A stretch of DNA of 64,000 bases from Arthrobacter humicola (GTDB lineage: Bacteria > Actinomycetota > Actinomycetes > Actinomycetales > Micrococcaceae). Of this stretch, positions 1-64,000 are shown piece after piece. Both the position numbers and the translations under genes were made by a program. How positions within the stretch are numbered: position 1 is the stretch's first letter; each line of letters opens with the position of its first letter. Location: contig NZ_JAFKON010000010.1 of NCBI RefSeq assembly GCF_022803015.1, forward strand, positions 1 to 64,000. Direction: 5' to 3'. The notes under the pieces are model-generated. The model saw only the letters and a program-made list of their open reading frames with translations, had not been told where the DNA came from and searched no databases.

Positions 1-19
1 AGATGTGTATAAGAGACAG
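1..19. other. Tn5/Nextera mosaic-end adapter (library artefact)
   Basis: The first 19 bases read AGATGTGTATAAGAGACAG, exactly the Tn5 transposase mosaic end used in Nextera libraries. It is not part of the genome. It supplies a false ATG at base 3 and the peptide MCIRD in front of the first gene. Confidence 0.97.
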
Positions 20-20
20 G

Positions 21-932
21 GCCGAGGCAAGGCTCTACGGCTCACGTACCCTGGGCCAGTGGATCAAGCTCGTCGTGCTCTTCGCCGTCGGCGGAGTGGC
101 CGCCGCAGCGATTCTTGTGCTCGCCGCGCGCGGCGTGACGACGCTGCCGGGCGTGCCCGAGTTCCTCGAGAGATACCCCGGCGCGTATGACCTGCCCGAT
201 ACGGTGGAGCCCGGCTTCCCGTGGTGGGCACAGTGGGCGCACTTCCTGAACATCTTCCTGATGGTGCTCATCATTCGCTCCGGCTATCAGGTGCGCATGC
301 AGCAGAAGCCGCCGGCGTACTGGACGCCGAAGCGCGGTGGCAAGAAGATCAGCATTAACCTGTGGCTGCACCAGTCGCTCGACATTTTGTGGCTGGCCAA
401 CGGGCTCATCTTTGTGGTGCTGCTGTTTGCCTCTGGCCGCTGGATGCGGATCGTGCCGAGCAGTTGGGAGGCCGTCCCGAACGCGCTCTCCGCGCTTCTG
501 CAGTACATGACACTGGACTGGCCCGTTGAGACCGGCTGGGTGAACTACAACAGCCTGCAGCAGATCATGTACTTCGTGGTGGTCTTCATCGCGGCCCCCC
601 TCGCTGCGATCACGGGTGCGCGCATGAGCGAGTTCTGGCCGAAGAACGCGAAAACGCTGAACAAGGTCTACCCGGTGGAGGTTGCGCGCGCGGTGCACTT
701 CCCGACCATGCTGTTTTTTGTGCTGTTCATCCTCATCCACGTGTTCCTCGTGTTCGCGACCGGTGCGCTGCGCAACCTGAACCACATGTTCGGCGGCACC
801 GACGTGGTGAACTGGGCCGGGTTCTGGCTCTTCGCGGCCGCCATCGCCATCACGGCGGCCGGATGGTACGCCGCCCGCCCGCTGGTGCTCGCGCCCATCG
901 CGAGGCTGTTCGGCCAGGTGAGCAGCCGCTAG
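21..932 (+). CDS. Cytochrome b/b6-domain integral membrane protein, 5'-truncated
   Basis: About 303 residues remain and the true N-terminus lies outside the contig, because the open frame runs into the adapter. Several hydrophobic segments are visible, with histidines at helix positions (AHFLNIF, LHQSLDILW, VHFPTM, IHVFLVF) as expected for a di-haem b-type cytochrome of the b561/thiosulfate-reductase cytochrome b type. Such proteins pass electrons between quinone and a partner oxidoreductase at the membrane. A partner, perhaps a molybdopterin sulfite-oxidase-like subunit, would be sought upstream, outside the window. The tail after the last helix is short. The family call rests on topology and histidines; the partner is inference. 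Confidence 0.75.
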   Translation, partial: AEARLYGSRTLGQWIKLVVLFAVGGVAAAAILVLAARGVTTLPGVPEFLERYPGAYDLPDTVEPGFPWWAQWAHFLNIFLMVLIIRSGYQVRMQQKPPAYWTPKRGGKKISINLWLHQSLDILWLANGLIFVVLLFASGRWMRIVPSSWEAVPNALSALLQYMTLDWPVETGWVNYNSLQQIMYFVVVFIAAPLAAITGARMSEFWPKNAKTLNKVYPVEVARAVHFPTMLFFVLFILIHVFLVFATGALRNLNHMFGGTDVVNWAGFWLFAAAIAITAAGWYAARPLVLAPIARLFGQVSSR

Positions 933-948
933 GCCGGAATTCCCGCGT

Positions 949-1632
949 TCAGCGGCTCAGCAGGTAATCGGCCACGCCGTCCGGGTTTGCCAGGGCGAGG
1001 AGATGGCCGCCGGGCAGGACGTCGGGCTCCATTCCGAGGCGTTCGCGGGCGAGCCGTTGTTGGAAGGCCAGGGGAAAGAACCGGTCACCCTCTCCGGCCA
1101 GGACACGGGTCGGGATACCGGGCCAGGCCGTGAAGTTGCAGGCCGACTCGAACACCGCCTCTGCTTCGGGGCGTTGGTGCGGTTCGCCTTCCGCGGCGAC
1201 TTCCGGCGGAACGTCGTGCAGGAAATAGGTGTCCGTGTCGAACTCAGTGCTGTACCCGTGGGCCCGGGCCGCGCTTTGCTGCGCCGCAGCCCAGCCGGTG
1301 GTGTCCCACCATGCGCCGGGGGTCTCGCCCGGTACGGGAATCATCGCATTGACCAGGACAAGCCCGGCGACGGGGGCTTTTTCGCACACCAGCGGGGCGG
1401 TGAAGCCACCCAGCGACTGCGCAACGAGCACCACGTCCTGGCGTCCACCGACGGCTTCGAGCACCAGGCGCGCGTACTCGGGCAGCCCGGCGCTTTCATC
1501 GTCGCCGGGCAGATCGACGGCAACGGCTTCGTGGCCGGCCCCCTGCAGCAACGGAACGACGCGGCTCCAGTACCAGGCCGCGCCGCCCGCTCCGGGGATC
1601 AGGACGAATCTGCTCACCGCAGCACCAGCCAA
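949..1632 (-). CDS. Alpha/beta hydrolase, plant-esterase-like
   Basis: This 227-residue protein has the alpha/beta-hydrolase layout: an N-terminal FVLIPGAGG oxyanion strand, the nucleophile elbow AQSLGG near residue 92, and a C-terminal PGGHLLALANP that carries the catalytic histidine. Its size and lack of a large cap fit the methyl-esterase/hydroxynitrile-lyase-like branch (MES/SABP2 type). The substrate is unknown. It is convergent with the cytochrome gene (16-base gap) and lies downstream, on the same strand, of the TetR gene, so the two might share a transcript. Start chosen at the ATG near 1632, just before the hydrophobic first strand. Confidence 0.85.
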   Translation of the reverse strand: MAGAAVSRFVLIPGAGGAAWYWSRVVPLLQGAGHEAVAVDLPGDDESAGLPEYARLVLEAVGGRQDVVLVAQSLGGFTAPLVCEKAPVAGLVLVNAMIPVPGETPGAWWDTTGWAAAQQSAARAHGYSTEFDTDTYFLHDVPPEVAAEGEPHQRPEAEAVFESACNFTAWPGIPTRVLAGEGDRFFPLAFQQRLARERLGMEPDVLPGGHLLALANPDGVADYLLSR

Positions 1633-1719
1633 AGCACGACGGCGGGACCCCGGGTCCGGACCGGCAGGCGGCGGCCGTTGGGCCGGCTTCGTTTCGATGC
1701 GGATCTCATCTCCCCATTG

Positions 1720-2349
1720 TCACCCCGCCCGCGTCGACTCCGGCACCCGCAATACCCCCACCGCCGCCATCAAATACGGCACCGGATCCGGGTCCGTCCC
1801 GGCGGCCCACTGCATCCAGGCCTCGAACGTCGCGCCGATCAGGGCGGCACAAAGATACCCCGCGACGTCCCCGGAGACCCCCGCGGACATCAGGTAGGCC
1901 CGGGTCCGTTCGCGCTGCGGGGCCAGGGACTCGTAGCTGCGGCTGGCCAGCTCGGGGTGCTCGGCGATCAGCCGGAGCCGGCCGCGCGTGACTGCAAGGT
2001 CCGGCAGGACAGCAACGCCCGCGACGGCCGCGTCGCGCAGCCCCGCCTGGATGTCGCCGCCGGGACCTTCAGCGCGGGCCGAATCGAGCACGAGACGGGA
2101 AGCCTCGACCACCGGCTCCATGCCGCCCCAGACGAGCTCGGCCTTGCTGGAGAAGTAGCGGTACAGGCTCTTGCGCCCGATCCCCGCCTCGCGCGCGATG
2201 TCCTCCATGGAGGTCTGCTCGTAGCCGCGCTCGGCGAACAGCCGCAGCGCGAGGGCGGCCACGGCGTCGGGATCAATCGTCACCGGGCGCCCGGGGGGGC
2301 GCGGAACGGCGGTGGTCACGGCATCCGAAGGCATCCCACCAGTATTCAC
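1720..2349 (-). CDS. TetR/AcrR-family transcriptional regulator
   Basis: 209 residues. The N-terminal helix-turn-helix spans about residues 27-72, with the signature [20 protein letters not shown] typical of TetR proteins; the rest is an all-helical ligand and dimerisation domain. It is divergent from the short-chain dehydrogenase at 2394, and the 44-base gap between them contains a perfect palindrome (2359-2375). The simplest reading is a repressor of itself and of the dehydrogenase, released by a small hydrophobic ligand. The ligand cannot be read from the sequence. Confidence 0.9.
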
Positions 2350-2358
2350 CCTTACATA

Positions 2359-2375
2359 ATGACACAGAGTGTCAT
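2359..2375. promoter_or_regulatory. Palindromic operator between TetR and SDR genes
   Basis: ATGACACAGAGTGTCAT: perfect 7-base arms around AGA, centred in the 44-base divergent gap. Size and place are typical of a TetR-dimer operator controlling both genes. Confidence 0.7.
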
Positions 2376-2393
2376 AAGCTGGGCCGCATCAGG

Positions 2394-3197
2394 ATGAGCA
2401 ACGTCTGGAAGGACATCATGGGCAACGCAGCTTCATGGCAGGAAGCCACCACCACCGGCCGGTTCGCCGGCAAGACCGTCATCGTCACCGGCGCAGCCTC
2501 GGGTATCGGCCAGGCCACCGCGCTGCGCATCGCCAGGGAAGGCGGCCGCGTCATCGCCGCCGACATCAGCAAGGAACGCCTGGATGACCTCGTGGCCGAG
2601 AACGCCGGGCTGGACCTGGTCCCGGTGGCCGGCGACATCTCCACCGAGGAAACCGGGGCCGCCGTCGTCGCCGCTGCCGGCGGACACATCGACGCGCTGG
2701 CGAACGTCGCGGGCATCATGGACAACTTCGCCCCGATCCACGAGGTGGACGACGACACCTGGGACCGTGTCTTCCGGATCAACGTCACCGCCCTCATGCG
2801 CCTCACCCGCGCGGTGGTGCCGCTGATGCTGGACGCCGGCACCGGCTCCGTGGTCAACGTCGCCTCCGAGGCCGGCCTGCGCGGGTCCGCCGCGGGCGCT
2901 GCATACACCGCGTCCAAGCACGCCGTCGTGGGCCTGACCAAGAACTCGGCTGTGATGTACGGGCCGAAGGGCCTGCGCTTCAACGCCGTGGCCCCCGGCC
3001 CCACCATCACCAACATCGTGGCCACCTGGGGTTCCCAGCTCGCGGCCGAACGCCTCGGCCCGCTGATGCAGGCCACCGTCCCGACGCCCGCCACCGCCGC
3101 GCAGCTCGCCGCGTCCATCACGTTCCTGCTTAGCGATGACGGCACCAACATCAACGGCGCCATCCTCGCCTCCGACGGCGGCTGGTCCGCGCTGTAA
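2394..3197 (+). CDS. SDR-family NAD(P)-dependent oxidoreductase
   Basis: 267 residues, the usual length of a classical short-chain dehydrogenase. Visible motifs: the cofactor glycine motif TGAASGIG (about residues 33-40), NVAGIM in place of NNAG, the catalytic serine in NVASEAG, and the YTASK catalytic Tyr/Lys pair. It ends with the usual DGGWSAL tail. It reduces or oxidises a small alcohol/ketone; the substrate is not apparent. An alternative ATG at 2418 would remove eight residues and is also plausible. Control by the divergent TetR protein is likely, and the imperfect hairpin at 3216 follows its stop. Confidence 0.9.
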   Translation: MSNVWKDIMGNAASWQEATTTGRFAGKTVIVTGAASGIGQATALRIAREGGRVIAADISKERLDDLVAENAGLDLVPVAGDISTEETGAAVVAAAGGHIDALANVAGIMDNFAPIHEVDDDTWDRVFRINVTALMRLTRAVVPLMLDAGTGSVVNVASEAGLRGSAAGAAYTASKHAVVGLTKNSAVMYGPKGLRFNAVAPGPTITNIVATWGSQLAAERLGPLMQATVPTPATAAQLAASITFLLSDDGTNINGAILASDGGWSAL

Positions 3198-3215
3198 AGC
3201 ACCTCACCAAACGCA

Positions 3216-3251
3216 GGCGGGCGACGGCGGGAAGTCCCGGCGTCGTCCGCC
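3216..3251. terminator. Hairpin, imperfect copy of dispersed palindrome family 1
   Basis: Arms GGCGGGCGACGGCGGGA and TCCCGGCGTCGTCCGCC around AG, with one mismatch and one wobble pair. It lies 19 bases past the SDR stop, where a terminator is expected, and matches the hairpins at 7503, 11308 and 32186. Confidence 0.65.
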
Positions 3252-3374
3252 TTCCTGTAGGAAGGGAGCGCACCGAGGAACCCCGGCGTTCGTGGTGGCT
3301 GCGGCCGGGAGGGCCTGTTTCTATGGTGCCGACCGCCGTAGGCTATGGGCATCCACCACATCGAGGAGGCACTC

Positions 3375-3857
3375 ATGCGCACGGCAACACCCAAGAACCA
3401 GGCCGACCAGATCCGCCATCTTTCAGAGAATCTCATCTCTCAGCTCACCGAGGGGAGGGAGTGGGCCACTCCCGGGGTCGAGGCGGCATTGAAAAGAGTG
3501 GTGGCCGGGCTCGATGCCGGGATTGAATCTGCGTCTCCGAGGATCCAGACCGGACTACGGCGGCTCGCTGACGACCTCGCCGGGGGAGTGGAAACTCTGG
3601 CTCCCCGTGTTCAAGAGGGCCTGAAACGGGTTGCACCGAGTGTTGTCACGGCACCCGGCCGGGCTAAGTCGCGGCGGACGGCGTCCGGGAAGGCTTGGGT
3701 GATTGCCGGAGTGGCGGCGGTTGCGGTGACCGCGGGAGTCGCGGCCTGGCTCTATCTTCGCCGTGCGGATAACGAGCCGGTGCCGTCCGTGGATGCGCAG
3801 CGAACCAGGGGCGTGGACCCCGACCTGCGCGCCGCCTCCACAGAGGACCAGACCTGA
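3375..3857 (+). CDS. Small single-pass membrane protein, amphipathic N-terminal half
   Basis: 160 residues from the ATG at 3375, chosen because GAGGAGG lies just upstream; an in-frame ATG at 3345 has no such site. Residues about 10-95 are a quasi-repeated amphipathic region (motifs of the form PxVxxxLxR and LAxGVE), then an RK-rich stretch, then one hydrophobic helix (about 112-134, WVIAGVAAVAVTAGVAAWLYL-like) ending in RR, then an acidic polar tail. This layout, known from actinobacterial stress-associated small proteins, suggests a membrane-anchored protein with an inside domain. No catalytic motif is seen and the function is unknown. Confidence 0.75.
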   Translation: MRTATPKNQADQIRHLSENLISQLTEGREWATPGVEAALKRVVAGLDAGIESASPRIQTGLRRLADDLAGGVETLAPRVQEGLKRVAPSVVTAPGRAKSRRTASGKAWVIAGVAAVAVTAGVAAWLYLRRADNEPVPSVDAQRTRGVDPDLRAASTEDQT

Positions 3858-3907
3858 GGGACCCTACGACACCTGGGAGCCCTCCGCGTCCGACGCGGAC
3901 AGGCCCG

Positions 3908-4393
3908 TCAATCCTCAGGCGCTTCGACGGCCCCGCCCGTTGACACTCCGCTCAGGGTGTCAATGTAATCGAGCGTTTTGGGACTGACATGCCGCACGGC
4001 CCCAAGAGCCTCCCGGAGAACGGCTCTGCGGGCGTCGTCGCCAAGTGCTCCTCGGAGTTCGACTACAGTCTCGATGCCCTGGCTCTCGAACACGCGCGTC
4101 ATGTCCTCAACCTGGGCGAGGCGGCCGGGGGACGGCCAGCTGATAACTTCGGAAAGCATCCCGGTATCGAGGCGCCGCCGGAATCCACTGGTCGTGGCGG
4201 CATCAGGCCATGCCCCGACCAGAGCGGCAACGCGCGGCCTGACGGTCGCGTGGTAGTTCTGTCGCCGCTGCAGCGCCGCATCGACAATGATGGCCCCGAT
4301 GTGGTCCCAGCCACGGCTGACTTCGATCGAGTCGTCCGTGCCGTGGGAGTCCGATTGCGCCGGGAGGTTGGCAGCATCATTATCGATAGTCAT
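3908..4393 (-). CDS. Hypothetical protein with C-terminal HhH-like motif
   Basis: 161 residues, not firmly recognised. Near the C-terminus, ALGAVRHVSPKTLDYIDTL (about 129-147) resembles the helix-hairpin-helix of HhH-GPD DNA glycosylases (hairpin G-V-G-P-K-T followed by a helix). Only SPKT of the hairpin is conserved here, and the chain stops about 14 residues later, before the catalytic aspartate such enzymes carry. It may be a truncated or degenerate relative. GGGAG precedes the start. It lies on the same strand as, and 134 bases downstream of, the large nuclease-like gene and could share its transcript. Confidence 0.6.
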   Translation of the reverse strand: MTIDNDAANLPAQSDSHGTDDSIEVSRGWDHIGAIIVDAALQRRQNYHATVRPRVAALVGAWPDAATTSGFRRRLDTGMLSEVISWPSPGRLAQVEDMTRVFESQGIETVVELRGALGDDARRAVLREALGAVRHVSPKTLDYIDTLSGVSTGGAVEAPED

Positions 4394-4527
4394 AGGTGAA
4401 TACTCCCATGCGACAGAAGTGAGCGTGCGGCTGCGGCCGCCCAGATCGGAGCGAAACCGGGGGTATTCCGCTATCAGCAGTCCTGGCTGCCGTCCGACTG
4501 CCGGTTATGTGCCCCCGCCGGCGGGAT

Positions 4528-6738
4528 TCATCCGGGTGACTGACGTCTGATGGAAGCTGAAATTCGATCCTCCATGGCTCGAACGCCGCCGACCGCCGCG
4601 GGCCCCATCTGCTGCCTTGCACGGTTCACCGCGTCACGGACTTCGCGACGCACTACCCGTTCATTCTGGCTCGACGACTTTTCTCGCGTTTCCCTGGCTA
4701 AATCGAGCAGAGCCTGCGGAGCGTAGTGATTGACGCTCATGTCCGTGAGCAGGGGTAGCTGCACCCTCAGATCCTGTTCGATGGCGGTGCGGAGCGGGCC
4801 CAAGCGAAGCAGTTGGGTGAGGAAATCCGGACTCAACACCGGCGACGCAGGGGCTTGCGGGCCAAGGCGCTCCCGTAGGTGGTCCTTCATCTTCATGGCT
4901 GTTCTGTCGAACGTCAGCCACCATGCAAGGTAGCCCATGGGTGATGGTCCAATCGTCCGCCGATACTCGATGACGCCGACTGAGTTTTCGACGTCGTGGG
5001 CAACCAGGCGAGACCGGGTCCCTTGCTCGGCTCCGTAGTCACCTCGTTGACGCCTTCTCTCGTGAGTCTCATTCCATAGTTCCTGAACTGCACCCCGGAG
5101 TTCGGTCGAGGCGGCATTCGAGTACTCAAGGAGACTCTTGGTCTCGATAGAGAATTCGTCGGCAAGGTAGTCGCTGACGTCCTGCAACGGCTGTTCTCGT
5201 CCACAGATGTTCCGTTGCCAGTCCAGGAATTCAGTCTCTGGTCGGCCCGAGAGCACGAAGGCCGAATAAAGGAAGGGCACTCTTCCCGACCAAGGCGACG
5301 TTCTGTTGTGACCATAAGCAACCGCCAGGTTGAGGTGTCTTTCAACTTCTTCGACGACTCCGTCCGTTACATATAGAAGCAACCCTGCGTCGACCGCTGC
5401 GCGCATCAGAATCGTAAAGTGGCGCTCTTCCGGATCGTCTACCAGGCTCTCTCCGATAAGGGGCAGGATCGCGGTGGTGTCCATCCATATGTCGCCTTCA
5501 CTGAAGACGTTGAGCACGACTTTTTGGACGTCCGGGGTTTGTTTCAGGAACGCGAAAAGCGTGTATGCGTCGGCTAGCCGCCGAAGATGTGATTGTGTTT
5601 GCGGCGAGGGCTGTTCCAGTACGTGCATTATGGCCGCGGCCGCGGCATCAGAGCTGAGCTCACGGATGCCACCATTAGCTGTAATTCGGTCAGCTATGGC
5701 TACAGGGCTGAGTTGGAACGGTGCACCTTTTTCCACGGCTTCGGCAAAAGACTCACCTCGTTCCAGGAGTGTTTCTTCCAACACTGTTCGCAGTTGCCGA
5801 GAAATCTCCGTCAACTGTGCTTCGCTCAGTGCCTTCGGTGCTTCGACGGCTCGAACCGCCGCAATGAGTTTCGCATCGAGGGCAGCTTCATCAAGAAGGA
5901 ACTTGGCTGTCTGATCATTTATCCTCTTGGCCTCCTCAAAACTGAGATGGTAGGTGTCCTCGGCCCCGGACGCTGATTTGTGTTGTTTGATGGGGCCCTT
6001 CCGAGACAGGCGGTTCAATGCGCTCAGGGTCAGAGCATCGACCTGCCCTCGCTTCCCCACGGGCATGCGGAGGGCGACGCCATCTTTGATTTCGCTCAGG
6101 CGCAGCCTGTTGTATGTGTTCGAATCGTGAAGCGCCGCCAAGACCAATGACTCGAAGCAGCTCTTGGTAAGACTCTGATCGGTTGCCTGATCTTCGCCGT
6201 CGAGAGCCAAGTGCAGCACCGCGACTTTGCTCTCATCGGCGGTCAAGGTCGATATTCTTCCGAGGACCCCTCGTTTGGACAGCAGCGGATCCACAAATCG
6301 CTGAGCCAGCTCTTCACTGGCCACTCGTCGTTGCGGATAGGACTTCTCGCGGTCCACAAACCACGACCGGTCCCGGATGTCTACGGTTATATTCCGATCA
6401 CGTCGGGACTCTTCCCTGAGTTCATCGGCAGCCGGACCAATCACCTGGTTAGTGAGGTAGATCACGGTGCTGACCGAAGGAAAATTCCTCTTGAGGGTGT
6501 CCAGCGTGCTCGCAATTTTCGACTTCCAACTCGCCGTGACAGAGTACTGAAATGCAACTTTTGGCACCCCATCAATCGTGAATATTTCGGCGTCTCTACC
6601 CTTGTCTCCGTTCGGAGCTGCCATCGTCCGCAGGGCTGGATATTCGACCGCTAAGAACTCCGACGCGAACGATTCGAATATCTCCCAGTCGCCAGGGCCA
6701 ATCCGTTCTAGGGCGAGAGACAATCGCGGGTTCGGCAT
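4528..6738 (-). CDS. Large protein with Mrr-like nuclease-type N-terminus and PIN-like segment
   Basis: 736 residues, not assignable to a named family. The N-terminus (about 15-110) looks like a PD-(D/E)XK/Mrr-type endonuclease fold: an early helix (WEIFESFASEFL), then GDKGRD (44-49), then FQYSV with a nearby lysine-containing WKSK (63-74), then a strand with VIYLTN. A helical region follows, and near residue 419 a strand ending in MDTT begins a PIN-like stretch with the acidic EEVERH further on. The C-terminus is helical and charged. A short sample inside the gene (5881-5940) is 28 of 60 G+C, far below neighbours at about 70%, pointing to transfer. A nucleic-acid-targeting defence or toxin protein is a reasonable guess, not shown. 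Confidence 0.8.
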   Translation of the reverse strand: MPNPRLSLALERIGPGDWEIFESFASEFLAVEYPALRTMAAPNGDKGRDAEIFTIDGVPKVAFQYSVTASWKSKIASTLDTLKRNFPSVSTVIYLTNQVIGPAADELREESRRDRNITVDIRDRSWFVDREKSYPQRRVASEELAQRFVDPLLSKRGVLGRISTLTADESKVAVLHLALDGEDQATDQSLTKSCFESLVLAALHDSNTYNRLRLSEIKDGVALRMPVGKRGQVDALTLSALNRLSRKGPIKQHKSASGAEDTYHLSFEEAKRINDQTAKFLLDEAALDAKLIAAVRAVEAPKALSEAQLTEISRQLRTVLEETLLERGESFAEAVEKGAPFQLSPVAIADRITANGGIRELSSDAAAAAIMHVLEQPSPQTQSHLRRLADAYTLFAFLKQTPDVQKVVLNVFSEGDIWMDTTAILPLIGESLVDDPEERHFTILMRAAVDAGLLLYVTDGVVEEVERHLNLAVAYGHNRTSPWSGRVPFLYSAFVLSGRPETEFLDWQRNICGREQPLQDVSDYLADEFSIETKSLLEYSNAASTELRGAVQELWNETHERRRQRGDYGAEQGTRSRLVAHDVENSVGVIEYRRTIGPSPMGYLAWWLTFDRTAMKMKDHLRERLGPQAPASPVLSPDFLTQLLRLGPLRTAIEQDLRVQLPLLTDMSVNHYAPQALLDLARETREKSSSQNERVVRREVRDAVNRARQQMGPAAVGGVRAMEDRISASIRRQSPG

Positions 6739-7097
6739 AACCGAATCATAACCACCACAAACCTTCCTTGAACATCTTCCCCGGTCTCGATAGCCGATTG
6801 ATTTTCGGGGGGAGCGGCGGCCCGGTTCCGGTGCTTAGCCTCGCGACCTGCTTAGGTTAAAACTTCCGCGCGGAATCACTTGTAAACAGCCCGTTGACTT
6901 TCACGTCTCCTGCGAGGACCATGACGAGTGAAAGTCAATGATGGGGGGGATAACTCAAAGTCTGACGTGCCGAAAATATGCATGTGTGCCGATTATTCCC
7001 GCGCCAAATTTTAGGCTGCCGCGGAATATCACTTACGCGAAGCTCGTGCTTACGCGTCTGTTAGACAACTCCGAATCTGGGGATCAACGGAGAGAAA
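6739..7097. other. AT-richer intergenic region (359 bases)
   Basis: Divergent gap between the nuclease-like gene and the glycine-tract gene. It is the most AT-rich stretch nearby and must hold both promoters. No clear -35/-10 pair, repeat or RNA was identified. GGAGAG sits just before the ATG at 7098. Confidence 0.5.
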
Positions 7098-7484
7098 ATG
7101 ATTAGCAATTCCTTTAAGCCGGTTGCAGCTGCGCCCGGTGTTTTTACATCTGAACCTCTAGCGTTCGGCCAGAGCGATCGAATTCGTGCAATGGTGCACG
7201 GTCGGACAGCAGTGTTAACAGCCGAATGCGATGCAGAGCGCAAGACGCCAGATTTCGTGGTCTCAGGGCCAGCGAGCCCTGGGTTTGACGCAGCTGCGTT
7301 CAGTCTGTCGGGTATATGGGACGCGGCTAAGGACCTCACCGGTCGCGCTTGGGACGCAATTAACGATGTTCTGACTAACGAGGGCGGCGGCGGCGGTGGC
7401 GGTGGCGGTGGCGGCGGCGCCCTCATAATAGCGAGCCCGGACGAAGCCGAAATCGTCACAACCACTCGCGCGCCGGCACTGTAG
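7098..7484 (+). CDS. Hypothetical protein with 12-glycine tract
   Basis: 128 residues preceded by GGAGAG. No family recognised. No signal peptide or membrane helix is obvious. Residues 1-93 are of ordinary composition (FSLSGIWDAAKDLTGRAWDA is amphipathic); then comes an uninterrupted run of 12 glycines coded mainly by GGC and GGT, and a 20-residue tail (ALIIASPDEAEIVTT...). The tract is a trinucleotide repeat that could vary by slippage. Codon use is less GC-biased than in the surrounding genes and matches the 4.5-7.5 kb block. The hairpin at 7503 closes the gene. Function unknown. Confidence 0.6.
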   Translation: MISNSFKPVAAAPGVFTSEPLAFGQSDRIRAMVHGRTAVLTAECDAERKTPDFVVSGPASPGFDAAAFSLSGIWDAAKDLTGRAWDAINDVLTNEGGGGGGGGGGGGALIIASPDEAEIVTTTRAPAL

Positions 7485-7502
7485 GTAAATGACACCAAAG
7501 GC

Positions 7503-7539
7503 AAGCGGACGACGGCGGGAGTCCCGCCGTCGTCCGCTT
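7503..7539. terminator. Terminator hairpin, copy of dispersed palindrome family 1
   Basis: Perfect 17-base arms (AAGCGGACGACGGCGGG and its complement) around AGT, then TTGT. It lies 19 bases after the glycine-tract gene. The arm sequence recurs at 3216, 11308 and 32186. Confidence 0.8.
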
Positions 7540-7789
7540 TGTACGAAGGTGCCGCTGACCCGCCGGGCGGCTATTTGGGGCGGGCGGCCAGGGCGGATGC
7601 CAGGCCGTGGCCGCACCCTGTCCTCAGCCGCGGGCTTCCGCCCTTCGAACGCGCTTATCGCCAGCCGGCCCGAACTCAGCCACGGCTATGTAGGTCTCAG
7701 ACCGACGCTCCTTCCCATTCGGGCGCGAACAAGGAATGATCTTATTGATCAGTAGACTTACTAATTTGGTTGCGACTGAAGGAGCGAAT
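7540..7789. other. Leader region of the alcohol dehydrogenase gene
   Basis: No gene is supported here. Just before the gene is a small palindrome TGATCTTATTGATCA (7737-7751), a possible operator, followed by AT-rich sequence and AAGGAG at the start. The rest is GC-rich with no recognised signal. Confidence 0.4.
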
Positions 7790-8965
7790 ATGAGGGCACT
7801 TACCTGGCAGGGAAAGCGGTCGGTCAGCGTGGAGATGGTTCCGGATCCGGTCATTGAGAAGGGCACGGACGCCATCGTCAGGATCACTTCATCGGCCATA
7901 TGCGGCTCGGACCTCCACCTGTACGAGGTCCTTGGCCCCTACATGAAGGCCGGCGACATCCTGGGGCACGAACCCATGGGCATCGTTGAGGAGGTCGGCT
8001 CCGAGGTCAGGAACCTCAAGCCGGGCGACAGGGTGGTCATCCCCTTCAACATCTCCTGCGGCCATTGCTGGATGTGCAAACAGGGGCTGCAGTCCCAGTG
8101 TGAAACCACCCAGGTCCATGCCCACAACAGCGGGGCGAGCCTGTTCGGGTTCTCCGAGCTCTACGGGTCGGTCCCCGGTGGACAGGCGGAGTACCTGCGA
8201 GTGCCCTACGCCGACTACGGGCCGATAAAGGTCGGGCACGAACTGCCCGATGAGCGGTACCTCTACCTCTCCGATATTCTTCCCACCGCCTGGCAGGGAG
8301 TGAAATACGCCGATGTCCCCGCGGGCGGCACACTGGCCGTCTTTGGGCTCGGCCCGGTGGGGCAGTTCGCCAGCCGGGTCGGTCGACACCTCGGCCAGCG
8401 CGTCATCGCCATCGAACCGGTTCCGGAACGCCGCCGCATGGCCGAGCGGCACGGGGTGGAAACGATCGATTTCACAGAGGACGTCAGTGACCAGCTTCGC
8501 GATATGACGGATGGAAGGGGCCCTGACGCGGTCGTCGACGCCGTCGGCATGGAAGCGCACAATTCGCCCGTCGGCGCCTTTGCGCAGAATGCGGTGGGGC
8601 TCTTGCCGGATGCCTTGGCAAAGAAGGCCATGGAGACTGCGGGCGTAGACCGCATGACGGTCCTCCATGCAGCGATCGACTCCGTGCGCCGGGGAGGCAC
8701 CGTTTCGCTAAGCGGGGTGTACGGGGGTACAGCGAGCCCCATGCCCCTGCTGAGCATGTTCGACAAGCAGATCCAACTCCGGATGGGCCAGTGCAACGTC
8801 CGCCGGTGGACGGACGAGCTGCTCCCGCTCGTGGAAGATTCCGCAGACCCGCTCGGCGTCATGGACCTGAAGACTCACGAGGTCGACCTCGACGGTGCCG
8901 CGGCCGCCTACGAGATCTTCCAGAAAAAGGAAGACGGCTGCATCAAGGTGGTCCTGAAGCCGTAG
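7790..8965 (+). CDS. Zinc-dependent alcohol dehydrogenase, formaldehyde-dehydrogenase-like
   Basis: 391 residues from the ATG at 7790, which follows AAGGAG; an in-frame ATG at 7736 lacks a site. Medium-chain dehydrogenase: ICGSDLHLY and LGHEPMG carry the catalytic-zinc Cys and His/Glu, the structural-zinc cysteines are in CGHCWMCKQGLQSQC, and LAVFGLGPVGQFASRVG is the nucleotide-binding glycine motif. The insert (VDAVGMEAHNSPVGAF) resembles the glutathione-independent formaldehyde dehydrogenase subgroup, so oxidation of formaldehyde or another small alcohol is likely but unproven. It stands alone, closed by a strong hairpin. Confidence 0.9.
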   Translation: MRALTWQGKRSVSVEMVPDPVIEKGTDAIVRITSSAICGSDLHLYEVLGPYMKAGDILGHEPMGIVEEVGSEVRNLKPGDRVVIPFNISCGHCWMCKQGLQSQCETTQVHAHNSGASLFGFSELYGSVPGGQAEYLRVPYADYGPIKVGHELPDERYLYLSDILPTAWQGVKYADVPAGGTLAVFGLGPVGQFASRVGRHLGQRVIAIEPVPERRRMAERHGVETIDFTEDVSDQLRDMTDGRGPDAVVDAVGMEAHNSPVGAFAQNAVGLLPDALAKKAMETAGVDRMTVLHAAIDSVRRGGTVSLSGVYGGTASPMPLLSMFDKQIQLRMGQCNVRRWTDELLPLVEDSADPLGVMDLKTHEVDLDGAAAAYEIFQKKEDGCIKVVLKP

Positions 8966-9024
8966 CGAAGATGCCCCCGCTCCGGGAGATCTCCTCAGGT
9001 CTTCCGTCAGCCGGACCCAAGCGC

Positions 9025-9062
9025 AGCTGGGCTCCCCATTCGACCGGAACGGGAGCCCAGCT
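9025..9062. terminator. Terminator hairpin between convergent genes
   Basis: Perfect 12-base arms AGCTGGGCTCCC / GGGAGCCCAGCT around a 14-base loop, between the alcohol dehydrogenase and VOC genes. A lone half of palindrome family 1 follows (9084-9101). Confidence 0.75.
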
Positions 9063-9118
9063 AGGCGACCTCGGTGAAGAGGAATCCCGCCGTCGTCCGC
9101 TTGTGTGTGAAACGGCCG

Positions 9119-9511
9119 CTATTCGCCGGCGGGTTGGAATAACTCGACAACGTTCCCGGACGGGTCCTCCAGCAGGATCTGCTGTCCGCCTGGGCCCTTG
9201 ACAATGTCGTTCCGGAACGTGACGCCTGCGCCGCGCAACCGCTCCACTTCGGCCGCGATATCGCCCACGATGAGGTGAATGCGGTTCCACCCTCCCGGCA
9301 CGGGCACCGTGCCGTCCGGCATGGGACGGCCTGCCGAGCTGGCCGGCCCGCTCAGGAGGAGCCGCAACCGGCCGCGGGTGACGTCGGCGAACGCCGGCGC
9401 GGCGCTCATCCTGACGGTGAATCCGAGATGCGTTGTATAGAAGTCGACCGCGGCATCGACGTCGGCCACCATGTACCGGACGCTCACCAGCTCCGTAAGG
9501 TCGTTGGGCAT
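9119..9511 (-). CDS. VOC-family (glyoxalase/bleomycin-resistance fold) protein
   Basis: 130 residues, the size of a single-domain vicinal-oxygen-chelate protein with two beta-alpha-beta-beta-beta repeats. Family features are VRYMVADVDAAVDFY at the start of repeat one and NRIHLIVGDI at repeat two, ending in ILLEDPSGNVVELFQP. The glutamate/histidine metal ligands appear partly present (H in repeat two, E near the end). Such proteins are dioxygenases, lyases or drug-binding proteins; the substrate cannot be told. Convergent with the alcohol dehydrogenase and same strand as the NYN gene 104 bases upstream. Confidence 0.85.
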   Translation of the reverse strand: MPNDLTELVSVRYMVADVDAAVDFYTTHLGFTVRMSAAPAFADVTRGRLRLLLSGPASSAGRPMPDGTVPVPGGWNRIHLIVGDIAAEVERLRGAGVTFRNDIVKGPGGQQILLEDPSGNVVELFQPAGE

Positions 9512-9614
9512 TTTCAGCTCCTTTCCGAATTCGTTTGGTTGGTGCTCGATGTAGATAGATCAAACTGTCGATCTGTTTCGCACCCAGCGCAAGCCCACGA
9601 CGGCGGGAGGTTCG

Positions 9615-10874
9615 CTACGCCCGGGAGGCGCCGGGGCCGGACTCCAGCAGCCCGCCGCCGGCCCAGCGCCTGAGCGCGAGCTTTTCGGCGTCGTCGAACT
9701 CCATGAGGGCCAGCCGGCACAGCTCTTCCACGTTTCGGGTCCACGCGGCAGCGAGTTCCCGCGCTGAAATCTCCCCTGCGAGGGAGCCACCGGCGTACAC
9801 CACGCCCTGGATCACGAAGTTGACGGCAGAGCGGGACACCGGCTGCCCGGCCGCCACGCAGTCGTCCCGAACGGAGCGTGCCAATTCGCTGCGGTTGCCC
9901 GAATGGTCGCGCAGCTTCGCCGCCAGGGACAGGAAGACCTGTCTGAACTGTTCTGCCGACAGCGCCGGAACGTCCGTGACCCGGGTGACCTGCTCCTCGA
10001 TCGCGGGCCGGGCGTCTGAGGCCAGCGAGGAGGGCTCCGGGGAAAACCGCTTCGCGTCCCACACCCAGCCGGGCGACGGCGTGGACGAGTATTGGACGCC
10101 CTGGCCGATCTGGGCGATCCAGGCCCCGAACTTGCCGTGGCCGCCCCAATCTGTCTTCAGCGACGGGTCCGCGGTCAGGGCCCGGTGCGCCGCGACCGCT
10201 CCCGTGACCGGACCCGGCGCGGCCTGCACCAGGGCCCGGACCTCGTCGGCGGCCGACGTCGCGGACCCGGGCGTGCCCGGGACGGTGCGGATCGGGGCGC
10301 CAAGTCCGGCGGACGGGACCATGCGGGGGATGCCGGCCGCTGTCCCGTTGAGGATTGCCACGAAATCGTGGGACTCCACCACGCTGTCGGCCATCTCCCG
10401 GTACGCGAATGCCACAGCGCCGGCAGCGATGACGGTGGTCATCCGGTCGGCCGCCCGGAACCTCTGGACCAGCGAGGTGAAGTCGGCGTCCGCAGACGCG
10501 ACGAAGAACTCCTCAACGTGTGCCGCGCCGGCCAGGGCATCCATTGCGTCCAGCACCAGGTTGATATCGGTGCTGGACTTGCCCCGCTGGGTCAGGGAGG
10601 GGCAGTCGATCACGCGGAAGCCCGCGCGGGTCCAGTACGGCCGGTACTTGGAGTAGATCACCGGATTGAGATAGCAGTTACGGATCAGGAAGCGCCGGGA
10701 TTCTTCGCCCGCGCCGCCGGCGGCCAGCGCCTCCGTCCAGTGCTTGGGGTCCTCGGCGAATCTCTTCGCGGCCGCCGGGTCCAAGGCCATCAGGCCCGTA
10801 TAGACGTTGTCGAAGTCCACGAACATCGCGGCACGGATGCCAGGCCGCCGGGAATGGGGGAGGGGTTCACTCAT
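9615..10874 (-). CDS. NYN-domain (PIN-like) RNase-type protein
   Basis: 419 residues. The N-terminal NYN domain (about 14-175) shows the acidic residues of the PIN/FLAP fold: AMFVDFDNVYTG, then SSTDINLVLDAMD, then VASADADFTSLV. Members of this LabA/NYN family are metal-dependent ribonucleases or RNA-binding proteins. Residues 210-390 hold two similar helical segments (ADEVRALVQAA... and AEQFRQVFLSL...), probably OST-HTH/LOTUS-like RNA-binding modules, which often accompany NYN domains; this part is inference. A cytoplasmic RNA-processing or quality-control role is likely. Confidence 0.85.
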   Translation of the reverse strand: MSEPLPHSRRPGIRAAMFVDFDNVYTGLMALDPAAAKRFAEDPKHWTEALAAGGAGEESRRFLIRNCYLNPVIYSKYRPYWTRAGFRVIDCPSLTQRGKSSTDINLVLDAMDALAGAAHVEEFFVASADADFTSLVQRFRAADRMTTVIAAGAVAFAYREMADSVVESHDFVAILNGTAAGIPRMVPSAGLGAPIRTVPGTPGSATSAADEVRALVQAAPGPVTGAVAAHRALTADPSLKTDWGGHGKFGAWIAQIGQGVQYSSTPSPGWVWDAKRFSPEPSSLASDARPAIEEQVTRVTDVPALSAEQFRQVFLSLAAKLRDHSGNRSELARSVRDDCVAAGQPVSRSAVNFVIQGVVYAGGSLAGEISARELAAAWTRNVEELCRLALMEFDDAEKLALRRWAGGGLLESGPGASRA

Positions 10875-10979
10875 CGGCTCAGTGTGCCAGCAGGAGGGCG
10901 GCGCGGGCCAGAGGTGCCCGCTTGGTTGCCCATTTGCCGTCGTGTGCCGGACCTCCTGGCGGGAACAGGAGGTCCATAG

Positions 10980-11288
10980 GTGTGTCCGGGATCAGCCGCG
11001 CGCGCCACGCTCCTGCGGGAAGCCGACACCCCGGGCCACGCGGCCGGCGACCAGGTCCTGGAACACGTGGCGCTGATGCTCTCCCAGGCCGTGCGCGGCG
11101 CGGACACCGTCACCATCGGGGGGAGCGAGCTCCGGCTGGGCATGTCCGTTGGCCAGGCGGAAACGGCTGTACCGGCGGACGCCGATTCGGCCGCGCACAA
11201 AGAACTGGCCACGGCCCTGCTGCTGGCCGCAGATCAGGACATACACCGCGTCAAGACGGAAATGCGCGGGGCCGTGTGCACCGGTTGA
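10980..11288 (+). pseudogene. GGDEF-domain remnant lacking the active-site loop
   Basis: The 102-residue frame matches parts of a diguanylate cyclase domain: GHAAGDQVLEHVALMLSQAV (like GHxxGDxVLxxVAxxL), then RGADTV, then ELRLGMSVGQA and ADQDIHRVKTEMRG, the usual end of a GGDEF domain. The 30-40 residues that should lie between RGADTV and the SVG strand, including the GGDEF motif itself, are absent, and there is no sensor domain or good ribosome-binding site. It cannot make cyclic-di-GMP. It lies in the gap divergent from the NYN gene and ends at the hairpin at 11308. Confidence 0.6.
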
Positions 11289-11307
11289 TCCGCGGGCTTT
11301 AACGCCA

Positions 11308-11345
11308 AACGACGACGGCGGGAGGTGGCTCCCGCCGTCGTCGTT
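11308..11345. terminator. Bidirectional terminator hairpin, copy of palindrome family 1
   Basis: Perfect 17-base arms (AACGACGACGGCGGGAG and complement) around GTGG, between the GGDEF remnant and the convergent small ORF at 11371. Same core as the copies at 3216, 7503 and 32186. Confidence 0.8.
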
Positions 11346-11370
11346 CGGCCTTGCTGCCTGGAACCCGGGC

Positions 11371-11550
11371 TTAGGCGCCGTGGTTCAGGCTGAGGGTGAA
11401 GGTGTTCGGGCCACTGGCGTGGACCGCGATGTTGCTCTTGGCGGTGTTGTGGCGCTCGGAGAGCTCGTGGACCAGCGCGTCCAGCTCGTGGTGCATGGTG
11501 GAGCGGTCCCAGAGCTTGTGGGTTACAGAGTTGGCAGTTTCAAACGTCAT
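11371..11550 (-). CDS. Small ORF, 59 residues, unknown function
   Basis: A 59-residue reading frame on the minus strand: it starts MTFETANSVTHKLWDRS, has an amphipathic helical centre (HHELDALVHELSERHN) and ends FTLSLNHGA. GGAAG lies about nine bases before the ATG. It fills the space up to the convergent hairpin at 11308, and its codon third positions are mostly G or C, as in real genes here. The strand-helix-strand layout vaguely resembles small ribosome- or stress-associated proteins, but no family is claimed. Confidence 0.55.
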   Translation of the reverse strand: MTFETANSVTHKLWDRSTMHHELDALVHELSERHNTAKSNIAVHASGPNTFTLSLNHGA

Positions 11551-11915
11551 TGTTCAGTGCTTCCATTTCATGAATCCGGATGTCCGGCTGCCGCACCGAT
11601 GCGGAGCCGCCGTAGGGGCCAAACCAGGAACGCCTGAGACCGTGGGCAGCTCTGCGAGCTCACCGGTTTGGCCTCATTGCGTCCACCAGGATGGGTGCCC
11701 GGCGTTTACTGCGGACGCGGAACGTCGCAGGAATTCGTCAGGCTGCACCGGCAGGAACGTCGCAGTCCCTGCCTTGCCTTTCCATAGTGCACAGCGCCGC
11801 GCGGGCGGCTCAAGCCAGATGGCGAAATATGCGCGTGAGACTCATCACAGCCGCTGTGCCGGAACGTGGACGGCGACGACGGCACCCCAGTCCAGCGCGG
11901 ACGGTTCAGCGCGGT
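11551..11915. other. Intergenic region with no supported gene (365 bases)
   Basis: Between the small ORF and the antiporter stop. Short open frames exist but have no ribosome-binding site or coding bias. Nothing else recognised. The promoter of the 59-residue ORF should be at its left end. Confidence 0.4.
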
Positions 11916-13211
11916 CTAGGGACGGGACCGCTTTGACCGAAAATGCGGAGGGTGGATGTGCATGCGGCTCAGCCCCCGGGCGGGGGCCGGAGAGACCGGT
12001 ACCGGTCCGCCGGGCTCCGGCCCGGCAGCGGCAGCGGCCCGTCCGTAGCGGGCAGCCAACGGTGCGGCGCTGAAGCCGTGGGCCAGTACGCTGAGCAGTA
12101 CGGTGGCGGCGATGACGGCCACAGCCTGATCGGACACTGGTCCAAGGGCTTCCAGCGCCAGCAGCGCGAACACGAGGGACGCCAGCCCGCGCGGGCCGAA
12201 CCAGCCCACGAACAGGACGGTCTTCCGGTCGAGGCCGGCGCCAATCGAGGCCAGCGCCACCGGCAGCATGCGCACCACCGTGAGGCTAAGCACGGCATAC
12301 GCGATGGTCAGGGGGAGGGAGTGCTCCAGCATGATCGGCACGGTGATGGCTCCGAACGCCAGCCACACGAGCAGGGACACCAGGCCGCTCATCTGCTCAA
12401 CGAAGGCCAGCTCGGCCGGCCCCCGTTCCCCGGCGCAGGTGCCGAACGCCAGCCCGGCGCAGAACGCGGCGACGAAGCCGTTGCCGCCCACCGCGAGTGC
12501 GGCGCTGTAGGAAAGCAGGCTCAGGGCCAGGACGCCGATGCCGGCGAAGTCCTCGGTTGCGGTCCCGCGCCGGCGGGCCAGCTGGAGCAGCCACCCTCCC
12601 GCGGCGCCGGCCGCTGCGCCGACGCCGGCGCCGATGAGCAGCTCCATGGCCGCGCTGCCTGGGCCTTCGGCGCTCTCCAGGCCTGCTGCGGCGGCCGCGC
12701 CGGCGATGGCGAGCATGACGACCGGGGTGGCGATGCCGTCGTTGAGGCCGCTTTCGACCGTGATCAGCTGGCGGATCCGCGACGGCACCGCCGGATTCGT
12801 CACCACGGGTATTCCGAGTGCGGCGTCGGTAGGGGCAAGCGCGGCGCCGACGAGGAGGGCCAGCCAGAACCCGAACTGGGGAAAGAACCAGGCGGCCAGG
12901 GCCCACCCGAACACAATCGTCAGCGGCAGGCCGACTCCCAGCAGCCGCACGTAGCGGCTCACGTCCCGGCGCAATTGCTGGAGCGGCAGGCGGGCGGCGT
13001 CGGAGAAGAGCACCCACACCAGGGTGACCTCGACAACCGGGGTGATACTCGCCAGGGGCGACGGGCCACTGACCAGCCCGGACCAGGCCAGGGCTGCGCC
13101 GACAGCGGTGAACACAATGGGAGCGGTCAGGTCCGCCTGCTGCAGCCGCGCCGACACCAGCGCCCACGCGAACAGGAGGGCGGTGATGAGGACAATGACC
13201 GTCAGCTCCAT
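11916..13211 (-). CDS. Cation/proton antiporter (CPA, NhaP/KefB-like)
   Basis: About 431 residues with roughly a dozen hydrophobic segments. The core shows the family's ion-binding region: LAPTDAALGIPVV in one helix and ESGLNDGIATPVVM in another (the Asn-Asp pair of electroneutral exchangers), with GWFGPRGLASLVF near the end. It exchanges Na+ or K+ for protons across the membrane for pH and salt balance. The start is set at the ATG of MELTVIVLI; an upstream GTG (13256) would add 15 polar residues. No regulatory TrkA domain is attached, and the proline-rich tail is short. Confidence 0.9.
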   Translation of the reverse strand: MELTVIVLITALLFAWALVSARLQQADLTAPIVFTAVGAALAWSGLVSGPSPLASITPVVEVTLVWVLFSDAARLPLQQLRRDVSRYVRLLGVGLPLTIVFGWALAAWFFPQFGFWLALLVGAALAPTDAALGIPVVTNPAVPSRIRQLITVESGLNDGIATPVVMLAIAGAAAAAGLESAEGPGSAAMELLIGAGVGAAAGAAGGWLLQLARRRGTATEDFAGIGVLALSLLSYSAALAVGGNGFVAAFCAGLAFGTCAGERGPAELAFVEQMSGLVSLLVWLAFGAITVPIMLEHSLPLTIAYAVLSLTVVRMLPVALASIGAGLDRKTVLFVGWFGPRGLASLVFALLALEALGPVSDQAVAVIAATVLLSVLAHGFSAAPLAARYGRAAAAAGPEPGGPVPVSPAPARGLSRMHIHPPHFRSKRSRP

Positions 13212-13368
13212 GACGGATCGGCGCCCGTTTCCGTGGGTGCCGCGTGAGGTCGGCACGATTCCAGCAGCCGGATGCGTCCGCCCACAGGGATCACGCTCCC
13301 TCCGCCAATTGCACTAAACGTTCCCCTGCAGTTCAGTGAATCCGCCGGCCCGGGACCGCGCCAGAGAA

Positions 13369-14454
13369 CTAAGCCCTGTCCTGTTCCTGCGCCGGCGGTG
13401 CCGCGACCGAGCCGCGGCGGATCAGTGCGGCCGTGAATGTCGGTGCGGCCGCCGGTGCCTTGCGGCCTTCGATCTGCCGGATCAGGGCTGAGGCGGCGGC
13501 TACGCCCATGTCGTAGACAGGCTGGGCGATGACCGTGAGCGGGGGCGTGGTCAGGCGCGTCCAGGCGAAGTCGTCATACATGAGGAAGGAGACATCATCC
13601 GGAATGGAGAGGCCGAGCTCGTGGATCGCTTCCACCACGCTGAGGCCGATCAGCCCGTCGGAGGCGATGATCGCCGTCGCCGGGTCAGGGCGCTGCACCA
13701 GCTCGCGGGTGATCTTCTTGATGGACTCGTCGTCGCCGGCGTTGAGGCGGATCAGATCGACGGGCAGCTCCAGCCCCGCCTCCTCGAACGCGCGTTTCAT
13801 GCCGTCGCGCCGGTCCGAGATCTGGGACGAGTCCAGCTGCAAGCCGTCGTGGTACGGTCCGGCCGTCTTGAGGGTGGAAATGAAGGCGATCCTCCGGTGG
13901 CCGGACTTGAGCAAATAGCTGGTGGATTCATGGGAGATGTCCTCCATGTCCACCGCCACGGTGTCGACGTCGAGCCCTGGCGCCTTGCGGTCCAAAAGGA
14001 CCAGCGGACGGCCGGATTCGTGAACGCGCCGTAAATGTTGCGTTTCCACGGAGGACGCGGGTGCCACGATCAGGCCGTCAACGCGCTTGTCGAGGAGCAC
14101 CCTGACGGCGTCGATTTCCGCCTCGGTATCCTCGTCCGTATTGATCAGGATGACATTGAATCCACTCCGCTTGGCGGTGTCCGTAATGCCCCGCGTGGCC
14201 AGGCCGAAATGGGGGTTTTCAATGTCGCCGACCACCACCCCGATGGTGTGCGATTTCCCGGTGTTCATGCTGCGGGCGAGCTCGTTGGGCCGGTACTCCA
14301 GTTCCTCGGCGGCAGCCAGCACCCGCTCACGCACGTCGTCGCTCACGGCCCCGTAGTTGCCCAGGGCGCGGGCGGCCTGGGCCTTGGAAACCTGGGCTGC
14401 TTTGGCGACGTCGGCGACAGTGACATCGCGGCGCCGGGAAGCATCACTATTCAT
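13369..14454 (-). CDS. LacI-family transcriptional regulator of the adjacent ABC/oxidase operon
   Basis: 361 residues from the ATG at 14454. The N-terminal LacI helix-turn-helix is [20 protein letters not shown], with the hinge [20 protein letters not shown], followed by a periplasmic-binding-protein-like sensor domain to the end. The recognition helix reads SKAQAAR rather than the common S-x-x-TVSR, which should give a distinctive operator. It is divergent from the transporter operon; two 14-base inverted operator-like sites lie between them (14520-14558). Probably represses the operon until an imported sugar-amine ligand is present. Confidence 0.92.
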
Positions 14455-14519
14455 TACGGCCTTTCGTAGCGGACCCTTGACGCCTGATGTGGCTTCGATT
14501 ACATTTCTAGCAATCGATG

Positions 14520-14558
14520 TGAGTCCGGTCTCAATCCTAGGGACTGAGACCGGACTCA
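14520..14558. promoter_or_regulatory. Paired LacI-type operators
   Basis: TGAGTCCGGTCTCA (14520-14533) and its exact reverse complement TGAGACCGGACTCA (14545-14558), 11 bases apart. Each fits TGAGNCCGGNCTCA with the central CG typical of LacI-family sites. They lie between the divergent LacI gene and the binding-protein gene. Confidence 0.75.
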
Positions 14559-14659
14559 GCAAGACTTCCATCGACAAAGTCCCACTCCACGGGGCCCACT
14601 GCCTGCTTGCCCCGCTGCTCACCCCCACGATTGGAAACGCTGTGAACACAGGAAACAAA

Positions 14660-15505
14660 ATGCGCCCCGGGGCGCTCATCGCCGCTGCTGTTGCCGCGGT
14701 CCTGGCACTCTCCGGCTGCGGAGGCAGCTCATCCGCCTCGTCCTCGCCGGCGGACAACCCCTACGGCCTGATTGAAGCCGGCACCATCCGCGTTGCCAGC
14801 CTGGGTGATTCGAAGCCCTATACCTTTGCCGACGCCCAGGGCAACTTCACCGGCTTCGACGTCGAGCTCTTCAAAGACGTCGCCCACCGCGCCGGAGTCG
14901 ACAAGGTCGTCTTCACCGGACAGGACTTCTCCGGACTGCTCGCCGCCGTCTCCAACGGCCAGTTCGACGCCGGCGTTGCGGCTATCGGCATCACGGACAA
15001 GCGCAAACAAACCGTCGACTTCTCCGATGGCTACCTGGCCGGCTACCTGACCGTCATCACCACGAAGACCTCGGGCATCACCGGCGCCGACGGTCTCGGC
15101 GGAAAGCGACTCGGCGTCGTGCAGGGAACGCTGCAGGAGGCTTACGCGGTCAAGAACTTCACCTCCGCGAGCCTGGTGCGCTTCCCGGACAACAACACCG
15201 CGATCGCCGCCGTCAACAGTGGATCCGTTGATGCACACTTCCTGGACTACGAGGCCGCCAAGGCCTACGAAACGCAGTATGGGCTGATCAGCGCCGCGGA
15301 CATCCCGTCCTTCGACGCTCCCGCCGGCTTCGCCGTGGCCAAGGGCAAAACCGCTTTCAGGGACGCCCTCAACAAGGGCCTTGCCGCAGCCATGGAGGAC
15401 GGCACCTGGAAGAAGCTCTACCAGAAGTGGTTCCCGGGCTCCCCGATGCCCGAGCAGTACCTGCCCAAGGCCGAGCAGACGGCCAGCCCCACACCCAGCA
15501 AGTAA
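14660..15505 (+). CDS. Polar-amino-acid-type ABC transporter substrate-binding lipoprotein
   Basis: 281 residues from the ATG at 14660, preceded by AGGAAA. A lipoprotein signal ends at the lipobox LALSGC, so the protein is anchored outside the membrane. The mature part is a family-3 solute-binding protein: [52 protein letters not shown] and a FAVAKGK stretch are standard landmarks. Such proteins bind amino acids, opines or related amines. First gene of the operon that runs to 19475; a strong hairpin follows its stop. Confidence 0.92.
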
Positions 15506-15584
15506 GGCCCAGCCAGTAAGCGGCCGGCAACCAATATGCCCCGAACCATCGGCACGTCCGGCACATAGCCCGGCTCCCACCTGA

Positions 15585-15615
15585 CCGGGCGGGCCGCACT
15601 GCGCGGCCCGCCCGG
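15585..15615. terminator. Intra-operon GC hairpin after the binding-protein gene
   Basis: Perfect 13-base arms CCGGGCGGGCCGC / GCGGCCCGCCCGG around ACTGC, with no T-run. Between a binding-protein gene and its permease, such a structure usually protects the upstream message or partly terminates, making more binding protein than permease. Confidence 0.65.
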
Positions 15616-15647
15616 GTTCCACAAGCTACCTACGTCTGAGAGCAACC

Positions 15648-16436
15648 ATGGACTGGTTAAGCACCATCACCCGCACCTTCTTCGACTTCGGCGCAATGGC
15701 CGAGGTCCTGCCCCAGCTTCTGGGAGTCGGTCTCCTCAATACCCTCATCATCTCCGTTGCGGCGACCATCATCGGCGTTGCCCTCGGCATGGTCGTCGCC
15801 GTGATGGGGATATCTCCCTCGCGGTGGCTTCGGGTTCCGGCCCGGATCTACACGGACCTCTTCCGCGGACTCCCCGCCATCCTGACCATCCTGCTGATCG
15901 GCCAGGGTTTCGCCCGCTTCAGCCAATCGATCTTCGGCCCCTCGCCCTACCCCCTGGGGATCATCGCCCTGAGCCTGATCGCCAGCGCCTACATCGGTGA
16001 GATCTTCCGCGCCGGTATCCAGAGCGTGGACAAAGGCCAGGGTGAGGCCTGCCGCGCGCTGGGCATGAGCTACGCGAAGTCCATGGCCCTGGTGGTGGTT
16101 CCGCAAGGCGTCCGCCGGGTCCTGCCGGCGCTGGTGAACCAGTTCATCGCGATCGTCAAGGACTCCTCGCTGGTCTATTTCCTGGGCCTGCTGGTCACGG
16201 AACGCGAGCTCTTCCGCGTGGGCCAGGACGCCGCCGTGCTTTCCGGCAACCTCTCGCCCCTGGTCATGGCCGGCATCTTCTACCTGCTGATCACGGTTCC
16301 CCTGACCCATCTGGTCAATTACTTCGATAACCGCTTCCGCACCGGCCGACGCCGCCCCGCTGCACCGAGCAGCGGTCTCAAGGAAGTCAAAGAACTCGCC
16401 GCGGCTTCACCGCTGACCACCGGGAGCAACACATGA
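15648..16436 (+). CDS. Amino-acid-type ABC transporter permease
   Basis: 262 residues with about five membrane helices, in the HisMQ/GlnP family of polar-amino-acid permeases. The cytoplasmic coupling loop is visible as GEACRALGMSYAKSMALVVVPQ (the EAA-G motif region), and TDLFRGLPAIL matches the typical family loop. It forms the membrane channel with a partner copy of itself, since no second permease gene is present. ATGA overlap with the ATPase gene indicates coupled translation. The C-terminal 30 residues are polar and variable. Confidence 0.92.
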   Translation: MDWLSTITRTFFDFGAMAEVLPQLLGVGLLNTLIISVAATIIGVALGMVVAVMGISPSRWLRVPARIYTDLFRGLPAILTILLIGQGFARFSQSIFGPSPYPLGIIALSLIASAYIGEIFRAGIQSVDKGQGEACRALGMSYAKSMALVVVPQGVRRVLPALVNQFIAIVKDSSLVYFLGLLVTERELFRVGQDAAVLSGNLSPLVMAGIFYLLITVPLTHLVNYFDNRFRTGRRRPAAPSSGLKEVKELAAASPLTTGSNT

Positions 16437-17230
16437 GCCTCGCCAGCAACACCGCACGCAGCACCAGCAACACCAAAGAACCAGTCCCGGACATCGAGAC
16501 GTTCCACGGCTCCAGCCTGGAACTGAAAAACCTGACCATGGCCTACGGCGACGTCGAGGTGCTCCGCAACGTCAGCCTCAACGTCGCCCCGGGCACCACC
16601 ACCTGCATCATCGGTCCCTCCGGCTCCGGCAAATCCACCCTCCTGCGCGGCGTCAACCGACTGCACGAACCCAAGAGCGGGGACGTGCTCCTGGCCGGCG
16701 AGAGCGCCCTGCAGGTCAAACCGGACCTCCTGCGCAGCCGCATCGGCATGGTGTTCCAGCACTTCAACCTCTTCCCGGACCACACCGCCCTCGAGAACGT
16801 GGCGCTGGCCCTCTGGAGCGTCAAGGGCATGCCCAAGGCCGAGGCCAGGGAACGCGCCCGGCGCCGCCTCGCCGAGGTCGGTCTTGCCGAACGCGCCGAT
16901 CACCGGCCCCGCGACCTCTCCGGCGGACAGCAGCAGCGCGTCGCGATTGCCCGGGCCCTGGCCATGGAACCGGAAGTCATGCTCTTCGACGAGGCCACCA
17001 GCGCCCTGGACCCGGAACTGGTCAAGGGCGTGCTGAACCTCATGGCAGGCCTGGGCCGCCGCGGCATGACCATGCTGGTGGTCACGCACGAGATGGGCTT
17101 TGCCCGCAAGGTCGCTGATCAGGTCGTCTTCATGGACGAAGGCGAGGTCGTCGAGTCCGGCACGCCCGCCGACCTCTTCGACAACCCGCAAAGCGAACGC
17201 CTCCAGCGCTTCCTCTCGGAAGTGCTCTGA
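16433..17230 (+). CDS. Amino-acid-type ABC transporter ATP-binding protein
   Basis: 265 residues. Walker A is GPSGSGKST, the Q-loop is in MVFQHFNLFP, the signature is LSGGQQQRVAIARAL, Walker B is VMLFDEATSALDPE and the switch histidine is in VVTHEMGFA. The HFNLFP sequence after the Q-loop is characteristic of GlnQ/HisP-type amino-acid importers. About 27 extra N-terminal residues precede the domain. It energises uptake with the neighbouring permease; the start overlaps the permease stop by four bases, and its own stop overlaps the next start by one base. Confidence 0.93.
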   Translation: MSLASNTARSTSNTKEPVPDIETFHGSSLELKNLTMAYGDVEVLRNVSLNVAPGTTTCIIGPSGSGKSTLLRGVNRLHEPKSGDVLLAGESALQVKPDLLRSRIGMVFQHFNLFPDHTALENVALALWSVKGMPKAEARERARRRLAEVGLAERADHRPRDLSGGQQQRVAIARALAMEPEVMLFDEATSALDPELVKGVLNLMAGLGRRGMTMLVVTHEMGFARKVADQVVFMDEGEVVESGTPADLFDNPQSERLQRFLSEVL

Positions 17231-18285
17231 TGGAGACCCTGAAGGGAAGCGCCGCCGCGGGACCCATCCGCACCGCCGTCGTCGGGTTCGGCATCTCGGG
17301 CAAAGTCTTTCACGCACCGCTGATCGCGGCGGATGCCAACTACTCGCTGGAGGTGATCGTCACGGCGGATCCGGACCGCGCCTCGGAGGCGGCGAGGCTC
17401 TACCCGGACGCCCGGATCGTCCCGACGCCGGAGGACCTGTTTGCGCTCTCCGGTGACCTCGATCTGGTGGTCCTCGGGACGCCGCCGCTGACCCACTTCG
17501 ACCTCGCCGCGACGGCCATCGCCCACGGCCTCCCCGTGGTGGTGGACAAGCCGTTCGTCACCACGTCGGACCAGGGGCAGGAGCTCATCTCCCGGGCGGC
17601 CGACGCCGGCGTGCAGCTCACGGTATTTCAGAACCGACGCTGGGACGCGGACTTCCTGACGCTGCGGAAGCTTGTCGGGGAAGCAGCGCTGGGGGAGGTG
17701 CGCAGCTTCGAATCGCGCTTTGAATGGTGGCGGCCGGAGGGCTTCGGAAACTGGCGGGACACCGCTGCCGTGTCCGAGGGCGGCGGCATCCTCAACGACC
17801 TCGGCGCCCACCTGATCGACCAGGCCATCCAGCTCTTTGGCCCGGTAACCGAAAGCTACGGGGAAACGGCGAACCACAGCCAGGATCCGGGCGGCGCCGA
17901 CACCGAGGCCTTCGTGTCCCTGCTCCACGAATCCGGGGTCCGCTCACGGTTGTGGATGAACGGCATGGCGGCGCAGGTCGGCCCGCGCTTTCACGTCCTG
18001 GGCTCCGAGTCCGGCTACACGAAGTGGGGCCTGGACGGCCAGGAACCGGCCCTCGCGGCCGGAACGACACCCACGGACCAGGGCTACGGCGTCGAACCCC
18101 AAACCCATTGGGGGACCGTGGGTGTCGACGGAGACCTGCGGCCAGTCGCATCTGAACCCGGCGCCTATCCGCTGTTCTATGCACAGCTCGCGGCTGCCCT
18201 CCGTGGCAAGGGCCCACTTCCGGTCGACCCCGAGGAGTCCCTCGACGTCCTGAGGGTCATCGAAAATATCCGCGCCTTCGCATAG
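17230..18285 (+). CDS. Gfo/Idh/MocA-family oxidoreductase
   Basis: 351 residues. The Rossmann half begins IRTAVVGFGISGKVFHAPLI; VVDKPF gives the catalytic lysine, and GGGILNDLGAHLIDQAI carries the D-x-G-x-H motif of the family. Members oxidise or reduce sugars and inositols with NAD(P)H. The FHAPLI signature is shared by a subgroup often described as YdgJ/Idh-like. In this operon it may reduce the sugar dicarbonyl left by the oxidase, or oxidise the imported sugar; that is inference. It starts inside the ATPase stop codon, so the two are co-translated. Confidence 0.9.
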   Translation: METLKGSAAAGPIRTAVVGFGISGKVFHAPLIAADANYSLEVIVTADPDRASEAARLYPDARIVPTPEDLFALSGDLDLVVLGTPPLTHFDLAATAIAHGLPVVVDKPFVTTSDQGQELISRAADAGVQLTVFQNRRWDADFLTLRKLVGEAALGEVRSFESRFEWWRPEGFGNWRDTAAVSEGGGILNDLGAHLIDQAIQLFGPVTESYGETANHSQDPGGADTEAFVSLLHESGVRSRLWMNGMAAQVGPRFHVLGSESGYTKWGLDGQEPALAAGTTPTDQGYGVEPQTHWGTVGVDGDLRPVASEPGAYPLFYAQLAAALRGKGPLPVDPEESLDVLRVIENIRAFA

Positions 18286-18353
18286 CCCGCACACCGCCTC
18301 CCAGTGCCCCTGGCGGGCACCCCTGACACCTCTACTTAAGGAAAGGCAGACCC

Positions 18354-19475
18354 ATGTCCTCCACACCCTCAACCAAGCGCATCGCCATCATCGGCGGCGG
18401 CATCCTCGGCGTCTCCACCGCCGTCCACCTGCTCCGCGACGGCGCCTCCGTCACCCTCCTGACCGAACACGGCCTGGCCAGCGAGGCCACCGGCCGCTCG
18501 CTCTCCTGGCTGAACTCCGCCGGAGAACGGTCCACGCCGTACCACCAGCTCCGGGTCGCCGGCGTGGACCGCTACCGCACGCTCTTCGCCGCTGACCCCG
18601 GCCGGGACTGGCTGCAGTTCGGCGGTGGCCTCATGTGGAATCCCGCCGGCCAGGAAGCCGCCACGGAAGCCCGCCACCGCTACGAGAAATCCATCGGCTA
18701 TGACTCGAAGCTTCTGACACCCGCACAGGTTTCCTCAGCCACCCCCGGCATCGATCCGGTCGCCGTTCCGGAGAACGCCATCTTTAACCCCGGTGGGGGC
18801 TGGGTCAGCCTGCCCGATCTGGTGGACTTCCTGATGGAGGAGTTCCACGCCCTGGGCGGTGAACTCGTCCTCAACGCCGGCAAGGTGTCCGTGACGGTCG
18901 ACGGCGGCCGGGCCACCGGCGTCGAGACGGCCGCAGGGGAAACCTACGAGGCAGACGCTGTCCTGGTGGCGTGCGGTGCCGCAACTCCCGCCGTCGTCGC
19001 GCCCCTCGGCGTCGAGATCCCCAACGGATCCCCGGTCTCCATGCTGGTGTTGACCAAACCCGTCGAGCACGAGCTGGAGGCCGTGCTGAACACCCCCAGG
19101 GCCGCCGTCCGGCCCAATCCCGGAAACACCCTTGCCCTGGACCACGACTGGTATGAAGGGCACATCACCGAACACGCCGACGGCTCCTTCAGCATCCCCG
19201 ATGACGTGGTCCAGGAACTCGCCGACGAAGCATCCAAGCTCATCGGCGGCAACCCCGACCTCAAACCGGCCTCCTGGAAGATCGGCTACAAGCCCATCCC
19301 GGGCGACGGCGAACCGGTCCTCGGCGAACTCGGCCAGGTGCCCGGCTGCTTCGTGGCCTTCACGCACTCGGGGGCCACGCTCGGCCTCATCGCAGGCGAA
19401 CTTCTTGCGGGCGAGATCATGACCGGCACGAAGCACCCGATGCTGGCCACCTTCCGGCCGGGACGCTTCTCCTAG
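18354..19475 (+). CDS. FAD-dependent oxidase, DAO family, fructosyl-amino-acid-oxidase-like
   Basis: 373 residues. IAIIGGGILGVSTAVHLLR is the FAD dinucleotide-binding motif, then RSLSWLNSAG and a C-terminal FVAFTHSGATLGLIAGELLA that closes the FAD site. Length and these motifs resemble the coryneform-bacterial fructosyl-amino-acid oxidases (amadoriases), from general knowledge of the family. Such an enzyme uses oxygen to split an Amadori compound into glucosone, free amino acid and hydrogen peroxide. The operon has an amine-type importer, which fits. A glycine/sarcosine oxidase-like role is the main alternative. Last gene before the terminator at 19496. Confidence 0.85.
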   Translation: MSSTPSTKRIAIIGGGILGVSTAVHLLRDGASVTLLTEHGLASEATGRSLSWLNSAGERSTPYHQLRVAGVDRYRTLFAADPGRDWLQFGGGLMWNPAGQEAATEARHRYEKSIGYDSKLLTPAQVSSATPGIDPVAVPENAIFNPGGGWVSLPDLVDFLMEEFHALGGELVLNAGKVSVTVDGGRATGVETAAGETYEADAVLVACGAATPAVVAPLGVEIPNGSPVSMLVLTKPVEHELEAVLNTPRAAVRPNPGNTLALDHDWYEGHITEHADGSFSIPDDVVQELADEASKLIGGNPDLKPASWKIGYKPIPGDGEPVLGELGQVPGCFVAFTHSGATLGLIAGELLAGEIMTGTKHPMLATFRPGRFS

Positions 19476-19495
19476 CCAGAGCCACAGAGGCTGCC

Positions 19496-19533
19496 AGGCA
19501 GGCAGGGTCGGCGTTCACCGGCCCTGCCTGCCT
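19496..19533. terminator. Terminator hairpin ending the LacI-controlled operon
   Basis: Arms AGGCAGGCAGGGTCGG / CCGGCCCTGCCTGCCT with one mismatch, loop CGTTCA, 21 bases past the oxidase stop. A second short hairpin TGCTCCCGTAACGGGAGCA follows at 19545-19563. Confidence 0.75.
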
Positions 19534-19616
19534 AAGCCCCGTCCTGCTCCCGTAACGGGAGCACCGCCCGTGGGGCCAGATCCATGGTTGTCAGACGACT
19601 GAGACCGGGCTTCGGT

Positions 19617-20198
19617 CTACGGACTGGGGGAGGGGCTGGGGGACCCGGTCCCGGAAGGGGCGGTGGTGTTCCCGGGCAGCGTGGGTGACGGGCTGCCGGA
19701 GGCAGTCCCGGCTCCGGGCGTCGCGGGCATGTACGACTGGTATTCGGGCAGCGTGGAGTCGAGGACCGGAAGCTGCAGCTCGGCCGACTTACCTGTGGAG
19801 TCCTCGCTCACCCGGACCGTGACCAGAGACCCGGGGGATCCCGTGGTGGGGTCCAGCATCATGGCCGGAGGTTGGGCCAAAGACGTTTCGCCGTTGGCCT
19901 TGACCGGAATCGATACCGTCGATCCGGAAGCGCCGGAGATGGTGACAACCGCGTCTTTGGCGGACGTGTTGAAAACCGTGCCCATGATCCGTCCGGGCTG
20001 GTCCGCTCCGTGGGAGAGGATGAGCATGTCCGCCAGCTTCATCGGACCGACCACGGTGTTGATCCCGTTGGTCGCCGGCGTGATCTTCGTGGTTTCCGCG
20101 GGGTTGTCGGAGGAGCAGCCGGTTCCGGTCAGCAGCACCCCCAGCGTGAGGGCGGCGATCGCAGATCTGAATCCTGCCAGCAGGGTGGTGGGTGCCAC
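19617..20198 (-). CDS. Cell-surface lipoprotein, LpqE-like
   Basis: 193 residues. The N-terminal signal ends in the lipobox LLTGTGC, so the protein is lipid-anchored outside the cell. The body (about 40-150) is beta-rich with short Val/Ile/Thr strands (ILSHGADQPGRIMGTVFNTS, VSIPVKANGE) and recalls the actinobacterial LpqE/copper-chaperone-like fold. The last 40 residues are a Ser/Pro/Gly/Thr linker ending SPSPSPSP, as in surface proteins. Catalytic residues are not seen. Convergent with the oxidase operon and separated by its terminators; divergent from the molybdate genes. Confidence 0.75.
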   Translation of the reverse strand: MAPTTLLAGFRSAIAALTLGVLLTGTGCSSDNPAETTKITPATNGINTVVGPMKLADMLILSHGADQPGRIMGTVFNTSAKDAVVTISGASGSTVSIPVKANGETSLAQPPAMMLDPTTGSPGSLVTVRVSEDSTGKSAELQLPVLDSTLPEYQSYMPATPGAGTASGSPSPTLPGNTTAPSGTGSPSPSPSP

Positions 20199-20409
20199 GG
20201 CCGGCTCCTCTCGGCAGAAGCTGTCCGGTCACCTCCGATTATCGTCCCGGGCGGCGGGAAAATCGACCCGCCGTCGCTCCTGGTGGCCCCAAGCGGGCGG
20301 CGCCCGGCGGCGGCGCCATCGGCCGGCCCGACATGCGGCTTGAGTTCGAGGATCCCGGGGGCCGCACCCGGCTGCTCCTCGGATGACACCAAACGAGGAC
20401 TATTTACTG

Positions 20410-20444
20410 ATTTGCGGATCAGAATCCCCATAATTTCCGCAAAT
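20410..20444. promoter_or_regulatory. Inverted repeat upstream of the molybdate operon
   Basis: ATTTGCGGA (20410-20418) and TCCGCAAAT (20436-20444), perfect 9-base arms 17 bases apart, ending 16 bases before the regulator's ATG. Likely bound by the HTH-TOBE protein; a TATAGA box follows at 20452. Confidence 0.6.
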
Positions 20445-20460
20445 AGGTGATTATAGAGTC

Positions 20461-20871
20461 ATGCCGAAAATCCGCATCTCCGAAGCAGCACGTTTTCTCG
20501 GGGTCAGTGACGACACCGTCCGGCGCTGGACCGAGAATGGGATCCTGACCCCGGTCAAGGATGACTCCGGCCGGCTGGCCGTGGACGGCCTGGAACTTGC
20601 CCACCTGGCCCGCGACCAGGCACAGCTTCCCGATGACCCCACCAAGGTGGGCCGCTCCGCCCGCAACCGGTTCGTCGGCCTGGTCACGGGCATCACTGCT
20701 GACAAAGTCATGGCACAGGTTGAGCTGCAGTGCGGGCCCTTCCGCGTCGTGTCCCTGATGAGCAGCGAAGCCGTCCGGGAACTGGGCCTGGAGCTCGGCT
20801 CCGTGGCGACCGCCGTGGTCAAAGCCACCACCGTCATCATCGAAACGCCCCACGGAAAGAGCATCATATGA
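20461..20871 (+). CDS. HTH-TOBE molybdenum-responsive regulator
   Basis: 136 residues. The first 50 form a MerR/excisionase-like helix-turn-helix (ISEAARFLGVSDDTVRRWTE, then NGIL and GRL); residues about 60-136 are a molybdate-binding TOBE (molbindin) domain (SARNRFVGLVTGI... VVSLMSSEAVRELGLELGS). Combining the two gives a molybdate sensor that binds DNA. Its stop overlaps modA by four bases (ATGA), so it is co-transcribed with the transporter and may regulate it through the inverted repeat just upstream. No good ribosome-binding site precedes the ATG; the message may be nearly leaderless. Confidence 0.9.
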   Translation: MPKIRISEAARFLGVSDDTVRRWTENGILTPVKDDSGRLAVDGLELAHLARDQAQLPDDPTKVGRSARNRFVGLVTGITADKVMAQVELQCGPFRVVSLMSSEAVRELGLELGSVATAVVKATTVIIETPHGKSII

Positions 20872-21686
20872 GGACTGCCCGCAAGCACGTCCCCGCACTG
20901 CTGGCGGCCGGCGCCCTGGCCGCGGGCCTGGCCGGCTGCGCCGCCGGCACGCCCGGGGCAGCCGGAACCGGCTCCAACTCCAGCGCCGGGGCCAGTGAGA
21001 CCCCCACGCTGTCCGGAGCGATCACCGTTTACGCCGCGGCCTCGCTGAAATCGACCTTCACCAAGCTGGCCAGCGACTTCGAGGCGAAGAACCCCGGCAC
21101 CAAAATCACTTTGAACTTTGCCGGCTCCTCGGACTTGGCTACGCAGATCACCCAGGGCGCCCCGGCCGACGTCTTTGCCTCCGCCGACACTAAGAACATG
21201 GCCAAGCTGACCGATGCGGAACTGATCGACGGCGCCCCGGCCAACTTCGCCACGAACGTCCTGGAGATCGCGGTTCCGCCGTCCAACCCGGCATCGATCA
21301 GCTCCTTCGCCGACCTCGCCAAACCGGGCGTGAAGGTGGTGGTCTGCGCACCGCAGGTTCCCTGCGGCGCCGCGGCCGAGACCGTCGAAAAAGCCACCGG
21401 CACCACGCTGGCGCCGGTCAGCGAGGAATCGTCCGTCACGGATGTCCTGGGCAAGGTCACCTCGGGTGAGGCCGACGCCGGGCTGGTCTATGTCACGGAC
21501 GTCAAGAACGCCGGAGACAAGGTCAAAGGCATCCGCTTCGCCGAGTCGGATCAGGCCGTAAATACCTACCCCATCGCCACGGTCGGCACGAGCAAGAACA
21601 AGGAGCTCGCCGCTGCCTTCATCGCCGCGGTCACCGGCAGCGAGGGCAAGACGGTCCTGAGCGACGCCGGATTCGGCACCCCGTAA
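20868..21686 (+). CDS. modA: Molybdate ABC transporter substrate-binding lipoprotein ModA
   Basis: 272 residues. The lipoprotein signal ends in LAAGLAGC, followed by a Ser/Gly-rich linker. The mature protein has the ModA landmarks [48 protein letters not shown] and a C-terminal [18 protein letters not shown]. It captures molybdate or tungstate outside the membrane. Its start sits inside the regulator's stop codon and modB follows after five bases, giving the order HTH-TOBE, modA, modB, modC. The MOSC protein 8 kb away is a possible consumer of the cofactor. Confidence 0.95.
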
Positions 21687-21691
21687 ACGGC

Positions 21692-22513
21692 ATGCACAGG
21701 CGCAGCGGCACCGGGTACACGGGCATCCCGGCATGGATTTACGCCATCGCGGCAGCAGGGGCACTCTTCGTCCTGCTTCCGCTGGTGGCAATGGTCGCCA
21801 GGGTCAACTGGTCCGAGTTCATCCCGCTGATCACTTCCGAATCCTCACTCACCGCGCTCGGCCTGAGCCTGCGTACCTCCGCGGCGAGCACCGCCTCCTG
21901 CATCGTCCTCGGCGTGCCGCTCGCACTCATCCTGGCGCGGAGCCCGTTCCCGGGCCAGCGCCTGCTCCGGGCCTTCGTCCTCCTGCCGCTGGTCCTGCCT
22001 CCCGTGGTGGGAGGCATCGCCCTGCTCTACACCTTCGGCCGCCAGGGACTCCTGGGCAAAAGCCTGGAACTGGCCGGAATCCAGATCGCCTTCTCCACAA
22101 CCGCCGTCGTCCTCGCCCAGACGTACGTTGCCCTGCCGTTCCTGGTGGTCAGCCTCGAAGGCGCCCTGCGCACCGCCGGCAACAAGTACGAGGCGGTCGC
22201 CGCGACCCTCGGCGCGCGCCCGGGCACGGTGCTGCGCCGGGTGACCATCCCGCTGGTGCTCCCCGGCCTGGCCTCCGGCGCCGTTCTGTCCTTCGCCCGC
22301 AGCCTGGGCGAATTCGGTGCCACCCTGACCTTCGCCGGCAGCCTGCAGGGCGTCACCCGCACCCTGCCGCTGGAGATCTATCTGCAACGCGAAACCGACG
22401 CCGACGCCGCCGTCGCGCTCTCCCTCCTGCTGGTCGCCGTGGCGGTGGCCGTCGTCGGGCTCTCCTACCGGCGCCCTCGCCTTGGCGTTGCACCGGAAGG
22501 AGCACTCCGGTGA
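21692..22513 (+). CDS. modB: Molybdate ABC transporter permease ModB
   Basis: 273 residues with about six membrane helices. The coupling loop [23 protein letters not shown] carries the EAA-G motif, preceded by [17 protein letters not shown] and followed by [21 protein letters not shown], all standard for ModB/CysT-type permeases. It forms the molybdate channel in the cytoplasmic membrane. The gene starts five bases after modA and its stop overlaps the modC GTG start. Confidence 0.94.
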
Positions 22514-23559
22514 CCTTTCAGCTGGACGCAACCCTTGCCGCACGGAGTTTCGAGGTCTCCCTCAGCCTCGGACCGGCCGAGACAATCGCCATCCTAGGGC
22601 CCAACGGGGCCGGTAAATCGACGCTCCTCTCGATCATCTCCGGCCTGCTGCGCCCCGATGCCGGCAAGGCGACGATCGGCGAAAAAGTCCTGTTCGACCT
22701 GAGCGCGGACACCAACATCTGGCGCGCCCCGCACACCCGGGGCACGGCGCTGTTGGCCCAGGAAGCCCTCCTGTTTCCGCACCTCAGTGCACTGGACAAC
22801 GTCGCGTTCGGGCCACGCAGCGCCGGCGCCTCCAGCGCAGCGGCCCGCGAAACGGCAATGCACTGGCTCAGCGAGGTCGACGCCGACTCCCTCGCCTCGC
22901 GGCGCCCCGGACAGCTCTCCGGCGGACAGGCCCAGCGGGTGGCCGTGGCCCGCGCCCTCGCCGCCGACCCCCACCTGCTGCTCCTCGACGAGCCCATGGC
23001 CGCGCTCGACATCCATGCCGCCCCGCTGCTCCGCCGGCTCCTCAAGCGCGTCCTCGCCGGCCGCCGGGCGATCATCATCACCCACGACATCCTCGACGCC
23101 CTCATGCTGGCCGACCGGGTGATCGTCCTCGAGGGCGGCCGGATCACCGAACAGGGCCCCACCCGCGAAGTCCTGGAAAAACCGCGCAGCCGGTTCGCCG
23201 CCGGGCTGGCCGGGCTGAACCTTGTGGCCGGCACCGTCAGCAACGCCGGGGTGACCACGGCCCAGGGCATGGTCGTCGCGGGCCACCAGGACGAGTCCGT
23301 CGAGCCCGGGCAGGACGGAGTAGCGGTCTTTCCGCCGTCGGCGGTATCGGTGTTCCTCACCGAAGAGCACGGCAGCCCGCGAAACTCATTCCAAGTGATC
23401 ATCACGGACCTGGAGCCCCACGGCGATCAGATCCGTGTCCGTGCCGGTCGACTCTCCGCGGACATCACCCCGGCCGCGTCAGCCGACCTCGGCCTCGTCC
23501 CCGGAATGAGCGTCTACTTCGTCATCAAGGCCGCCGCCATCGCGATCTACCCGGCCTAG
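22510..23559 (+). CDS. modC: Molybdate ABC transporter ATP-binding protein ModC
   Basis: 349 residues from a GTG at 22510 that overlaps the modB stop (the open frame extends further upstream but only as an antiphase artefact). Walker A is GPNGAGKST, signature [15 protein letters not shown], Walker [13 protein letters not shown], switch histidine ITHDILDAL. The last 65 residues ([11 protein letters not shown]... [16 protein letters not shown]... [14 protein letters not shown]) are a molybdate-binding TOBE domain, which identifies ModC. A terminator-like hairpin follows at 23593. Confidence 0.93.
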
Positions 23560-23592
23560 GGAGCTTCCGCACGTTCCGCCCGGCGGAGTAGT

Positions 23593-23620
23593 CTCGGTGC
23601 CGGGCGCTGCCGGCGCCGAG
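23593..23620. terminator. Hairpin at the end of the molybdate operon
   Basis: CTCGGTGCCGG / CCGGCGCCGAG around GCGCTG, 33 bases after modC. It also lies just upstream of the SRPBCC start, so it separates the two units. One wobble/mismatch; no T-run. Confidence 0.5.
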
Positions 23621-23644
23621 CGACTCCGCGAGGAAAGGAAGGCT

Positions 23645-24091
23645 ATGCCTGGAATGTATGTGGCGACCTCGACCATCACCATCGAGGCGCCCGCGAGCCG
23701 CGTATGGTCCGTAATCACCGATCCCGATGCAGCCAAGGAGTTCATGTTCGGCACCGAACTCGTGACCGACTGGACGGTAGGCGGACCCATCCTGTGGCGG
23801 GGCACCTGGGACGGCAAGGAGTACGAGGACAGGGGCAGCATCCTCGAGTTTGAACCCGGACGGCGGCTTGTTGTCACGCACTTCAGCCCGTTGAGCGGCC
23901 AGCCGGATGCGCCGGAGAACTACCACACGCTGACCTGGACGCTCGAGGACCAGGCCGGTGCCACGCATCTGACGCTCGCCCAGGACAACAACGCCAGTGC
24001 CGAGGACGCCGACCACTCCAAGGGCATGTGGGACAGCCTGGTGAAGAGCGTGAAGGGAATCGCGGAGCGGGAAGAGCCAGGGCGCGATTAG
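23645..24091 (+). CDS. SRPBCC-family (AHSA1-like) protein
   Basis: 148 residues from the ATG at 23645, preceded by GAGGAAAGGAAG. The SRPBCC/START fold is seen in ITIEAPASRVWSVITDPDA, WRGTWDGKEYEDRGSILEFEPGRRL, LTWTLEDQAGATHLTLAQDNN and the C-terminal helix GMWDSLVKSVKGI. These proteins have a deep hydrophobic ligand pocket; the ligand is unknown. Independent of the molybdate operon judging by the hairpin between them. Confidence 0.88.
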   Translation: MPGMYVATSTITIEAPASRVWSVITDPDAAKEFMFGTELVTDWTVGGPILWRGTWDGKEYEDRGSILEFEPGRRLVVTHFSPLSGQPDAPENYHTLTWTLEDQAGATHLTLAQDNNASAEDADHSKGMWDSLVKSVKGIAEREEPGRD

Positions 24092-24181
24092 GCAGTAGGA
24101 CCGCGGGGCCAGGTCCCGCTACTGCTGACAGCGGCCCGCCGGTGGGCGGACCACAAGCGGACATCAAAGGGAACGCGACAA

Positions 24182-24215
24182 GAACGCCCGCCCGGGTGTC
24201 CCCAGGCAGGCGTTC
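24182..24215. terminator. Terminator hairpin between convergent genes
   Basis: GAACGCCCGCC / GGCAGGCGTTC around a 12-base loop with one mismatch, between the SRPBCC gene and the glycerate kinase stop. It can serve both strands. Confidence 0.6.
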
Positions 24216-24236
24216 CCCTCGTCGGCGGAAGGTCGC

Positions 24237-25397
24237 CTACAGCAGGCTTGCCGCGATGTCCCTCCCGATCCTCTGCAGCAGGGCGGCGGACAGTCCGGGG
24301 TCCTTGGAGGAGTCCTGGTCGGTGTACTCGGCCAGGGTGTAGACCCGGGTGAGCGCCAGTTCGGACCACCTTTCCCGGGGGAGGAGGGAACGGCCGGCCA
24401 CCGCGATGATCGGGCGGGTTCCGGACCTCCGGGCGACGGCGGCGGGAAGTTTGCCGGCGAGGGTCTGTTCGTCGATGCTGCCTTCGCCGGTGATGACGAC
24501 GTCGCAACTGTCCCTGCGGTTGTTGAAATCGAGCAGGTCCAGGAAGTAGTCGGCGCCCGAGACCTGCTTGGCGCCCAGCAGCAGGCAGGCGAAGCCGATG
24601 CCGCCGGCGCTTCCGGCGCCCTCACGCTGCGCCAGTGCCTCGGCGTCCTCAAATCCGGCGTCCGTCAACGTGGCGACGAGGTGCGCCAGCCCGTGCTCCA
24701 GCGCCCCAACGTCCTGCGGTCCGGCGCCCTTTTGGGGCCCGAAGACCGCCGGCGCGCCGCCGGGCCCGAGCAGTGGATTGTGGACGTCGCTGGCGACTAC
24801 GAGCTCCGTGCCGTCCAGTTCGGGGAACCTGGTCCGGCGGATGGTGTGGATCTGCGCCAGCGACTTTCCGCTGCCGTGGAGCTGCCGGCCGCGGACGTCG
24901 TGGAAGCCGTAGCCCAGGGCGGTGAGCATTCCCATGCCGCCGTCGGTGCTGGCACTTCCGCCCAGCGCCAGGACGATCCTGGCCGGGTTGAGACTGAGGG
25001 CGAACAGGATCGCTTCCCCAAAGCCCCGGCTGGAGGCCGCCAACGGTTCCAGCTGGGCCGCCGGCAGGAGCGCCAGGCCGCACGTGTTGGCGACCTCGAC
25101 GACGGCGGTGGTGCCGTCGAACGCGATGCCGGCCGGGACGGGCTGGCCGGTGGGCCCGGTGACAGTGTGGCGGTGACGGGTGAAGCCGGCGGCGACGGCG
25201 GCGTCCACACTGCCGTCCCCGCCGTCGGCCAGCGGAAGCAGCTCGCAGTGGACCGCTCCGGCCCCGCCAGTGGAGCCGGCTCCGGCGCGGAGCCCTGCGG
25301 CCAGGGCATCGGCTACCTCGCCGGCCGTGAGGCTGCCTTTGAACTTGTCCGGTGCGATGAGGGTCCGCACGGTTTTGGGGGCGGTGGTGTGGACCAT
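24237..25397 (-). CDS. Glycerate kinase, GarK/GlxK type
   Basis: 386 residues from the ATG at 25397. LIAPDKFKGSLTAGEVADAL at the N-terminus and DGGDGSVDA, ALGGSASTDGGMGMLTALG and ITGEGSIDEQTLAGK are hallmarks of the type-1 (GarK) glycerate kinases. It phosphorylates D-glycerate to 2-phosphoglycerate in the cytoplasm. The start lies one base after the dctA stop, so it is the last gene of the tartrate operon, taking the glycerate made by the dehydrogenase upstream into lower glycolysis. The longer frame to 25454 overlaps dctA and is not needed. Confidence 0.93.
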   Translation of the reverse strand: MVHTTAPKTVRTLIAPDKFKGSLTAGEVADALAAGLRAGAGSTGGAGAVHCELLPLADGGDGSVDAAVAAGFTRHRHTVTGPTGQPVPAGIAFDGTTAVVEVANTCGLALLPAAQLEPLAASSRGFGEAILFALSLNPARIVLALGGSASTDGGMGMLTALGYGFHDVRGRQLHGSGKSLAQIHTIRRTRFPELDGTELVVASDVHNPLLGPGGAPAVFGPQKGAGPQDVGALEHGLAHLVATLTDAGFEDAEALAQREGAGSAGGIGFACLLLGAKQVSGADYFLDLLDFNNRRDSCDVVITGEGSIDEQTLAGKLPAAVARRSGTRPIIAVAGRSLLPRERWSELALTRVYTLAEYTDQDSSKDPGLSAALLQRIGRDIAASLL

Positions 25398-25398
25398 G

Positions 25399-26874
25399 TC
25401 AGATGGTTTCCGAGTAGGCGGGGCGGCGGTTGTCCTTGGCCGTAGAATCGGCATCGGCGGGTTCTGTGCGCTCCGGGTTGTTGTCTTGGTGCGTGTGGTG
25501 GCCGTATTCGATCAGGTCATCGTCGATGTCGCCGTAACCGTCCGGGAGGATCGGATCCTCGCTGGGCAGGGTCTCAACAGTTTCGCCGTTGAAGACGCGG
25601 CGGACGCGGTCCGCGTCCAGGGTGCGGTCCCACCAGGCGATGAACAAGGTGGCGACGGCATTGCCGGTGAAGTTCACCAGGGCCCGGCACTCGGACATGA
25701 ACTTGTCGATGCCGAAGATAAGCATGATGCCGGCGGCAGGGATGGTGCCGAGCGTGGCCAGGGTGGCGGTCAGGGCGATGAAGCCGCCGCCGGCGACGCC
25801 GGCCGCGCCCTTGGAGGTGAGCAGCATGACCGCGATGAGGCCAAGCTGCTGGCCGATGGTCAGGTTCGTGTTGGTTGCCTGGGCGATGTAGACAGCGGCC
25901 AGCGAAAGGTAGATGGCGGCGCCGTCGAGGTTGAAGCTGTAGCCCGTGGGGACCACGAGCCCGACCGTTTCCTTCTTCACACCGGCGTGCTCGAGCTTGC
26001 GCATCAGGCCCGGGAGGGCCGGTTCGGCCGTGGAGGTGCCCAGAATGAGCAGGTACTCCTCTTTGAGGTGGCGGATCATCTTGAAGATGTTCAGCTTCAG
26101 GAAGGCCATGACGGAGCCGAGGACCACGACGACGAAGAGGATCGAGGTGGCGTAGAAGAGCGCGATCAGCCCGCCCATGCTGGAGAGGGAGGAGACGCCG
26201 TACTTGCCGACGGCGAAGGCCATCGCGCCGAAAGCGCCCAGCGGGGCGGCCTTCATGATGAAGCCCAGGATTTTGAACATGACCCCGGTGAGGCGCTGGA
26301 CACCGTCCAGGACGGGCGCTCCGACCTTGCCCATGGCGTTCAGCGCGACGCCGAAGATCACGGCGATGAAGATGATCTGGAGGATGTCGCCTTCCACGAA
26401 GGGCGCGACGACGCTGGTGGGGATGACGTGGGTCAGGAACTGCCACCATTCCTGGTGGGCGCCGGCGTCGATGAGTTTGGCCGCGGAGTCCGTCGTCTTG
26501 ATCGCGCTGGCGTCTGCGTTGACGCCGTCGCCGAGGCGGAAGATGTTGATGGCGACCAGGCCAAAGAGCAGGGCAAAGATCGTGCCGATCTGGAAATACG
26601 TCAGGGCCTTCAGCCCGGTCATGCCGACCTTCTTCAGATCCGCGACGCTGGCGATGCCGCCGACGATGGTCAGGAACACGATCGGGCCGATCAGCATTCT
26701 CATGGCGTTGACGAAGGTGGTGCCGATCGGTTCCATGGCGATGCCCGCAGCCGGGGCCAGCCAGCCCACCAGAATGCCGAGGACGATGCCGGTCAATACC
26801 CAGAAGTACAGCTGCCTGTACCAGCGTTTCTTGGGGGCCGGGATGTCCGTGCCCGCGGTGGTGATGTGTCCCAT
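25399..26874 (-). CDS. dctA: C4-dicarboxylate/proton symporter, DctA-like
   Basis: 491 residues from the ATG at 26874, preceded by GAGG/AGG; the frame runs up to 26931. Dicarboxylate/amino-acid:cation symporter family: eight-plus helices beginning QLYFWVLTGIVLGILVGW, the loop TSTAEPALPGLMRKLE (serine-rich hairpin loop), VPTGYSFNLDGAAIYLSLAAVY and GFIALTATLATLG. It imports succinate, malate, fumarate or, in this context, tartrate with protons. The C-terminal 50 residues are acidic and hydrophilic. Second gene of the tartrate operon. Confidence 0.92.
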   Translation of the reverse strand: MGHITTAGTDIPAPKKRWYRQLYFWVLTGIVLGILVGWLAPAAGIAMEPIGTTFVNAMRMLIGPIVFLTIVGGIASVADLKKVGMTGLKALTYFQIGTIFALLFGLVAINIFRLGDGVNADASAIKTTDSAAKLIDAGAHQEWWQFLTHVIPTSVVAPFVEGDILQIIFIAVIFGVALNAMGKVGAPVLDGVQRLTGVMFKILGFIMKAAPLGAFGAMAFAVGKYGVSSLSSMGGLIALFYATSILFVVVVLGSVMAFLKLNIFKMIRHLKEEYLLILGTSTAEPALPGLMRKLEHAGVKKETVGLVVPTGYSFNLDGAAIYLSLAAVYIAQATNTNLTIGQQLGLIAVMLLTSKGAAGVAGGGFIALTATLATLGTIPAAGIMLIFGIDKFMSECRALVNFTGNAVATLFIAWWDRTLDADRVRRVFNGETVETLPSEDPILPDGYGDIDDDLIEYGHHTHQDNNPERTEPADADSTAKDNRRPAYSETI

Positions 26875-27045
26875 GATTCCTACCTCATTGTGGAATGTCT
26901 CTGGAGATGCTTTAAGTGTGGGGGTTTGCACGGGGCGGGAGCCAGTTGGGCGCAGCCGCCCCGTGCGGTGTCTAGCGTTCGACGGCGGCCGCGCGGCCGG
27001 CGTCGTCCGTTTCAGTGCCGTCGTCCGTTTTGGTGCTTCGCAGCG

Positions 27046-28143
27046 CTAAACGGCCGCCAGGGTGCGGGCCAGGGCCTCGATGATGGCGTCAGTGACGTCC
27101 GCGGTGGTGGCGTCGCCGCCGACGTCGCGGGTCAGGTGGCCGGCGCCGGTCGCCTCTTCGATGGCGGCCTCGACGCGGCGGGCTTCCTCGTGCAGGCCGA
27201 AGTGGTCCAGCATCAGGGCTGCGCTGGCGATCGCGCCGATCGGGTTGCTGATGCCCTTGCCCGCGATGTCCGGGGCCGAGCCGTGCACCGGTTCGAACAT
27301 GGACGGGAAGCGGCGCTCCGGGTTCAGGTTGGCGCTGGCCGCCAGGCCGAGGCTGCCGGCCAGGGCCGAGCCGAGGTCGGAGAGGATGTCGGCGTTCAGG
27401 TTTGAGGCCACGACGACGGAGAGGTCTTCCGGGTGCAGGATGAACTTGGCGCTCATCGCGTCAACCAGGACGCTCTCGGTGGCGACATCGGGGTAGTCCA
27501 GGGCAACACGCTGGAAGGTTTCGTCCCAGAGGACCATGCCGTACTGCTGGGCGTTGGACTTGGTGACGGAGGAGACCTTCTTCACCGTGCGGGTCCGGGC
27601 GAGATCGAACGCGAAGCGCATGATGCGCTCGCAGCCCTTCTCGGTGAACAGCGCGGTCTGCAGGGCGACCTCGTTGCCCGGGCCGCGGCCGCTGAGGTTG
27701 CGCCCGCCGAGGCCGGCGTACTCGCCTTCGCTGTTTTCGCGGACCACAATCCAGTCGAGTTCGGTGGTGTCGGCCTTGCGCAGCGGGGACTGGACGCCCG
27801 GGAGGAACTTCACCGGACGGATGTTGGCCCACTGGTCAAAGTTCTGCGTGATATTCAGGCGCAGGCCCCAGAGGCTGATATGGTCCGGGACGTTTTTCCA
27901 GCCGACAGCGCCGAAGTAGATGGCGTCGAAATCCTTGAGGGTGTCCAGTCCGTCGGGGTCCATCATCTGGCCGGTCTTGGCGTAGTACTCGCAGCCCCAT
28001 GGGAACTCGGTCCATTCGAAGGCGAACTTGCCGCCGGAATTCTGCGCCAGGGCGTCCAGGACCCGGCGTCCGGCGGAGACGACCTCTTTGCCGACCCCGT
28101 CTGCGGGGATTGAAGCGATGCTGAATTTCTGGGTGGCGCTCAT
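27046..28143 (-). CDS. Tartrate dehydrogenase/decarboxylase (D-malate dehydrogenase family)
   Basis: 365 residues, beta-decarboxylating dehydrogenase family. FGAVGWKNVPDHISLWGLRL and NIRPVKFLPGVQSPL are typical of TtuC-type tartrate dehydrogenases rather than isopropylmalate or isocitrate dehydrogenase; VVRENSEGEYAG, VTKSNA and VVASNLNADILSD supply the metal and NAD sites. It oxidises tartrate to oxaloglycolate, decarboxylates meso-tartrate to D-glycerate, and acts on D-malate. With DctA and glycerate kinase downstream the pathway from tartrate to 2-phosphoglycerate is complete. About 170 bases separate it from dctA. Confidence 0.9.
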   Translation of the reverse strand: MSATQKFSIASIPADGVGKEVVSAGRRVLDALAQNSGGKFAFEWTEFPWGCEYYAKTGQMMDPDGLDTLKDFDAIYFGAVGWKNVPDHISLWGLRLNITQNFDQWANIRPVKFLPGVQSPLRKADTTELDWIVVRENSEGEYAGLGGRNLSGRGPGNEVALQTALFTEKGCERIMRFAFDLARTRTVKKVSSVTKSNAQQYGMVLWDETFQRVALDYPDVATESVLVDAMSAKFILHPEDLSVVVASNLNADILSDLGSALAGSLGLAASANLNPERRFPSMFEPVHGSAPDIAGKGISNPIGAIASAALMLDHFGLHEEARRVEAAIEEATGAGHLTRDVGGDATTADVTDAIIEALARTLAAV

Positions 28144-28248
28144 GTGCCTACCTCCTCGTTGAGTGTGTTAGCAGCGTCACACTGCCTTCCTCTTCAAGTA
28201 GACGGGCCGGCACCACATGCCGTCCAAGACCAAGATCCGATCCGCTAG

Positions 28249-28263
28249 ATAGGTTCAGCCTAT
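28249..28263. promoter_or_regulatory. Palindrome at the LysR stop / tartrate gene leader
   Basis: ATAGGTTCAGCCTAT: perfect 5-base arms around TTCAG, overlapping the LysR stop and 106 bases before the dehydrogenase. It fits the loose T-N11-A LysR-site pattern only partly, so it may be chance. Confidence 0.35.
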
Positions 28264-29192
28264 TGATGATGCGCCGGGGGAGGCGTGTCTGTCCTTCCTT
28301 GCGGTTGCGGGGCCGCGTGCAGCCGCGCCACCGCCAGGAAGGACCGGGCCGCGGGGGTCAGGTCGTCCCTCCGGCTGAGAACGGCAACATCCAGGTAGGA
28401 TACGGGTTCGATCAGCAGCGTCCGCAGCCCCGATTTGTGCGCCAGGGGCGCCCACGACGACGGCATCACGGCGTGGCCGACCCCGGCCAGGACCAAGGGC
28501 AGGATCGAGGTCCGGTGGGCGACCTCGACGACGATTTCGGCGTCGATCCCCCGCGCCAGTGCATCGTCCACAAGCCAGCGCATCAGCGAGCCGCGCTGGC
28601 TCGCGACCAGGCGGTGGCCGGCCAGCTCCTCGCGTTGAATCGTTGTTGCGGCGCCAAACGTATCGGACTGGGGATTGATGAGAAGGATCAGCGGCTGGCG
28701 ATCGAGCTCCAGCACCTCAACACCGGGAACCTTGATGGGCGTGGGGGAGCCTGCCAGCCCGATCTCCGTGCTGCCGCTTCGGACAGACTCGATGACGTCC
28801 TCCGGGGTGAAGGCGGCGCTGACATTGAGCCTGACCAAGGGATGGGCACGGGTGAAGGCGGCGATCATCGAGGACAGGGGCTCGATCCCGGGTGAGGGCA
28901 TCGTGACGATGTCCAGCCGTCCGCTGCGCAGCCCGCGCACCGACTGCACCGCGGACTGCGCCGCATCGAGGTTGCGCATCACGAGCCGGGCCGGCCCGAT
29001 CAGCTCCTTGCCCGCCTCGGTGAGCACCGCCCGCCGCCCGATCCGGTGGAAGAGCGGCACGCCCAGCTCCTTCTCGAGGGCGGCGATGGTCTGCGAGAGC
29101 GATGGCTGGGCGATGAGCAGGTGCTCCGCGGCCCGGCTGAACCCGTCGTGGTCAACAACAGCCAGAAAATACTTCAGCTTTCGGGTGTCCAC
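28260..29192 (-). CDS. LysR-family transcriptional regulator of the tartrate genes
   Basis: 310 residues from a GTG at 29192, chosen because AAGGAG lies six bases upstream and the protein then begins with the family-typical first helix (the frame extends to 29309). The winged helix is FSRAAEHLLIAQPSLSQTIAALE, followed by LFHRIGRRAVLTEAG; the C-terminal part is a periplasmic-binding-like effector domain with VRLNVSAAFTPEDV and LVASQRGSLMRWLV. It lies upstream of, and on the same strand as, the tartrate dehydrogenase, so it could activate the operon with tartrate or malate as inducer. Confidence 0.92.
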   Translation of the reverse strand: MDTRKLKYFLAVVDHDGFSRAAEHLLIAQPSLSQTIAALEKELGVPLFHRIGRRAVLTEAGKELIGPARLVMRNLDAAQSAVQSVRGLRSGRLDIVTMPSPGIEPLSSMIAAFTRAHPLVRLNVSAAFTPEDVIESVRSGSTEIGLAGSPTPIKVPGVEVLELDRQPLILLINPQSDTFGAATTIQREELAGHRLVASQRGSLMRWLVDDALARGIDAEIVVEVAHRTSILPLVLAGVGHAVMPSSWAPLAHKSGLRTLLIEPVSYLDVAVLSRRDDLTPAARSFLAVARLHAAPQPQGRTDTPPPAHHQ

Positions 29193-29379
29193 CCTGGCTC
29201 CTTCACCGGTTTTTGCACTTGACGGTTGCCGTGCGGCCGCCTGATCGATGAGTCCGAGCCTATTTCCTGCGGACGATTCGGATGCGCATTTGTTCCACAT
29301 CCGCGGCAAAGAGCATGATCGCCGCTCGCCGGATCACGCAACGCCCGCCGTCGTCCGCGCCGCTCGGGTCTTCGCCGCG

Positions 29380-29952
29380 CTACGGCAGCCGGGAGGGGCG
29401 CAACAGCGTGGGGACGCCGGCCTGCCCGGGGTCGAGCGGGACGGGGCTGACCAGCACGGCCGGGCCGCGGCTCAGGAGGCCGGTCGAAAGCGGCTGGCAG
29501 CGCACGCCTCCCCGGCCGCGCATGGCGTCGTGCGCGCCCGGGGCAAGCATCCGGTCCATCCACGCGCAGGGGTGGGCTGGCCGTCCGGCCCGGAGCCGGA
29601 CCACGTTGCCCTTCGATTCAAGCGCGAACTCTTCGCCGAGCAGGGGAGCGAGGTGGGCGCCCCGGAGGACCACATTGCGCCGGGTCAGGAGCGGGTCAAA
29701 GGGGCCGGCTCCCAGCTTTTCAGCCATCGCCTCGAGGGCCTCGATCGAGAGGAGGGTGACGGCGGCGTCCATGTGCGCGGCCTTGCCGAAGAACCGGTCG
29801 CCGACGATGCCCTTGCCGGCCACCAGTTCCACTTGGTCCGCGTCCGTCGTGGGGACCTGCGCCGCACCATCGCGGGCGCGGCCGAAGTAGGCGTGTGCCG
29901 GCGAGACGAGGAGGTGCAGAATCTCGACGTCGTACGTGTAGCTTGCCGTCAT
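29380..29952 (-). CDS. MOSC-domain molybdenum-cofactor protein
   Basis: 190 residues. The MOSC (Moco sulfurase C-terminal) features are GIVGDRFFGK, TLLSIEALEAM and RAGRPAHPCAWMDRMLAPG, which holds the conserved cysteine thought to bind or carry sulfur for the molybdenum cofactor, ending in GGVRC. It probably handles the cofactor or acts as a YiiM/YuaD-like amidoxime-reducing protein; which one is not clear. It sits alone 10 kb from the molybdate importer. Family-2 palindrome (29988) and a half palindrome of family 1 (29343) flank it. Confidence 0.88.
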   Translation of the reverse strand: MTASYTYDVEILHLLVSPAHAYFGRARDGAAQVPTTDADQVELVAGKGIVGDRFFGKAAHMDAAVTLLSIEALEAMAEKLGAGPFDPLLTRRNVVLRGAHLAPLLGEEFALESKGNVVRLRAGRPAHPCAWMDRMLAPGAHDAMRGRGGVRCQPLSTGLLSRGPAVLVSPVPLDPGQAGVPTLLRPSRLP

Positions 29953-29987
29953 GCCCTAAAACTATCCTCCCTCGTGGCGTTGGGCCG

Positions 29988-30054
29988 CGAAGTCGCCGGA
30001 AACGTGCGGACTCGCCGGAACCTTCCGGCGACCTCGCAGGCTTCCCGCGAACCC
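29988..30054. repeat. Dispersed palindrome family 2, copy A
   Basis: Diverged copy of the 66-base nested hairpin found at 34694, 48152 and 63358: TCGCCGGA and TCCGGCGA arms with repeats of GCCGGAA. It lies between the MOSC gene start and the next gene. Confidence 0.7.
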
Positions 30055-30097
30055 GGCGGGGCCTTACACGTAGTGTCGCGGCAGCGACCATGCCGGA

Positions 30098-31111
30098 TCA
30101 GGGTACGAGCACGATCTTCCCTTTCGCCGCGGTGCTCCCCAGCAGCTCATGGGCGCGACGAACGTCCGAAAGCGGCAGGCGCTCGGCCACCACCGGGTGA
30201 ATCTCGCCGCGGCGAAGCAACTCGAGCAGCGCGAAGAAGTCTGCCCTGAACCAGTCCTGGTGGTGGATGCGCAGCTTCTGGATCCGGTAGGACAGCACCT
30301 TTCGGCGGGGTGACAGCCAGCCCCAGAGTGCGACGCTCCCCGTTGCCGCGTACCAGGCGATCACGCCCGGCCAGTTCTTGCGCCCCTGCGCGATGGTGGC
30401 GTAGCGGCCAAACACAACGAGCCGGCCGCCGGGCCGCAGCGCCCGGAAGGAGCGCAGAGACAACGGCCCACCGATCCCGTCGAGGGCAATGTCTACGCCG
30501 TCGCCGGTGAGCCCGCGCACTCGGGCCAGGAAATCCTCGTTCTGATAGTCGATCGCCACCGCGCCCAGCCGCTCCACTGCGGCGCGGTCCCGGCCGGAGG
30601 CGGTCCCGTAGAGGCGGAGGCGGGCCAGTGCTCCGAGCTCGAGGATGGCGGCGCCCACCCTGCCTGCCGCGCCGTGAACCAGAACGCTCTCCCCGGGCTT
30701 CGCCTGGGCCGTCCGGTGCAGCAACTGGTAGGCGGTCATGTAGGGGAAGACGAGGCTTACGACCTCGGCCGGGTCGAGGTCCTCAGGCACATCCACCGCG
30801 TATGCCTCCGGCACACAGACGCGCTCGGCGTTGGCGCCCCACACCGTCAGCGCGCCGATGCGGTCCCCGATCCGTACCCGCGAGCAACCGGGCCCGAGCT
30901 CATCAACGATGCCGACGAGCTCGTATCCGGGCGTGAACGGCGGCTTCGGTCCGCCGAGGTAGGTGCCGGCGCGGAGCTGGGCATCGGTGAAAGAGACCCC
31001 CGAAGCCAGGACCCTGACGCGGACTTCACCCGGGCCGGGCCGTGGATCGTCGATCTCCACCACCTGCAGGACTTCGGGGCCGCCGAAGCGGTCGATCAAC
31101 ACACGCTTCAT
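30098..31111 (-). CDS. Quinone-oxidoreductase-like NAD(P)-dependent dehydrogenase
   Basis: 337 residues, medium-chain dehydrogenase family without zinc ligands: VLIDRFGGPEVLQVVEI at the start, FTPGYELVGIVDELG, and the cofactor motif VLVHGAAGRVGAAILELGAL. This fits NADPH:quinone oxidoreductase/crotonase-reductase-like proteins (QOR family) that reduce quinones or enones. A 300-to-340 residue length is normal. Substrate unknown. Divergent from the ArsR gene at 31235, which might control it. Confidence 0.88.
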   Translation of the reverse strand: MKRVLIDRFGGPEVLQVVEIDDPRPGPGEVRVRVLASGVSFTDAQLRAGTYLGGPKPPFTPGYELVGIVDELGPGCSRVRIGDRIGALTVWGANAERVCVPEAYAVDVPEDLDPAEVVSLVFPYMTAYQLLHRTAQAKPGESVLVHGAAGRVGAAILELGALARLRLYGTASGRDRAAVERLGAVAIDYQNEDFLARVRGLTGDGVDIALDGIGGPLSLRSFRALRPGGRLVVFGRYATIAQGRKNWPGVIAWYAATGSVALWGWLSPRRKVLSYRIQKLRIHHQDWFRADFFALLELLRRGEIHPVVAERLPLSDVRRAHELLGSTAAKGKIVLVP

Positions 31112-31197
31112 GGGCTCACTCTACGCTCGGCATACGCTCCGCACACCGGCCACTTTGCCGCCCAGCGCCGAGGCCGCTGGGGTCGATTCCCGACACA

Positions 31198-31226
31198 TTG
31201 ACACGCCCGAGCAGTCGGACTATCCT
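31198..31226 (+). promoter_or_regulatory. Promoter of the ArsR-SRPBCC unit, leaderless
   Basis: TTGACA at 31198-31203, 17-base spacer, TATCCT at 31221-31226. Transcription would begin about 31233-31235, at or next to the ATG at 31235, so the message is probably leaderless. Confidence 0.7.
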
Positions 31227-31244
31227 ACAACCAAATGGTTGTAG
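31225..31244. promoter_or_regulatory. ArsR operator overlapping start codon
   Basis: CTACAACCAAATGGTTGTAG: perfect 8-base arms around AAAT, covering the -10 end, the transcription start and the ATG at 31235. Binding would block polymerase; the 12-2-12-like shape fits ArsR dimers. Confidence 0.75.
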
Positions 31245-31654
31245 ATCAGCTCCGAACCCAGCTCAGCGACGACGAACTCGACCGCCTTTTCCAGGCGTTC
31301 GCCGACGCGACCCGCAGGGACATCGTGCGCCGGGTGACGGTGGGCGAGTACTCGGTCTCCGGGCTCGCTGCCCTCTACGCCATGAGTTTTGCGGCCGTCC
31401 AGAAGCATGTGGCGGTGCTGGAACGCGCTTCCCTTGTCTCGAAGGAGAAGCGGGGAAGGGAGCAGATCGTGCGGGCCAACCATGACGGCCTGCAGCGGGC
31501 CCGCCGCCTGCTGGACGACTACGAGGTCATTTGGCGCCAGCGCGCCGACCGGATTGCGGACCTGCTGGCCGAATCGGCCGCCCCGGAACCTGGCGAGACG
31601 CAGGCAGGCGCCAGAACAACGAATAAATCGCAAGGCCAAGCTGAAGGAAACTGA
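31235..31654 (+). CDS. ArsR-family transcriptional regulator
   Basis: 139 residues. The winged-helix DNA-binding region covers about residues 15-85: LFQAFADATRRDIVRRVTVGE, SVSGLAALYAMSFAAVQKHV and LERASLVSKEKRGREQIV. No cysteine metal site is seen, so it is the metal-free type often paired with an SRPBCC protein. The gene begins inside its own operator and 31673 follows after 18 bases, so both are one transcript. Probably an autorepressor responding to the pocket ligand. Confidence 0.9.
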   Translation: MVVDQLRTQLSDDELDRLFQAFADATRRDIVRRVTVGEYSVSGLAALYAMSFAAVQKHVAVLERASLVSKEKRGREQIVRANHDGLQRARRLLDDYEVIWRQRADRIADLLAESAAPEPGETQAGARTTNKSQGQAEGN

Positions 31655-31672
31655 AGGATAGGAGAGTTCGTC

Positions 31673-32170
31673 ATGACGGTTGTCAGTTCAGTCAAGAATC
31701 TTGAGGCGCTGAGCCTCACCGTGGTCGCCGAGTTTGATGCCGGAGTTGGGCGCGTCTGGCAAATCTGGGAAGACCCGCGCCAGCTCGAGCGCTGGTGGGG
31801 GCCGCCCACGTGGCCGGCCACCTTCGAAAAGCACGAGTTCGTCCCGGGCGGCGAGGCCAGCTACTACATGACGGGACCCGAGGGGGAGAAAGCCCGCGGC
31901 TGGTGGCGGTTCGTGACCATCAACGCCCCGCACCGGCTGGAGTTCGATGATGGCTTCGCGGACGACAACGGCGACCCCGTGGCCGACATGGGCACGATCC
32001 ATGGAGTTGTGACACTGGAGCCAATCGGCGACCGCACCCGAATGACCATCATGTCCACGTTCGAGGCGGAGGAGCAGATGGAGAAGATCGTCGCCATGGG
32101 CATGGAAGAAGGCATGAGGGAGGCGCTGGGCCAGGTCGACGCGATCATCGCCGAGTCCGTCAACGCTTGA
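31673..32170 (+). CDS. SRPBCC-family (AHSA1-like) protein paired with ArsR
   Basis: 165 residues. Landmarks of the fold: LTVVAEFDAGVGRVWQIWED, RWWGPPTWPATFEKHEF (the WWGPP motif of the AHSA1 subgroup), SYYMTGPEGEKARGWW, TRMTIMSTFEAEEQME and a last helix GMREALGQVDAIIAE. It likely binds or transforms a small hydrophobic compound. A family-1 hairpin follows the stop. Co-transcribed with the ArsR gene, which makes a ligand-sensing pair plausible. Confidence 0.9.
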   Translation: MTVVSSVKNLEALSLTVVAEFDAGVGRVWQIWEDPRQLERWWGPPTWPATFEKHEFVPGGEASYYMTGPEGEKARGWWRFVTINAPHRLEFDDGFADDNGDPVADMGTIHGVVTLEPIGDRTRMTIMSTFEAEEQMEKIVAMGMEEGMREALGQVDAIIAESVNA

Positions 32171-32185
32171 CCTGCAACGCAACAC

Positions 32186-32214
32186 GACGACGGCGGGAAT
32201 CTCCCGCCGTCGTC
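32186..32214. terminator. Terminator hairpin, copy of palindrome family 1
   Basis: Perfect 13-base arms GACGACGGCGGGA / TCCCGCCGTCGTC around ATC, 15 bases after the SRPBCC stop and before the next gene. Confidence 0.8.
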
Positions 32215-32259
32215 CGCAAGGCCCTGTTCAGCCCGGTATTAGCGGCGGTAACATGCCGT

Positions 32260-33048
32260 GTGACATTCACCCACGGTTACGCGGCGAACGGCGACCTCCG
32301 CATGTACTACGAGGTCCACGGTCACCCGCGGGCCGGCGAGCCCCCGCTGTTGCTGATTCCCGGCGGAGGCTCGAGCATCGAGACCAACTTCGCCGGCCTC
32401 ATCCCCGCGCTGCTGGCCGAGAGCCTGCAGGTGATCGCCGTCGAAGAGGAAGGCCACGGCCGGACCGCGGCTACCGCCCGGCCGCTCACCGCCGAAGGAT
32501 CGGCAGAGGACATCAAAGCCGTGCTCGATGAGCTCAACGTGGACTCCGTGGATGTGCTCGGGTTCAGCGCCGGGGGCCACACGGCGCTCGCGCTGGCCAT
32601 GGGGCATCCGTCCATGGTGCGGTGCCTGATTGCCGCCTCCACCTTCGCCAGCCGCGACGCTGTGGGCGATGAATTTTGGGAGGGGATGGAAAAGGCAACC
32701 CTCGATGACATGCCGGAGGTGTACCAGGACGCGGACCGCCGGCTGAACCCGGAGCCCGGACACCTCGAGCGGATGTTCGAACTGGACCGCCAGCGGATCC
32801 TGACCTTCCCCGGCTGGCCGGACGAGGACCTGCGCCGCATCACGGCCCGCACCCTGGTGCTGAGCGCCGACCGCGACGTCGTCAGCGCTGACCATGCCGT
32901 GCAGATGTCACGGCTCATTCCCGGGGCACGTCTGATGATCGTGCCGGGCAGCCACGGCGATTATTTGGGCGAGCTGGCCGCGAGCGGGGGCGACCTGCGG
33001 GCCATGCGGACCACTCTTCCGTACCTGCTGCGGTTCCTGGAGGAGTAG
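32260..33048 (+). CDS. Alpha/beta hydrolase
   Basis: 262 residues from a GTG at 32260; the longer frame back to 32167 would run through the hairpin at 32186, so it is rejected. Motifs: LLIPGGGSSIETN oxyanion strand, the elbow LGFSAGGHTAL (nucleophile serine), TLVLSADRDVVS acid region and MIVPGSHGDY with the catalytic histidine. No lid identity can be assigned. The product may be an esterase, haloperoxidase-like or epoxide-hydrolase-like enzyme. Convergent with the TetR gene. Confidence 0.85.
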   Translation: MTFTHGYAANGDLRMYYEVHGHPRAGEPPLLLIPGGGSSIETNFAGLIPALLAESLQVIAVEEEGHGRTAATARPLTAEGSAEDIKAVLDELNVDSVDVLGFSAGGHTALALAMGHPSMVRCLIAASTFASRDAVGDEFWEGMEKATLDDMPEVYQDADRRLNPEPGHLERMFELDRQRILTFPGWPDEDLRRITARTLVLSADRDVVSADHAVQMSRLIPGARLMIVPGSHGDYLGELAASGGDLRAMRTTLPYLLRFLEE

Positions 33049-33055
33049 GGGCCGG

Positions 33056-33838
33056 TCAGGGCGTTGCCGGCGTGGAGGTCTGCGCCGGACTGGTTTGTGC
33101 CGGGCTGGTTTGTGCCGGGCTGGTTTGTGCCGGAGTGGAGCTCCAGTGCTGCCGGTGCAGCCGCTCGAAGCCGTCCAGGAGCAGGTCCAGGGCGAACTCG
33201 AACTCGAACTGGTCATCGCACCCCTGGCCCACCACGGAGTCCTGGTGCGCGGAGGCGGTGGCGACCTTCAGAATGTTCGGATACCGCTCGGCCATCTCCC
33301 GGAACATGGCCGCCTGCGCTTCCGGCGGAAGGGTCACCAGCCCTGCGGCGTCCCCGCCGGCGGAGTCGTCGAACAGCTCCTGGGTAAACCCCCACATGCG
33401 GCTGCCGAGGGCGTGCATGACGTGATGGGTCAGGTCCACGGAGAAGCCTCCGGCCAGGAACATGCCGATGAACGAGTCCATGTAGCCAAGGACCGCCGGC
33501 GTTTTATTCGTGCGCGATTCCAGCACTTGCCGGGCCCACGGATGCCGCAGCAGCGCCCCCCTCGCCGAGAGCACCCTCAGGCGCACGGTGTCCTTCCAGC
33601 CGGCATCACGGACGGGAGGATCGATCTCGCTGACAAGGGCGTCCACCATGCAGTCAAGGAGTTCCTCCTTGTTTGCCACGTGCTTGTACAGCGCCATCGG
33701 GACGACGCCGAGTTCCTGCGCCAGCCGGCGCATGCTCAGCGCCTCGATCCCCACCTGATCGGCCAGCACGACGGCGGCAGCCAGGACGCGGTCCCGGCTC
33801 AACGGGATCCGGCGCGTGCGCTCCGCTTGCTGGGTCAT
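33056..33838 (-). CDS. TetR-family transcriptional regulator with tandem-repeat tail
   Basis: 260 residues from the ATG at 33838, preceded by GGAAGGGTGG; the frame runs to 33982 without a better start. The helix-turn-helix is LSMRRLAQELGVVPMALYKHVANKEELLD; ligand-type C-terminal domain (TetR_C) follows. The last 25 residues are repeats of PAQTS from a 15-base tandem repeat at 33085-33140, followed by TPATP, and are probably unstructured. Two identical operators (33874, 33907) lie upstream. Likely represses itself and the divergent membrane-protein gene. Confidence 0.9.
   Translation of the reverse strand: MTQQAERTRRIPLSRDRVLAAAVVLADQVGIEALSMRRLAQELGVVPMALYKHVANKEELLDCMVDALVSEIDPPVRDAGWKDTVRLRVLSARGALLRHPWARQVLESRTNKTPAVLGYMDSFIGMFLAGGFSVDLTHHVMHALGSRMWGFTQELFDDSAGGDAAGLVTLPPEAQAAMFREMAERYPNILKVATASAHQDSVVGQGCDDQFEFEFALDLLLDGFERLHRQHWSSTPAQTSPAQTSPAQTSPAQTSTPATP
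33085..33140. repeat. 15-base tandem repeat in the TetR gene
   Basis: About three and a half copies of a TGTGCCGGGCTGGTT unit on the + strand, coding PAQTS on the minus strand. Copy number could vary by slippage without breaking the frame. Confidence 0.85.
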
Positions 33839-33866
33839 CCGGCCACCCTTCCCTAACGGTTCTCTA

Positions 33867-33895
33867 TTGACAAGTGTACGCCGTACACCTAACGT
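33867..33895 (+). promoter_or_regulatory. Promoter for the DUF2306-like gene
   Basis: TTGACA at 33867-33872, 17-base spacer, TAACGT at 33890-33895. Operator 1 sits entirely within the spacer and operator 2 just downstream of the expected start at about 33902. Confidence 0.7.
33874..33888. promoter_or_regulatory. TetR operator 1
   Basis: GTGTACGCCGTACAC: 7-base arms around one C, in the promoter spacer. Identical to operator 2, 33 bases (about three helical turns) away. Confidence 0.8.
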
Positions 33896-33906
33896 GGCCG
33901 CATCAG

Positions 33907-33921
33907 GTGTACGCCGTACAC
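33907..33921. promoter_or_regulatory. TetR operator 2
   Basis: Second GTGTACGCCGTACAC, extended by a matching G and C outside. Downstream of the transcription start, so binding blocks elongation. Confidence 0.8.
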
Positions 33922-33972
33922 CGCGCGATTCATGTACCACCGCCACCAGCCATCCCAGCCAAGGACCACGTC

Positions 33973-34791
33973 GTGACAACACACGCCAGCAGCGCCCCCG
34001 TCCCCCGTGTCCGCCGCCGCCCCCAGTGGCCAGTGGCCGCCGGATTGATCCTTCTCAGCCTCATCCCGGTGATCGCCGGCGCGGCGCGGCTGACGGAACT
34101 GACCGGCGGTGCCGCCATCACCGCCCAGAACGCCCGGTTCTTCGCCTCGCCCGTGCCTGTGGTGACGCACATCCTTAGCGTCACCACCTACAGCCTGCTC
34201 GGTGCGTTCCAGTTCCTCCCCGCGCTGCGGGGCCGCCGCGGCTGGCACCGGGTCGCCGGGCGCATCCTCGCGCCGGCGGGCTTGCTGGCCGCCCTGTCCG
34301 GCCTGTGGATGGCCGTCTTCTATCCGCTGCCGCCCGGGGACGGACCGGCGCTGTTGGTGCTGCGGCTGGTCTTCGGCTCGGCCATGGCGGCGAGCATTGT
34401 CCTGGGAGTCGTGGCGGTTGTGCGCCGCGACTTTGTGCGGCACGGCGCGTGGATGACGCGCGGCTACGCGATCGGCGTCGCCGCGGGAACGCAGGCGCTG
34501 ACAGGGCTGCCGTGGATGCTGCTGGTGGGCCCGCCCGACGAGCCGACCCGGGCGGTGCTCCTGGGGGCAGCCTGGGTGATCAACCTTGCGGTGGCCGAGT
34601 ACGTCATCCACCGGCGCGCCAGGCGGACCGTGCGCACCAGACGGACCGTGCGCTTGCCCGCCGTCGTCCCCGAACCTGCCGCCGTCGTCGTCGTCGAAGT
34701 CGCCGGAAGCGTGCCGGAACGCCGCACTTTTCCGGCGAAGCGGACGGTTTCCGGCGACGTGGAGGCCGGGCGGCTAGACTCACGCGCATGA
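33973..34791 (+). CDS. DUF2306-like membrane protein with repeat-derived tail
   Basis: 272 residues from the GTG at 33973, preceded by AAGGA; the frame opened at 33874 would start in the operators. About seven hydrophobic helices (VAAGLILLSLIPVIAGAA, ALRGRRGWHRVAGRILAPAG, LLVLRLVFGSAMAASIVLG) fit a DUF2306-type polytopic membrane protein. Residues from about 243 (VVEVAGSVPERRTFPAKRTV) derive from a palindrome-family-2 element (34694-34762) captured in the gene; this tail may not be native. Overlaps the DinB gene by four bases. Controlled by the TetR operators; function unknown, perhaps efflux or membrane stress. Confidence 0.8.
   Translation: MTTHASSAPVPRVRRRPQWPVAAGLILLSLIPVIAGAARLTELTGGAAITAQNARFFASPVPVVTHILSVTTYSLLGAFQFLPALRGRRGWHRVAGRILAPAGLLAALSGLWMAVFYPLPPGDGPALLVLRLVFGSAMAASIVLGVVAVVRRDFVRHGAWMTRGYAIGVAAGTQALTGLPWMLLVGPPDEPTRAVLLGAAWVINLAVAEYVIHRRARRTVRTRRTVRLPAVVPEPAAVVVVEVAGSVPERRTFPAKRTVSGDVEAGRLDSRA
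34694..34762. repeat. Dispersed palindrome family 2, copy D (inside a gene)
   Basis: GTCGCCGGAAGCGTGCCGG and TTTTCCGGCGAAG...TTTCCGGCGAC segments match the family. Unlike the other copies it lies in the 3' coding end of the membrane-protein gene. Confidence 0.65.
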
Positions 34792-35327
34792 CAATTGTGG
34801 ACGATCAGGGCCGCCCGGAGCCTCCCCTCGCCTCCGACGAAACCGCGACCCTCCTGGGTTTCCTGGACTACCAGCGGGCCACGCTGGCGTGGAAATGCGC
34901 AGGGCTGGACGCGGCCGGCTTCGTGGCTACTACCGCTGCCTCATCGATGACGCTGGGCGGGCTCCTGAAGCACATGGCCTATGTGGAGAGCGAATGGTTC
35001 TCCCGTTCCCTGCACGCCCGGGACCGGGAGGCCCCGTTTGCCGCCGTGGATTGGAAGGCCGACCCGGACTGGGAGTGGCACTCCGCCGCCGGGGACACCC
35101 CGGACCAGCTGCGCACCCTGTGGCAGGACGCCGTGGACCGGTCCCGGGCCAGCGTCACGGAGGCCCTGGCCGGCGGCGGCCTGGACCAATTGGCTCGTCG
35201 CCCGTGGCCCGACGGTTCGGCACCGAGCCTGCGCTGGATCCTGTGCCACATGATCGAGGAGTATGCCCGGCACAACGGCCACGCCGACCTCCTCCGCGAG
35301 GCCCTAGACGGCGAGACGGGGGAATAG
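34788..35327 (+). CDS. DinB/DUF664-family protein
   Basis: 179 residues. DinB-like four-helix-bundle features: TLLGFLDYQRATLAWKCAGL, TLGGLLKHMAYVESEWF with a metal-ligand histidine, SLRWILCHMIEEYARHNGHADLL with further histidines. This is the DUF664 (mycothiol- or bacillithiol-transferase-like) branch of the DinB superfamily, in which three histidines bind a metal. It probably transfers a thiol to a xenobiotic or acts in detoxification. The ATG overlaps the previous stop (ATGA), so it is co-transcribed with the DUF2306-like gene under the TetR regulator. Confidence 0.88.
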   Translation: MTIVDDQGRPEPPLASDETATLLGFLDYQRATLAWKCAGLDAAGFVATTAASSMTLGGLLKHMAYVESEWFSRSLHARDREAPFAAVDWKADPDWEWHSAAGDTPDQLRTLWQDAVDRSRASVTEALAGGGLDQLARRPWPDGSAPSLRWILCHMIEEYARHNGHADLLREALDGETGE

Positions 35328-35372
35328 GCGGCGAAACAGGGGAGTAGCCTCGAGGCACCACTCTAACCACCC

Positions 35373-35433
35373 GTTGCGCTATCGGTCATGGCGGTTATGG
35401 ACGCCGAATGACGACCAGGACTGATAGCGCAAC
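35373..35433. terminator. Long hairpin between convergent genes
   Basis: GTTGCGCTATCGGTC (35373-35387) and GACTGATAGCGCAAC (35419-35433): 15-base arms with one mismatch, 31-base loop, between DinB and TPP-enzyme genes. A similar element with TTGCTCCGTA arms lies at 41770. Confidence 0.6.
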
Positions 35434-35451
35434 CAGGTAGGCAGGGTGGAT

Positions 35452-37203
35452 TTAGTAGGCCTTGACCCGCTGTTCGACGACGAGGTGGACCAGGGCGAAC
35501 ACACCGTCCCGGTCGATGGCGGCCAGCGCCGCCTCGAGGGCGGCCGGCACGTCCTTATCCTCGGTGACGGTGATGCCGAAACCGCCGAACGCCCGGGCCA
35601 TCATGCCGAAGTCGGGGTTCTTCAGCTGCGTCCCCGACACCCGGGACGGGTAGTGGCGTTCCTGGTGGGTGCGGATGGTGCCGTACTCCTGGTTATCCAT
35701 CACGATGATCAGCGGCGTGGCTCCGTACTGGGCGGCCGTGGCGAGCTCCTGGCCGTTCATGAGGAATTCCCCGTCGCCCGCGATGGTGACCACCCGGCGC
35801 TCCGGGCTGGCCAGCGAGGCGGCGATGGCCGAGGGCACCGAGTACCCCATGGAACCGTTCCGGGCGCTGATCATCGAGGCGTAGCGCCGGGTGGGGAAGT
35901 ACCGGTGCGCCCAGTTGGTGTGCTCGCCCGCCCCAAACGTCACCAGGGCGTCCTCCGGCAGCAGCGGCACGAGGTTGGCCATCAGGGTGTCCATCTTCGC
36001 GGGCCCGTCGCCGGGGACCGACGGCGGCAGGCTGGCGAAGGAGCGCTGCTCGGCGCGCATCCGGGCCGTCCACGCCTTCCACTCCTCCTTGACGGGCAGG
36101 TCGATGTTGACCAGGTCCCGGACGAAGGCGTCCGGCTTGGCCAGGATCTGGCGGGAGACCGGACCGGAGCGGCCGCGCAGCGAGGGATCGATGCTGACGA
36201 GGAAGTTGTTCTTGTTCCAGTCCTGCCGGCACACGAAACCGTCCGTGATCACGTCCCCCGGGACCGTCCCGACGAAAACGAGCAGGTCGGTTTCCTCCAG
36301 GAGGTCATAGGTGGGGCGGGGCCGGCCGTAGCCGATCGGCCCCACGTAGCTGGGCGAATCAAAGGAGACGGTCCCCTGTGTCCGCCACTCCGCCGCGGCC
36401 GGGATGTGGTGCTTTTCGAGCCAGCGGGTTAGTTCCGAGGCGGCTTCCTGGGTCCAGTCATTCCCGCCGGTGACAAAGAGCGGCTTCTTCGACTGTGCCA
36501 GCGCCTCAGCCAGCGCACCGGCATCGGTGCTGCTCATCCCGCCCGCGGCCACCGGGATGGCCGGGTGCAGGGCCGGATCAATGGGGACCCGGATGATGTC
36601 CTCCGGCAGGCCCACTACCACGGGCCCGGGACGGCCGCTCATGGCCGCGAACATTGCCTCCGCGACAATTTCGGAGGCCCGCTCGGGGTGGTCCAGGACC
36701 ATCACGCGTTTGGCGCCCGTGTCGAACCACGCCTTGATGTCGAACTCCTGGAACGCCTCGCGGTCCCGGTGCGCGAACGGAATCAGTCCGACGAAGAGCA
36801 GCATCGGGGTGGAGTCCTGCCACGCGGTGTGCAGGCCCACGTGGGCGTTCGCTGCCCCGGGGCCGCGGGTGACCATGGCGACGCCGGGACGCTGGTTCAT
36901 CTTGCCGTCGGCCTCGGCCATGTAGGCGGCACCGCCCTCGTGCCGGCAGACCACGGTCTCGATCTCAGAGCCGTGCAGCCCGTCGAGGACGTCCAGGAAG
37001 CTTTCCCCGGGGACAACAAACGTGCGTTCTACCCCGTGCGCCGCGAGCGAATCAACAATCACGTGGCCGGCGGACTTGAGGGTGCTGGCGCCGTTGCGGT
37101 TATCCAGGACAGCCCCTGGGGCCGTCTGCACGGGTTTGATGGTGTCGCCTTCAACTGGGTGCGTGTCGGTTGCGGTCATTATGGATGCAGACTCGGTTTT
37201 CAT
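35452..37203 (-). CDS. Thiamine-pyrophosphate-dependent enzyme, acetolactate-synthase-like
   Basis: About 583 residues from the ATG at 37203 (the frame goes to 37254). TPP-enzyme layout: N-terminal pyrimidine domain with CRHEGGAAYMAEADGK (catalytic glutamate), central domain, C-terminal diphosphate-binding domain with IAGDGEFLMNGQELATAA followed by VMDNQEYGTI. A decarboxylase/ligase of the IlvB superfamily, but outside the branched-chain operon; it may act on a 2-oxo acid formed by the neighbours. Biosynthetic ALS identity is not supported by context. Same strand as permease, glutaminase and PucR gene, 274 bases apart. Confidence 0.85.
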   Translation of the reverse strand: MKTESASIMTATDTHPVEGDTIKPVQTAPGAVLDNRNGASTLKSAGHVIVDSLAAHGVERTFVVPGESFLDVLDGLHGSEIETVVCRHEGGAAYMAEADGKMNQRPGVAMVTRGPGAANAHVGLHTAWQDSTPMLLFVGLIPFAHRDREAFQEFDIKAWFDTGAKRVMVLDHPERASEIVAEAMFAAMSGRPGPVVVGLPEDIIRVPIDPALHPAIPVAAGGMSSTDAGALAEALAQSKKPLFVTGGNDWTQEAASELTRWLEKHHIPAAAEWRTQGTVSFDSPSYVGPIGYGRPRPTYDLLEETDLLVFVGTVPGDVITDGFVCRQDWNKNNFLVSIDPSLRGRSGPVSRQILAKPDAFVRDLVNIDLPVKEEWKAWTARMRAEQRSFASLPPSVPGDGPAKMDTLMANLVPLLPEDALVTFGAGEHTNWAHRYFPTRRYASMISARNGSMGYSVPSAIAASLASPERRVVTIAGDGEFLMNGQELATAAQYGATPLIIVMDNQEYGTIRTHQERHYPSRVSGTQLKNPDFGMMARAFGGFGITVTEDKDVPAALEAALAAIDRDGVFALVHLVVEQRVKAY

Positions 37204-37477
37204 CACTACTTGTCTTCTTGGGTTGGGTTGGGTTGGCGGGCATGGCATGTCCACTGAATCCAGCGGAACGGTGGCTAGTCTGTTTCCGGTCCGGTGCAGA
37301 AGAAGCAGACGTCCTCGCAGCTGTCGTTCGACGCCGGCGGCTTGTCTTTGTGCGCAGCTGGCGGGTCGAGTTCCTGCAGAGTGCTGGTTCGGCCGGGACT
37401 CAGCGGGTTTCGTGGCTTCATGAAGGCTTTCGCGTTGGGTGCCGGGTTGCGGGATTGGTCGGCACTGGGATGTTCGA

Positions 37478-38992
37478 TTAGCGGATTGGAGTCCGGTTGG
37501 CCAGCACGGGCGCGGCGCCAGTGAAGCCGTCGCGGGTTTCGGCGATGTCGTGGATTTGTTTCCGGCAGGCGTACCAGCCGCCTACCATCAGCGCGCAGGC
37601 CACCAGGGTCACCAGCAATGTGAGCGGGGAATCGATGAAGACCATGACGAGGACCCCGAGCAGGAATACCAGGGAGAGGTAACCGGTGTAGGGGGCGCCG
37701 AACATCCGGAAAGTGGGGCGCTCAAGCCAGCCTTTGTCTGCCCACCGTTTGAGCTGGATCTGGCAGAGCACAATGGTGGCCCACGTGACGACGATGCCTA
37801 CAGCGGCGACGTTCAGGACGATCTCGAAAGCCTGGCCGGGGACCAGGTAGTTCAGCGGGACCCCGAGGAGGGAGACGCCGGCGGTGATGGCGATGCCGCC
37901 GTAGGGGACACCGGCCTTGTTCATCCGCTGGGCGAACTTCGGGGCCGATCCGGCCACTGACATGGAACGCAGGATGCGGCCGGTGGAGTAAAGACCGGCG
38001 TTCAGCGAGGACAGGGCGGCCGTGAGGACCACGAGGTTCATGATGACGTCCACGCCCTGGATACCGATGGATCCGAAGAACGTCACAAACGGGCTGACGC
38101 CTTTTTCATACGAGGTGTAGGGCAGCAGCAGGGCGAGCAGAATGACCGAGCCGACGTAGAAGACGGCGATCCGGAAGACCACGGAGTTGATGGCCTTGGG
38201 CATGATTCTTTCGGGGTTTTCGGTTTCGCCGGCGGCGGTACCGATCAGTTCGATCGAGGCGTAGGCGAACAGCACGCCCTGCATAAGGATGATCATGGGC
38301 AGCAGCCCGTTGGGGAAGAGGCCGCCATTGTCGGTGATGAGGCTGAATCCGACTTCCTGGCCTTCCACGGGCGTGCCGAACATGACGAAGTAGGTGCCGA
38401 CCAACAGGAATGCGACCAGGGCCGCGACCTTGATCAGGGCGAACCAGAACTCGAGCTCGCCGAACACCTTGACGGAGACGAGGTTGAGGCAAAGGACCAC
38501 GACGAGGGCGATCAGCGCCCACGCCCACTGCGGTACGGCCCCCATCCAAGGGATGTATTTGCCGAAGAAGTTCATGTAGAGGGCCGCGGCGGTGATGTCC
38601 ACGATGGTGGTGGTGGCCCAGTTGATCCAATAGAACCAGCCGGAGATGAACGCGGCTTTCTCTCCGTAGAATTCGCGGGCGTAGGACACGAACGATCCTG
38701 ACGAGGGCCGGTGCAGCACCAGTTCACCCAGGGCGCGCAGGATCAGGAACGCGAAGAAGCCACAGACGGCGTAGGCGATGACCAGTGACGGGCCTGCCGC
38801 GTTGAGCCGGCCGCCGGCACCCAGGAACAGGCCGGTCCCGATGGCCCCGCCGATCGCGATCATCTGGATCTGCCGGGGCTTCAGGCTCTTGTGATAGCCC
38901 GAGTCCTCCGCGTGGATCAGGGAATCCGAAGCGTGGGCGTGGCCGCCATCGGCCTGGTACAAGCCAACCTCGTCATTGGGGTTGTTGGGCAT
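37478..38992 (-). CDS. APC-family amino-acid permease
   Basis: 504 residues with about twelve membrane helices. [20 protein letters not shown] is the family helix-1 motif, followed by [20 protein letters not shown]-like helix 2 and [24 protein letters not shown] residues are typical of the AAT/GABA permease branch (AnsP, GabP, PheP). It imports an amino acid with protons; glutamine, glutamate, asparagine or GABA would fit the glutaminase beside it. Gap of 74 bases to the glutaminase suggests one transcript. Confidence 0.9.
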
Positions 38993-39066
38993 GGGTGTTC
39001 CTTTCGATCTGTCAGAGATCTAAATGGGGTTCTGGAGGGAGATTGTGGGGACAGCCGGACGTCAGA

Positions 39067-40011
39067 TCAGAAAATCGACCACCCGGTCCGGTCGGACAGG
39101 TCAGCGAGAGCCGCCGTGCCTGCCAGGGAATTTCCTTTGGAATCCAGCCGCGGGCTCCAGACGCAGATGGCGCACTGGCCGGGGACAATCGCCAGGATGC
39201 CGCCGCCTACACCGCTTTTCCCGGGAAGTCCCACGCGGTAGGCGAACTCGCCGGCTGCGTCATACATGCCGCAGGTCAGCATGATGGAGCCGATGCGCTT
39301 AGCCTCGCTCCTGGAGATCACCGCGCCTTGTACTCCACGACCATCCTGCGCGAGGAATAGACCTGCCTTGGCCACCTCCACGCAGGTCATCATGATTGAG
39401 CACTGCCGGACGTAGTTCTCCACCACGGCTTGTGCGGGCCGCCGCAGGTTGCCGAATTCCTTCAGGAAGTGGGCGAGGGCCAGGTTGCGGCTGCTGCTGG
39501 AGAGTTCACTCTTTGCGGCCGCCTCGTCGATGAACGGACCCTGTCTTCCATTCTGGTGACCCACCTGGCCGGTGAGGAAACGCAGGACCTGGGCGGCGGC
39601 GTCGGGAGTTCTTTCCATCAGATGGTCGGTGACCACCAGGGCGCCCGAGTTGATGAACGGGTTCCGCGGGATCCCGTGCTCGACTTCAAGCTGGACCAAA
39701 GAGTTGAAGGACGTCCCTGAAGGCTCGCGAAGGACCCTGGACCACAACGAGCCGGAGTCATCGGCGCCGAGCGCCATCGCCAGGGTGAAGACCTTGGAGA
39801 TGCTCTGGATCGAGAACGGAAGATCGGCGTCGCCGGAACTGAATAGCTCCCCGGACGTTGTGGCAACCGCGATGCCGAAACGGTCGAACGGCGGGGACTG
39901 CAGGTGGGGAATGTTTGCGGGGACTGACCCCGCTTCCGTCCGGGGCCGGTGGCCGCGGACAATGTCATCCAGTAATAAGGCAAGCGGCGGCGAATCAAGT
40001 GTTGTCATCAT
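39067..40011 (-). CDS. glsA: Glutaminase A (beta-lactamase-like fold)
   Basis: 314 residues from the ATG at 40011, in ATGA overlap with the PucR stop. Signature residues: PFSIQSISKVFTLAMAL (the S-x-x-K active pair), GIPRNPFINSGALVV, and a conserved AGEFAYRVGLPGKSGVGGGI near the end. It hydrolyses glutamine to glutamate and ammonia in the cytoplasm. Its coupling to the PucR regulator and its proximity to an amino-acid permease suggest a nitrogen-scavenging unit induced by an amino acid or amine. Confidence 0.93.
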   Translation of the reverse strand: MMTTLDSPPLALLLDDIVRGHRPRTEAGSVPANIPHLQSPPFDRFGIAVATTSGELFSSGDADLPFSIQSISKVFTLAMALGADDSGSLWSRVLREPSGTSFNSLVQLEVEHGIPRNPFINSGALVVTDHLMERTPDAAAQVLRFLTGQVGHQNGRQGPFIDEAAAKSELSSSSRNLALAHFLKEFGNLRRPAQAVVENYVRQCSIMMTCVEVAKAGLFLAQDGRGVQGAVISRSEAKRIGSIMLTCGMYDAAGEFAYRVGLPGKSGVGGGILAIVPGQCAICVWSPRLDSKGNSLAGTAALADLSDRTGWSIF

Positions 40012-41606
40012 TTCTTGCCCACGTGCTCCTTCTGTGTGCCGGACCACTCCTGAACATGCAGCAGCGCGACCAGTGCATGGCGGGGATTGCCGAAGTCCAG
40101 GCCGGTGACCCGGCTGACCTTGCCGATCCGGTAGTAGACGGTGTTCTTATGCAGCTGCATCCGCTTCGCGCACTCGGCCACGTCGAGTGACGCGTCGAAG
40201 AAGGCACGCAGGGTTACGGCCAGTTCCGCGTCGTCGCGGAGCAGGGCCCAGAGGCTGCGGTGCCGGAAGGCCGCCGTCGTAAAGTTCTCCACTGCGTCGT
40301 GGAAGAGGATCTCGGCTTCGAAATCGTCCACCGTGGCAACCGAAACTTCGCCGGAGCGGCGCATGCAGCCCAGCAGCGCTTCGCATATTCCGGTCACGGA
40401 ATGGATTGATAGCAGATCGGGAACAGCGGGGCCGACGGCAGCAAAGGGGCTGATGCCGAGGTGCTTGTTGGCGTCCTTGACGATTGCCTCGGCCAGACTC
40501 CGCAGACCGGCCCCGGCGTTGGCGGACTGCAGCCCGGGAAGGATCACGGCGGTGTCGCCGTGAAACTGTCCCACGATGGCTGAAGGCTTGTAGGCGGCTG
40601 CATGGATTGAAGCGAGGTTGGCCAGCTCGCCGTGTTTGAGTGCGGCGTCGTTCTCCTGGGCTTCGGACGCGGAGAGGCCAATCAGGATCAGGGCCGCAGG
40701 GCGGTCCGCTGGGATTTTCTCGCTGTGCGCGCTCGCCGCAGCCTCCGCGGGACCCGAAAGGAGGCGCACGATCCGGTCCTCGCGCATGTGCACGGATTGC
40801 TGGTTGCGGTACCGGATCAGTTCGGCGGAGGCCCGCGCGGCCGAGCCGGTGAGCACATAGTCGACGTCGTCGCCGAAGCCCCCGCCGGTTTCCTGGAGCC
40901 AGATGTAGCCCATGATGCGGTCACCGGCGAACAGGCTGATGGCGACGCGCTCCCGCAGGCCGTCCTGGGGCCGGGCGGGAACCCGGACCGGCAGGCGCGT
41001 CCGGTGCAGCTCGCGGTAGGCGCCGAGGTCCTTGAGCAGGAGTTCGTACTTGCGCGGGCCGCGCCGGGCCAGGATCGAGGCCTTGCGCAGCTCGTCAATG
41101 GCGTTGGTGACCGTGGAGTAGGCCAGGACCTTGTTGGCGGCGTCCTCGATCACCACGTGGCTGGAGGTCAGGCGGGCCGTGGTCTGGGCGATGGCGAAGA
41201 GGTCTTCTTCGAGCAGGGTCAGCACTTCGCGCTGGTAGCTGGGCGGCTGGATCCGGTCCTTGGCGATGGACAGCAAGCGGTCCCAGTCTGCCGCCGGGTC
41301 CACCAGCAGCAGGCCGGTTCCGGCGGCGCGGAGCAGCTCTTCGGCTTCCGCCAGTTCGTCGGGGCTGCCCTTGACGGCCAGGACCAGGGGCGGGCTTTTC
41401 AAGAGGCGCCGCACTGCGGGCAACGCGGAGCGTCCGCGAACGCCGATCAGCAGGACGAACGCAGTCGCGCCGTCGGCGGTCTCGTCATCGGCGTCGACGA
41501 TCAGAAAGCGTTCGATCACAGCATCCGTGCGGGAAGGCCGAAGCATCAGGCTGGCGAAACCCAGCGGAAGATCCGCGAGGATGTCGTCCACTGTAGCTGC
41601 GGCCAT
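40008..41606 (-). CDS. PucR-family transcriptional regulator
   Basis: 532 residues. N-terminal PucR domain (about 1-125: TVDDILADLPLGFASLML...), a GAF-like middle (SSHVVIEDAANKVLAYS...), and a C-terminal PucR helix-turn-helix (LDVAECAKRMQLHKNTVYYRIGKVSRVTGLDFGNPRHALV). These regulators usually activate purine, amine or amino-acid catabolism. It lies first in the operon with glutaminase, permease and TPP enzyme, which it probably controls. No operator was identified in the 329-base region upstream. Confidence 0.92.
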   Translation of the reverse strand: MAAATVDDILADLPLGFASLMLRPSRTDAVIERFLIVDADDETADGATAFVLLIGVRGRSALPAVRRLLKSPPLVLAVKGSPDELAEAEELLRAAGTGLLLVDPAADWDRLLSIAKDRIQPPSYQREVLTLLEEDLFAIAQTTARLTSSHVVIEDAANKVLAYSTVTNAIDELRKASILARRGPRKYELLLKDLGAYRELHRTRLPVRVPARPQDGLRERVAISLFAGDRIMGYIWLQETGGGFGDDVDYVLTGSAARASAELIRYRNQQSVHMREDRIVRLLSGPAEAAASAHSEKIPADRPAALILIGLSASEAQENDAALKHGELANLASIHAAAYKPSAIVGQFHGDTAVILPGLQSANAGAGLRSLAEAIVKDANKHLGISPFAAVGPAVPDLLSIHSVTGICEALLGCMRRSGEVSVATVDDFEAEILFHDAVENFTTAAFRHRSLWALLRDDAELAVTLRAFFDASLDVAECAKRMQLHKNTVYYRIGKVSRVTGLDFGNPRHALVALLHVQEWSGTQKEHVGKK

Positions 41607-41935
41607 GGGCTTCTTTCTGACATTGGCACCCTTCCCGGACGGCTTTGTCCGGACACCTCAGCCTATCCAGCAGGCATCGCCCAAAGTATGGAAAAGTTCC
41701 TAAATTACGCGGCCCGTTTTAGGTCTACGGACCAAGGTGAGGTCTGCAGAGCTGCGGGGGCCTCATCGATTGCTCCGTAGGTGCCGTAATCACTCGTCAA
41801 AAGGGCTTTTACGGAGCAACCGACGGGGTTTGAGGACCGGAAGGGGACCGGTCATCATTGAGTGTTGGTGCGTCACTGCGGAACCGACGTCCGCCGCACC
41901 CGCCGCCACTGGCGCTGACGCCCTTAGGAGAACGC
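41607..41935. other. Divergent gap between PucR and MBL genes (329 bases)
   Basis: No gene supported. It contains a 50-base inverted repeat (41770-41819) and a small GGTCTACGGACC hairpin near 41731. Promoters of both flanking genes should be here; none was clear. AGGAG precedes the MBL start. Confidence 0.5.
41770..41819. repeat. Inverted repeat with 10-base perfect arms
   Basis: TTGCTCCGTA (41770-41779) and TACGGAGCAA (41810-41819) around 30 bases. It resembles the element at 35373 in having GTTGC-type ends and a similar size, but the sequence differs. Confidence 0.5.
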
Positions 41936-42883
41936 ATGGAGACGCCCCCCGACCTGATCGACTTCACGGCAGGCGGCGCCCGGTCCGGAGACCTCGAGGT
42001 GGCCTGGATCCACGGCTCGGAGTCGGCGAAGCACAACACGGACCCGGACATCCAAGTCCACGCCTACGACGGGCACACGTTCATCCTGCGCCAGAACATG
42101 GCGGTCAACTACGAGGCGCCGTTCATGTTCCTGCTGTTCGGCAACGCCAGGGCCGTCCTGATCGATACCGGCGCGACCGCATCCGCGGACTTCTTCCCGC
42201 TGCGCCGCGTTGTCGACGGCCTCATGGACGCGTGGCTCGCCGCCCATCCCCGCGACGGCTACGGCCTCCTTGTCCTCCATACCCACCCGCATGGCGATCA
42301 TGTCGCAGGCGATGCCCAGTTCGCCGGCCGTCCCGACACCGTTCTGGTGGATGCGGCCCGGGACAACGCCTGGGAATTCTTCGGATTCACTGACGCCAGT
42401 GACCCGGACGCCGGCGACTCTGACGACGGCGACCCGGACGCGGGTGCCCCGGACGCCGGTGGCGCCGGTCAGCCCGCGCAGGTGGACCTCGGCGGGCGCG
42501 TCCTGGCATGCTGGCCCAGCCCGGGGCACCACAACGCGGCCGTGACGTTCTACGATCCCCACACCGGGTTCCTGCTCACCGGAGACACGGTCTATCCCGG
42601 CCGGCTCTACATCCAGGACTGGCCAGCGTTTGTGAGCACCATCGAACGGCTGATCGGGTTCTGCGCCACCCACACCGTCACCCATGTCCTGGGCTGCCAC
42701 ATCGAAATGTCGCGGCAGCCCGGCGTCGACTATCCGATCTTCACCACCTACCAGCCCGACGAACCACCGCTGCAGATGACCGTGGAGCAGCTCCGGCAGA
42801 TCCGCCGGGCCATCGACGAGGTGGGCGGACGCCCCGGCCGGCATGTGTTTCCCGGGTTCATCCTCTGCCTCGAGGGGGAGTGA
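41936..42883 (+). CDS. MBL-fold metallo-hydrolase with acidic insert
   Basis: 315 residues from the ATG at 41936 with AGGAG just upstream (frame opens at 41858). The metal-binding signature HTHPHGDH is at residues 115-122, with further ligands in SPGHHNAAVTFYD and LLTGDTVYPGRLY. Enzymes of this fold cleave esters, lactones, thioesters or phosphoesters. Between residues about 152 and 178 there is a low-complexity D/G/A-rich insert (DASDPDAGDSDDGDPDAGA-like) of repeat origin, which is likely a flexible loop. Convergent with the glycosyltransferase gene. Confidence 0.88.
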   Translation: METPPDLIDFTAGGARSGDLEVAWIHGSESAKHNTDPDIQVHAYDGHTFILRQNMAVNYEAPFMFLLFGNARAVLIDTGATASADFFPLRRVVDGLMDAWLAAHPRDGYGLLVLHTHPHGDHVAGDAQFAGRPDTVLVDAARDNAWEFFGFTDASDPDAGDSDDGDPDAGAPDAGGAGQPAQVDLGGRVLACWPSPGHHNAAVTFYDPHTGFLLTGDTVYPGRLYIQDWPAFVSTIERLIGFCATHTVTHVLGCHIEMSRQPGVDYPIFTTYQPDEPPLQMTVEQLRQIRRAIDEVGGRPGRHVFPGFILCLEGE

Positions 42884-42910
42884 GCGGACGGTAACGCCGG
42901 TCTCCAGCCC

Positions 42911-44668
42911 TCAGCGCCCCCGTAGCGACGCCGCGGCCGGGACGCCGGGCGGGAAATCGGGCAGCGCCCCGGCGGGCGTGTGGAAGATCCACAACGAGAG
43001 CGCACGATAGGTGGCCCAGTCGTCGTCGGCCGCCCGCAGGGACGCGATCTCGGTGCCGTCGGGTTGCCTGGTGGTGCGGATGACCTGCAGCCGGACCGGC
43101 GCGGCCTCCGGCAACCGGAGCGTGACTGTCCCCGAAGCCGGCAGCGTGCCGTGCGGGAAGCGGACTGCGGCGCCTCCGACCGAAATGTCCAGCAGCTCTC
43201 CGCTGGTGCCCTCGGCCTCCACCGGCGCGGACACCTCCATCCGGTAGGCGTTGCGGCGGGATGTGGCGAATTCGGCGGCCCGGATCCTGCGCGTCCCGAG
43301 CACCAGGACCGCGCCGGCGAGCACCAGCCAGGCACCGGACGCCACCGTGGAACCGGGCGTCGTGCGCCAGGGCACCAGCCCGGCCAACCCGGCGGCCGCG
43401 TAAAGAATCACCGCGGAGATGAGGACAACCATCACGATCAGGATGCGCGGGGTCCGGCCCCGGAGCCGGAGGTCGGCGGCGCCCTTGGGCGTCACCTGGA
43501 ACTCCAGGATGTTCCGGGACATGAGCCACCAGAGGCACGCCAGGCCGACCGGGACGCGGAAAATCCGCAGGGCGAAGGCCGTGGGCCAGTGGATTTCGTT
43601 GCGCATCAGCTGCTTGGACCCCCACAGGCGCACGGTGAACATGACCAGGAAGACCCCGGTGAAAAGCAGCGGCCCGGCGGTGGAGGTCTGCGCCCCGGAC
43701 AGCATGATCACCACCGGAATCAGGAAGGCCACCAGCGTGGCGATGCCCTCCAGCCACCACAGCGTGCCGTTGAGGTACTCGTGGTAATTCCGCCACGACA
43801 GCCACCCCTTCGCCGCCCACAGCTTCTCGTGGACGAGGATCTGCATGGCGCCCATGCCCCAGCGCCGGCGCTGCAGCAGGTACTGGTCCGGCGTCGCCGG
43901 CGCGAGCCCGACGGCGAGCGTCTGGTGGTGGTAGACGGTCCGCCAGCCGCGCCGGATGAGTTTGAGCGTGGTGTGCATGTCCTCGGTGATGGTCTCGGTC
44001 GCCACGCCGCCCACGTCCTCCAGGGCGCTCAGGCGCAACAACGACGTCGACCCGCACCAGAAGGGTCCGGCGCCGGGTACGTTGCGGGACGCCATGAGGA
44101 CGTTGAAGAAGGTGCCCTGCTCACCCGTGATGCCGTCGTCGTCGAACGCGCCGCCGTTGTAGAAGGACTGCGGACCCTGGATCAGGGCGATCCCGGGGTC
44201 TTCGAACCAGCCCAGGGTGGCGGTGAGGAACGTGGGCAGCGGGACGTGGTCGCAGTCCAGGACCGCGATGATGTCGATGCCCGGGCCGCCGGCGGCCTTC
44301 TCCGAGGCCATCAGGGACAATGCGTGGTTCATGTTGCCGGCCTTGGCGTGGTCGTGGACGGCCCGGCGGACATACCGGGCGCCGTAGGCGACGCACATTT
44401 CTTCGACCCAAGGCCGGTCGCCGTCGTCGAGAACCCACGTCTCATGCGCCGGGGCCAGTTCGCAGGCCGCCGCAACCGTGGGCGTCAGAACCTCGATGGG
44501 CTCGTTGTACGTGGGGATCAGCACCGCCACCCGCATGCCGTTCGGGGCCTCCGTCACGGGCGCGGCGGATGGCTGTCGATGTTCCACACTGACCACGCCT
44601 TCAGGATGAGTCCGGCCAGCGGCAGGGCCTCGAAGGTGACCAGGATCCAGGCGATGGCCAGGTTCCAT
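42911..44668 (-). CDS. Cellulose-synthase-like glycosyltransferase (GT2) with PilZ domain, catalytic part of a frameshifted gene
   Basis: Reading frame of 585 codons; the first ~35 from the ATG at 44668 are antiphase. True coding joins the frame at about 44560-44570. GT2 motifs: VLIPTYNEP, WVLDDGD, VLDCDHVPLP (D-x-D), TITEDMHTTLKL (TED) and QRRRWGMGA (QxxRW). Then several membrane helices and a PilZ domain (RRNAYRMEV, then LDISVGGAAVRFP) that binds cyclic-di-GMP. The product likely makes cellulose or a related glucan. See 44554 for the missing N-terminus and the finding on the frameshift. Confidence 0.85.
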   Translation of the reverse strand: MEPGHRLDPGHLRGPAAGRTHPEGVVSVEHRQPSAAPVTEAPNGMRVAVLIPTYNEPIEVLTPTVAAACELAPAHETWVLDDGDRPWVEEMCVAYGARYVRRAVHDHAKAGNMNHALSLMASEKAAGGPGIDIIAVLDCDHVPLPTFLTATLGWFEDPGIALIQGPQSFYNGGAFDDDGITGEQGTFFNVLMASRNVPGAGPFWCGSTSLLRLSALEDVGGVATETITEDMHTTLKLIRRGWRTVYHHQTLAVGLAPATPDQYLLQRRRWGMGAMQILVHEKLWAAKGWLSWRNYHEYLNGTLWWLEGIATLVAFLIPVVIMLSGAQTSTAGPLLFTGVFLVMFTVRLWGSKQLMRNEIHWPTAFALRIFRVPVGLACLWWLMSRNILEFQVTPKGAADLRLRGRTPRILIVMVVLISAVILYAAAGLAGLVPWRTTPGSTVASGAWLVLAGAVLVLGTRRIRAAEFATSRRNAYRMEVSAPVEAEGTSGELLDISVGGAAVRFPHGTLPASGTVTLRLPEAAPVRLQVIRTTRQPDGTEIASLRAADDDWATYRALSLWIFHTPAGALPDFPPGVPAAASLRGR

Positions 44669-44949
44669 TCACCCGACGGCATCGTGAACAGGACACGCCA
44701 CGTCAGGTAGAGGACTAGGGCGGCGATGGCCGCGATACCGCCGACATGGGCCAGCCTCCGGGACCGGGGTGCTTCCGCTCCGGGAGGGCCGAGCCGGGCG
44801 GCCCAGCCGGCAATGCCGGCCCGGGTCAGGGCTGTGGCGTCCGGTGGTACGGGCCGCGGCGCAGCGGATGTGGTTCCGTCGGACAGCCCTTGAGCCGATG
44901 CATTCTCGGCGCGCTGCCGCAGATCTTCACGCAGATTCTCACGAGGCAC
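44554..44949 (-). CDS. N-terminal membrane fragment of the cellulose-synthase-like gene
   Basis: 131 codons from a GTG at 44949 with GAGGGAG upstream. Two membrane segments (IAAIAALVLYLTWRVLFTM and ILVTFEALPLAGLILKAW) followed by SVWNIDSHPPRP and a stop. Catalytic domains of this family normally follow such a stretch at once. One missing base near 44560-44570 would give DSHPPAPVTEAPNGMRVAVL and fuse it to the catalytic frame. So this is the N-terminus of the same protein, not an independent gene. Confidence 0.75.
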   Translation of the reverse strand: MPRENLREDLRQRAENASAQGLSDGTTSAAPRPVPPDATALTRAGIAGWAARLGPPGAEAPRSRRLAHVGGIAAIAALVLYLTWRVLFTMPSGEWNLAIAWILVTFEALPLAGLILKAWSVWNIDSHPPRP

Positions 44950-45080
44950 GTGATCTCCCTCAGCTAGATCCGGTGCTCAATGTCCGATCAGCGTAGCCGC
45001 GGCGTGGCACCCGGGACCGGATCCGCCGGAATCCTTGCGCAAAACTGCGTAGGGAGTCCGCTTCGTCCTACTGCTTTGAT

Positions 45081-45314
45081 CTATTGCTTTGCAACGTGCT
45101 CCGCGTCCTCGGGTCCGACGAAATTGCACGAGCCGGGGTGGCGCTTGGGCAACGTGCACGTGCGCCCGGTGGGCAGGTGGACGTTGGCGCACCGGCCCGC
45201 CATGGCCACGTCTTCGCGGACATGCGTGACGTGCGTGCTGCTCTGGTCCTCGGGCGCTTCCTCGCTGCTGGTTTGTAGGGGGCTTCCGGACGCGCTCTGG
45301 TTTTGGCTGTTCAC
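45081..45314 (-). CDS. Small Cys/His-rich protein
   Basis: 77 residues from a GTG at 45314 with AGGAG seven bases upstream. Hydrophilic N-terminal 45 residues, then RCANVHLPTGRTCTLPKRH and PGSCNFV: three Cys and two His spaced like a zinc-knuckle (C-x4-H-x5-C-x5-H-x3-C). Zinc binding is inferred. Function unknown; similar short proteins are common in this kind of genome. Confidence 0.7.
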   Translation of the reverse strand: MNSQNQSASGSPLQTSSEEAPEDQSSTHVTHVREDVAMAGRCANVHLPTGRTCTLPKRHPGSCNFVGPEDAEHVAKQ

Positions 45315-45559
45315 GGCTGCAACTCCTCGGGATCTGCTGTGCAGAAAAGATGGGAAGGACGCTTAGTTTTATCCGAAGTCCCCAGCTTCGCACGGGTGGG
45401 TTAACACCGGGTTACGGGTGTGTAAGGATCCCGTCTCGGCGAGGGGGCGGGTTGCAATGGCCGCGGTTTGCTGCCGCGCGGACCTTTTGCCGCCGCCCGG
45501 CTGTTCCTCATACTGGAAGGCAGATCCGCGATTCCGACAGGCGAGGACGGTGGTGACTG

Positions 45560-46180
45560 ATGAGCAGCGGGGTCAGTGGTTCCAACAGCGCTTTCCGGCG
45601 CCGGGTGGAGCGTGCCGCGGAACTCCGGGCCGTGCGGGCCTCGGGCAGCACCGCGCAGGAGAACGACGAGCTCAACACCGCCGAGGAGGAACTCCGGCAA
45701 AAGCGCGCCAAGATCGACGACGCCGCCAAGGCCGAGTACCTGATCCGGGATGCCATGGCGCAGGGCAAGTTCGACAACCTCAAGTACGCCGGCAAACCCA
45801 TTCCCGGGCTGGGCGAGGCGTACGACCCCGACTGGTGGGTCAAGGGCCTGATCCAGCGGGAGAACATCTCCGGCCTGGGCCCGAAGGCCATCCTGCTCCG
45901 CACCGAGGACGCCGAGCTCGACGCGCGGCTCGATGCCCAGTTCAGCGAAAAGCAGGTCCGCGAGATCGTGGAGGACTTCAATGCCCGGGTCATCGACGCC
46001 CGGCGGCAGCTACAGGGCGGGCCGCCCGTGATCACCAAGACGCGGGACGTCGACGTCGAACTGGACCGCTGGCGGGGCCGCCGGGCTGCCGCGGCCGCCG
46101 TCGCCCCTCCGGAGCCGGAGCCGAAGCGGCCCTGGTGGCGGCGGCTGTGGAGCGGGGCGGGCCAGGCGCCGCCGAACTAA
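45560..46180 (+). CDS. DUF1992-family (DnaJ-homolog-subfamily-C-28-like) protein
   Basis: 206 residues. DUF1992 features: IRDAMAQGKFDNLKYAGKPI, followed by GLGEAYDPDWWVKGLIQREN and the region VREIVEDFNARVIDARRQLQ. The family is found without a J-domain in bacteria; its biochemical role is unknown. Polar N-terminus and a proline-rich C-terminus with a tryptophan-rich end (KRPWWRRLWSG). Cytoplasmic. Confidence 0.85.
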   Translation: MSSGVSGSNSAFRRRVERAAELRAVRASGSTAQENDELNTAEEELRQKRAKIDDAAKAEYLIRDAMAQGKFDNLKYAGKPIPGLGEAYDPDWWVKGLIQRENISGLGPKAILLRTEDAELDARLDAQFSEKQVREIVEDFNARVIDARRQLQGGPPVITKTRDVDVELDRWRGRRAAAAAVAPPEPEPKRPWWRRLWSGAGQAPPN

Positions 46181-46286
46181 ACGCCCACAGGCTACGGGCG
46201 CCGTCGAACTCCTTCGGCTTATTACCCGGGTTACCCGGGTGCCCGCCCTTCGCAGCTGCCGCAGAGAAAACATCTAGGAGATAACA

Positions 46287-47198
46287 ATGTCTGAACAGGA
46301 ACCCGTTCTGGTTGTCGGTGCAACGGGATCGCTCGGTGGGCAGGTCGTCGACCGGCTTTTTGACCGGGGCAAGAAGGTGCGGGCGCTTGTCCGCCCGAGC
46401 TCGGACGCGGGCAAACTCGAGGCCAAGGGCGTCGAGATAGCCCGCGGCGACATGCTCGACCTCGATTCGCTCATCGCCGCGATGACCGGCGCCGCCGCTG
46501 TGATCACGACGGCGGCCGGGTACACCGGGAAGAACAAGAACGCCCACGAGATCGACACGCGGGGCAACGCCAATCTCGCCATCGCCGCCAGCAAAGCCGG
46601 GGTGCCGCGCTTCGTGCTCACCAGCATCCTCACGAGCGACCAGACACCGAATGTGCCGCATTTCTGGCACAAGAAGCTCGCCGAGGACAAACTCGAAGAA
46701 CTCGGCGTCCCGTTCGTTGCCCTGCGTCCCGGTGCATTTTTCGATCAGATCGCCCAGATGGGCGGTGACCCGTTCGAGAAGGGCCGGATCGTCTGGCTTG
46801 GCTCTAAAAGCGTGCCCCTGACATTCGTTCTGGTCAGCGACGTCGCGACTTATCTCGCGGAAGCCGTTGACGCGGACATCGCCGCCGGGGAACGCATCGA
46901 TCTGGGCTGGAGCCGGCCGATCAGCATGCAGGAGGGCGCTGGGCTGGTGTCGCGGCTGGCGAATAAGAAAATCAGGGTCGTGTCCATTCCCGCCGGTCTG
47001 CTCCGCGCTGTGGGCAAGGTTGCGGGAAAGTCAGCCCCGCTCATGAAAGACATGGGAGCCATGGCGGCCTGGTTCGATACCGGCCGCTACGTGGCCAAGA
47101 CGAGCCGCCAGGCAGAGCTCTTCGGTCCCGCGCCAACTCCGGAAGACGCGGTCGCGCGCTTCGCTGCGCGGTTGGGCCATGGAGGAGCGCAGTCCTAA
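46287..47198 (+). CDS. NmrA/SDR-like NAD(P)H-binding protein
   Basis: 303 residues, AGGAGA before the ATG. Atypical short-chain dehydrogenase with the glycine motif VLVVGATGSLGGQVVDRLF, then KVRALVRPSSDAGKLEAKG, a typical NmrA/PCBER-like second strand, and ALRPGAFFDQIAQMGGDPFEK. The classic Tyr-x-x-x-Lys is not evident. It may be a redox sensor or an NAD(P)H-dependent reductase. Isolated gene between the DUF1992 and DUF4386-like genes. Confidence 0.85.
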   Translation: MSEQEPVLVVGATGSLGGQVVDRLFDRGKKVRALVRPSSDAGKLEAKGVEIARGDMLDLDSLIAAMTGAAAVITTAAGYTGKNKNAHEIDTRGNANLAIAASKAGVPRFVLTSILTSDQTPNVPHFWHKKLAEDKLEELGVPFVALRPGAFFDQIAQMGGDPFEKGRIVWLGSKSVPLTFVLVSDVATYLAEAVDADIAAGERIDLGWSRPISMQEGAGLVSRLANKKIRVVSIPAGLLRAVGKVAGKSAPLMKDMGAMAAWFDTGRYVAKTSRQAELFGPAPTPEDAVARFAARLGHGGAQS

Positions 47199-47359
47199 TG
47201 GGTGTGGCGGGGTCCAGACTAACGGGCGGTCCCGCCGGGTCGCACGTGCGGCCGCGAGATGCCGGTCAAAGGTCCGTGGCTCCGCGGACGCAATCGGCGT
47301 AGCCTGCGCTTAGGGGAGCACTTCGCGCACCCGCGCGTCGGCACGAAACGGACGATGCC

Positions 47360-48121
47360 ATGAAGAAATACGGCACAGATCATGATCCGCGGCCGGCGGC
47401 TTCGGCCGGGTCTGGGCGCCCGTCATCAGCCCGTGCACCGCTTCGCCTCGCCGCCACCCTGGCGTTTGCCGGCTTCACCCTGTCCGTGGTCGCCGGGTTG
47501 CTCCATGCCGATACGGCCAGCGCAAACGACCACCCGACGACGTTCGCGGAGTACGCCCGCAGCGGTATTTGGACGGCGGTCCACCTCGGCCAGTTCGCCG
47601 GCATGGCGCTTCTCATCTCCGGGCTGCTGGTCCTGCTGGTGGTCCTGAAAGCACCGAATGGGGCCATGGCCTGGACGGCCCGCTTCGGCGCTGTCGCCGT
47701 GGTCGCCGCGCTGGCACTTTACGCCGCGCTCCAAGCCGTCGACGGCGTTGCCCTCAAGCACGCCGTGGACGCCTGGGTTGCGGCCCCGGAGCCGGAGAAA
47801 GCTGCGCGGTTAGCGACGGCCGAGGGTATCCGTTGGCTGGAGTGGGGCATGCGCAGTTACCAGAGCTTCGTGCTGGGCGTGGCCCTGATCCTGACCGGTG
47901 CCGTGGTTGTCGGGGCGCGCCGCGTCTCCCGGCCGATCGGCTATCTCATGGCGCTGTCCGGGCTCGCCTACCTCGCGCAGGGCTGGATCATCGGGGCCGA
48001 AGGCTTCTCCCCGGCGAACACCATTCCCACGCTGGCGGGCATTGTCCTCATCCTCGTGTGGTCCGTGTGGCTGCTGGTCAGTGCCTGGTTCGGGAAGGAC
48101 GCTCCACCCGGCGACAGGTGA
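47360..48121 (+). CDS. Polytopic membrane protein, DUF4386-like
   Basis: 253 residues with about seven hydrophobic segments (RLAATLAFAGFTLSVVAGLLH, HLGQFAGMALLISGLLVLL, FGAVAVVAALALYAALQ, SFVLGVALILTGAVVV, PIGYLMALSGLAYLAQGWI, IPTLAGIVLILVWSVWLL). The pattern is that of DUF4386-type uncharacterised membrane proteins in Actinobacteria. No pore, cofactor or enzymatic motif. Family-2 palindrome (48152) follows the stop. Confidence 0.7.
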   Translation: MKKYGTDHDPRPAASAGSGRPSSARAPLRLAATLAFAGFTLSVVAGLLHADTASANDHPTTFAEYARSGIWTAVHLGQFAGMALLISGLLVLLVVLKAPNGAMAWTARFGAVAVVAALALYAALQAVDGVALKHAVDAWVAAPEPEKAARLATAEGIRWLEWGMRSYQSFVLGVALILTGAVVVGARRVSRPIGYLMALSGLAYLAQGWIIGAEGFSPANTIPTLAGIVLILVWSVWLLVSAWFGKDAPPGDR

Positions 48122-48151
48122 CTCGGCTGGCGGACCCTGTCCCCGCCCGGC

Positions 48152-48219
48152 CGAATTCGCCGGAAGCCTGCCAGTTCGCCGGAAAAGTCCGGCGACTTCG
48201 GAGGCATCCGGCGAATTCG
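48152..48219. repeat. Dispersed palindrome family 2, copy B
   Basis: Outer perfect arms CGAATTCGCCGGA / TCCGGCGAATTCG, with an inner TTCGCCGGA-AAAG-TCCGGCGA hairpin, giving a long cruciform. Located between the convergent membrane-protein and epimerase genes. Confidence 0.85.
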
Positions 48220-48254
48220 CGCCCTTCAAGACCGGCGGCCGTCGGCTACTTGGC

Positions 48255-49175
48255 TCAGGGCAGCCGGTAGCGGATGCCCCAGCTGAGGTGCCAGGTCTCG
48301 CCGGGGGCCAGCCAGCGCAGGCCTTCGCCACTGTTGAAGGCGTCCGCCGGGGCCGTCATGGGCTCCAGCGCCACCGCCGTTACCGGGCCGCTCTCGCTGG
48401 GGAAGACACGGGTGGTGAAGGCCTGGACGTAGCCGAAGGACGCATCCATGAACAGTTGCACCTGGCGGCCGTCCGGGGCTTCCAGATAGTGCAGTGAGCT
48501 GCCGTCCGGTTCCCGGAGAACGCCGCTCCAGGCGTCGTCGAGGGCGACCTCGCGAATTAGCTGCCCTGCCCGGAAGTCGTGCTTAGTTCCGTGGACAGCC
48601 GTGGTGGCACCGGTCGGATTAAGTCGGTCGTTGACTTCGAGGTGGGCGCCGGCATTGATGACGAGCTTGAGGTCTTCCGTGGGCACAGCACCCACCCGGA
48701 GGAAAGGGTGGGCCCCCACGGCGACCGGGGCGGCCTTGGAGCCGGTATTGGTCAGGCTGTGGGTGACAAGAAGTCCATCTGCCGTGAGCTGGTAGCCGAC
48801 CGAGGTCGCGAGTTGAAAGGGGTAGCCCGGTGCTGAGGTGATATCGGCGGCCAGCGTAATGCTGGCCGCCGTCCGGCGTGCTACCCGGTACGAGGCGCCG
48901 GACAGCAGCCCGTGCAGGGCGTTGCCGTTGCCGGGTTCTGTAATTTCCAGCTGCTGCGGGACACCGTCGTAGGTCCACTGGCCATCGGCCACCCGATTGG
49001 GCCACGGCACCAGGACCCAGCCGGCGCACGAGGGCGGAGCGGACTGGGCGGGGTAGTCCTGCAGGAGGGCGACGCCGTCGATTTCCAGCGCGCGCAGGCT
49101 GGCGGCGATTTCCGTGACGACGGCTTTTTGGCTGCGGCCGTCCAACATTCCCTGCAGTTCGTAGTGCTCACCCAT
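48255..49175 (-). CDS. Aldose 1-epimerase-family protein
   Basis: 306 residues from the ATG at 49175 (or GTG 49199). Galactose-mutarotase fold: VLVPWPNRVADGQWTYDG, GNALHGLL with the catalytic histidine, HPFLRVGAVPTED with the second histidine, and VFPSESGPVTAVALEPMTAPADAFN with a late glutamate. It interconverts sugar anomers, perhaps xylose or another aldose from the neighbouring operons. It follows the ROK regulator after only a couple of dozen bases, so they are probably co-transcribed. Confidence 0.9.
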   Translation of the reverse strand: MGEHYELQGMLDGRSQKAVVTEIAASLRALEIDGVALLQDYPAQSAPPSCAGWVLVPWPNRVADGQWTYDGVPQQLEITEPGNGNALHGLLSGASYRVARRTAASITLAADITSAPGYPFQLATSVGYQLTADGLLVTHSLTNTGSKAAPVAVGAHPFLRVGAVPTEDLKLVINAGAHLEVNDRLNPTGATTAVHGTKHDFRAGQLIREVALDDAWSGVLREPDGSSLHYLEAPDGRQVQLFMDASFGYVQAFTTRVFPSESGPVTAVALEPMTAPADAFNSGEGLRWLAPGETWHLSWGIRYRLP

Positions 49176-49201
49176 CGGCGAAGTTCCCTGCCTTGGCACG
49201 G

Positions 49202-50446
49202 TCAGCCTGTCCGTGACGCGGGTGCGGGGATGGTGCCGGGGGTTGGGCCGAGGCCTGCGGGATCGGCCAGGAATGGGGTGAAGGCCAGTTCCGCGGCGCC
49301 GATCATCATCAGATCTGACCCGAGTGCTGCGCGGTAGATCTTCGCCTGGCCCGCGGGACCGTCCATGGCCTGCGACCGCAGGATTGCGTCCAACGACGCC
49401 GGGGCGAGCGCGTGCAGCGTTCCCAGGAAACCGTCCAGGACAATCGCATCGGGGTTGAAGATGTTCACGGCGTTGCGCAGGGCTATACCCAGATACGTGA
49501 GCTGGCGGCCGACTTCATCGTCCACCGCGGCGCTGCGGCTGTTCCCGAGCGCCTCTTCGAGGTCGGCGGTATCGCCGCTGCTCAACCCGGCCAGTTCCAT
49601 GAGGCGGGACTGGGAGACTTCGGTTTCCAGGCAGCCCGTGGCACCGCAGTGGCAGGCGCTGCCGCCGGAACGGACAAAGGTGTGGCCGAGTTCCCCCGCG
49701 TAGCCGGAGGCACCCCTGAGCAACTGTCCGTCGGCGATGATCCCGCCGCCGATGCCGCTGGCGCCACCGTTGAGATAGATCAGGTTCCCCTGCCCGGCGC
49801 TGGTGCCGGCACCAGCGCCGAAAATCAGCTCGGCTTCGGCTCCGAGGGAGGCGTCGTTCGCGGCCTGGCACGGATAGCCGGCGGCCTCGCTCAGCATGCG
49901 GGCGACCGGTTCATTGCGCCAGCCCAGGTGCGGAGCGTGCCGCACGACGCCGTCGTCGCGGTTGACCAGGCCCGGCACGGCCATGCCAACGCCGGTGATC
50001 CGGTAGGACGCATCCAGCTCGGACCGCATCCCGGCGATCACGGCCGCTGCGATATTCACCGCCTCCCGGGCGCTCGGAATCCGTTCCGTTTCGAAACGGA
50101 TCTTCTTTTGCACTTTCCCGCCGAGGCTGACCAGGCCGATGGTGACGGCGTCGACCTCCGGGTTGACGGCCAGCGCCGCAATCGACGGGCTGGGGTGGAC
50201 CTCGGGACTCGGCCTGCCTACCTGCCCCTCGCCGGAGGGCGCCGATTCGTAGACCAGGCCCAGGGAGGTGAGGTGGCCGATCAACGTTCCGACGGTGGAG
50301 CGGTTCAGCCCCGTTTGGCGGGTCAGTTGGGCGCGGCTGAGGACCCCGTGGTGATGGACGAGGGAGGTCAGCAACGACAAATTGTTGCGGCGCGACGGAT
50401 CGGGCTCGCCCGTCGGCGCGGAAGCTTGGGTACGTGGAGGCATCAT
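49202..50446 (-). CDS. ROK-family transcriptional regulator (XylR-like)
   Basis: 414 residues from the ATG at 50446 (frame extends to 50737 only as an overlap with the oxidase). N-terminal winged helix NLSLLTSLVHHHGVLSRAQLTRQTGLNRSTVGTLIGHL, then a ROK kinase-like domain with NDASLGAEAELIFGAG and the zinc-type cluster region CHCGATGCLETEVSQ. Inactive as a kinase in these regulators; binds a sugar. Located in the xylose/alditol cluster next to xylA/xylB, so it probably represses them until xylose or xylitol is present. Confidence 0.92.
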   Translation of the reverse strand: MMPPRTQASAPTGEPDPSRRNNLSLLTSLVHHHGVLSRAQLTRQTGLNRSTVGTLIGHLTSLGLVYESAPSGEGQVGRPSPEVHPSPSIAALAVNPEVDAVTIGLVSLGGKVQKKIRFETERIPSAREAVNIAAAVIAGMRSELDASYRITGVGMAVPGLVNRDDGVVRHAPHLGWRNEPVARMLSEAAGYPCQAANDASLGAEAELIFGAGAGTSAGQGNLIYLNGGASGIGGGIIADGQLLRGASGYAGELGHTFVRSGGSACHCGATGCLETEVSQSRLMELAGLSSGDTADLEEALGNSRSAAVDDEVGRQLTYLGIALRNAVNIFNPDAIVLDGFLGTLHALAPASLDAILRSQAMDGPAGQAKIYRAALGSDLMMIGAAELAFTPFLADPAGLGPTPGTIPAPASRTG

Positions 50447-50456
50447 CGTGACAATA

Positions 50457-51728
50457 TCAGCGGCCGAATACCGTGCGGTCCAGGAACGCGTTGCGGAATT
50501 TTCCGGCCGGATCCAGCCTGCCGGCCAGGGCTGTGAACTCGGCAAAGCGCGGATACAGCGGGGCGAGGGCGGCGGCGCCGCCGTGGAAAAGTTTGCCCCA
50601 GTGCGGCCTGGCGCCGAACGGGGCCAGTTCCGCTTCGAGGCGGGGCAGGATCGCGGTGACCGCGGGCTCGTCCCGGCGCCAGGTGAAGTGGAGGCCGATT
50701 CCGTCGCGGCCGTAGTTGGGGCTGAGCCACAGGTCATCGGCTGCGATCGTGCGGACTTCCCCGACCAGGAGCAGGGGAGTGACGATTTTTGACAGGCCCC
50801 GTATGGTGCGGATGGCCTCCACGGCGTGCTCGCGGGGGATCAGGTATTCACTCTGCAGCTCCTCACCCTTGCTGGGGGTGAATTCCATCCGGAAGTGCGC
50901 GAGCCGGTCGGACCACGGCCCGGGAACGCCGAGTTGCTCGGTGCAGTTGCTCCCGGACACGCCGGGCAACGGGTGCCGGGCCTGCGTGGCCGGGGTGCCG
51001 GAGAAGAATTCCGGGAATCCGGCGGACAGCACCGCCTGGTCCGTGCGGTTCTTGAGCCATGCCTGGCCCACCTTCGTCCCGCTCCAGTCGGTGAACAGGC
51101 TCACGCTGTAGGCCGCGGACGTCACGTCGTCGAAGCTTTCCAGGACCTGTTCCCAGTCCAGGCCCTCAAAGACGCTCTGGACAATCTCGAAGCTGGGTTC
51201 AATGTCCAGGGTCAGGCGGCTGACGATGCCCAATGCGCCCAGTCCCACCACCATGCCGGCAAAGTCCGGGTCGCCGCCGCGCGCGGTGACCACGGCGCCG
51301 TCGGCGGTGATTAGCTCCAGCGCCGCCACGGCGGTGGCGAGGTTGCCGTTGCGGTCGCCGGAGCCGTGGGTGGCGGTAGCAACGGCGCCCGCCACCGAGA
51401 TGTGCGGCAGCGAGGCGAGGTTGTGCAGGGCGAAGCCCCGGCGCTGGAGCTCTGCGGCGAGCGTCCCGTAGCGCGTGCCACCGCTGACGGTGACGGTCAT
51501 GTTCTGCGCATCGACGCTGATGCCCGCGTCGAGCCTGTCCAGCACCACCAAGGTGCCGGCGGTGTCCGCAATGTCGTTGAACGAATGGCGGGACCCCAGC
51601 GCACGGATCTTCGCGGCACCCGTAACCATGTCCTGCAGCTCGGCCACGCTGGCCGGATGGGCTATCTGCGGTGCCTGGTAGCCGTAGTTCCCCGCCCAGT
51701 TGCGTTCGGTCACCATCTGATCGATCAC
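50457..51728 (-). CDS. Alditol oxidase (AldO/xylitol-oxidase-like)
   Basis: 423 residues from a GTG at 51728, chosen because AAGGAT lies six bases upstream; a later ATG at 51716 is possible. FAD-linked oxidase of the VAO family: NWAGNYGYQAPQIAHPASVAEL, IRALGSRHSFNDIADT (covalent-FAD histidine region), LASLPHISVAGAVATATHGSG, and the C-terminal FTPSKGEELQSEYLIPREHA and RPHWGKLFHGG. This closely fits Streptomyces AldO, which oxidises xylitol, sorbitol and glycerol with oxygen, giving aldose and hydrogen peroxide. Here it would make xylose for the adjacent isomerase. Confidence 0.9.
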   Translation of the reverse strand: MIDQMVTERNWAGNYGYQAPQIAHPASVAELQDMVTGAAKIRALGSRHSFNDIADTAGTLVVLDRLDAGISVDAQNMTVTVSGGTRYGTLAAELQRRGFALHNLASLPHISVAGAVATATHGSGDRNGNLATAVAALELITADGAVVTARGGDPDFAGMVVGLGALGIVSRLTLDIEPSFEIVQSVFEGLDWEQVLESFDDVTSAAYSVSLFTDWSGTKVGQAWLKNRTDQAVLSAGFPEFFSGTPATQARHPLPGVSGSNCTEQLGVPGPWSDRLAHFRMEFTPSKGEELQSEYLIPREHAVEAIRTIRGLSKIVTPLLLVGEVRTIAADDLWLSPNYGRDGIGLHFTWRRDEPAVTAILPRLEAELAPFGARPHWGKLFHGGAAALAPLYPRFAEFTALAGRLDPAGKFRNAFLDRTVFGR

Positions 51729-51802
51729 GGTTGCATCCTTCGCTCGGGGCTCTTTGCCCACGTCACAGCCATAGTGATGCCGCGGACACGGCCGATTTTG
51801 CT

Positions 51803-51819
51803 GTTTGTCACAACATAAC
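51803..51819. promoter_or_regulatory. Candidate ROK (XylR-like) site, oxidase side
   Basis: GTTTGTCACAACATAAC, similar to the site at 51907 (shared GTTTGTC and AACA). It is on the oxidase side of the divergent gap. Palindromic only in part. Confidence 0.35.
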
Positions 51820-51881
51820 AGTCGCGCGAAGATTCCGCTACAGCGGGCACCACATTACCGGATTGGGTCTGGAGTGAGTGG

Positions 51882-51909
51882 TTGACATCACGAAAATCCA
51901 TAATATGTT
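51882..51909 (+). promoter_or_regulatory. Promoter of xylA-xylB
   Basis: TTGACA at 51882-51887, 16-base spacer, TATGTT at 51904-51909. Transcription would begin about 51916, 60 bases before the ATG. Confidence 0.6.
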
Positions 51910-51923
51910 TGTCTCTAGAACAA
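51907..51923. promoter_or_regulatory. Candidate ROK (XylR-like) operator, xylA side
   Basis: GTTTGTCTCTAGAACAA overlaps the -10 and start of the xylA promoter; TTGT/ACAA half-sites. Known XylR operators have a TTTGT...ACAAA-like form, so it is a plausible site, not a proven one. Confidence 0.4.
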
Positions 51924-51975
51924 TTCATTCTGAACCTGACCCATCGACGACCACCCCCTACCCTCGGAGCATTCA

Positions 51976-53166
51976 ATGGCGATTCAGCCCACCCGTGACG
52001 ACAAGTTTTCCTTCGGCCTCTGGACGGTGGGCTGGGAGGCCCAGGACCAGTTCGGCTCCGCCACCCGCCCGCCGCTGGACACGGTGGAAGCCGTCAACAG
52101 GCTCAGCGACCTCGGCGCCTACGGCATCACCTTCCACGACAACGACCTCTTTCCCTTCGGCTGCTCCGCGGCTGACCGCCAGCGCGAAATCGACCGGCTG
52201 ACCGGCGCGCTGAAGGCCACCGGGATGATCGTCCCGATGGTCACCACCAACCTCTTCAGCCACCCCGTCTTCAAGGACGGCGGCTTCACCAGCAACGACC
52301 GCGGCGTCCGGCGCTTCGCCTTGCGCAAGGTCCTGGACAACGTTGACCTCGCCGCCGAGCTGGGTGCGGAAACCTTCGTCATGTGGGGCGGCCGGGAAGG
52401 CAGCGAATACGACGCCGCAAAGGACATCCGCGGCGCCCTGGAACGCTACCGCGAAGCCGTGAACCTGCTGGGCGACTACGTCACGGACAAGGGTTACAAC
52501 ATCCGGTTCGCCATCGAGCCCAAGCCCAACGAACCCCGCGGCGACATCCTCCTGCCCACTCTGGGCCACGCCCTGGCGTTCATCGAAACCCTCGAGCGCC
52601 CCGAGCTGGTGGGCATCAACCCCGAGACCGGGCACGAGCAGATGGCCGGACTGAACTTCACCCACGGCATCGCCCAGGCGCTCTATCAGGGCAAGCTCTT
52701 CCACATCGACCTCAACGGCCAGCGCAGCATCAAGTTCGACCAGGACCTGGTGTTCGGCCACGGCGACCTGCAGAACGCGTTTTCCCTCGTGGACCTGCTC
52801 GAAAACGGCGGCCCCGACGGCGGACCGGCCTACGACGGCCCGCGCCACTTCGACTACAAGCCCAGCCGCACCGAGGACATCGACGGCGTATGGGACTCCG
52901 CGGCCGCCAACATGCAGACCTACCTGCTGCTCAAGGAACGCGCCAAGGCCTTCCGCGCCGACCCCGAGGTCCAGGCCGCGCTGCAGGCCTCCCGCGTGGC
53001 GGAAATCAACGAACCCACCCTCAACCCGGGCGAAGGCTACGAACAGCTCCGCGCCGACCGCGCCTCCTACGAGGACTTCGACGCCGACGCCTACTTCGGC
53101 GGCAAGGGCTTCGGCTTCGTGAAGCTGCAGCAGCTCTTCATCGAGCACCTGCTCGGCGCCCGCTAA
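51976..53166 (+). CDS. xylA: Xylose isomerase
   Basis: 396 residues, the length of class-I (Actinobacterial) xylose isomerases. Landmarks: [29 protein letters not shown] (catalytic His and Asp), [34 protein letters not shown] (metal Glu and catalytic Lys), [15 protein letters not shown] and [19 protein letters not shown]. Converts D-xylose to D-xylulose with Mg2+/Mn2+. Followed by xylB after four bases; divergent from the alditol oxidase. Confidence 0.97.
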
Positions 53167-53170
53167 GACC

Positions 53171-54712
53171 GTGACGGCTGCTCCTATGAACCTTGTTGCC
53201 GGCGTCGACTCCTCCACCCAAAGCTGCAAAGTGGTGGTCCTCGACGCCGGCACCGGCACGCTGGTCCGCCAGGGCCGGGCCGCCCACCCGGACGGAACGG
53301 AAGTCCACCCGGACCACTGGTGGCGGGCCTTGTCAGCGGCGTTCGACGACGCCGGCGGGCTGGCGGACGTCAGCGCGCTCTCGGTGGGGGGCCAGCAGCA
53401 CGGCATGGTGCTGCTGGACCACGCCGGCAACGTAGTGCGCCCGGCGCTGCTGTGGAACGACACCCGATCGGCGTCGGCGGCGGCCGCACTCACCGATGAA
53501 GTGGGGGCGGAGGACTTTGCCCGCAGGACCGGGCTGGTCCCGGTGGCCTCCTTCACCATCACCAAGATCCGCTGGGTCCGGGACCACGAACCGGACCTGG
53601 CGGACCGGGTGGCGGCTGTTGCGCTGCCCCACGACTGGCTGACCTGGCGGCTCCGCGGTTACGGTCCGGCAGCAGCCAGCCCGCTGGGCCCGGATCTGGA
53701 CCAGCTCACCACCGACCGCTCCGAGGCCAGCGGCACCGGATACTGGAGCCCTTCGGCCGGCGAATACGATCTGGAGCTGTTCAAACTGGCCTTCGGCCGG
53801 GACGCCAGGCAGGCCAGCGGGGGTGCCGGGCACCGGGATCCAGGCACCGTGGTTCTGCCGCGGGTGCTTGGCCCCGGGGACGCCGCCGGGGCGGTCCACC
53901 CCGGCTGCTTCGGTTCCGCGACTCAGTTGCCCGGCCAGTCCGGATCAAGCCCGGCAGGACCCGGTCACCGCATTCTCCTCGGCGCCGGCGCCGGGGACAA
54001 CGCGGCCGCCGCCCTCGGTCTGGGGGCCGAACCCGGTGACGTGGTGGTGTCCGTTGGCACCAGCGGCACGGTGTTCTCGGTGGCGTCCCGTGCCGTCGCC
54101 GATCCCAGCGGAACGGTGGCGGGCTTCGCGGACGCCAGCGGAGAATACCTGCCCATCGCCGTCACGCTGAATGCCGCGCGCGTGCTCGGCTCCGTGGCAG
54201 GCATCCTGGGCGTGGACTTCGACGAACTTGCGCGACTTGCCCTGGGCGCCGAACCCGGCGCCGGCGGCGTGGTGCTGGTGCCGTATTTCGAAGGTGAGCG
54301 CACGCCCAACCTGCCCCACGCCAAAGCCAGCTTCCACGGGCTCAGCATTGCCTCCAGCACCAGGAGCAATCTGGCCCGGGCCGCCATCGAAGGCATGCTC
54401 TGCGGGCTGTCCGGCGGCCTGGATGCCCTCCGCGCCCAAGGGAGCCCCGCAACACGGCTGCTGCTGATCGGCGGCGCCGTGCAGAACCCCGCGGTGCAGG
54501 CCATCGCGGCCCAGGTCTTCGACCTGCCGGTCGTGGTCCCGAGCCCGGGGGAGTACGTGGCCAGGGGTGCTGCCGTCCAGGCAGCCTGGGCGTCCAGCGG
54601 CAACCGGCCGGCCTGGCCGGTCGCGGTGGACGCCGCACCCGCCCCGGACTTCCACCCAGCCATCAGGCAAAACTACCTGCGGGCGAGCAGTCGCGTTGAC
54701 CCCGGCAACTGA
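53171..54712 (+). CDS. xylB: Xylulokinase
   Basis: 513 residues of the FGGY carbohydrate-kinase family. [17 protein letters not shown] at the N-terminus, [48 protein letters not shown] (catalytic Asp) and [11 protein letters not shown]. It phosphorylates D-xylulose to xylulose 5-phosphate for the pentose-phosphate pathway. GTG start at 53171, with an ATG at 53186 as an alternative. Immediately downstream of xylA. Confidence 0.95.
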
Positions 54713-54787
54713 GCCGCTGCTGGCCGTAACAGTGCTGCTGGCCTCCGGCCACCAGGATCCGCCCGGTTTCCGCCGTGCCAACGGCGA

Positions 54788-55855
54788 CTAGTGCCGCGGA
54801 ATCTCCGGTTCCGGGTCCCCGGCGGCGGGAGCGGCCGTCGACTCCCGGACCACCAGGTGGGTGGCGAGTTCGACCCGCCGCGAGTCGAGCTCCTCGTTGT
54901 TGGCCAGCCGGAGGACGGCGCGCAGTGCGGCGCGGCCCATCTCCTGCAGCGGCTGCGTCACGGTAGTCAGGGCGGGGATGGACTGCTCCGCTTGGTACGT
55001 GCCGTCGAAGCCCACCACGCTCAGGTCTTCGGGGATCCGCAGCCCGTGCCGCCGGGCTTCGGCCAGGACGCCGAGGCCAATGCTGTCACTCCCCGCGAAG
55101 ATGGCGGTGGGGGGCTCGGGGAGGGCCATGAGCGCCTTGAGCGAGCGGATTCCGTGTTCGGGGCGGAATTTGTCCAGCATGACGTAGTCGGGCCTGATCT
55201 GGACTCCGCCGGCCATGAGTGCCGCCATATAGCCATGGAGGCGGGCCTGGTTGCATTCGGCCGATTCCGGTCCGCCAATGTAAGCGATCCGCCGGTGGCC
55301 GAGGCCGAGCAGGTGCTCCGTGGCTTCCTTGCCGCCCGCCCAGTTCGTGGCCCCCACACTGACAACCTCCGACGGCGGCGGGTTGAGCGGATCGATCACC
55401 ACCACCGGGATGTGCCGCCGGCGGAAGGCGCTCAACTGGGCCGTACTGAAGCCGGACGTCACCACAATCAAACCGAGCCGGCCTTCATCCAGGATGCGCT
55501 GGGCCCGCCGTTCCGGACTGAGCGTCATGGCCGCCGGGTGCCCGGTCACATCGACCAGGACCTGGACGTCAATGGACGCGGCCTGCTCCAGCACTCCGTT
55601 CAGGACCTCGACGGAATACGCGGAGTACAGCGAGTCGAAAACGACTTCAACGATCCCGGTCCGGCCCTCGGCATGTTTGCGCTGGTGCGTGGACTGGTAG
55701 CCCAGCTGTTCAAGGGCCGCCAGGACTTTGGTGCGCGTGCTCTCGGCAACGTCCTCCCGCCCGTTGATGACCTTGGAGACCGTGGGTGAGGAAACGCCGG
55801 CCTCCCGGGCGACCGCCGCCAGTGTTGGCCTGCCGGAACCCTGGACTATTGACAC
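54788..55855 (-). CDS. LacI-family transcriptional regulator of the sugar ABC operon
   Basis: 355 residues from a GTG at 55855 with AGGAG five bases upstream. Helix-turn-helix TLAAVAREAGVSSPTVSKVINGREDVAE, then hinge and periplasmic-binding-like sensor (IVEVVFDSLYSAYSVEVLNGVLE... GLGHRRIAYIGGPE... VVGFDGTYQAEQSIPALTTV). It faces the sugar importer operon. CGAAANNTTTCG sites occur at 55873 (its own leader) and 56017 (operon leader), so it probably represses both. The inducer is likely a mono- or disaccharide. Confidence 0.93.
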   Translation of the reverse strand: MSIVQGSGRPTLAAVAREAGVSSPTVSKVINGREDVAESTRTKVLAALEQLGYQSTHQRKHAEGRTGIVEVVFDSLYSAYSVEVLNGVLEQAASIDVQVLVDVTGHPAAMTLSPERRAQRILDEGRLGLIVVTSGFSTAQLSAFRRRHIPVVVIDPLNPPPSEVVSVGATNWAGGKEATEHLLGLGHRRIAYIGGPESAECNQARLHGYMAALMAGGVQIRPDYVMLDKFRPEHGIRSLKALMALPEPPTAIFAGSDSIGLGVLAEARRHGLRIPEDLSVVGFDGTYQAEQSIPALTTVTQPLQEMGRAALRAVLRLANNEELDSRRVELATHLVVRESTAAPAAGDPEPEIPRH

Positions 55856-55872
55856 GATGACTCCTGTACTTT

Positions 55873-55884
55873 CGAAATATTTCG
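55873..55884. promoter_or_regulatory. LacI operator, own-gene side
   Basis: CGAAATATTTCG, a perfect 12-base palindrome 18 bases upstream of the LacI gene start. Matches CGAAANNTTTCG with the site at 56017. Confidence 0.7.
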
Positions 55885-55928
55885 ATAGCAAGAAGTCTCG
55901 TCTTGTTTGTCCGGTGCGTCAAGCTTAT

Positions 55929-55946
55929 TTGGCTCAGATGAGCCAA
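55929..55946. promoter_or_regulatory. Third palindrome in the divergent gap
   Basis: TTGGCTCAGATGAGCCAA: perfect 7-base arms around AGAT, just upstream of the ABC operon promoter. Sequence differs from the LacI sites; perhaps bound by another regulator or a terminator-like hairpin. Confidence 0.45.
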
Positions 55947-55963
55947 GGTTTCCAAATTCGCCC

Positions 55964-55992
55964 TTGACTGTGACTGTTGTCACCACTACTTT
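55964..55992 (+). promoter_or_regulatory. Promoter of the sugar ABC operon
   Basis: TTGACT at 55964-55969, 17-base spacer, TACTTT at 55987-55992. The LacI-type site at 56017 lies about 18 bases after the expected start. Confidence 0.45.
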
Positions 55993-56016
55993 AGTTTCAG
56001 AAGTTACAAACTTTTA

Positions 56017-56028
56017 CGAAACTTTTCG
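56017..56028. promoter_or_regulatory. LacI operator, operon side
   Basis: CGAAACTTTTCG: CGAAA and TTTCG arms two bases apart, downstream of the promoter, matching the site at 55873. Confidence 0.65.
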
Positions 56029-56130
56029 AAACTTAGCTTTACCCCATCAGCAGCGGCAGCGCAGCCTTCCTTAGGAGGGCAGAGCTGCCACTCCCATAAC
56101 CGGGCCATCAGCGCAGACCCCGGAGGACGA

Positions 56131-57461
56131 ATGGAATCCCAGATGAAAAATCGTACGTTTCGCAGTGCCGCGATGGCCCTTTCGGCCGCCGCAGTTTCGA
56201 TCAGCCTGGCCGCCTGCGGCTCCAGCGGACCGGCAGGAACTGCCGCCAGCGCTGATTCGGCCACGATGTGGGGGCTGACGGGCGGCAATCAGCCTGTCCT
56301 GCAGCAGTCCGTCACAGACTGGAACTCCGCCCACCCGGACTCGTCCATCAAGCTGGATTTCTTCGCGAACGACGCCTATAAGACCAAGGTGCGCACCGCC
56401 GTCGGTGCCGGCCAGGGCCCCACCTTTATCTACGGCTGGGGCGGCGGCGTGTTGAAGTCCTACGTGGATGCCGGACAGGTGGACGACCTCTCCGGGTTCC
56501 TGGCGGACAACCCTGAGGTCAAGGACCGCTACCTCCCGGCGGTACTCAAGAACGGCGTCATCGACGGCAAGACCTACGCCTTGCCCAACAACAATGTGCA
56601 GCCGGTGGTGCTCTACTTCAACAAGGACGTTTTCGACAAGGTGGGCGCCCAGGCCCCCAAGACCTGGGATGAGCTGATGGCGCTGGTGCCAAAGTTCAAG
56701 GACGCCGGCATTGCCCCGTTCTCGCTCGGCGGCCAGTCCCGGTGGCCGGACCTGATGTGGCTTGAGTACCTCGTGGAACGCATCGGCGGCCCGGAGGTCT
56801 TCGCCAACATCGCAGCCAACAAGCCGGACGCCTGGTCCGACCCCGCGGTCACCGAGGCACTGACCAAGATCCAGCAGCTCGTAGACGCCGGCGGCTTCGC
56901 CAACGGCTTCTCGTCCATCGCAGCGGACAGCAACGCCGACCAGGCACTGCTGTACACCGGCAAGGCGGCCATGATCCTGCAGGGCGGCTGGATCTACCAA
57001 GGCATGAAGAAGGACGCCGCCGACTTCGTCAAGAGCGGCAAGCTCGGTTACACCACGTTCCCCACGGTCTCCGGCGGCAAGGGAGATGCCACCAACGTGG
57101 TGGGCAACCCCTCCAACTTCTGGTCCCTCTCCTCCAAGGCCACCGACGGCCAGAAGAAGGCCGCCCTCGACTACGTGAAGTCCGGCATGTTCTCGGACAG
57201 CAACATCCAGGCCCTCATCGACTCCGGCGCCGTGCCCGTGGTCAAGGGCATCGAAAGCAAGCTCGCCGCGTCCCCGGACAAGGACTTCCTGACCTACGTC
57301 TATGGCATGGCCAAGAACGCCCCGAGCTTCACGCTCTCCTGGGACCAGGCTCTGACCCCGGCGCAGGGTGACCCATGCTGGCCAACCTGGACCAGATCTT
57401 CCTGAAGAAGATCACCCCTGAGCAGTTCGTCGCCACGATGAACGCGACGATCGGAAAGTAA
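56131..57461 (+). CDS. Sugar ABC transporter substrate-binding lipoprotein, frameshifted near its end
   Basis: The main frame (56131-57405) gives 424 residues; GGAGGA precedes the ATG. Lipobox SLAAC, then an extracytoplasmic sugar-binding (family 1, MalE-like) protein: MWGLTGGNQPVLQQSVTDWN, KSYVDAGQVDDLSGFLADNP, LPNNNVQPVVLYFNKDVFDK, LLYTGKAAMILQGGWIYQG. After GDPCWPTWTRSS the frame stops. A one-base shift at about 57370 restores MLANLDQIFLKKITPEQFVATM-type sequence to a stop at 57461, a normal C-terminus. So the original gene is 56131-57461. Confidence 0.85.
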
Positions 57462-57465
57462 TCCA

Positions 57466-58368
57466 GTGTCCACCACATCCGGTTCCTCCCGGCGGGCCCT
57501 TCAACCGGGCCCGTCGGGGTGGCTGGCCGCGCCAGCCCTTGCCTTCTTCCTGCTCTTCGCCATCATTCCGCTGATTGGTGTCTTGTTCCTGAGTTTCACC
57601 AGCTGGGACGGCCTGGGCGAGATCAAACTGGACGGGTTGTCGAGCTGGACAACGGTCCTGACTGATCCCGTCACCGGCAACGCACTGCTGGTGACGGCGA
57701 AGATCATGTTCTTCTCGTTCATCATCCAGGCGCCCATCAGCCTGCTCCTGGGCGTCTTCACCGCCGCGGGCCAGAAGTACCGCGCCGCGTTGGCCGTGCT
57801 GTACTTCGTGCCGCTGCTGTTGTCCTCGGCCGCCGTCGCCATCGCGTTCAAGGCTCTGCTGGACCCCAACTTCGGCCTGGGCGCCGGGCTCGGCCTGCCG
57901 ATCCTGGCCCAGGAATGGCTCGGCAATTCGGACCTGGTGCTGTTCGTCGTCGTCTTCGTCATCGCCTGGCAGTTCGTCCCGTTCCACACGCTGATCTACC
58001 AAGGCGGCGTGCGCCAGATCCCCGCCTCGCTGTATGAGGCCGCGCAGATCGACGGTGCCGGACGGGTCCAGCAGTTCTTCAACATCACGCTGCCCCAGCT
58101 GAAATACACCATCATCACCTCCTCCACGCTCATGGTGGTCGGCTCCCTGGCGTACTTTGACCTCGTCTTCGTCCTCACCGGCGGCGGTCCCGGCTACGCC
58201 ACGCGACTGCTCCCGCTGCACATGTACCTCACCGGGTTCAAAGCCAATGACATGGGAGCCGCCAGTGCCCTCGGCGTCATCCTCGTCGCGATCGGCCTGG
58301 CCCTCGCCCTGCTGCTGCAGCGGCTGGGCGGCAAGAACCGCAACGCAAGCCAATTGGAAGGTGCCTGA
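57466..58368 (+). CDS. Sugar ABC transporter permease (MalF-like)
   Basis: 300 residues from a GTG at 57466. Six membrane helices; the coupling loop PASLYEAAQIDGAGRVQQFFNITLPQL has the EAA-G motif typical of MalF/MsmF-type permeases, and GSLAYFDLVFVLTGGGP lies in the following loop. The start is four bases after the restored binding-protein stop, evidence that the frameshift is an error or recent change. TGATGG overlap with the second permease. Confidence 0.92.
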   Translation: MSTTSGSSRRALQPGPSGWLAAPALAFFLLFAIIPLIGVLFLSFTSWDGLGEIKLDGLSSWTTVLTDPVTGNALLVTAKIMFFSFIIQAPISLLLGVFTAAGQKYRAALAVLYFVPLLLSSAAVAIAFKALLDPNFGLGAGLGLPILAQEWLGNSDLVLFVVVFVIAWQFVPFHTLIYQGGVRQIPASLYEAAQIDGAGRVQQFFNITLPQLKYTIITSSTLMVVGSLAYFDLVFVLTGGGPGYATRLLPLHMYLTGFKANDMGAASALGVILVAIGLALALLLQRLGGKNRNASQLEGA

Positions 58369-59270
58369 TGGCTTCCATCACCCAGCTCCCCGTCCCGCCC
58401 TCGGCCCCCGCCCGCCCCGCCGTCAGGCCCCGCCCGCGGACCAAGGGACCGGGACGGACCCGCCCGAACTTCCTTGGCGGCCTCGGCGGCTGGCTCTGGC
58501 TGGCCATCATCATCGTCCCCGTCTACTACGTGGTGGTGACGAGCCTGAAAAACCAGGCCGGGTTCTTCACGTCCAACCCGATGATGCCGCCGTCTGAGCC
58601 CACCCTGGACAACTACAAACTGGTGGTGGAGAACGATTTCGCCCGGTACTTTGCCAACAGCCTCATCGTCACGGTGGGCAGCGTGGTGCCGGCCCTCCTG
58701 GTTTCCTTCATGGCCGCCTACGCGATTGTCCGCGGCAGGAGCAGGTTCCTCAGCTGGACCAACAACCTGTTCCTGCTGGGCCTGGCCATCCCGCTGCACG
58801 CCACGATCATCCCCATCTACTGGATGATCACCCGCGCCCATCTGTACGACACCCTGCTGGCCCTGATCCTGCCTTCCATTGCCTTCGCCATCCCGATCTC
58901 CGTGCTGATCCTGTCCAACTTCATGCGGGACGTACCCAATGAACTCTTCGAATCAATGCGGCTGGATGGCTGCTCCGACTGGGCAATGATGTGGCGCCTG
59001 GCGCTGCCCATGACCCGGCCCGCTGTGGTGACCGTAGGAATCTACAACGCGCTCGGAGTCTGGAACGGCTTCCTGTTCCCGCTGATCCTGACCCAAAGCC
59101 CCGAAACGCGCGTGCTGCCGCTGTCACTGTGGACGTTCCAAGGCGAGTTCAGCGTCAACATCCCGGCGGTGCTGGCCGCCGTCGTGCTCGCCACCCTGCC
59201 GCTGCTGGTGGTCTACGTGATCGCCCGGCGTCAGCTGCTCAGCGGCCTCACGGCCGGCTTCAGCAAATAG
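58368..59270 (+). CDS. Sugar ABC transporter permease (MalG-like)
   Basis: 300 residues, six membrane helices after a Pro/Arg-rich N-terminal 35 residues. NPMMPPSEPTLDNYKLVVEN is typical of MalG-type second permeases; the coupling loop is VPNELFESMRLDGCSDWAMMWRLALPM, and the tail ends VYVIARRQLLSGLTAGFSK. No ATPase is encoded in the window; such importers often share an MsiK-like ATPase from elsewhere in the genome. Confidence 0.92.
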   Translation: MASITQLPVPPSAPARPAVRPRPRTKGPGRTRPNFLGGLGGWLWLAIIIVPVYYVVVTSLKNQAGFFTSNPMMPPSEPTLDNYKLVVENDFARYFANSLIVTVGSVVPALLVSFMAAYAIVRGRSRFLSWTNNLFLLGLAIPLHATIIPIYWMITRAHLYDTLLALILPSIAFAIPISVLILSNFMRDVPNELFESMRLDGCSDWAMMWRLALPMTRPAVVTVGIYNALGVWNGFLFPLILTQSPETRVLPLSLWTFQGEFSVNIPAVLAAVVLATLPLLVVYVIARRQLLSGLTAGFSK

Positions 59271-59282
59271 AGAGGACTTGTT

Positions 59283-60479
59283 GTGACTGAACCGAAACCC
59301 TTGCGGGTGGGAATGGTGGGCTACGCCTTCATGGGCGCCGCGCACTCCCACGCCTGGCGGACAGCGCCGCGGTTCTTCGACCTCCCGCTCGCTCCCGAGC
59401 TGGCGGCAGTTGCCGGCCGGAATCCGGAGGGCGTGCGGGCCGCGGCGGCCAAGTACGGCTGCGACTCCGTGGAGACGGACTGGCGGGCGCTGATCGAGCG
59501 GGACGACATCGACCTGATCGACATCTGCACTCCCGGCAACACGCACGCCGAGATCGCCATCGCCGCGCTTGAGTCCGGCAAGCACGTCCTGTGCGAGAAA
59601 CCGCTCGCGAATTCCGTGGCCGAGGCCGAGCGGATGACCGCGGCCGCGGACGCCGCGGCGGGCCGCGGCGTGTACTCCATGTGCGGGTTCAGCTACCGCC
59701 GCACCCCGGCCCTGGCGCTCGCCAAGAGGATGGTCGCCGCGGGCCGGCTCGGGCAGATCCGGCACGTGCGGGCCCAGTACCTGCAGGACTGGCTGAGCGA
59801 CGCCGACGCGCCCCTGACCTGGCGGCTGGACAAAACCAAGTCCGGGTCCGGCGCGCTCGGGGACATCGGGGCGCACAGCATCGACGCCGCCCAGTGGAAC
59901 ACGGGACGGAACATCACCGGAGTCTCGGCGCTGATGGAAACCTTCGTGACCGAACGTCCCCTGGCCGGGGACCTGGTGGGCCTGGGCGGGCACGGCGCCG
60001 CCGGCGCCGAGCGCGGGCCGGTCACCGTGGACGACGCCGCCCTCTTCACCGCCCGTTTTGCGGGAACGCCCGACGACGGTCCTGCCTCCGGCCCGATCGG
60101 CATCTTTGAAGCCACCCGCTATGCCCTGGGCCGGAAGAACGCCATGCGCCTGGAACTCAACGGCACTTTGGGCTCCCTGGCCTTTGACTTCGAGGACATG
60201 AACTCCCTGTCCGTCTACGACGCCGCCGACGGCCCCGACTCCGGGTTCCGCAAGATCCTCGTCACCGAGCCCGAACACCCCTACACCGGGAACTGGTGGC
60301 CCACCGGCCACGGCCTGGGCTACGAACACGTCTTCACCCACCAGGCGGTCGACCTCATCCACGCCATCGCGGAAAACCGGCCGCCCTCACCCTCCTTCGC
60401 CGACGCCCTCCAGGTCCAAAAAGTCCTCGCCGCCATCGAAACCAGCGCCGGCAACAACAGCCACTGGCACACCCTCTGA
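59283..60479 (+). CDS. Gfo/Idh/MocA oxidoreductase, first of two
   Basis: 398 residues from a GTG at 59283, 12 bases after the permease. [19 protein letters not shown] is the NAD motif, [11 protein letters not shown] the catalytic lysine, [15 protein letters not shown] the D-x-G-x-H motif. The [12 protein letters not shown] start is shared with the ThuB/3-keto-glycoside type dehydrogenases. It may oxidise the imported sugar at C3. Next gene is a TIM-barrel isomerase eleven bases on. Confidence 0.92.
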
Positions 60480-60490
60480 GAGGAAAGACC

Positions 60491-61495
60491 ATGACACGAC
60501 CCATTACTCTCTTCACCGGCCAGTGGGCCGACCTGCCCTTCGAAGAGGTGGCGCGGCTCGCCGGTGAGTGGGGCTTCGACGGCCTGGAGATCGCCTGCTG
60601 GGGCGACCACTTGGACCCGCTGCGGGCAGTCGAGGACGACGCCTATCTCCAGGGCCGGCTGGACATCCTGGACAAGCACCAACTCAAAGTCCACGCGATC
60701 GCCAACCACCTCACCGGGCAGGCCGTCTGCGACGACCCGATCGACGAGCGCCACGAGGGAATTCTTCCCGCCGATGTGTGGGGCAACGGTGAGCCCGAAG
60801 GAGTCCGCATGCGGGCCGCCGAGGCCATGAAGACCACCGCGCGGGCGGCCGCCAGGCTCGGCGTGCAGACCGTCACCGGGTTCACCGGATCCTCGATCTG
60901 GAAATCCGTGGCCATGTTTCCGCCCGCCTCGGACGCCATGATCGAACGCGGCTACCACGACTTCGCCGACCGCTGGAACCCGATCCTGGACGTCTTCGAC
61001 GAGGAAGGCGTCCGTTTCGCCCTCGAGGTCCACCCGTCAGAAATCGCCTACGACTACTGGACCGCCAAGCGCACTCTCGAGGCCATCGGCCACCGGGAGA
61101 GCTTCGGCCTGAACTTCGACCCGTCCCACTTCGTGTGGCAGGACCTGGACCCCGTGATGTTCCTGCAGGACTTCGCCGAGAAGATCTTCCACGTCCACAT
61201 CAAGGAGTCCGTCCGGCAGCTCAACGGCCGCAACGGCCGCCTCGGCTCCCACCTGCCCTGGGCAGACCCCCGCCGCGGATGGGACTTCGTCACGGCCGGC
61301 CACGGAGACGTCAACTGGGAACCGATTTTCCGGACCCTGAACGCCATCGGATATCAGGGTCCCACCAGCGTCGAATGGGAGGACGCGGGCATGGACCGCC
61401 TGCTCGGCGCACCGCAGGCCCTCGCCCTGGTCAAGGAACTTGCCACGATCACACCGCCCACGGCCGCGTTCGATGCCGCCTTCGCCGCCCGCTGA
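60491..61495 (+). CDS. Sugar-phosphate isomerase/epimerase family TIM-barrel protein
   Basis: 334 residues from the ATG at 60491 with AGGAAAG upstream (the frame opens earlier at 60296 in antiphase sequence). Xylose-isomerase-like TIM barrel: [32 protein letters not shown] (metal Glu), [15 protein letters not shown] (Asp/His), FHVHIKES (His) and [12 protein letters not shown] (Glu). These four residues bind a metal. Family members include 3-keto-sugar hydrolases/lyases and inosose isomerases. Context favours a 3-keto-glycoside step. Confidence 0.9.
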
Positions 61496-61535
61496 GCCGG
61501 TCACGGCCACAACAAACCAACAACAGAGGAACCCC

Positions 61536-62237
61536 ATGACAACCGAGAAAAAGACCGCCCTCGTGGTGCGCGGCGGCTGGGACGGGCACCAGCCCGTCGC
61601 GGCCACCGAGGAATTCATCCCATACCTGCACGCCAGCGGCTACGAGGTCCGGGTGGAGGAATCGCCCAAGATCTACGCCGACGCCGACTACATGGCCGGC
61701 GTCGACCTCATCCTGCAGTGCGTGACCATGTCCACCATCGAAAAGGACGAATTCGAAGGTCTACGGACCGCCGTCGAAAACGGCACGGGCCTGGCCGGCT
61801 GGCACGGCGGCATCGCGGATTCCTACCGCAACACCTCCGACTACCTGCACCTGATCGGCGGGCAGTTTGCCTGCCACCCGGGCAAACACCCGGACGAGCG
61901 CACGGGCGGACAGCCCGACAACTACGTCCCCTACACGGTCAATATGCTCCGGGCGGCCGCGGACCATCCGATCACTGCCGGTCTCGGCGACTTCGATCTC
62001 GTCACCGAACAGTACTGGGTCCTCGCCGACGACTACATCGACGTCCTGGCCACCACCACCCAGAAGGTTCGCGAATGGGACCCCTGGCACCGGGAAGTCA
62101 CCTCGCCCGCCGTCTGGACCCGGCAGTGGGGCAAGGGCAGGATCTTCGTCTGCACCCCGGGACACCGCGTCGAAATCCTCCAGGACAGCAACGTCCGCAC
62201 CATCATCGAAAGGGGCCTGCTGTGGGCAAGCCGTTAA
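61536..62237 (+). CDS. ThuA-domain protein
   Basis: 233 residues from the ATG at 61536 (AGAGGAACCCC upstream). ThuA/glutamine-amidotransferase-like fold: ALVVRGGWDGHQPVAATEEF, LILQCVTMSTIEKDEFEGL, LAGWHGGIADSYRNTSDYLHLIGG, HPITAGLGDF, EQYWVL. Named after the Sinorhizobium trehalose-utilisation gene thuA, which acts with the dehydrogenase ThuB; biochemistry uncertain. Overlaps the next gene by 16 bases. Confidence 0.9.
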   Translation: MTTEKKTALVVRGGWDGHQPVAATEEFIPYLHASGYEVRVEESPKIYADADYMAGVDLILQCVTMSTIEKDEFEGLRTAVENGTGLAGWHGGIADSYRNTSDYLHLIGGQFACHPGKHPDERTGGQPDNYVPYTVNMLRAAADHPITAGLGDFDLVTEQYWVLADDYIDVLATTTQKVREWDPWHREVTSPAVWTRQWGKGRIFVCTPGHRVEILQDSNVRTIIERGLLWASR

Positions 62238-63334
62238 ACGTTGGAATCATCGGCTGTGGAGCCATCATCGCCCAGTACCTGGTCAACTTCCGCCGGCTCG
62301 AGGACATCAACCTCGTCGCCGTCGCGGACCTTGACCCGTCCCGGGCGCAGGCAGTTGCCGACTCGTACGACGGCGTCCGGGCGCTCACAGTCGACGCGCT
62401 CCTGGCCGCCGACGACGTCGAACTCGTCCTGAACCTGACCATTCCCGCGGCGCACGCCGAGATCGCCCTCCGCGCCATTGCCGCCGGCAAATCCGTCTAC
62501 GGCGAGAAGCCGTTGGCGGCAACCACAGCGGAGGCCTGCCAGGTCCTCGACGCCGCCCGGGCAGCCGGCGTCGTGGTCGGCTGCGCCCCGGACACCGTGC
62601 TCGGGACCGGGATCCAGACCGCACGGAAAGCCATCGACGACGGACTGATCGGCCGGCCCATCTCCGCGACCGCCACCATGGTCACCCCGGGGCATGAGCG
62701 CTGGCACCCGAACCCGGACTTCTATTACCAGCCCGGCGGCGGCCCGCTGCTGGACATGGGACCCTACTACGTCTCGGCCCTGGTCACCCTGCTCGGACCC
62801 GTGGTCTCGGTGATCGGTGCGGCCAGCCACACCCGCGACGAGCGGACCATCGGTTCGGGCCCACGCGAAGGCCAGAACGTGCCCGTGGCAACCGACACCC
62901 ACGTCACCGGCGTCCTGGTCCACGCCTCGGGCGCCCTGTCCACGCTGGTGATGAGCTTCGACGCCGTGAAGACCAAGAGCCCCAACATCGAAATCCACGG
63001 TGAGCACGGCTCCCTCGTGGTCCCGGATCCCAACCACTTCGACGGCGACGTGCAGCTCTTCGCCCTCGGTGCAGACGACTGGGAGACCCTGCCCGTCTCC
63101 GCGGGCTATGTGGAATCGGGGCGGGGCTTCGGCATCTCCGATCTCATCCGCACGCCTGCGGGCCAGGAACCCAGGGCGGGCGGTGCCCTGGCATTCCACG
63201 CCCTGGAGGTGATGGAGTCCGTGCTGGAGTCGGCGCACACGGGTGCGCCGGTCCGGATCGGCAGCACGGTTGCCCGCCCTGCCCCCGTTGAGCTGACCGA
63301 CCTGACTGCGGCGGCCGTGGGGGTCTCCTCCTAG
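62222..63334 (+). CDS. Gfo/Idh/MocA oxidoreductase, second, with Tyr in place of motif His
   Basis: 370 residues from a GTG at 62222, 16 bases inside the ThuA gene. LNVGIIGCGAIIAQYLVNF, catalytic lysine in YGEKPLAATTAE. At the third motif it has PLLDMGPYYVSALVTLLG: Asp and Gly kept, the usual His replaced by Tyr, as in glucose-fructose oxidoreductase-type members. It may oxidise or reduce a different sugar from the first dehydrogenase. Last gene of the operon; palindrome family 2 follows. Confidence 0.9.
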   Translation: MGKPLNVGIIGCGAIIAQYLVNFRRLEDINLVAVADLDPSRAQAVADSYDGVRALTVDALLAADDVELVLNLTIPAAHAEIALRAIAAGKSVYGEKPLAATTAEACQVLDAARAAGVVVGCAPDTVLGTGIQTARKAIDDGLIGRPISATATMVTPGHERWHPNPDFYYQPGGGPLLDMGPYYVSALVTLLGPVVSVIGAASHTRDERTIGSGPREGQNVPVATDTHVTGVLVHASGALSTLVMSFDAVKTKSPNIEIHGEHGSLVVPDPNHFDGDVQLFALGADDWETLPVSAGYVESGRGFGISDLIRTPAGQEPRAGGALAFHALEVMESVLESAHTGAPVRIGSTVARPAPVELTDLTAAAVGVSS

Positions 63335-63357
63335 CGCCCACTCAGGCACGCACGGCT

Positions 63358-63423
63358 GAATTCGCCGGAAACCTGCCCGTTCGCCGGAAAAGTCCGGCGA
63401 CCTCGCAGCCTTCCGGCGAATTC
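63358..63423. repeat. Dispersed palindrome family 2, copy C
   Basis: Perfect 13-base outer arms GAATTCGCCGGAA / TTCCGGCGAATTC and inner TTCGCCGGA-AAAG-TCCGGCGA hairpin. Lies between the convergent dehydrogenase and reductase genes; can terminate both. Confidence 0.88.
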
Positions 63424-63444
63424 GTGCGCCCGGGCCAGGACGGG

Positions 63445-64000
63445 TCAGATGGTGCGCGGAGCCTTGGCCAGGTTCTCCGTGAGTTCGGCCGCGTTCTGCC
63501 GGATCACGTAGGCCGGGCGGTCCCGTTCCGTGCGCCAGCTTTCGGCGAGCGGGCCCATGTTGACGGTGTCGAAGCCGAATTCGTCGTAGAGCCTGGTCAC
63601 CAGCTCGGCCGCTTCCGGGAAGTCGCTCGCCGTGGCCATGGCACGGCGGTTCGGGGTGCCGGCCGGCGTCCCGTCCGTGGTGATCTGGGAGAACATGATG
63701 TGGTTGAAAGCCTTGGCCACCTTGGACTGGGGAAGGTGCTCCTGCAGCAGGCCGGAGGTGGTGGCCTCGCCGGCATCCAGGGCCGGGATATGCCCGTCAC
63801 GTTCCCAGTAGTAGTTGTTGGTGTCGAGGACGATCTTGCCGGCCAGCGGTTCCACGGGGACGTCCGGGAGGCTCCTGAGCGGCACGGTGACGACGGCGAA
63901 GTCGCCGGCTGCGGCCGCCTCGGCCGGCGTCGCGGCCCGGGCCTTGGGCCCCAGTTCCGCGACGAGGTCCGCCAGGGTCTCCGGACCGCGCGAGTTGCTG
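63445..64000 (-). CDS. NADPH-dependent F420 reductase-like protein, 5'-truncated
   Basis: Open through the window edge; the frame before 63885 continues as GPETLADLVAELGPKARA..., so the true start lies beyond 64000. Visible: FAVVTVPLRSLPDVPVEPL, GKIVLDTNNYYWERDGHIPALD, KVAKAFNHIMFSQIT, AMATASDFPEAAELVTRL. This matches F420H2:NADP oxidoreductases (Fno-like) and related NAD(P)-binding reductases. If Fno-like, it passes electrons between reduced F420 and NADP. The nucleotide-binding N-terminus is missing from view. Confidence 0.8.
   Translation of the reverse strand, partial: SNSRGPETLADLVAELGPKARAATPAEAAAAGDFAVVTVPLRSLPDVPVEPLAGKIVLDTNNYYWERDGHIPALDAGEATTSGLLQEHLPQSKVAKAFNHIMFSQITTDGTPAGTPNRRAMATASDFPEAAELVTRLYDEFGFDTVNMGPLAESWRTERDRPAYVIRQNAAELTENLAKAPRTI

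Follow-up and report, generated by a model that had tools for sequence, protein, structure and literature searches.

A conserved operator-like inverted repeat centred on the start codon of an ArsR-type regulator gene from Arthrobacter humicola: evidence for a putative autorepressor site within a predicted leaderless promoter

Arthrobacter humicola is a soil bacterium, and a 64,000-nt stretch of its genome (the whole stretch of DNA analysed, hereafter the window) carries a gene for an ArsR-type regulator whose start codon lies inside an inverted repeat. The question raised by this locus is whether the first codons of the regulator are at the same time part of the DNA site through which its own gene is controlled, as was proposed in a first-pass annotation, and, if so, whether the protein or the DNA site has determined the first residues. 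The elements at the gene start are as follows.

31198..31203, + strand: -35 hexamer TTGACA (sequence and promoter scan)
31221..31226, + strand: -10 hexamer TATCCT (sequence and promoter scan; TAnnnT conserved in 81/81)
31225..31244, unstranded: proposed operator CTACAACCA-AA-TGGTTGTAG (repeat, conservation, axis test, covariation)
31235..31244, + strand: coding half of the proposed operator, ATG GTT GTA plus the first base of codon 4, reading Met-Val-Val (GTT-GTA in 75/80)

The series TTGACA, 17 bases, TATCCT that the first-pass annotation had placed ahead of the ATG is indeed present, with a -35 to -10 spacer of 17 nt and 8 nt between the -10 hexamer and the ATG at 31235. A promoter scan of 801 nt found one site of the TTGACA-17-TATCCT type in comparison to a shuffle mean of 0.1, and the TGA within the -35 TTGACA forms an in-frame stop 12 codons 5' of the ATG. 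The description of the repeat as a perfect 20-base palindrome has to be corrected to a 9+2+9 inverted repeat, with 9-bp arms and a 2-nt AA centre, which is 18/20 symmetric and has its dyad axis between the A of the ATG and the base preceding it. The further statement that the palindrome covers the entire arrangement stands in part: the repeat spans the last two -10 bases, the expected start site and the coding sequence from the ATG through codon 3 to the first base of codon 4, while the -35 and most of the -10 are outside it.

No second match to the repeat with up to 3 mismatches was found in the 64-kb window, and none in 100 shuffles. The length of the inverted repeat alone was dropped as evidence, because the window contains several hairpins that are GC-rich and have arms of 9-18, some of them longer-armed than the repeat; what is unusual about the repeat is its position and its conservation, the arm length by itself not being rare in the window. 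Across the 4.7-Mb genome, AACCANNTGGTT occurs at three places (control 0), namely the ArsR start, a terminator-like stem and one stretch without a visible ArsR gene, and a dyad of this type was found at none of the nine other ArsR-type genes examined in the genome, for which the best in-frame-start score was 5/8.

The regulator gene, its downstream neighbour and the hairpin after them are the following.

31235..31654, + strand: ArsR-type winged-helix regulator, 139 aa, cysteine-free (NF033788, fold model)
31673..32170, + strand: SRPBCC/AHSA1-domain protein, 165 aa (Pfam AHSA1, 7e-21)
32186..32214, unstranded: 13-bp hairpin after the SRPBCC gene, with no T run (putative operon end)

The regulator scored 58.1 bits against NCBIfam NF033788, above the cut-off of 55, and 20.4 bits against Pfam HTH_5, under the cut-off of 22. 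Its structure model had a mean pLDDT of 85.9, the best Foldseek matches of the model were the ArsR-type structures SrnR 7p6f, 3f6o and 2oqg, and the solved structure nearest by sequence was 7r22 (Mab3862, E 6e-28). By profile (NF033788) and by fold (Foldseek) the protein is a member of the ArsR/SmtB winged-helix regulators, and with ArsR-type profile and structure matches it falls outside the TetR family of the AcuR-type leaderless autorepressors. The cysteine-based metal site of metal-sensing ArsR proteins is lacking, the regulator having no Cys; Cys is also absent from 66/80 of its close relatives (the best 80 of at least 520), and the NCBIfam label 'metalloregulator' is probably wrong for the cysteine-free members of the family. 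An SRPBCC homologue is located 3' of the regulator, on the same strand and within 200 nt, in 80/80 of these relatives (again the best 80 of at least 520), and the SRPBCC gene is probably co-transcribed with the ArsR gene. The hairpin at 32186-32214 is a possible end of the operon. As a separate observation, the hairpins at 7503-7539, 11301-11352 and 32186-32214 of the window have ACGACGGCGGGA...TCCCGCCGTCGT in common; the full pattern occurs at four genome places, three of them in the 64-kb window, and its 12-mer has 17 window matches at up to 1 mismatch in comparison to 1.4 expected.

The close relatives were collected by a contig scan with six peptides, residues 1-5 being excluded, and the best 80 of at least 520 were kept. 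They include Arthrobacter, Rhodococcus, Streptomyces, Glycomyces, Nocardiopsis, Cellulomonas and an acidimicrobiian MAG, and among the matches listed the nearest relatives of the locus are Arthrobacter. One contig, labelled Sporosarcina beigongshangi (L034), has an Arthrobacter-like copy that is 71% identical and probably represents contamination. The check set beforehand, nucleotide-level conservation of the first codons and of the palindrome in orthologues, did not refute the proposal, the palindrome being kept in 80/80 of these relatives (the best 80 of at least 520): AACCnnATGGTTG occurs exactly once, at the gene start and no further than 80 nt from the match start, in 80/80, and the repeat and the TAnnnT box are at the same position in 80/80. 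With the window included, T-14, A-13, T-9, C-7, A-6, A-5, C-4, C-3, the ATG and GTTG are invariant in 81/81; conservation in the 81 sequences is far lower in the -35/-10 spacer and beyond codon 6.

Codon 2 is GTT in 80/80 close relatives and codon 3 is GTA in 75, GCA in 4 and GTG in 1, in comparison to 59 GTT (7.7%) and 44 GTA (5.7%) among the 770 Val codons in the rest of the same 80 genes. The third base of codon 4 is A or T in 80/80, in comparison to 80% G+C at third positions. A variable-length linker ahead of the conserved D16 separates Met-Val-Val from the fold, and the model has a mean pLDDT of 52 over residues 1-10, followed by 89 and 98. The aligned sequences thus far support conservation of codons 2-3 at the DNA rather than the protein level. 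The opposite explanation is that Met-Val-Val is kept for the sake of the protein, for instance its stability or leaderless translation, with the symmetry as a by-product; it would account for M1 and V2 being nearly invariant in the protein alignment, and a 5' end of AUG-GUU-GUA might suit leaderless initiation. What has been conserved, however, are rare synonymous codons, and the invariance of the coding bases is equalled by that of seven non-coding ones (T-9, C-7 to C-3 and others).

The position of the promoter elements bears on where the transcript begins. The T, A and T of TAnnnT are found at -14 to -9 in 81/81, and because this box ends 8 nt ahead of the ATG, the left half of the repeat would be promoter and not RNA. 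A -35 with at least 4/6 of TTGACA is placed at -39 to -36 in 61/81, the remaining 20 having TTGC there, and a Shine-Dalgarno-like string is present in 5/80 close relatives and absent in 75/80. Going upstream in frame, the first stop is reached at codon -12, within the -35, in 38/80; at some other close-relative loci there are alternative in-frame starts upstream of the operator-centred ATG. In 9/9 plasmid relatives that have an annotated regulator and pass the on-start test described below, the annotation places the start at the operator-centred ATG. From the -10 spacing, the transcription start is predicted at the A of the ATG at 31235 or at most 1-2 nt from it, and leaderless transcription of the ArsR gene appears likely, considering this spacing and the scarcity of Shine-Dalgarno-like sites. 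The two arms are complementary and, if both were transcribed, would enclose the start codon, which might suggest an RNA hairpin that controls translation with no protein site involved. With this promoter, however, the left arm would not be in the RNA because it overlaps the -10 box in 81/81; L106, L107 and L111 have the motif between the -35 and the -10, where it cannot be RNA of that transcript, and the 2-nt centre is too short for a loop unless inner pairs open. Control by an RNA hairpin is hardly credible on these grounds.

A wider set of 75 relatives consisted of 29 loci from 296 Actinomycetota genomes (in which 47 had a match at E<=1e-15), the first 20 of 30 other matches, and 26 plasmid relatives hand-picked for variety. 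L091, whose DNA is identical to that of L080, and L089, from the same genus, were excluded, which reduced the set from 75 to 73 and the on-start loci from 38 to 36. A locus passed the on-start test when the axis was at an in-frame start codon and at least 5/6 of the pairs k=3-8 were complementary. The results showed the dyad axis on an in-frame start codon in 36/73 relatives, with 37/73 failing the test; the 40 remaining offsets between -20 and +20 gave counts of 0-14, the top ones being -4 (14), -12 (11) and -16 (9). In the set of 75, the on-start codons were 35 ATG, 2 TTG and 1 GTG. Among the relatives with the dyad on the start are Chroococcidiopsis, Nostoc, Azospirillum, Gemmatirosa, Niveispirillum, Caballeronia, Sinorhizobium meliloti and haloarchaea.

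An AACC-N4-GGTT-like site (up to 1 mismatch) was found off the start, within a range of about 100 nt, in 26/73 more, and by the scan within about 100 nt either the site or a start was missing in 11/73. L115 and L120, which were classed as 'elsewhere', do show a dyad on the start codon, though an imperfect one. The start-codon-centred, strongly conserved operator-like site is real, and the question becomes which protein uses it. It could be the operator of another regulator, with the ArsR protein acting elsewhere, and further ArsR targets are conceivable in that Rv2034 is reported to act also on dosR (PMC3338718). Such an assignment is unlikely, however, given that AACCANNTGGTT has only the three genome places described above and that AACC-N4-GGTT-like sites accompany the protein family in 62/73 loci in comparison to 2/52 for control stretches of equal length in the distant upstream DNA, 300-420 nt upstream.

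If the two halves form one site, changes in the coding half should be matched in the non-coding half. For covariation, 42/73 loci were chosen on pairs k=3-6 alone. Complementary pairs (n=42) numbered 31, 36, 30, 26 and 29 at k=7, 8, 9, 10 and 12, in comparison to shuffled means of 17.1, 19.4, 16.1, 11.4 and 19.5, and the observed number was reached by 0/2000 shuffles at each of these positions; the shuffle test ignores relatedness, and related sequences inflate its result. Three or four pair types were seen at k=7, 9 and 10. At k=11, 13 and 14 there was no excess covariation, with 463, 1837 and 494 of 2000 shuffles reaching the observed number (n=42). A tree of 81 rows was built without codons 1-5; neither the doubtful or chance picks L152, L153, L169 and L170 nor further copies of an identical 28-mer entered the tree, but they stayed in the shuffle test. 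The tree test gave 1-5 independent supported pairs per position. At k=5-9 the partner changed the same way in 0.4-1.7 of these, in comparison to 0.0 for the opposite way; the two values were 1.3 and 0.3-0.8 at k=10 and 12, and 0.0-0.4 and 0.2-1.0 for displaced controls; tree-based covariation over the 81 rows was significant at no position, its power being too low.

Individual loci illustrate these changes. The half-sites are altered in Gemmatirosa (GTAAACCATATGGTTTAC, Tyr3), Niveispirillum (TAGCCGTATGGCTA, Ala2), L108 (TATAACC-AG-ATGGTTATA, Ile3), L168 (TTAAGCATATGCTTGA, Leu2) and L174 (GTTAACCCGATGGTTAAC, Asn3), while L171 has the version TCAAGCGTGTGCTTGA with a GTG start, and where the protein here starts with MVV, those elsewhere in the family start with MVE, MVD, MVI, MVY, MVN, MA or ML. 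The claim that the first codons lie inside the regulator's own operator, which remains a predicted one, gains support from the retained rare Val codons and from the covariation of the halves across phyla.

Loci in which the site has moved or broken offer a further comparison, although some of the genomes are draft or MAG assemblies and single-base errors are therefore possible in them. L100 has kept ACAACCATAAGGTTGT with AAG in place of ATG. In L102 the whole motif is kept and reads MVV-stop, and therefore the gene start must be downstream. In the actinobacterial L106, L107 and L111 the motif is between TTGACA and the -10, L118 has a weaker copy at the same distance, and the proteins of all four start otherwise than with MVV. 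In Hymenobacter, AACCAGTCGGTT is upstream and the start about 20-30 nt further on. Where the site has shifted or the ATG is lost, the DNA motif persists and the MVV start vanishes (L100, L102, L106, L107, L111). For the explanation in which Met-Val-Val serves the protein, the pairing of coding changes with non-coding ones and the different N-termini of relatives with a moved operator are further points against it, which make it very unlikely. The RNA hairpin, the operator of another regulator and the protein-only constraint were all rejected on the evidence given with each.

We consider it highly probable that at 31225-31244 an autorepressor operator is merged with the start codon and the leaderless promoter of the ArsR-SRPBCC operon, a reading that builds on the observed sequence, position, conservation, codon bias, covariation and operon partner. 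Binding, repression, start site and inducer belong to its inferred layer. RNA polymerase on TTGACA-17-TATCCT would begin transcription with the A of the ATG or immediately beside it, and the gene would be leaderless; an ArsR dimer on the dyad would occupy codons 1-4 and the start site as well as the downstream edge of the -10, and in this position would block open-complex formation at the arsR-SRPBCC operon until a signal, probably not a metal, released the repressor. We infer that the regulator binds its own predicted operator as a dimer from the symmetric, conserved and covarying site. Since its right half-site doubles as codons 2-4, the operator would dictate the first residues of the protein.

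Among known systems, AcuR is the closest in logic and Rv2034 the closest in family, as far as the cited accounts describe them. AcuR of Rhodobacter sphaeroides (acuR-acuI-dddL) is reported to be leaderless at the AUG by 5' RACE, in an arrangement said to recur in diverse lineages (PMC3017554). Similar to the locus here, for which the leaderless reading is a prediction, it is an autoregulated operon whose first gene encodes the repressor, with an inverted repeat overlapping the promoter; it differs in that AcuR is of the TetR family with acrylate as known inducer, and that its operator TAATAGAC-n6-GTCTATTA, as given there, overlaps the promoter upstream of the ATG and does not have the start codon at its centre (PMC3017554). 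Rv2034 of Mycobacterium tuberculosis is described as an ArsR-type autorepressor with no metal response in the authors' tests, a footprint of -30 to +3 about the start codon and an 8-4-8 inverted repeat near the start (PMC3338718). The regulator here is likewise of ArsR type with an inverted repeat near the start, and is presumed to be autorepressing; the reported Rv2034 operator CCGTAAGT-CTAA-ACTTACGG is different in sequence and upstream of the start codon, and Rv2034 activates other genes too (PMC3338718). The start of Mab3862 of Mycobacterium abscessus (7r22, the closest solved sequence relative), MATDADEDKADAMFH, seems to resemble that of relatives with the operator in the promoter spacer. 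CvkR of Anabaena, lambda cI and Tn1721 tetR are repressors made from leaderless mRNA; they belong to other families, and the part of that paper drawn on here does not state a start-codon-centred operator (PMC9938897). Leaderless autorepressors are thus already known, while an operator dyad that has the start codon of an ArsR gene at its centre and fixes codons 2-4 was not found in the open-licence literature searched.

It is fairly probable that an ancient ArsR-SRPBCC family, spread over several bacterial phyla and haloarchaea, has the AACC-N4-GGTT axis on its own start codon, that the N-terminal residues coevolve with the non-coding half read by the protein's own DNA-binding domain, and that an upstream slip of the site frees these residues. 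The family would provide a clear case of first residues fixed by a regulatory DNA site and not by protein function, with the moved-operator relatives as natural controls. The signature, AACC-N4-GGTT on the ATG together with rare Val codons, predicts operator, start codon and leaderless transcription, and is applicable to a large, little-studied regulator family labelled 'metalloregulator'.

Some of the wider relatives have additional features near the start. In L113, L116, L136, L145, L152 and L179 two AACC-N4-GGTT-like sites are exactly 16 nt apart, a spacing which suggests two adjacent dimers. In L112 and L179 the operator-like site is upstream of a leadered start, with an SD-like GGAGG inside or adjoining it. 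The haloarchaeal plasmids L125, L146 and L148 have the site on the ATG and a second AACC/AACT-N4-GGTT about 35-41 nt upstream, at the expected archaeal TATA/BRE region, and a less regular copy of this second site is found in L147.
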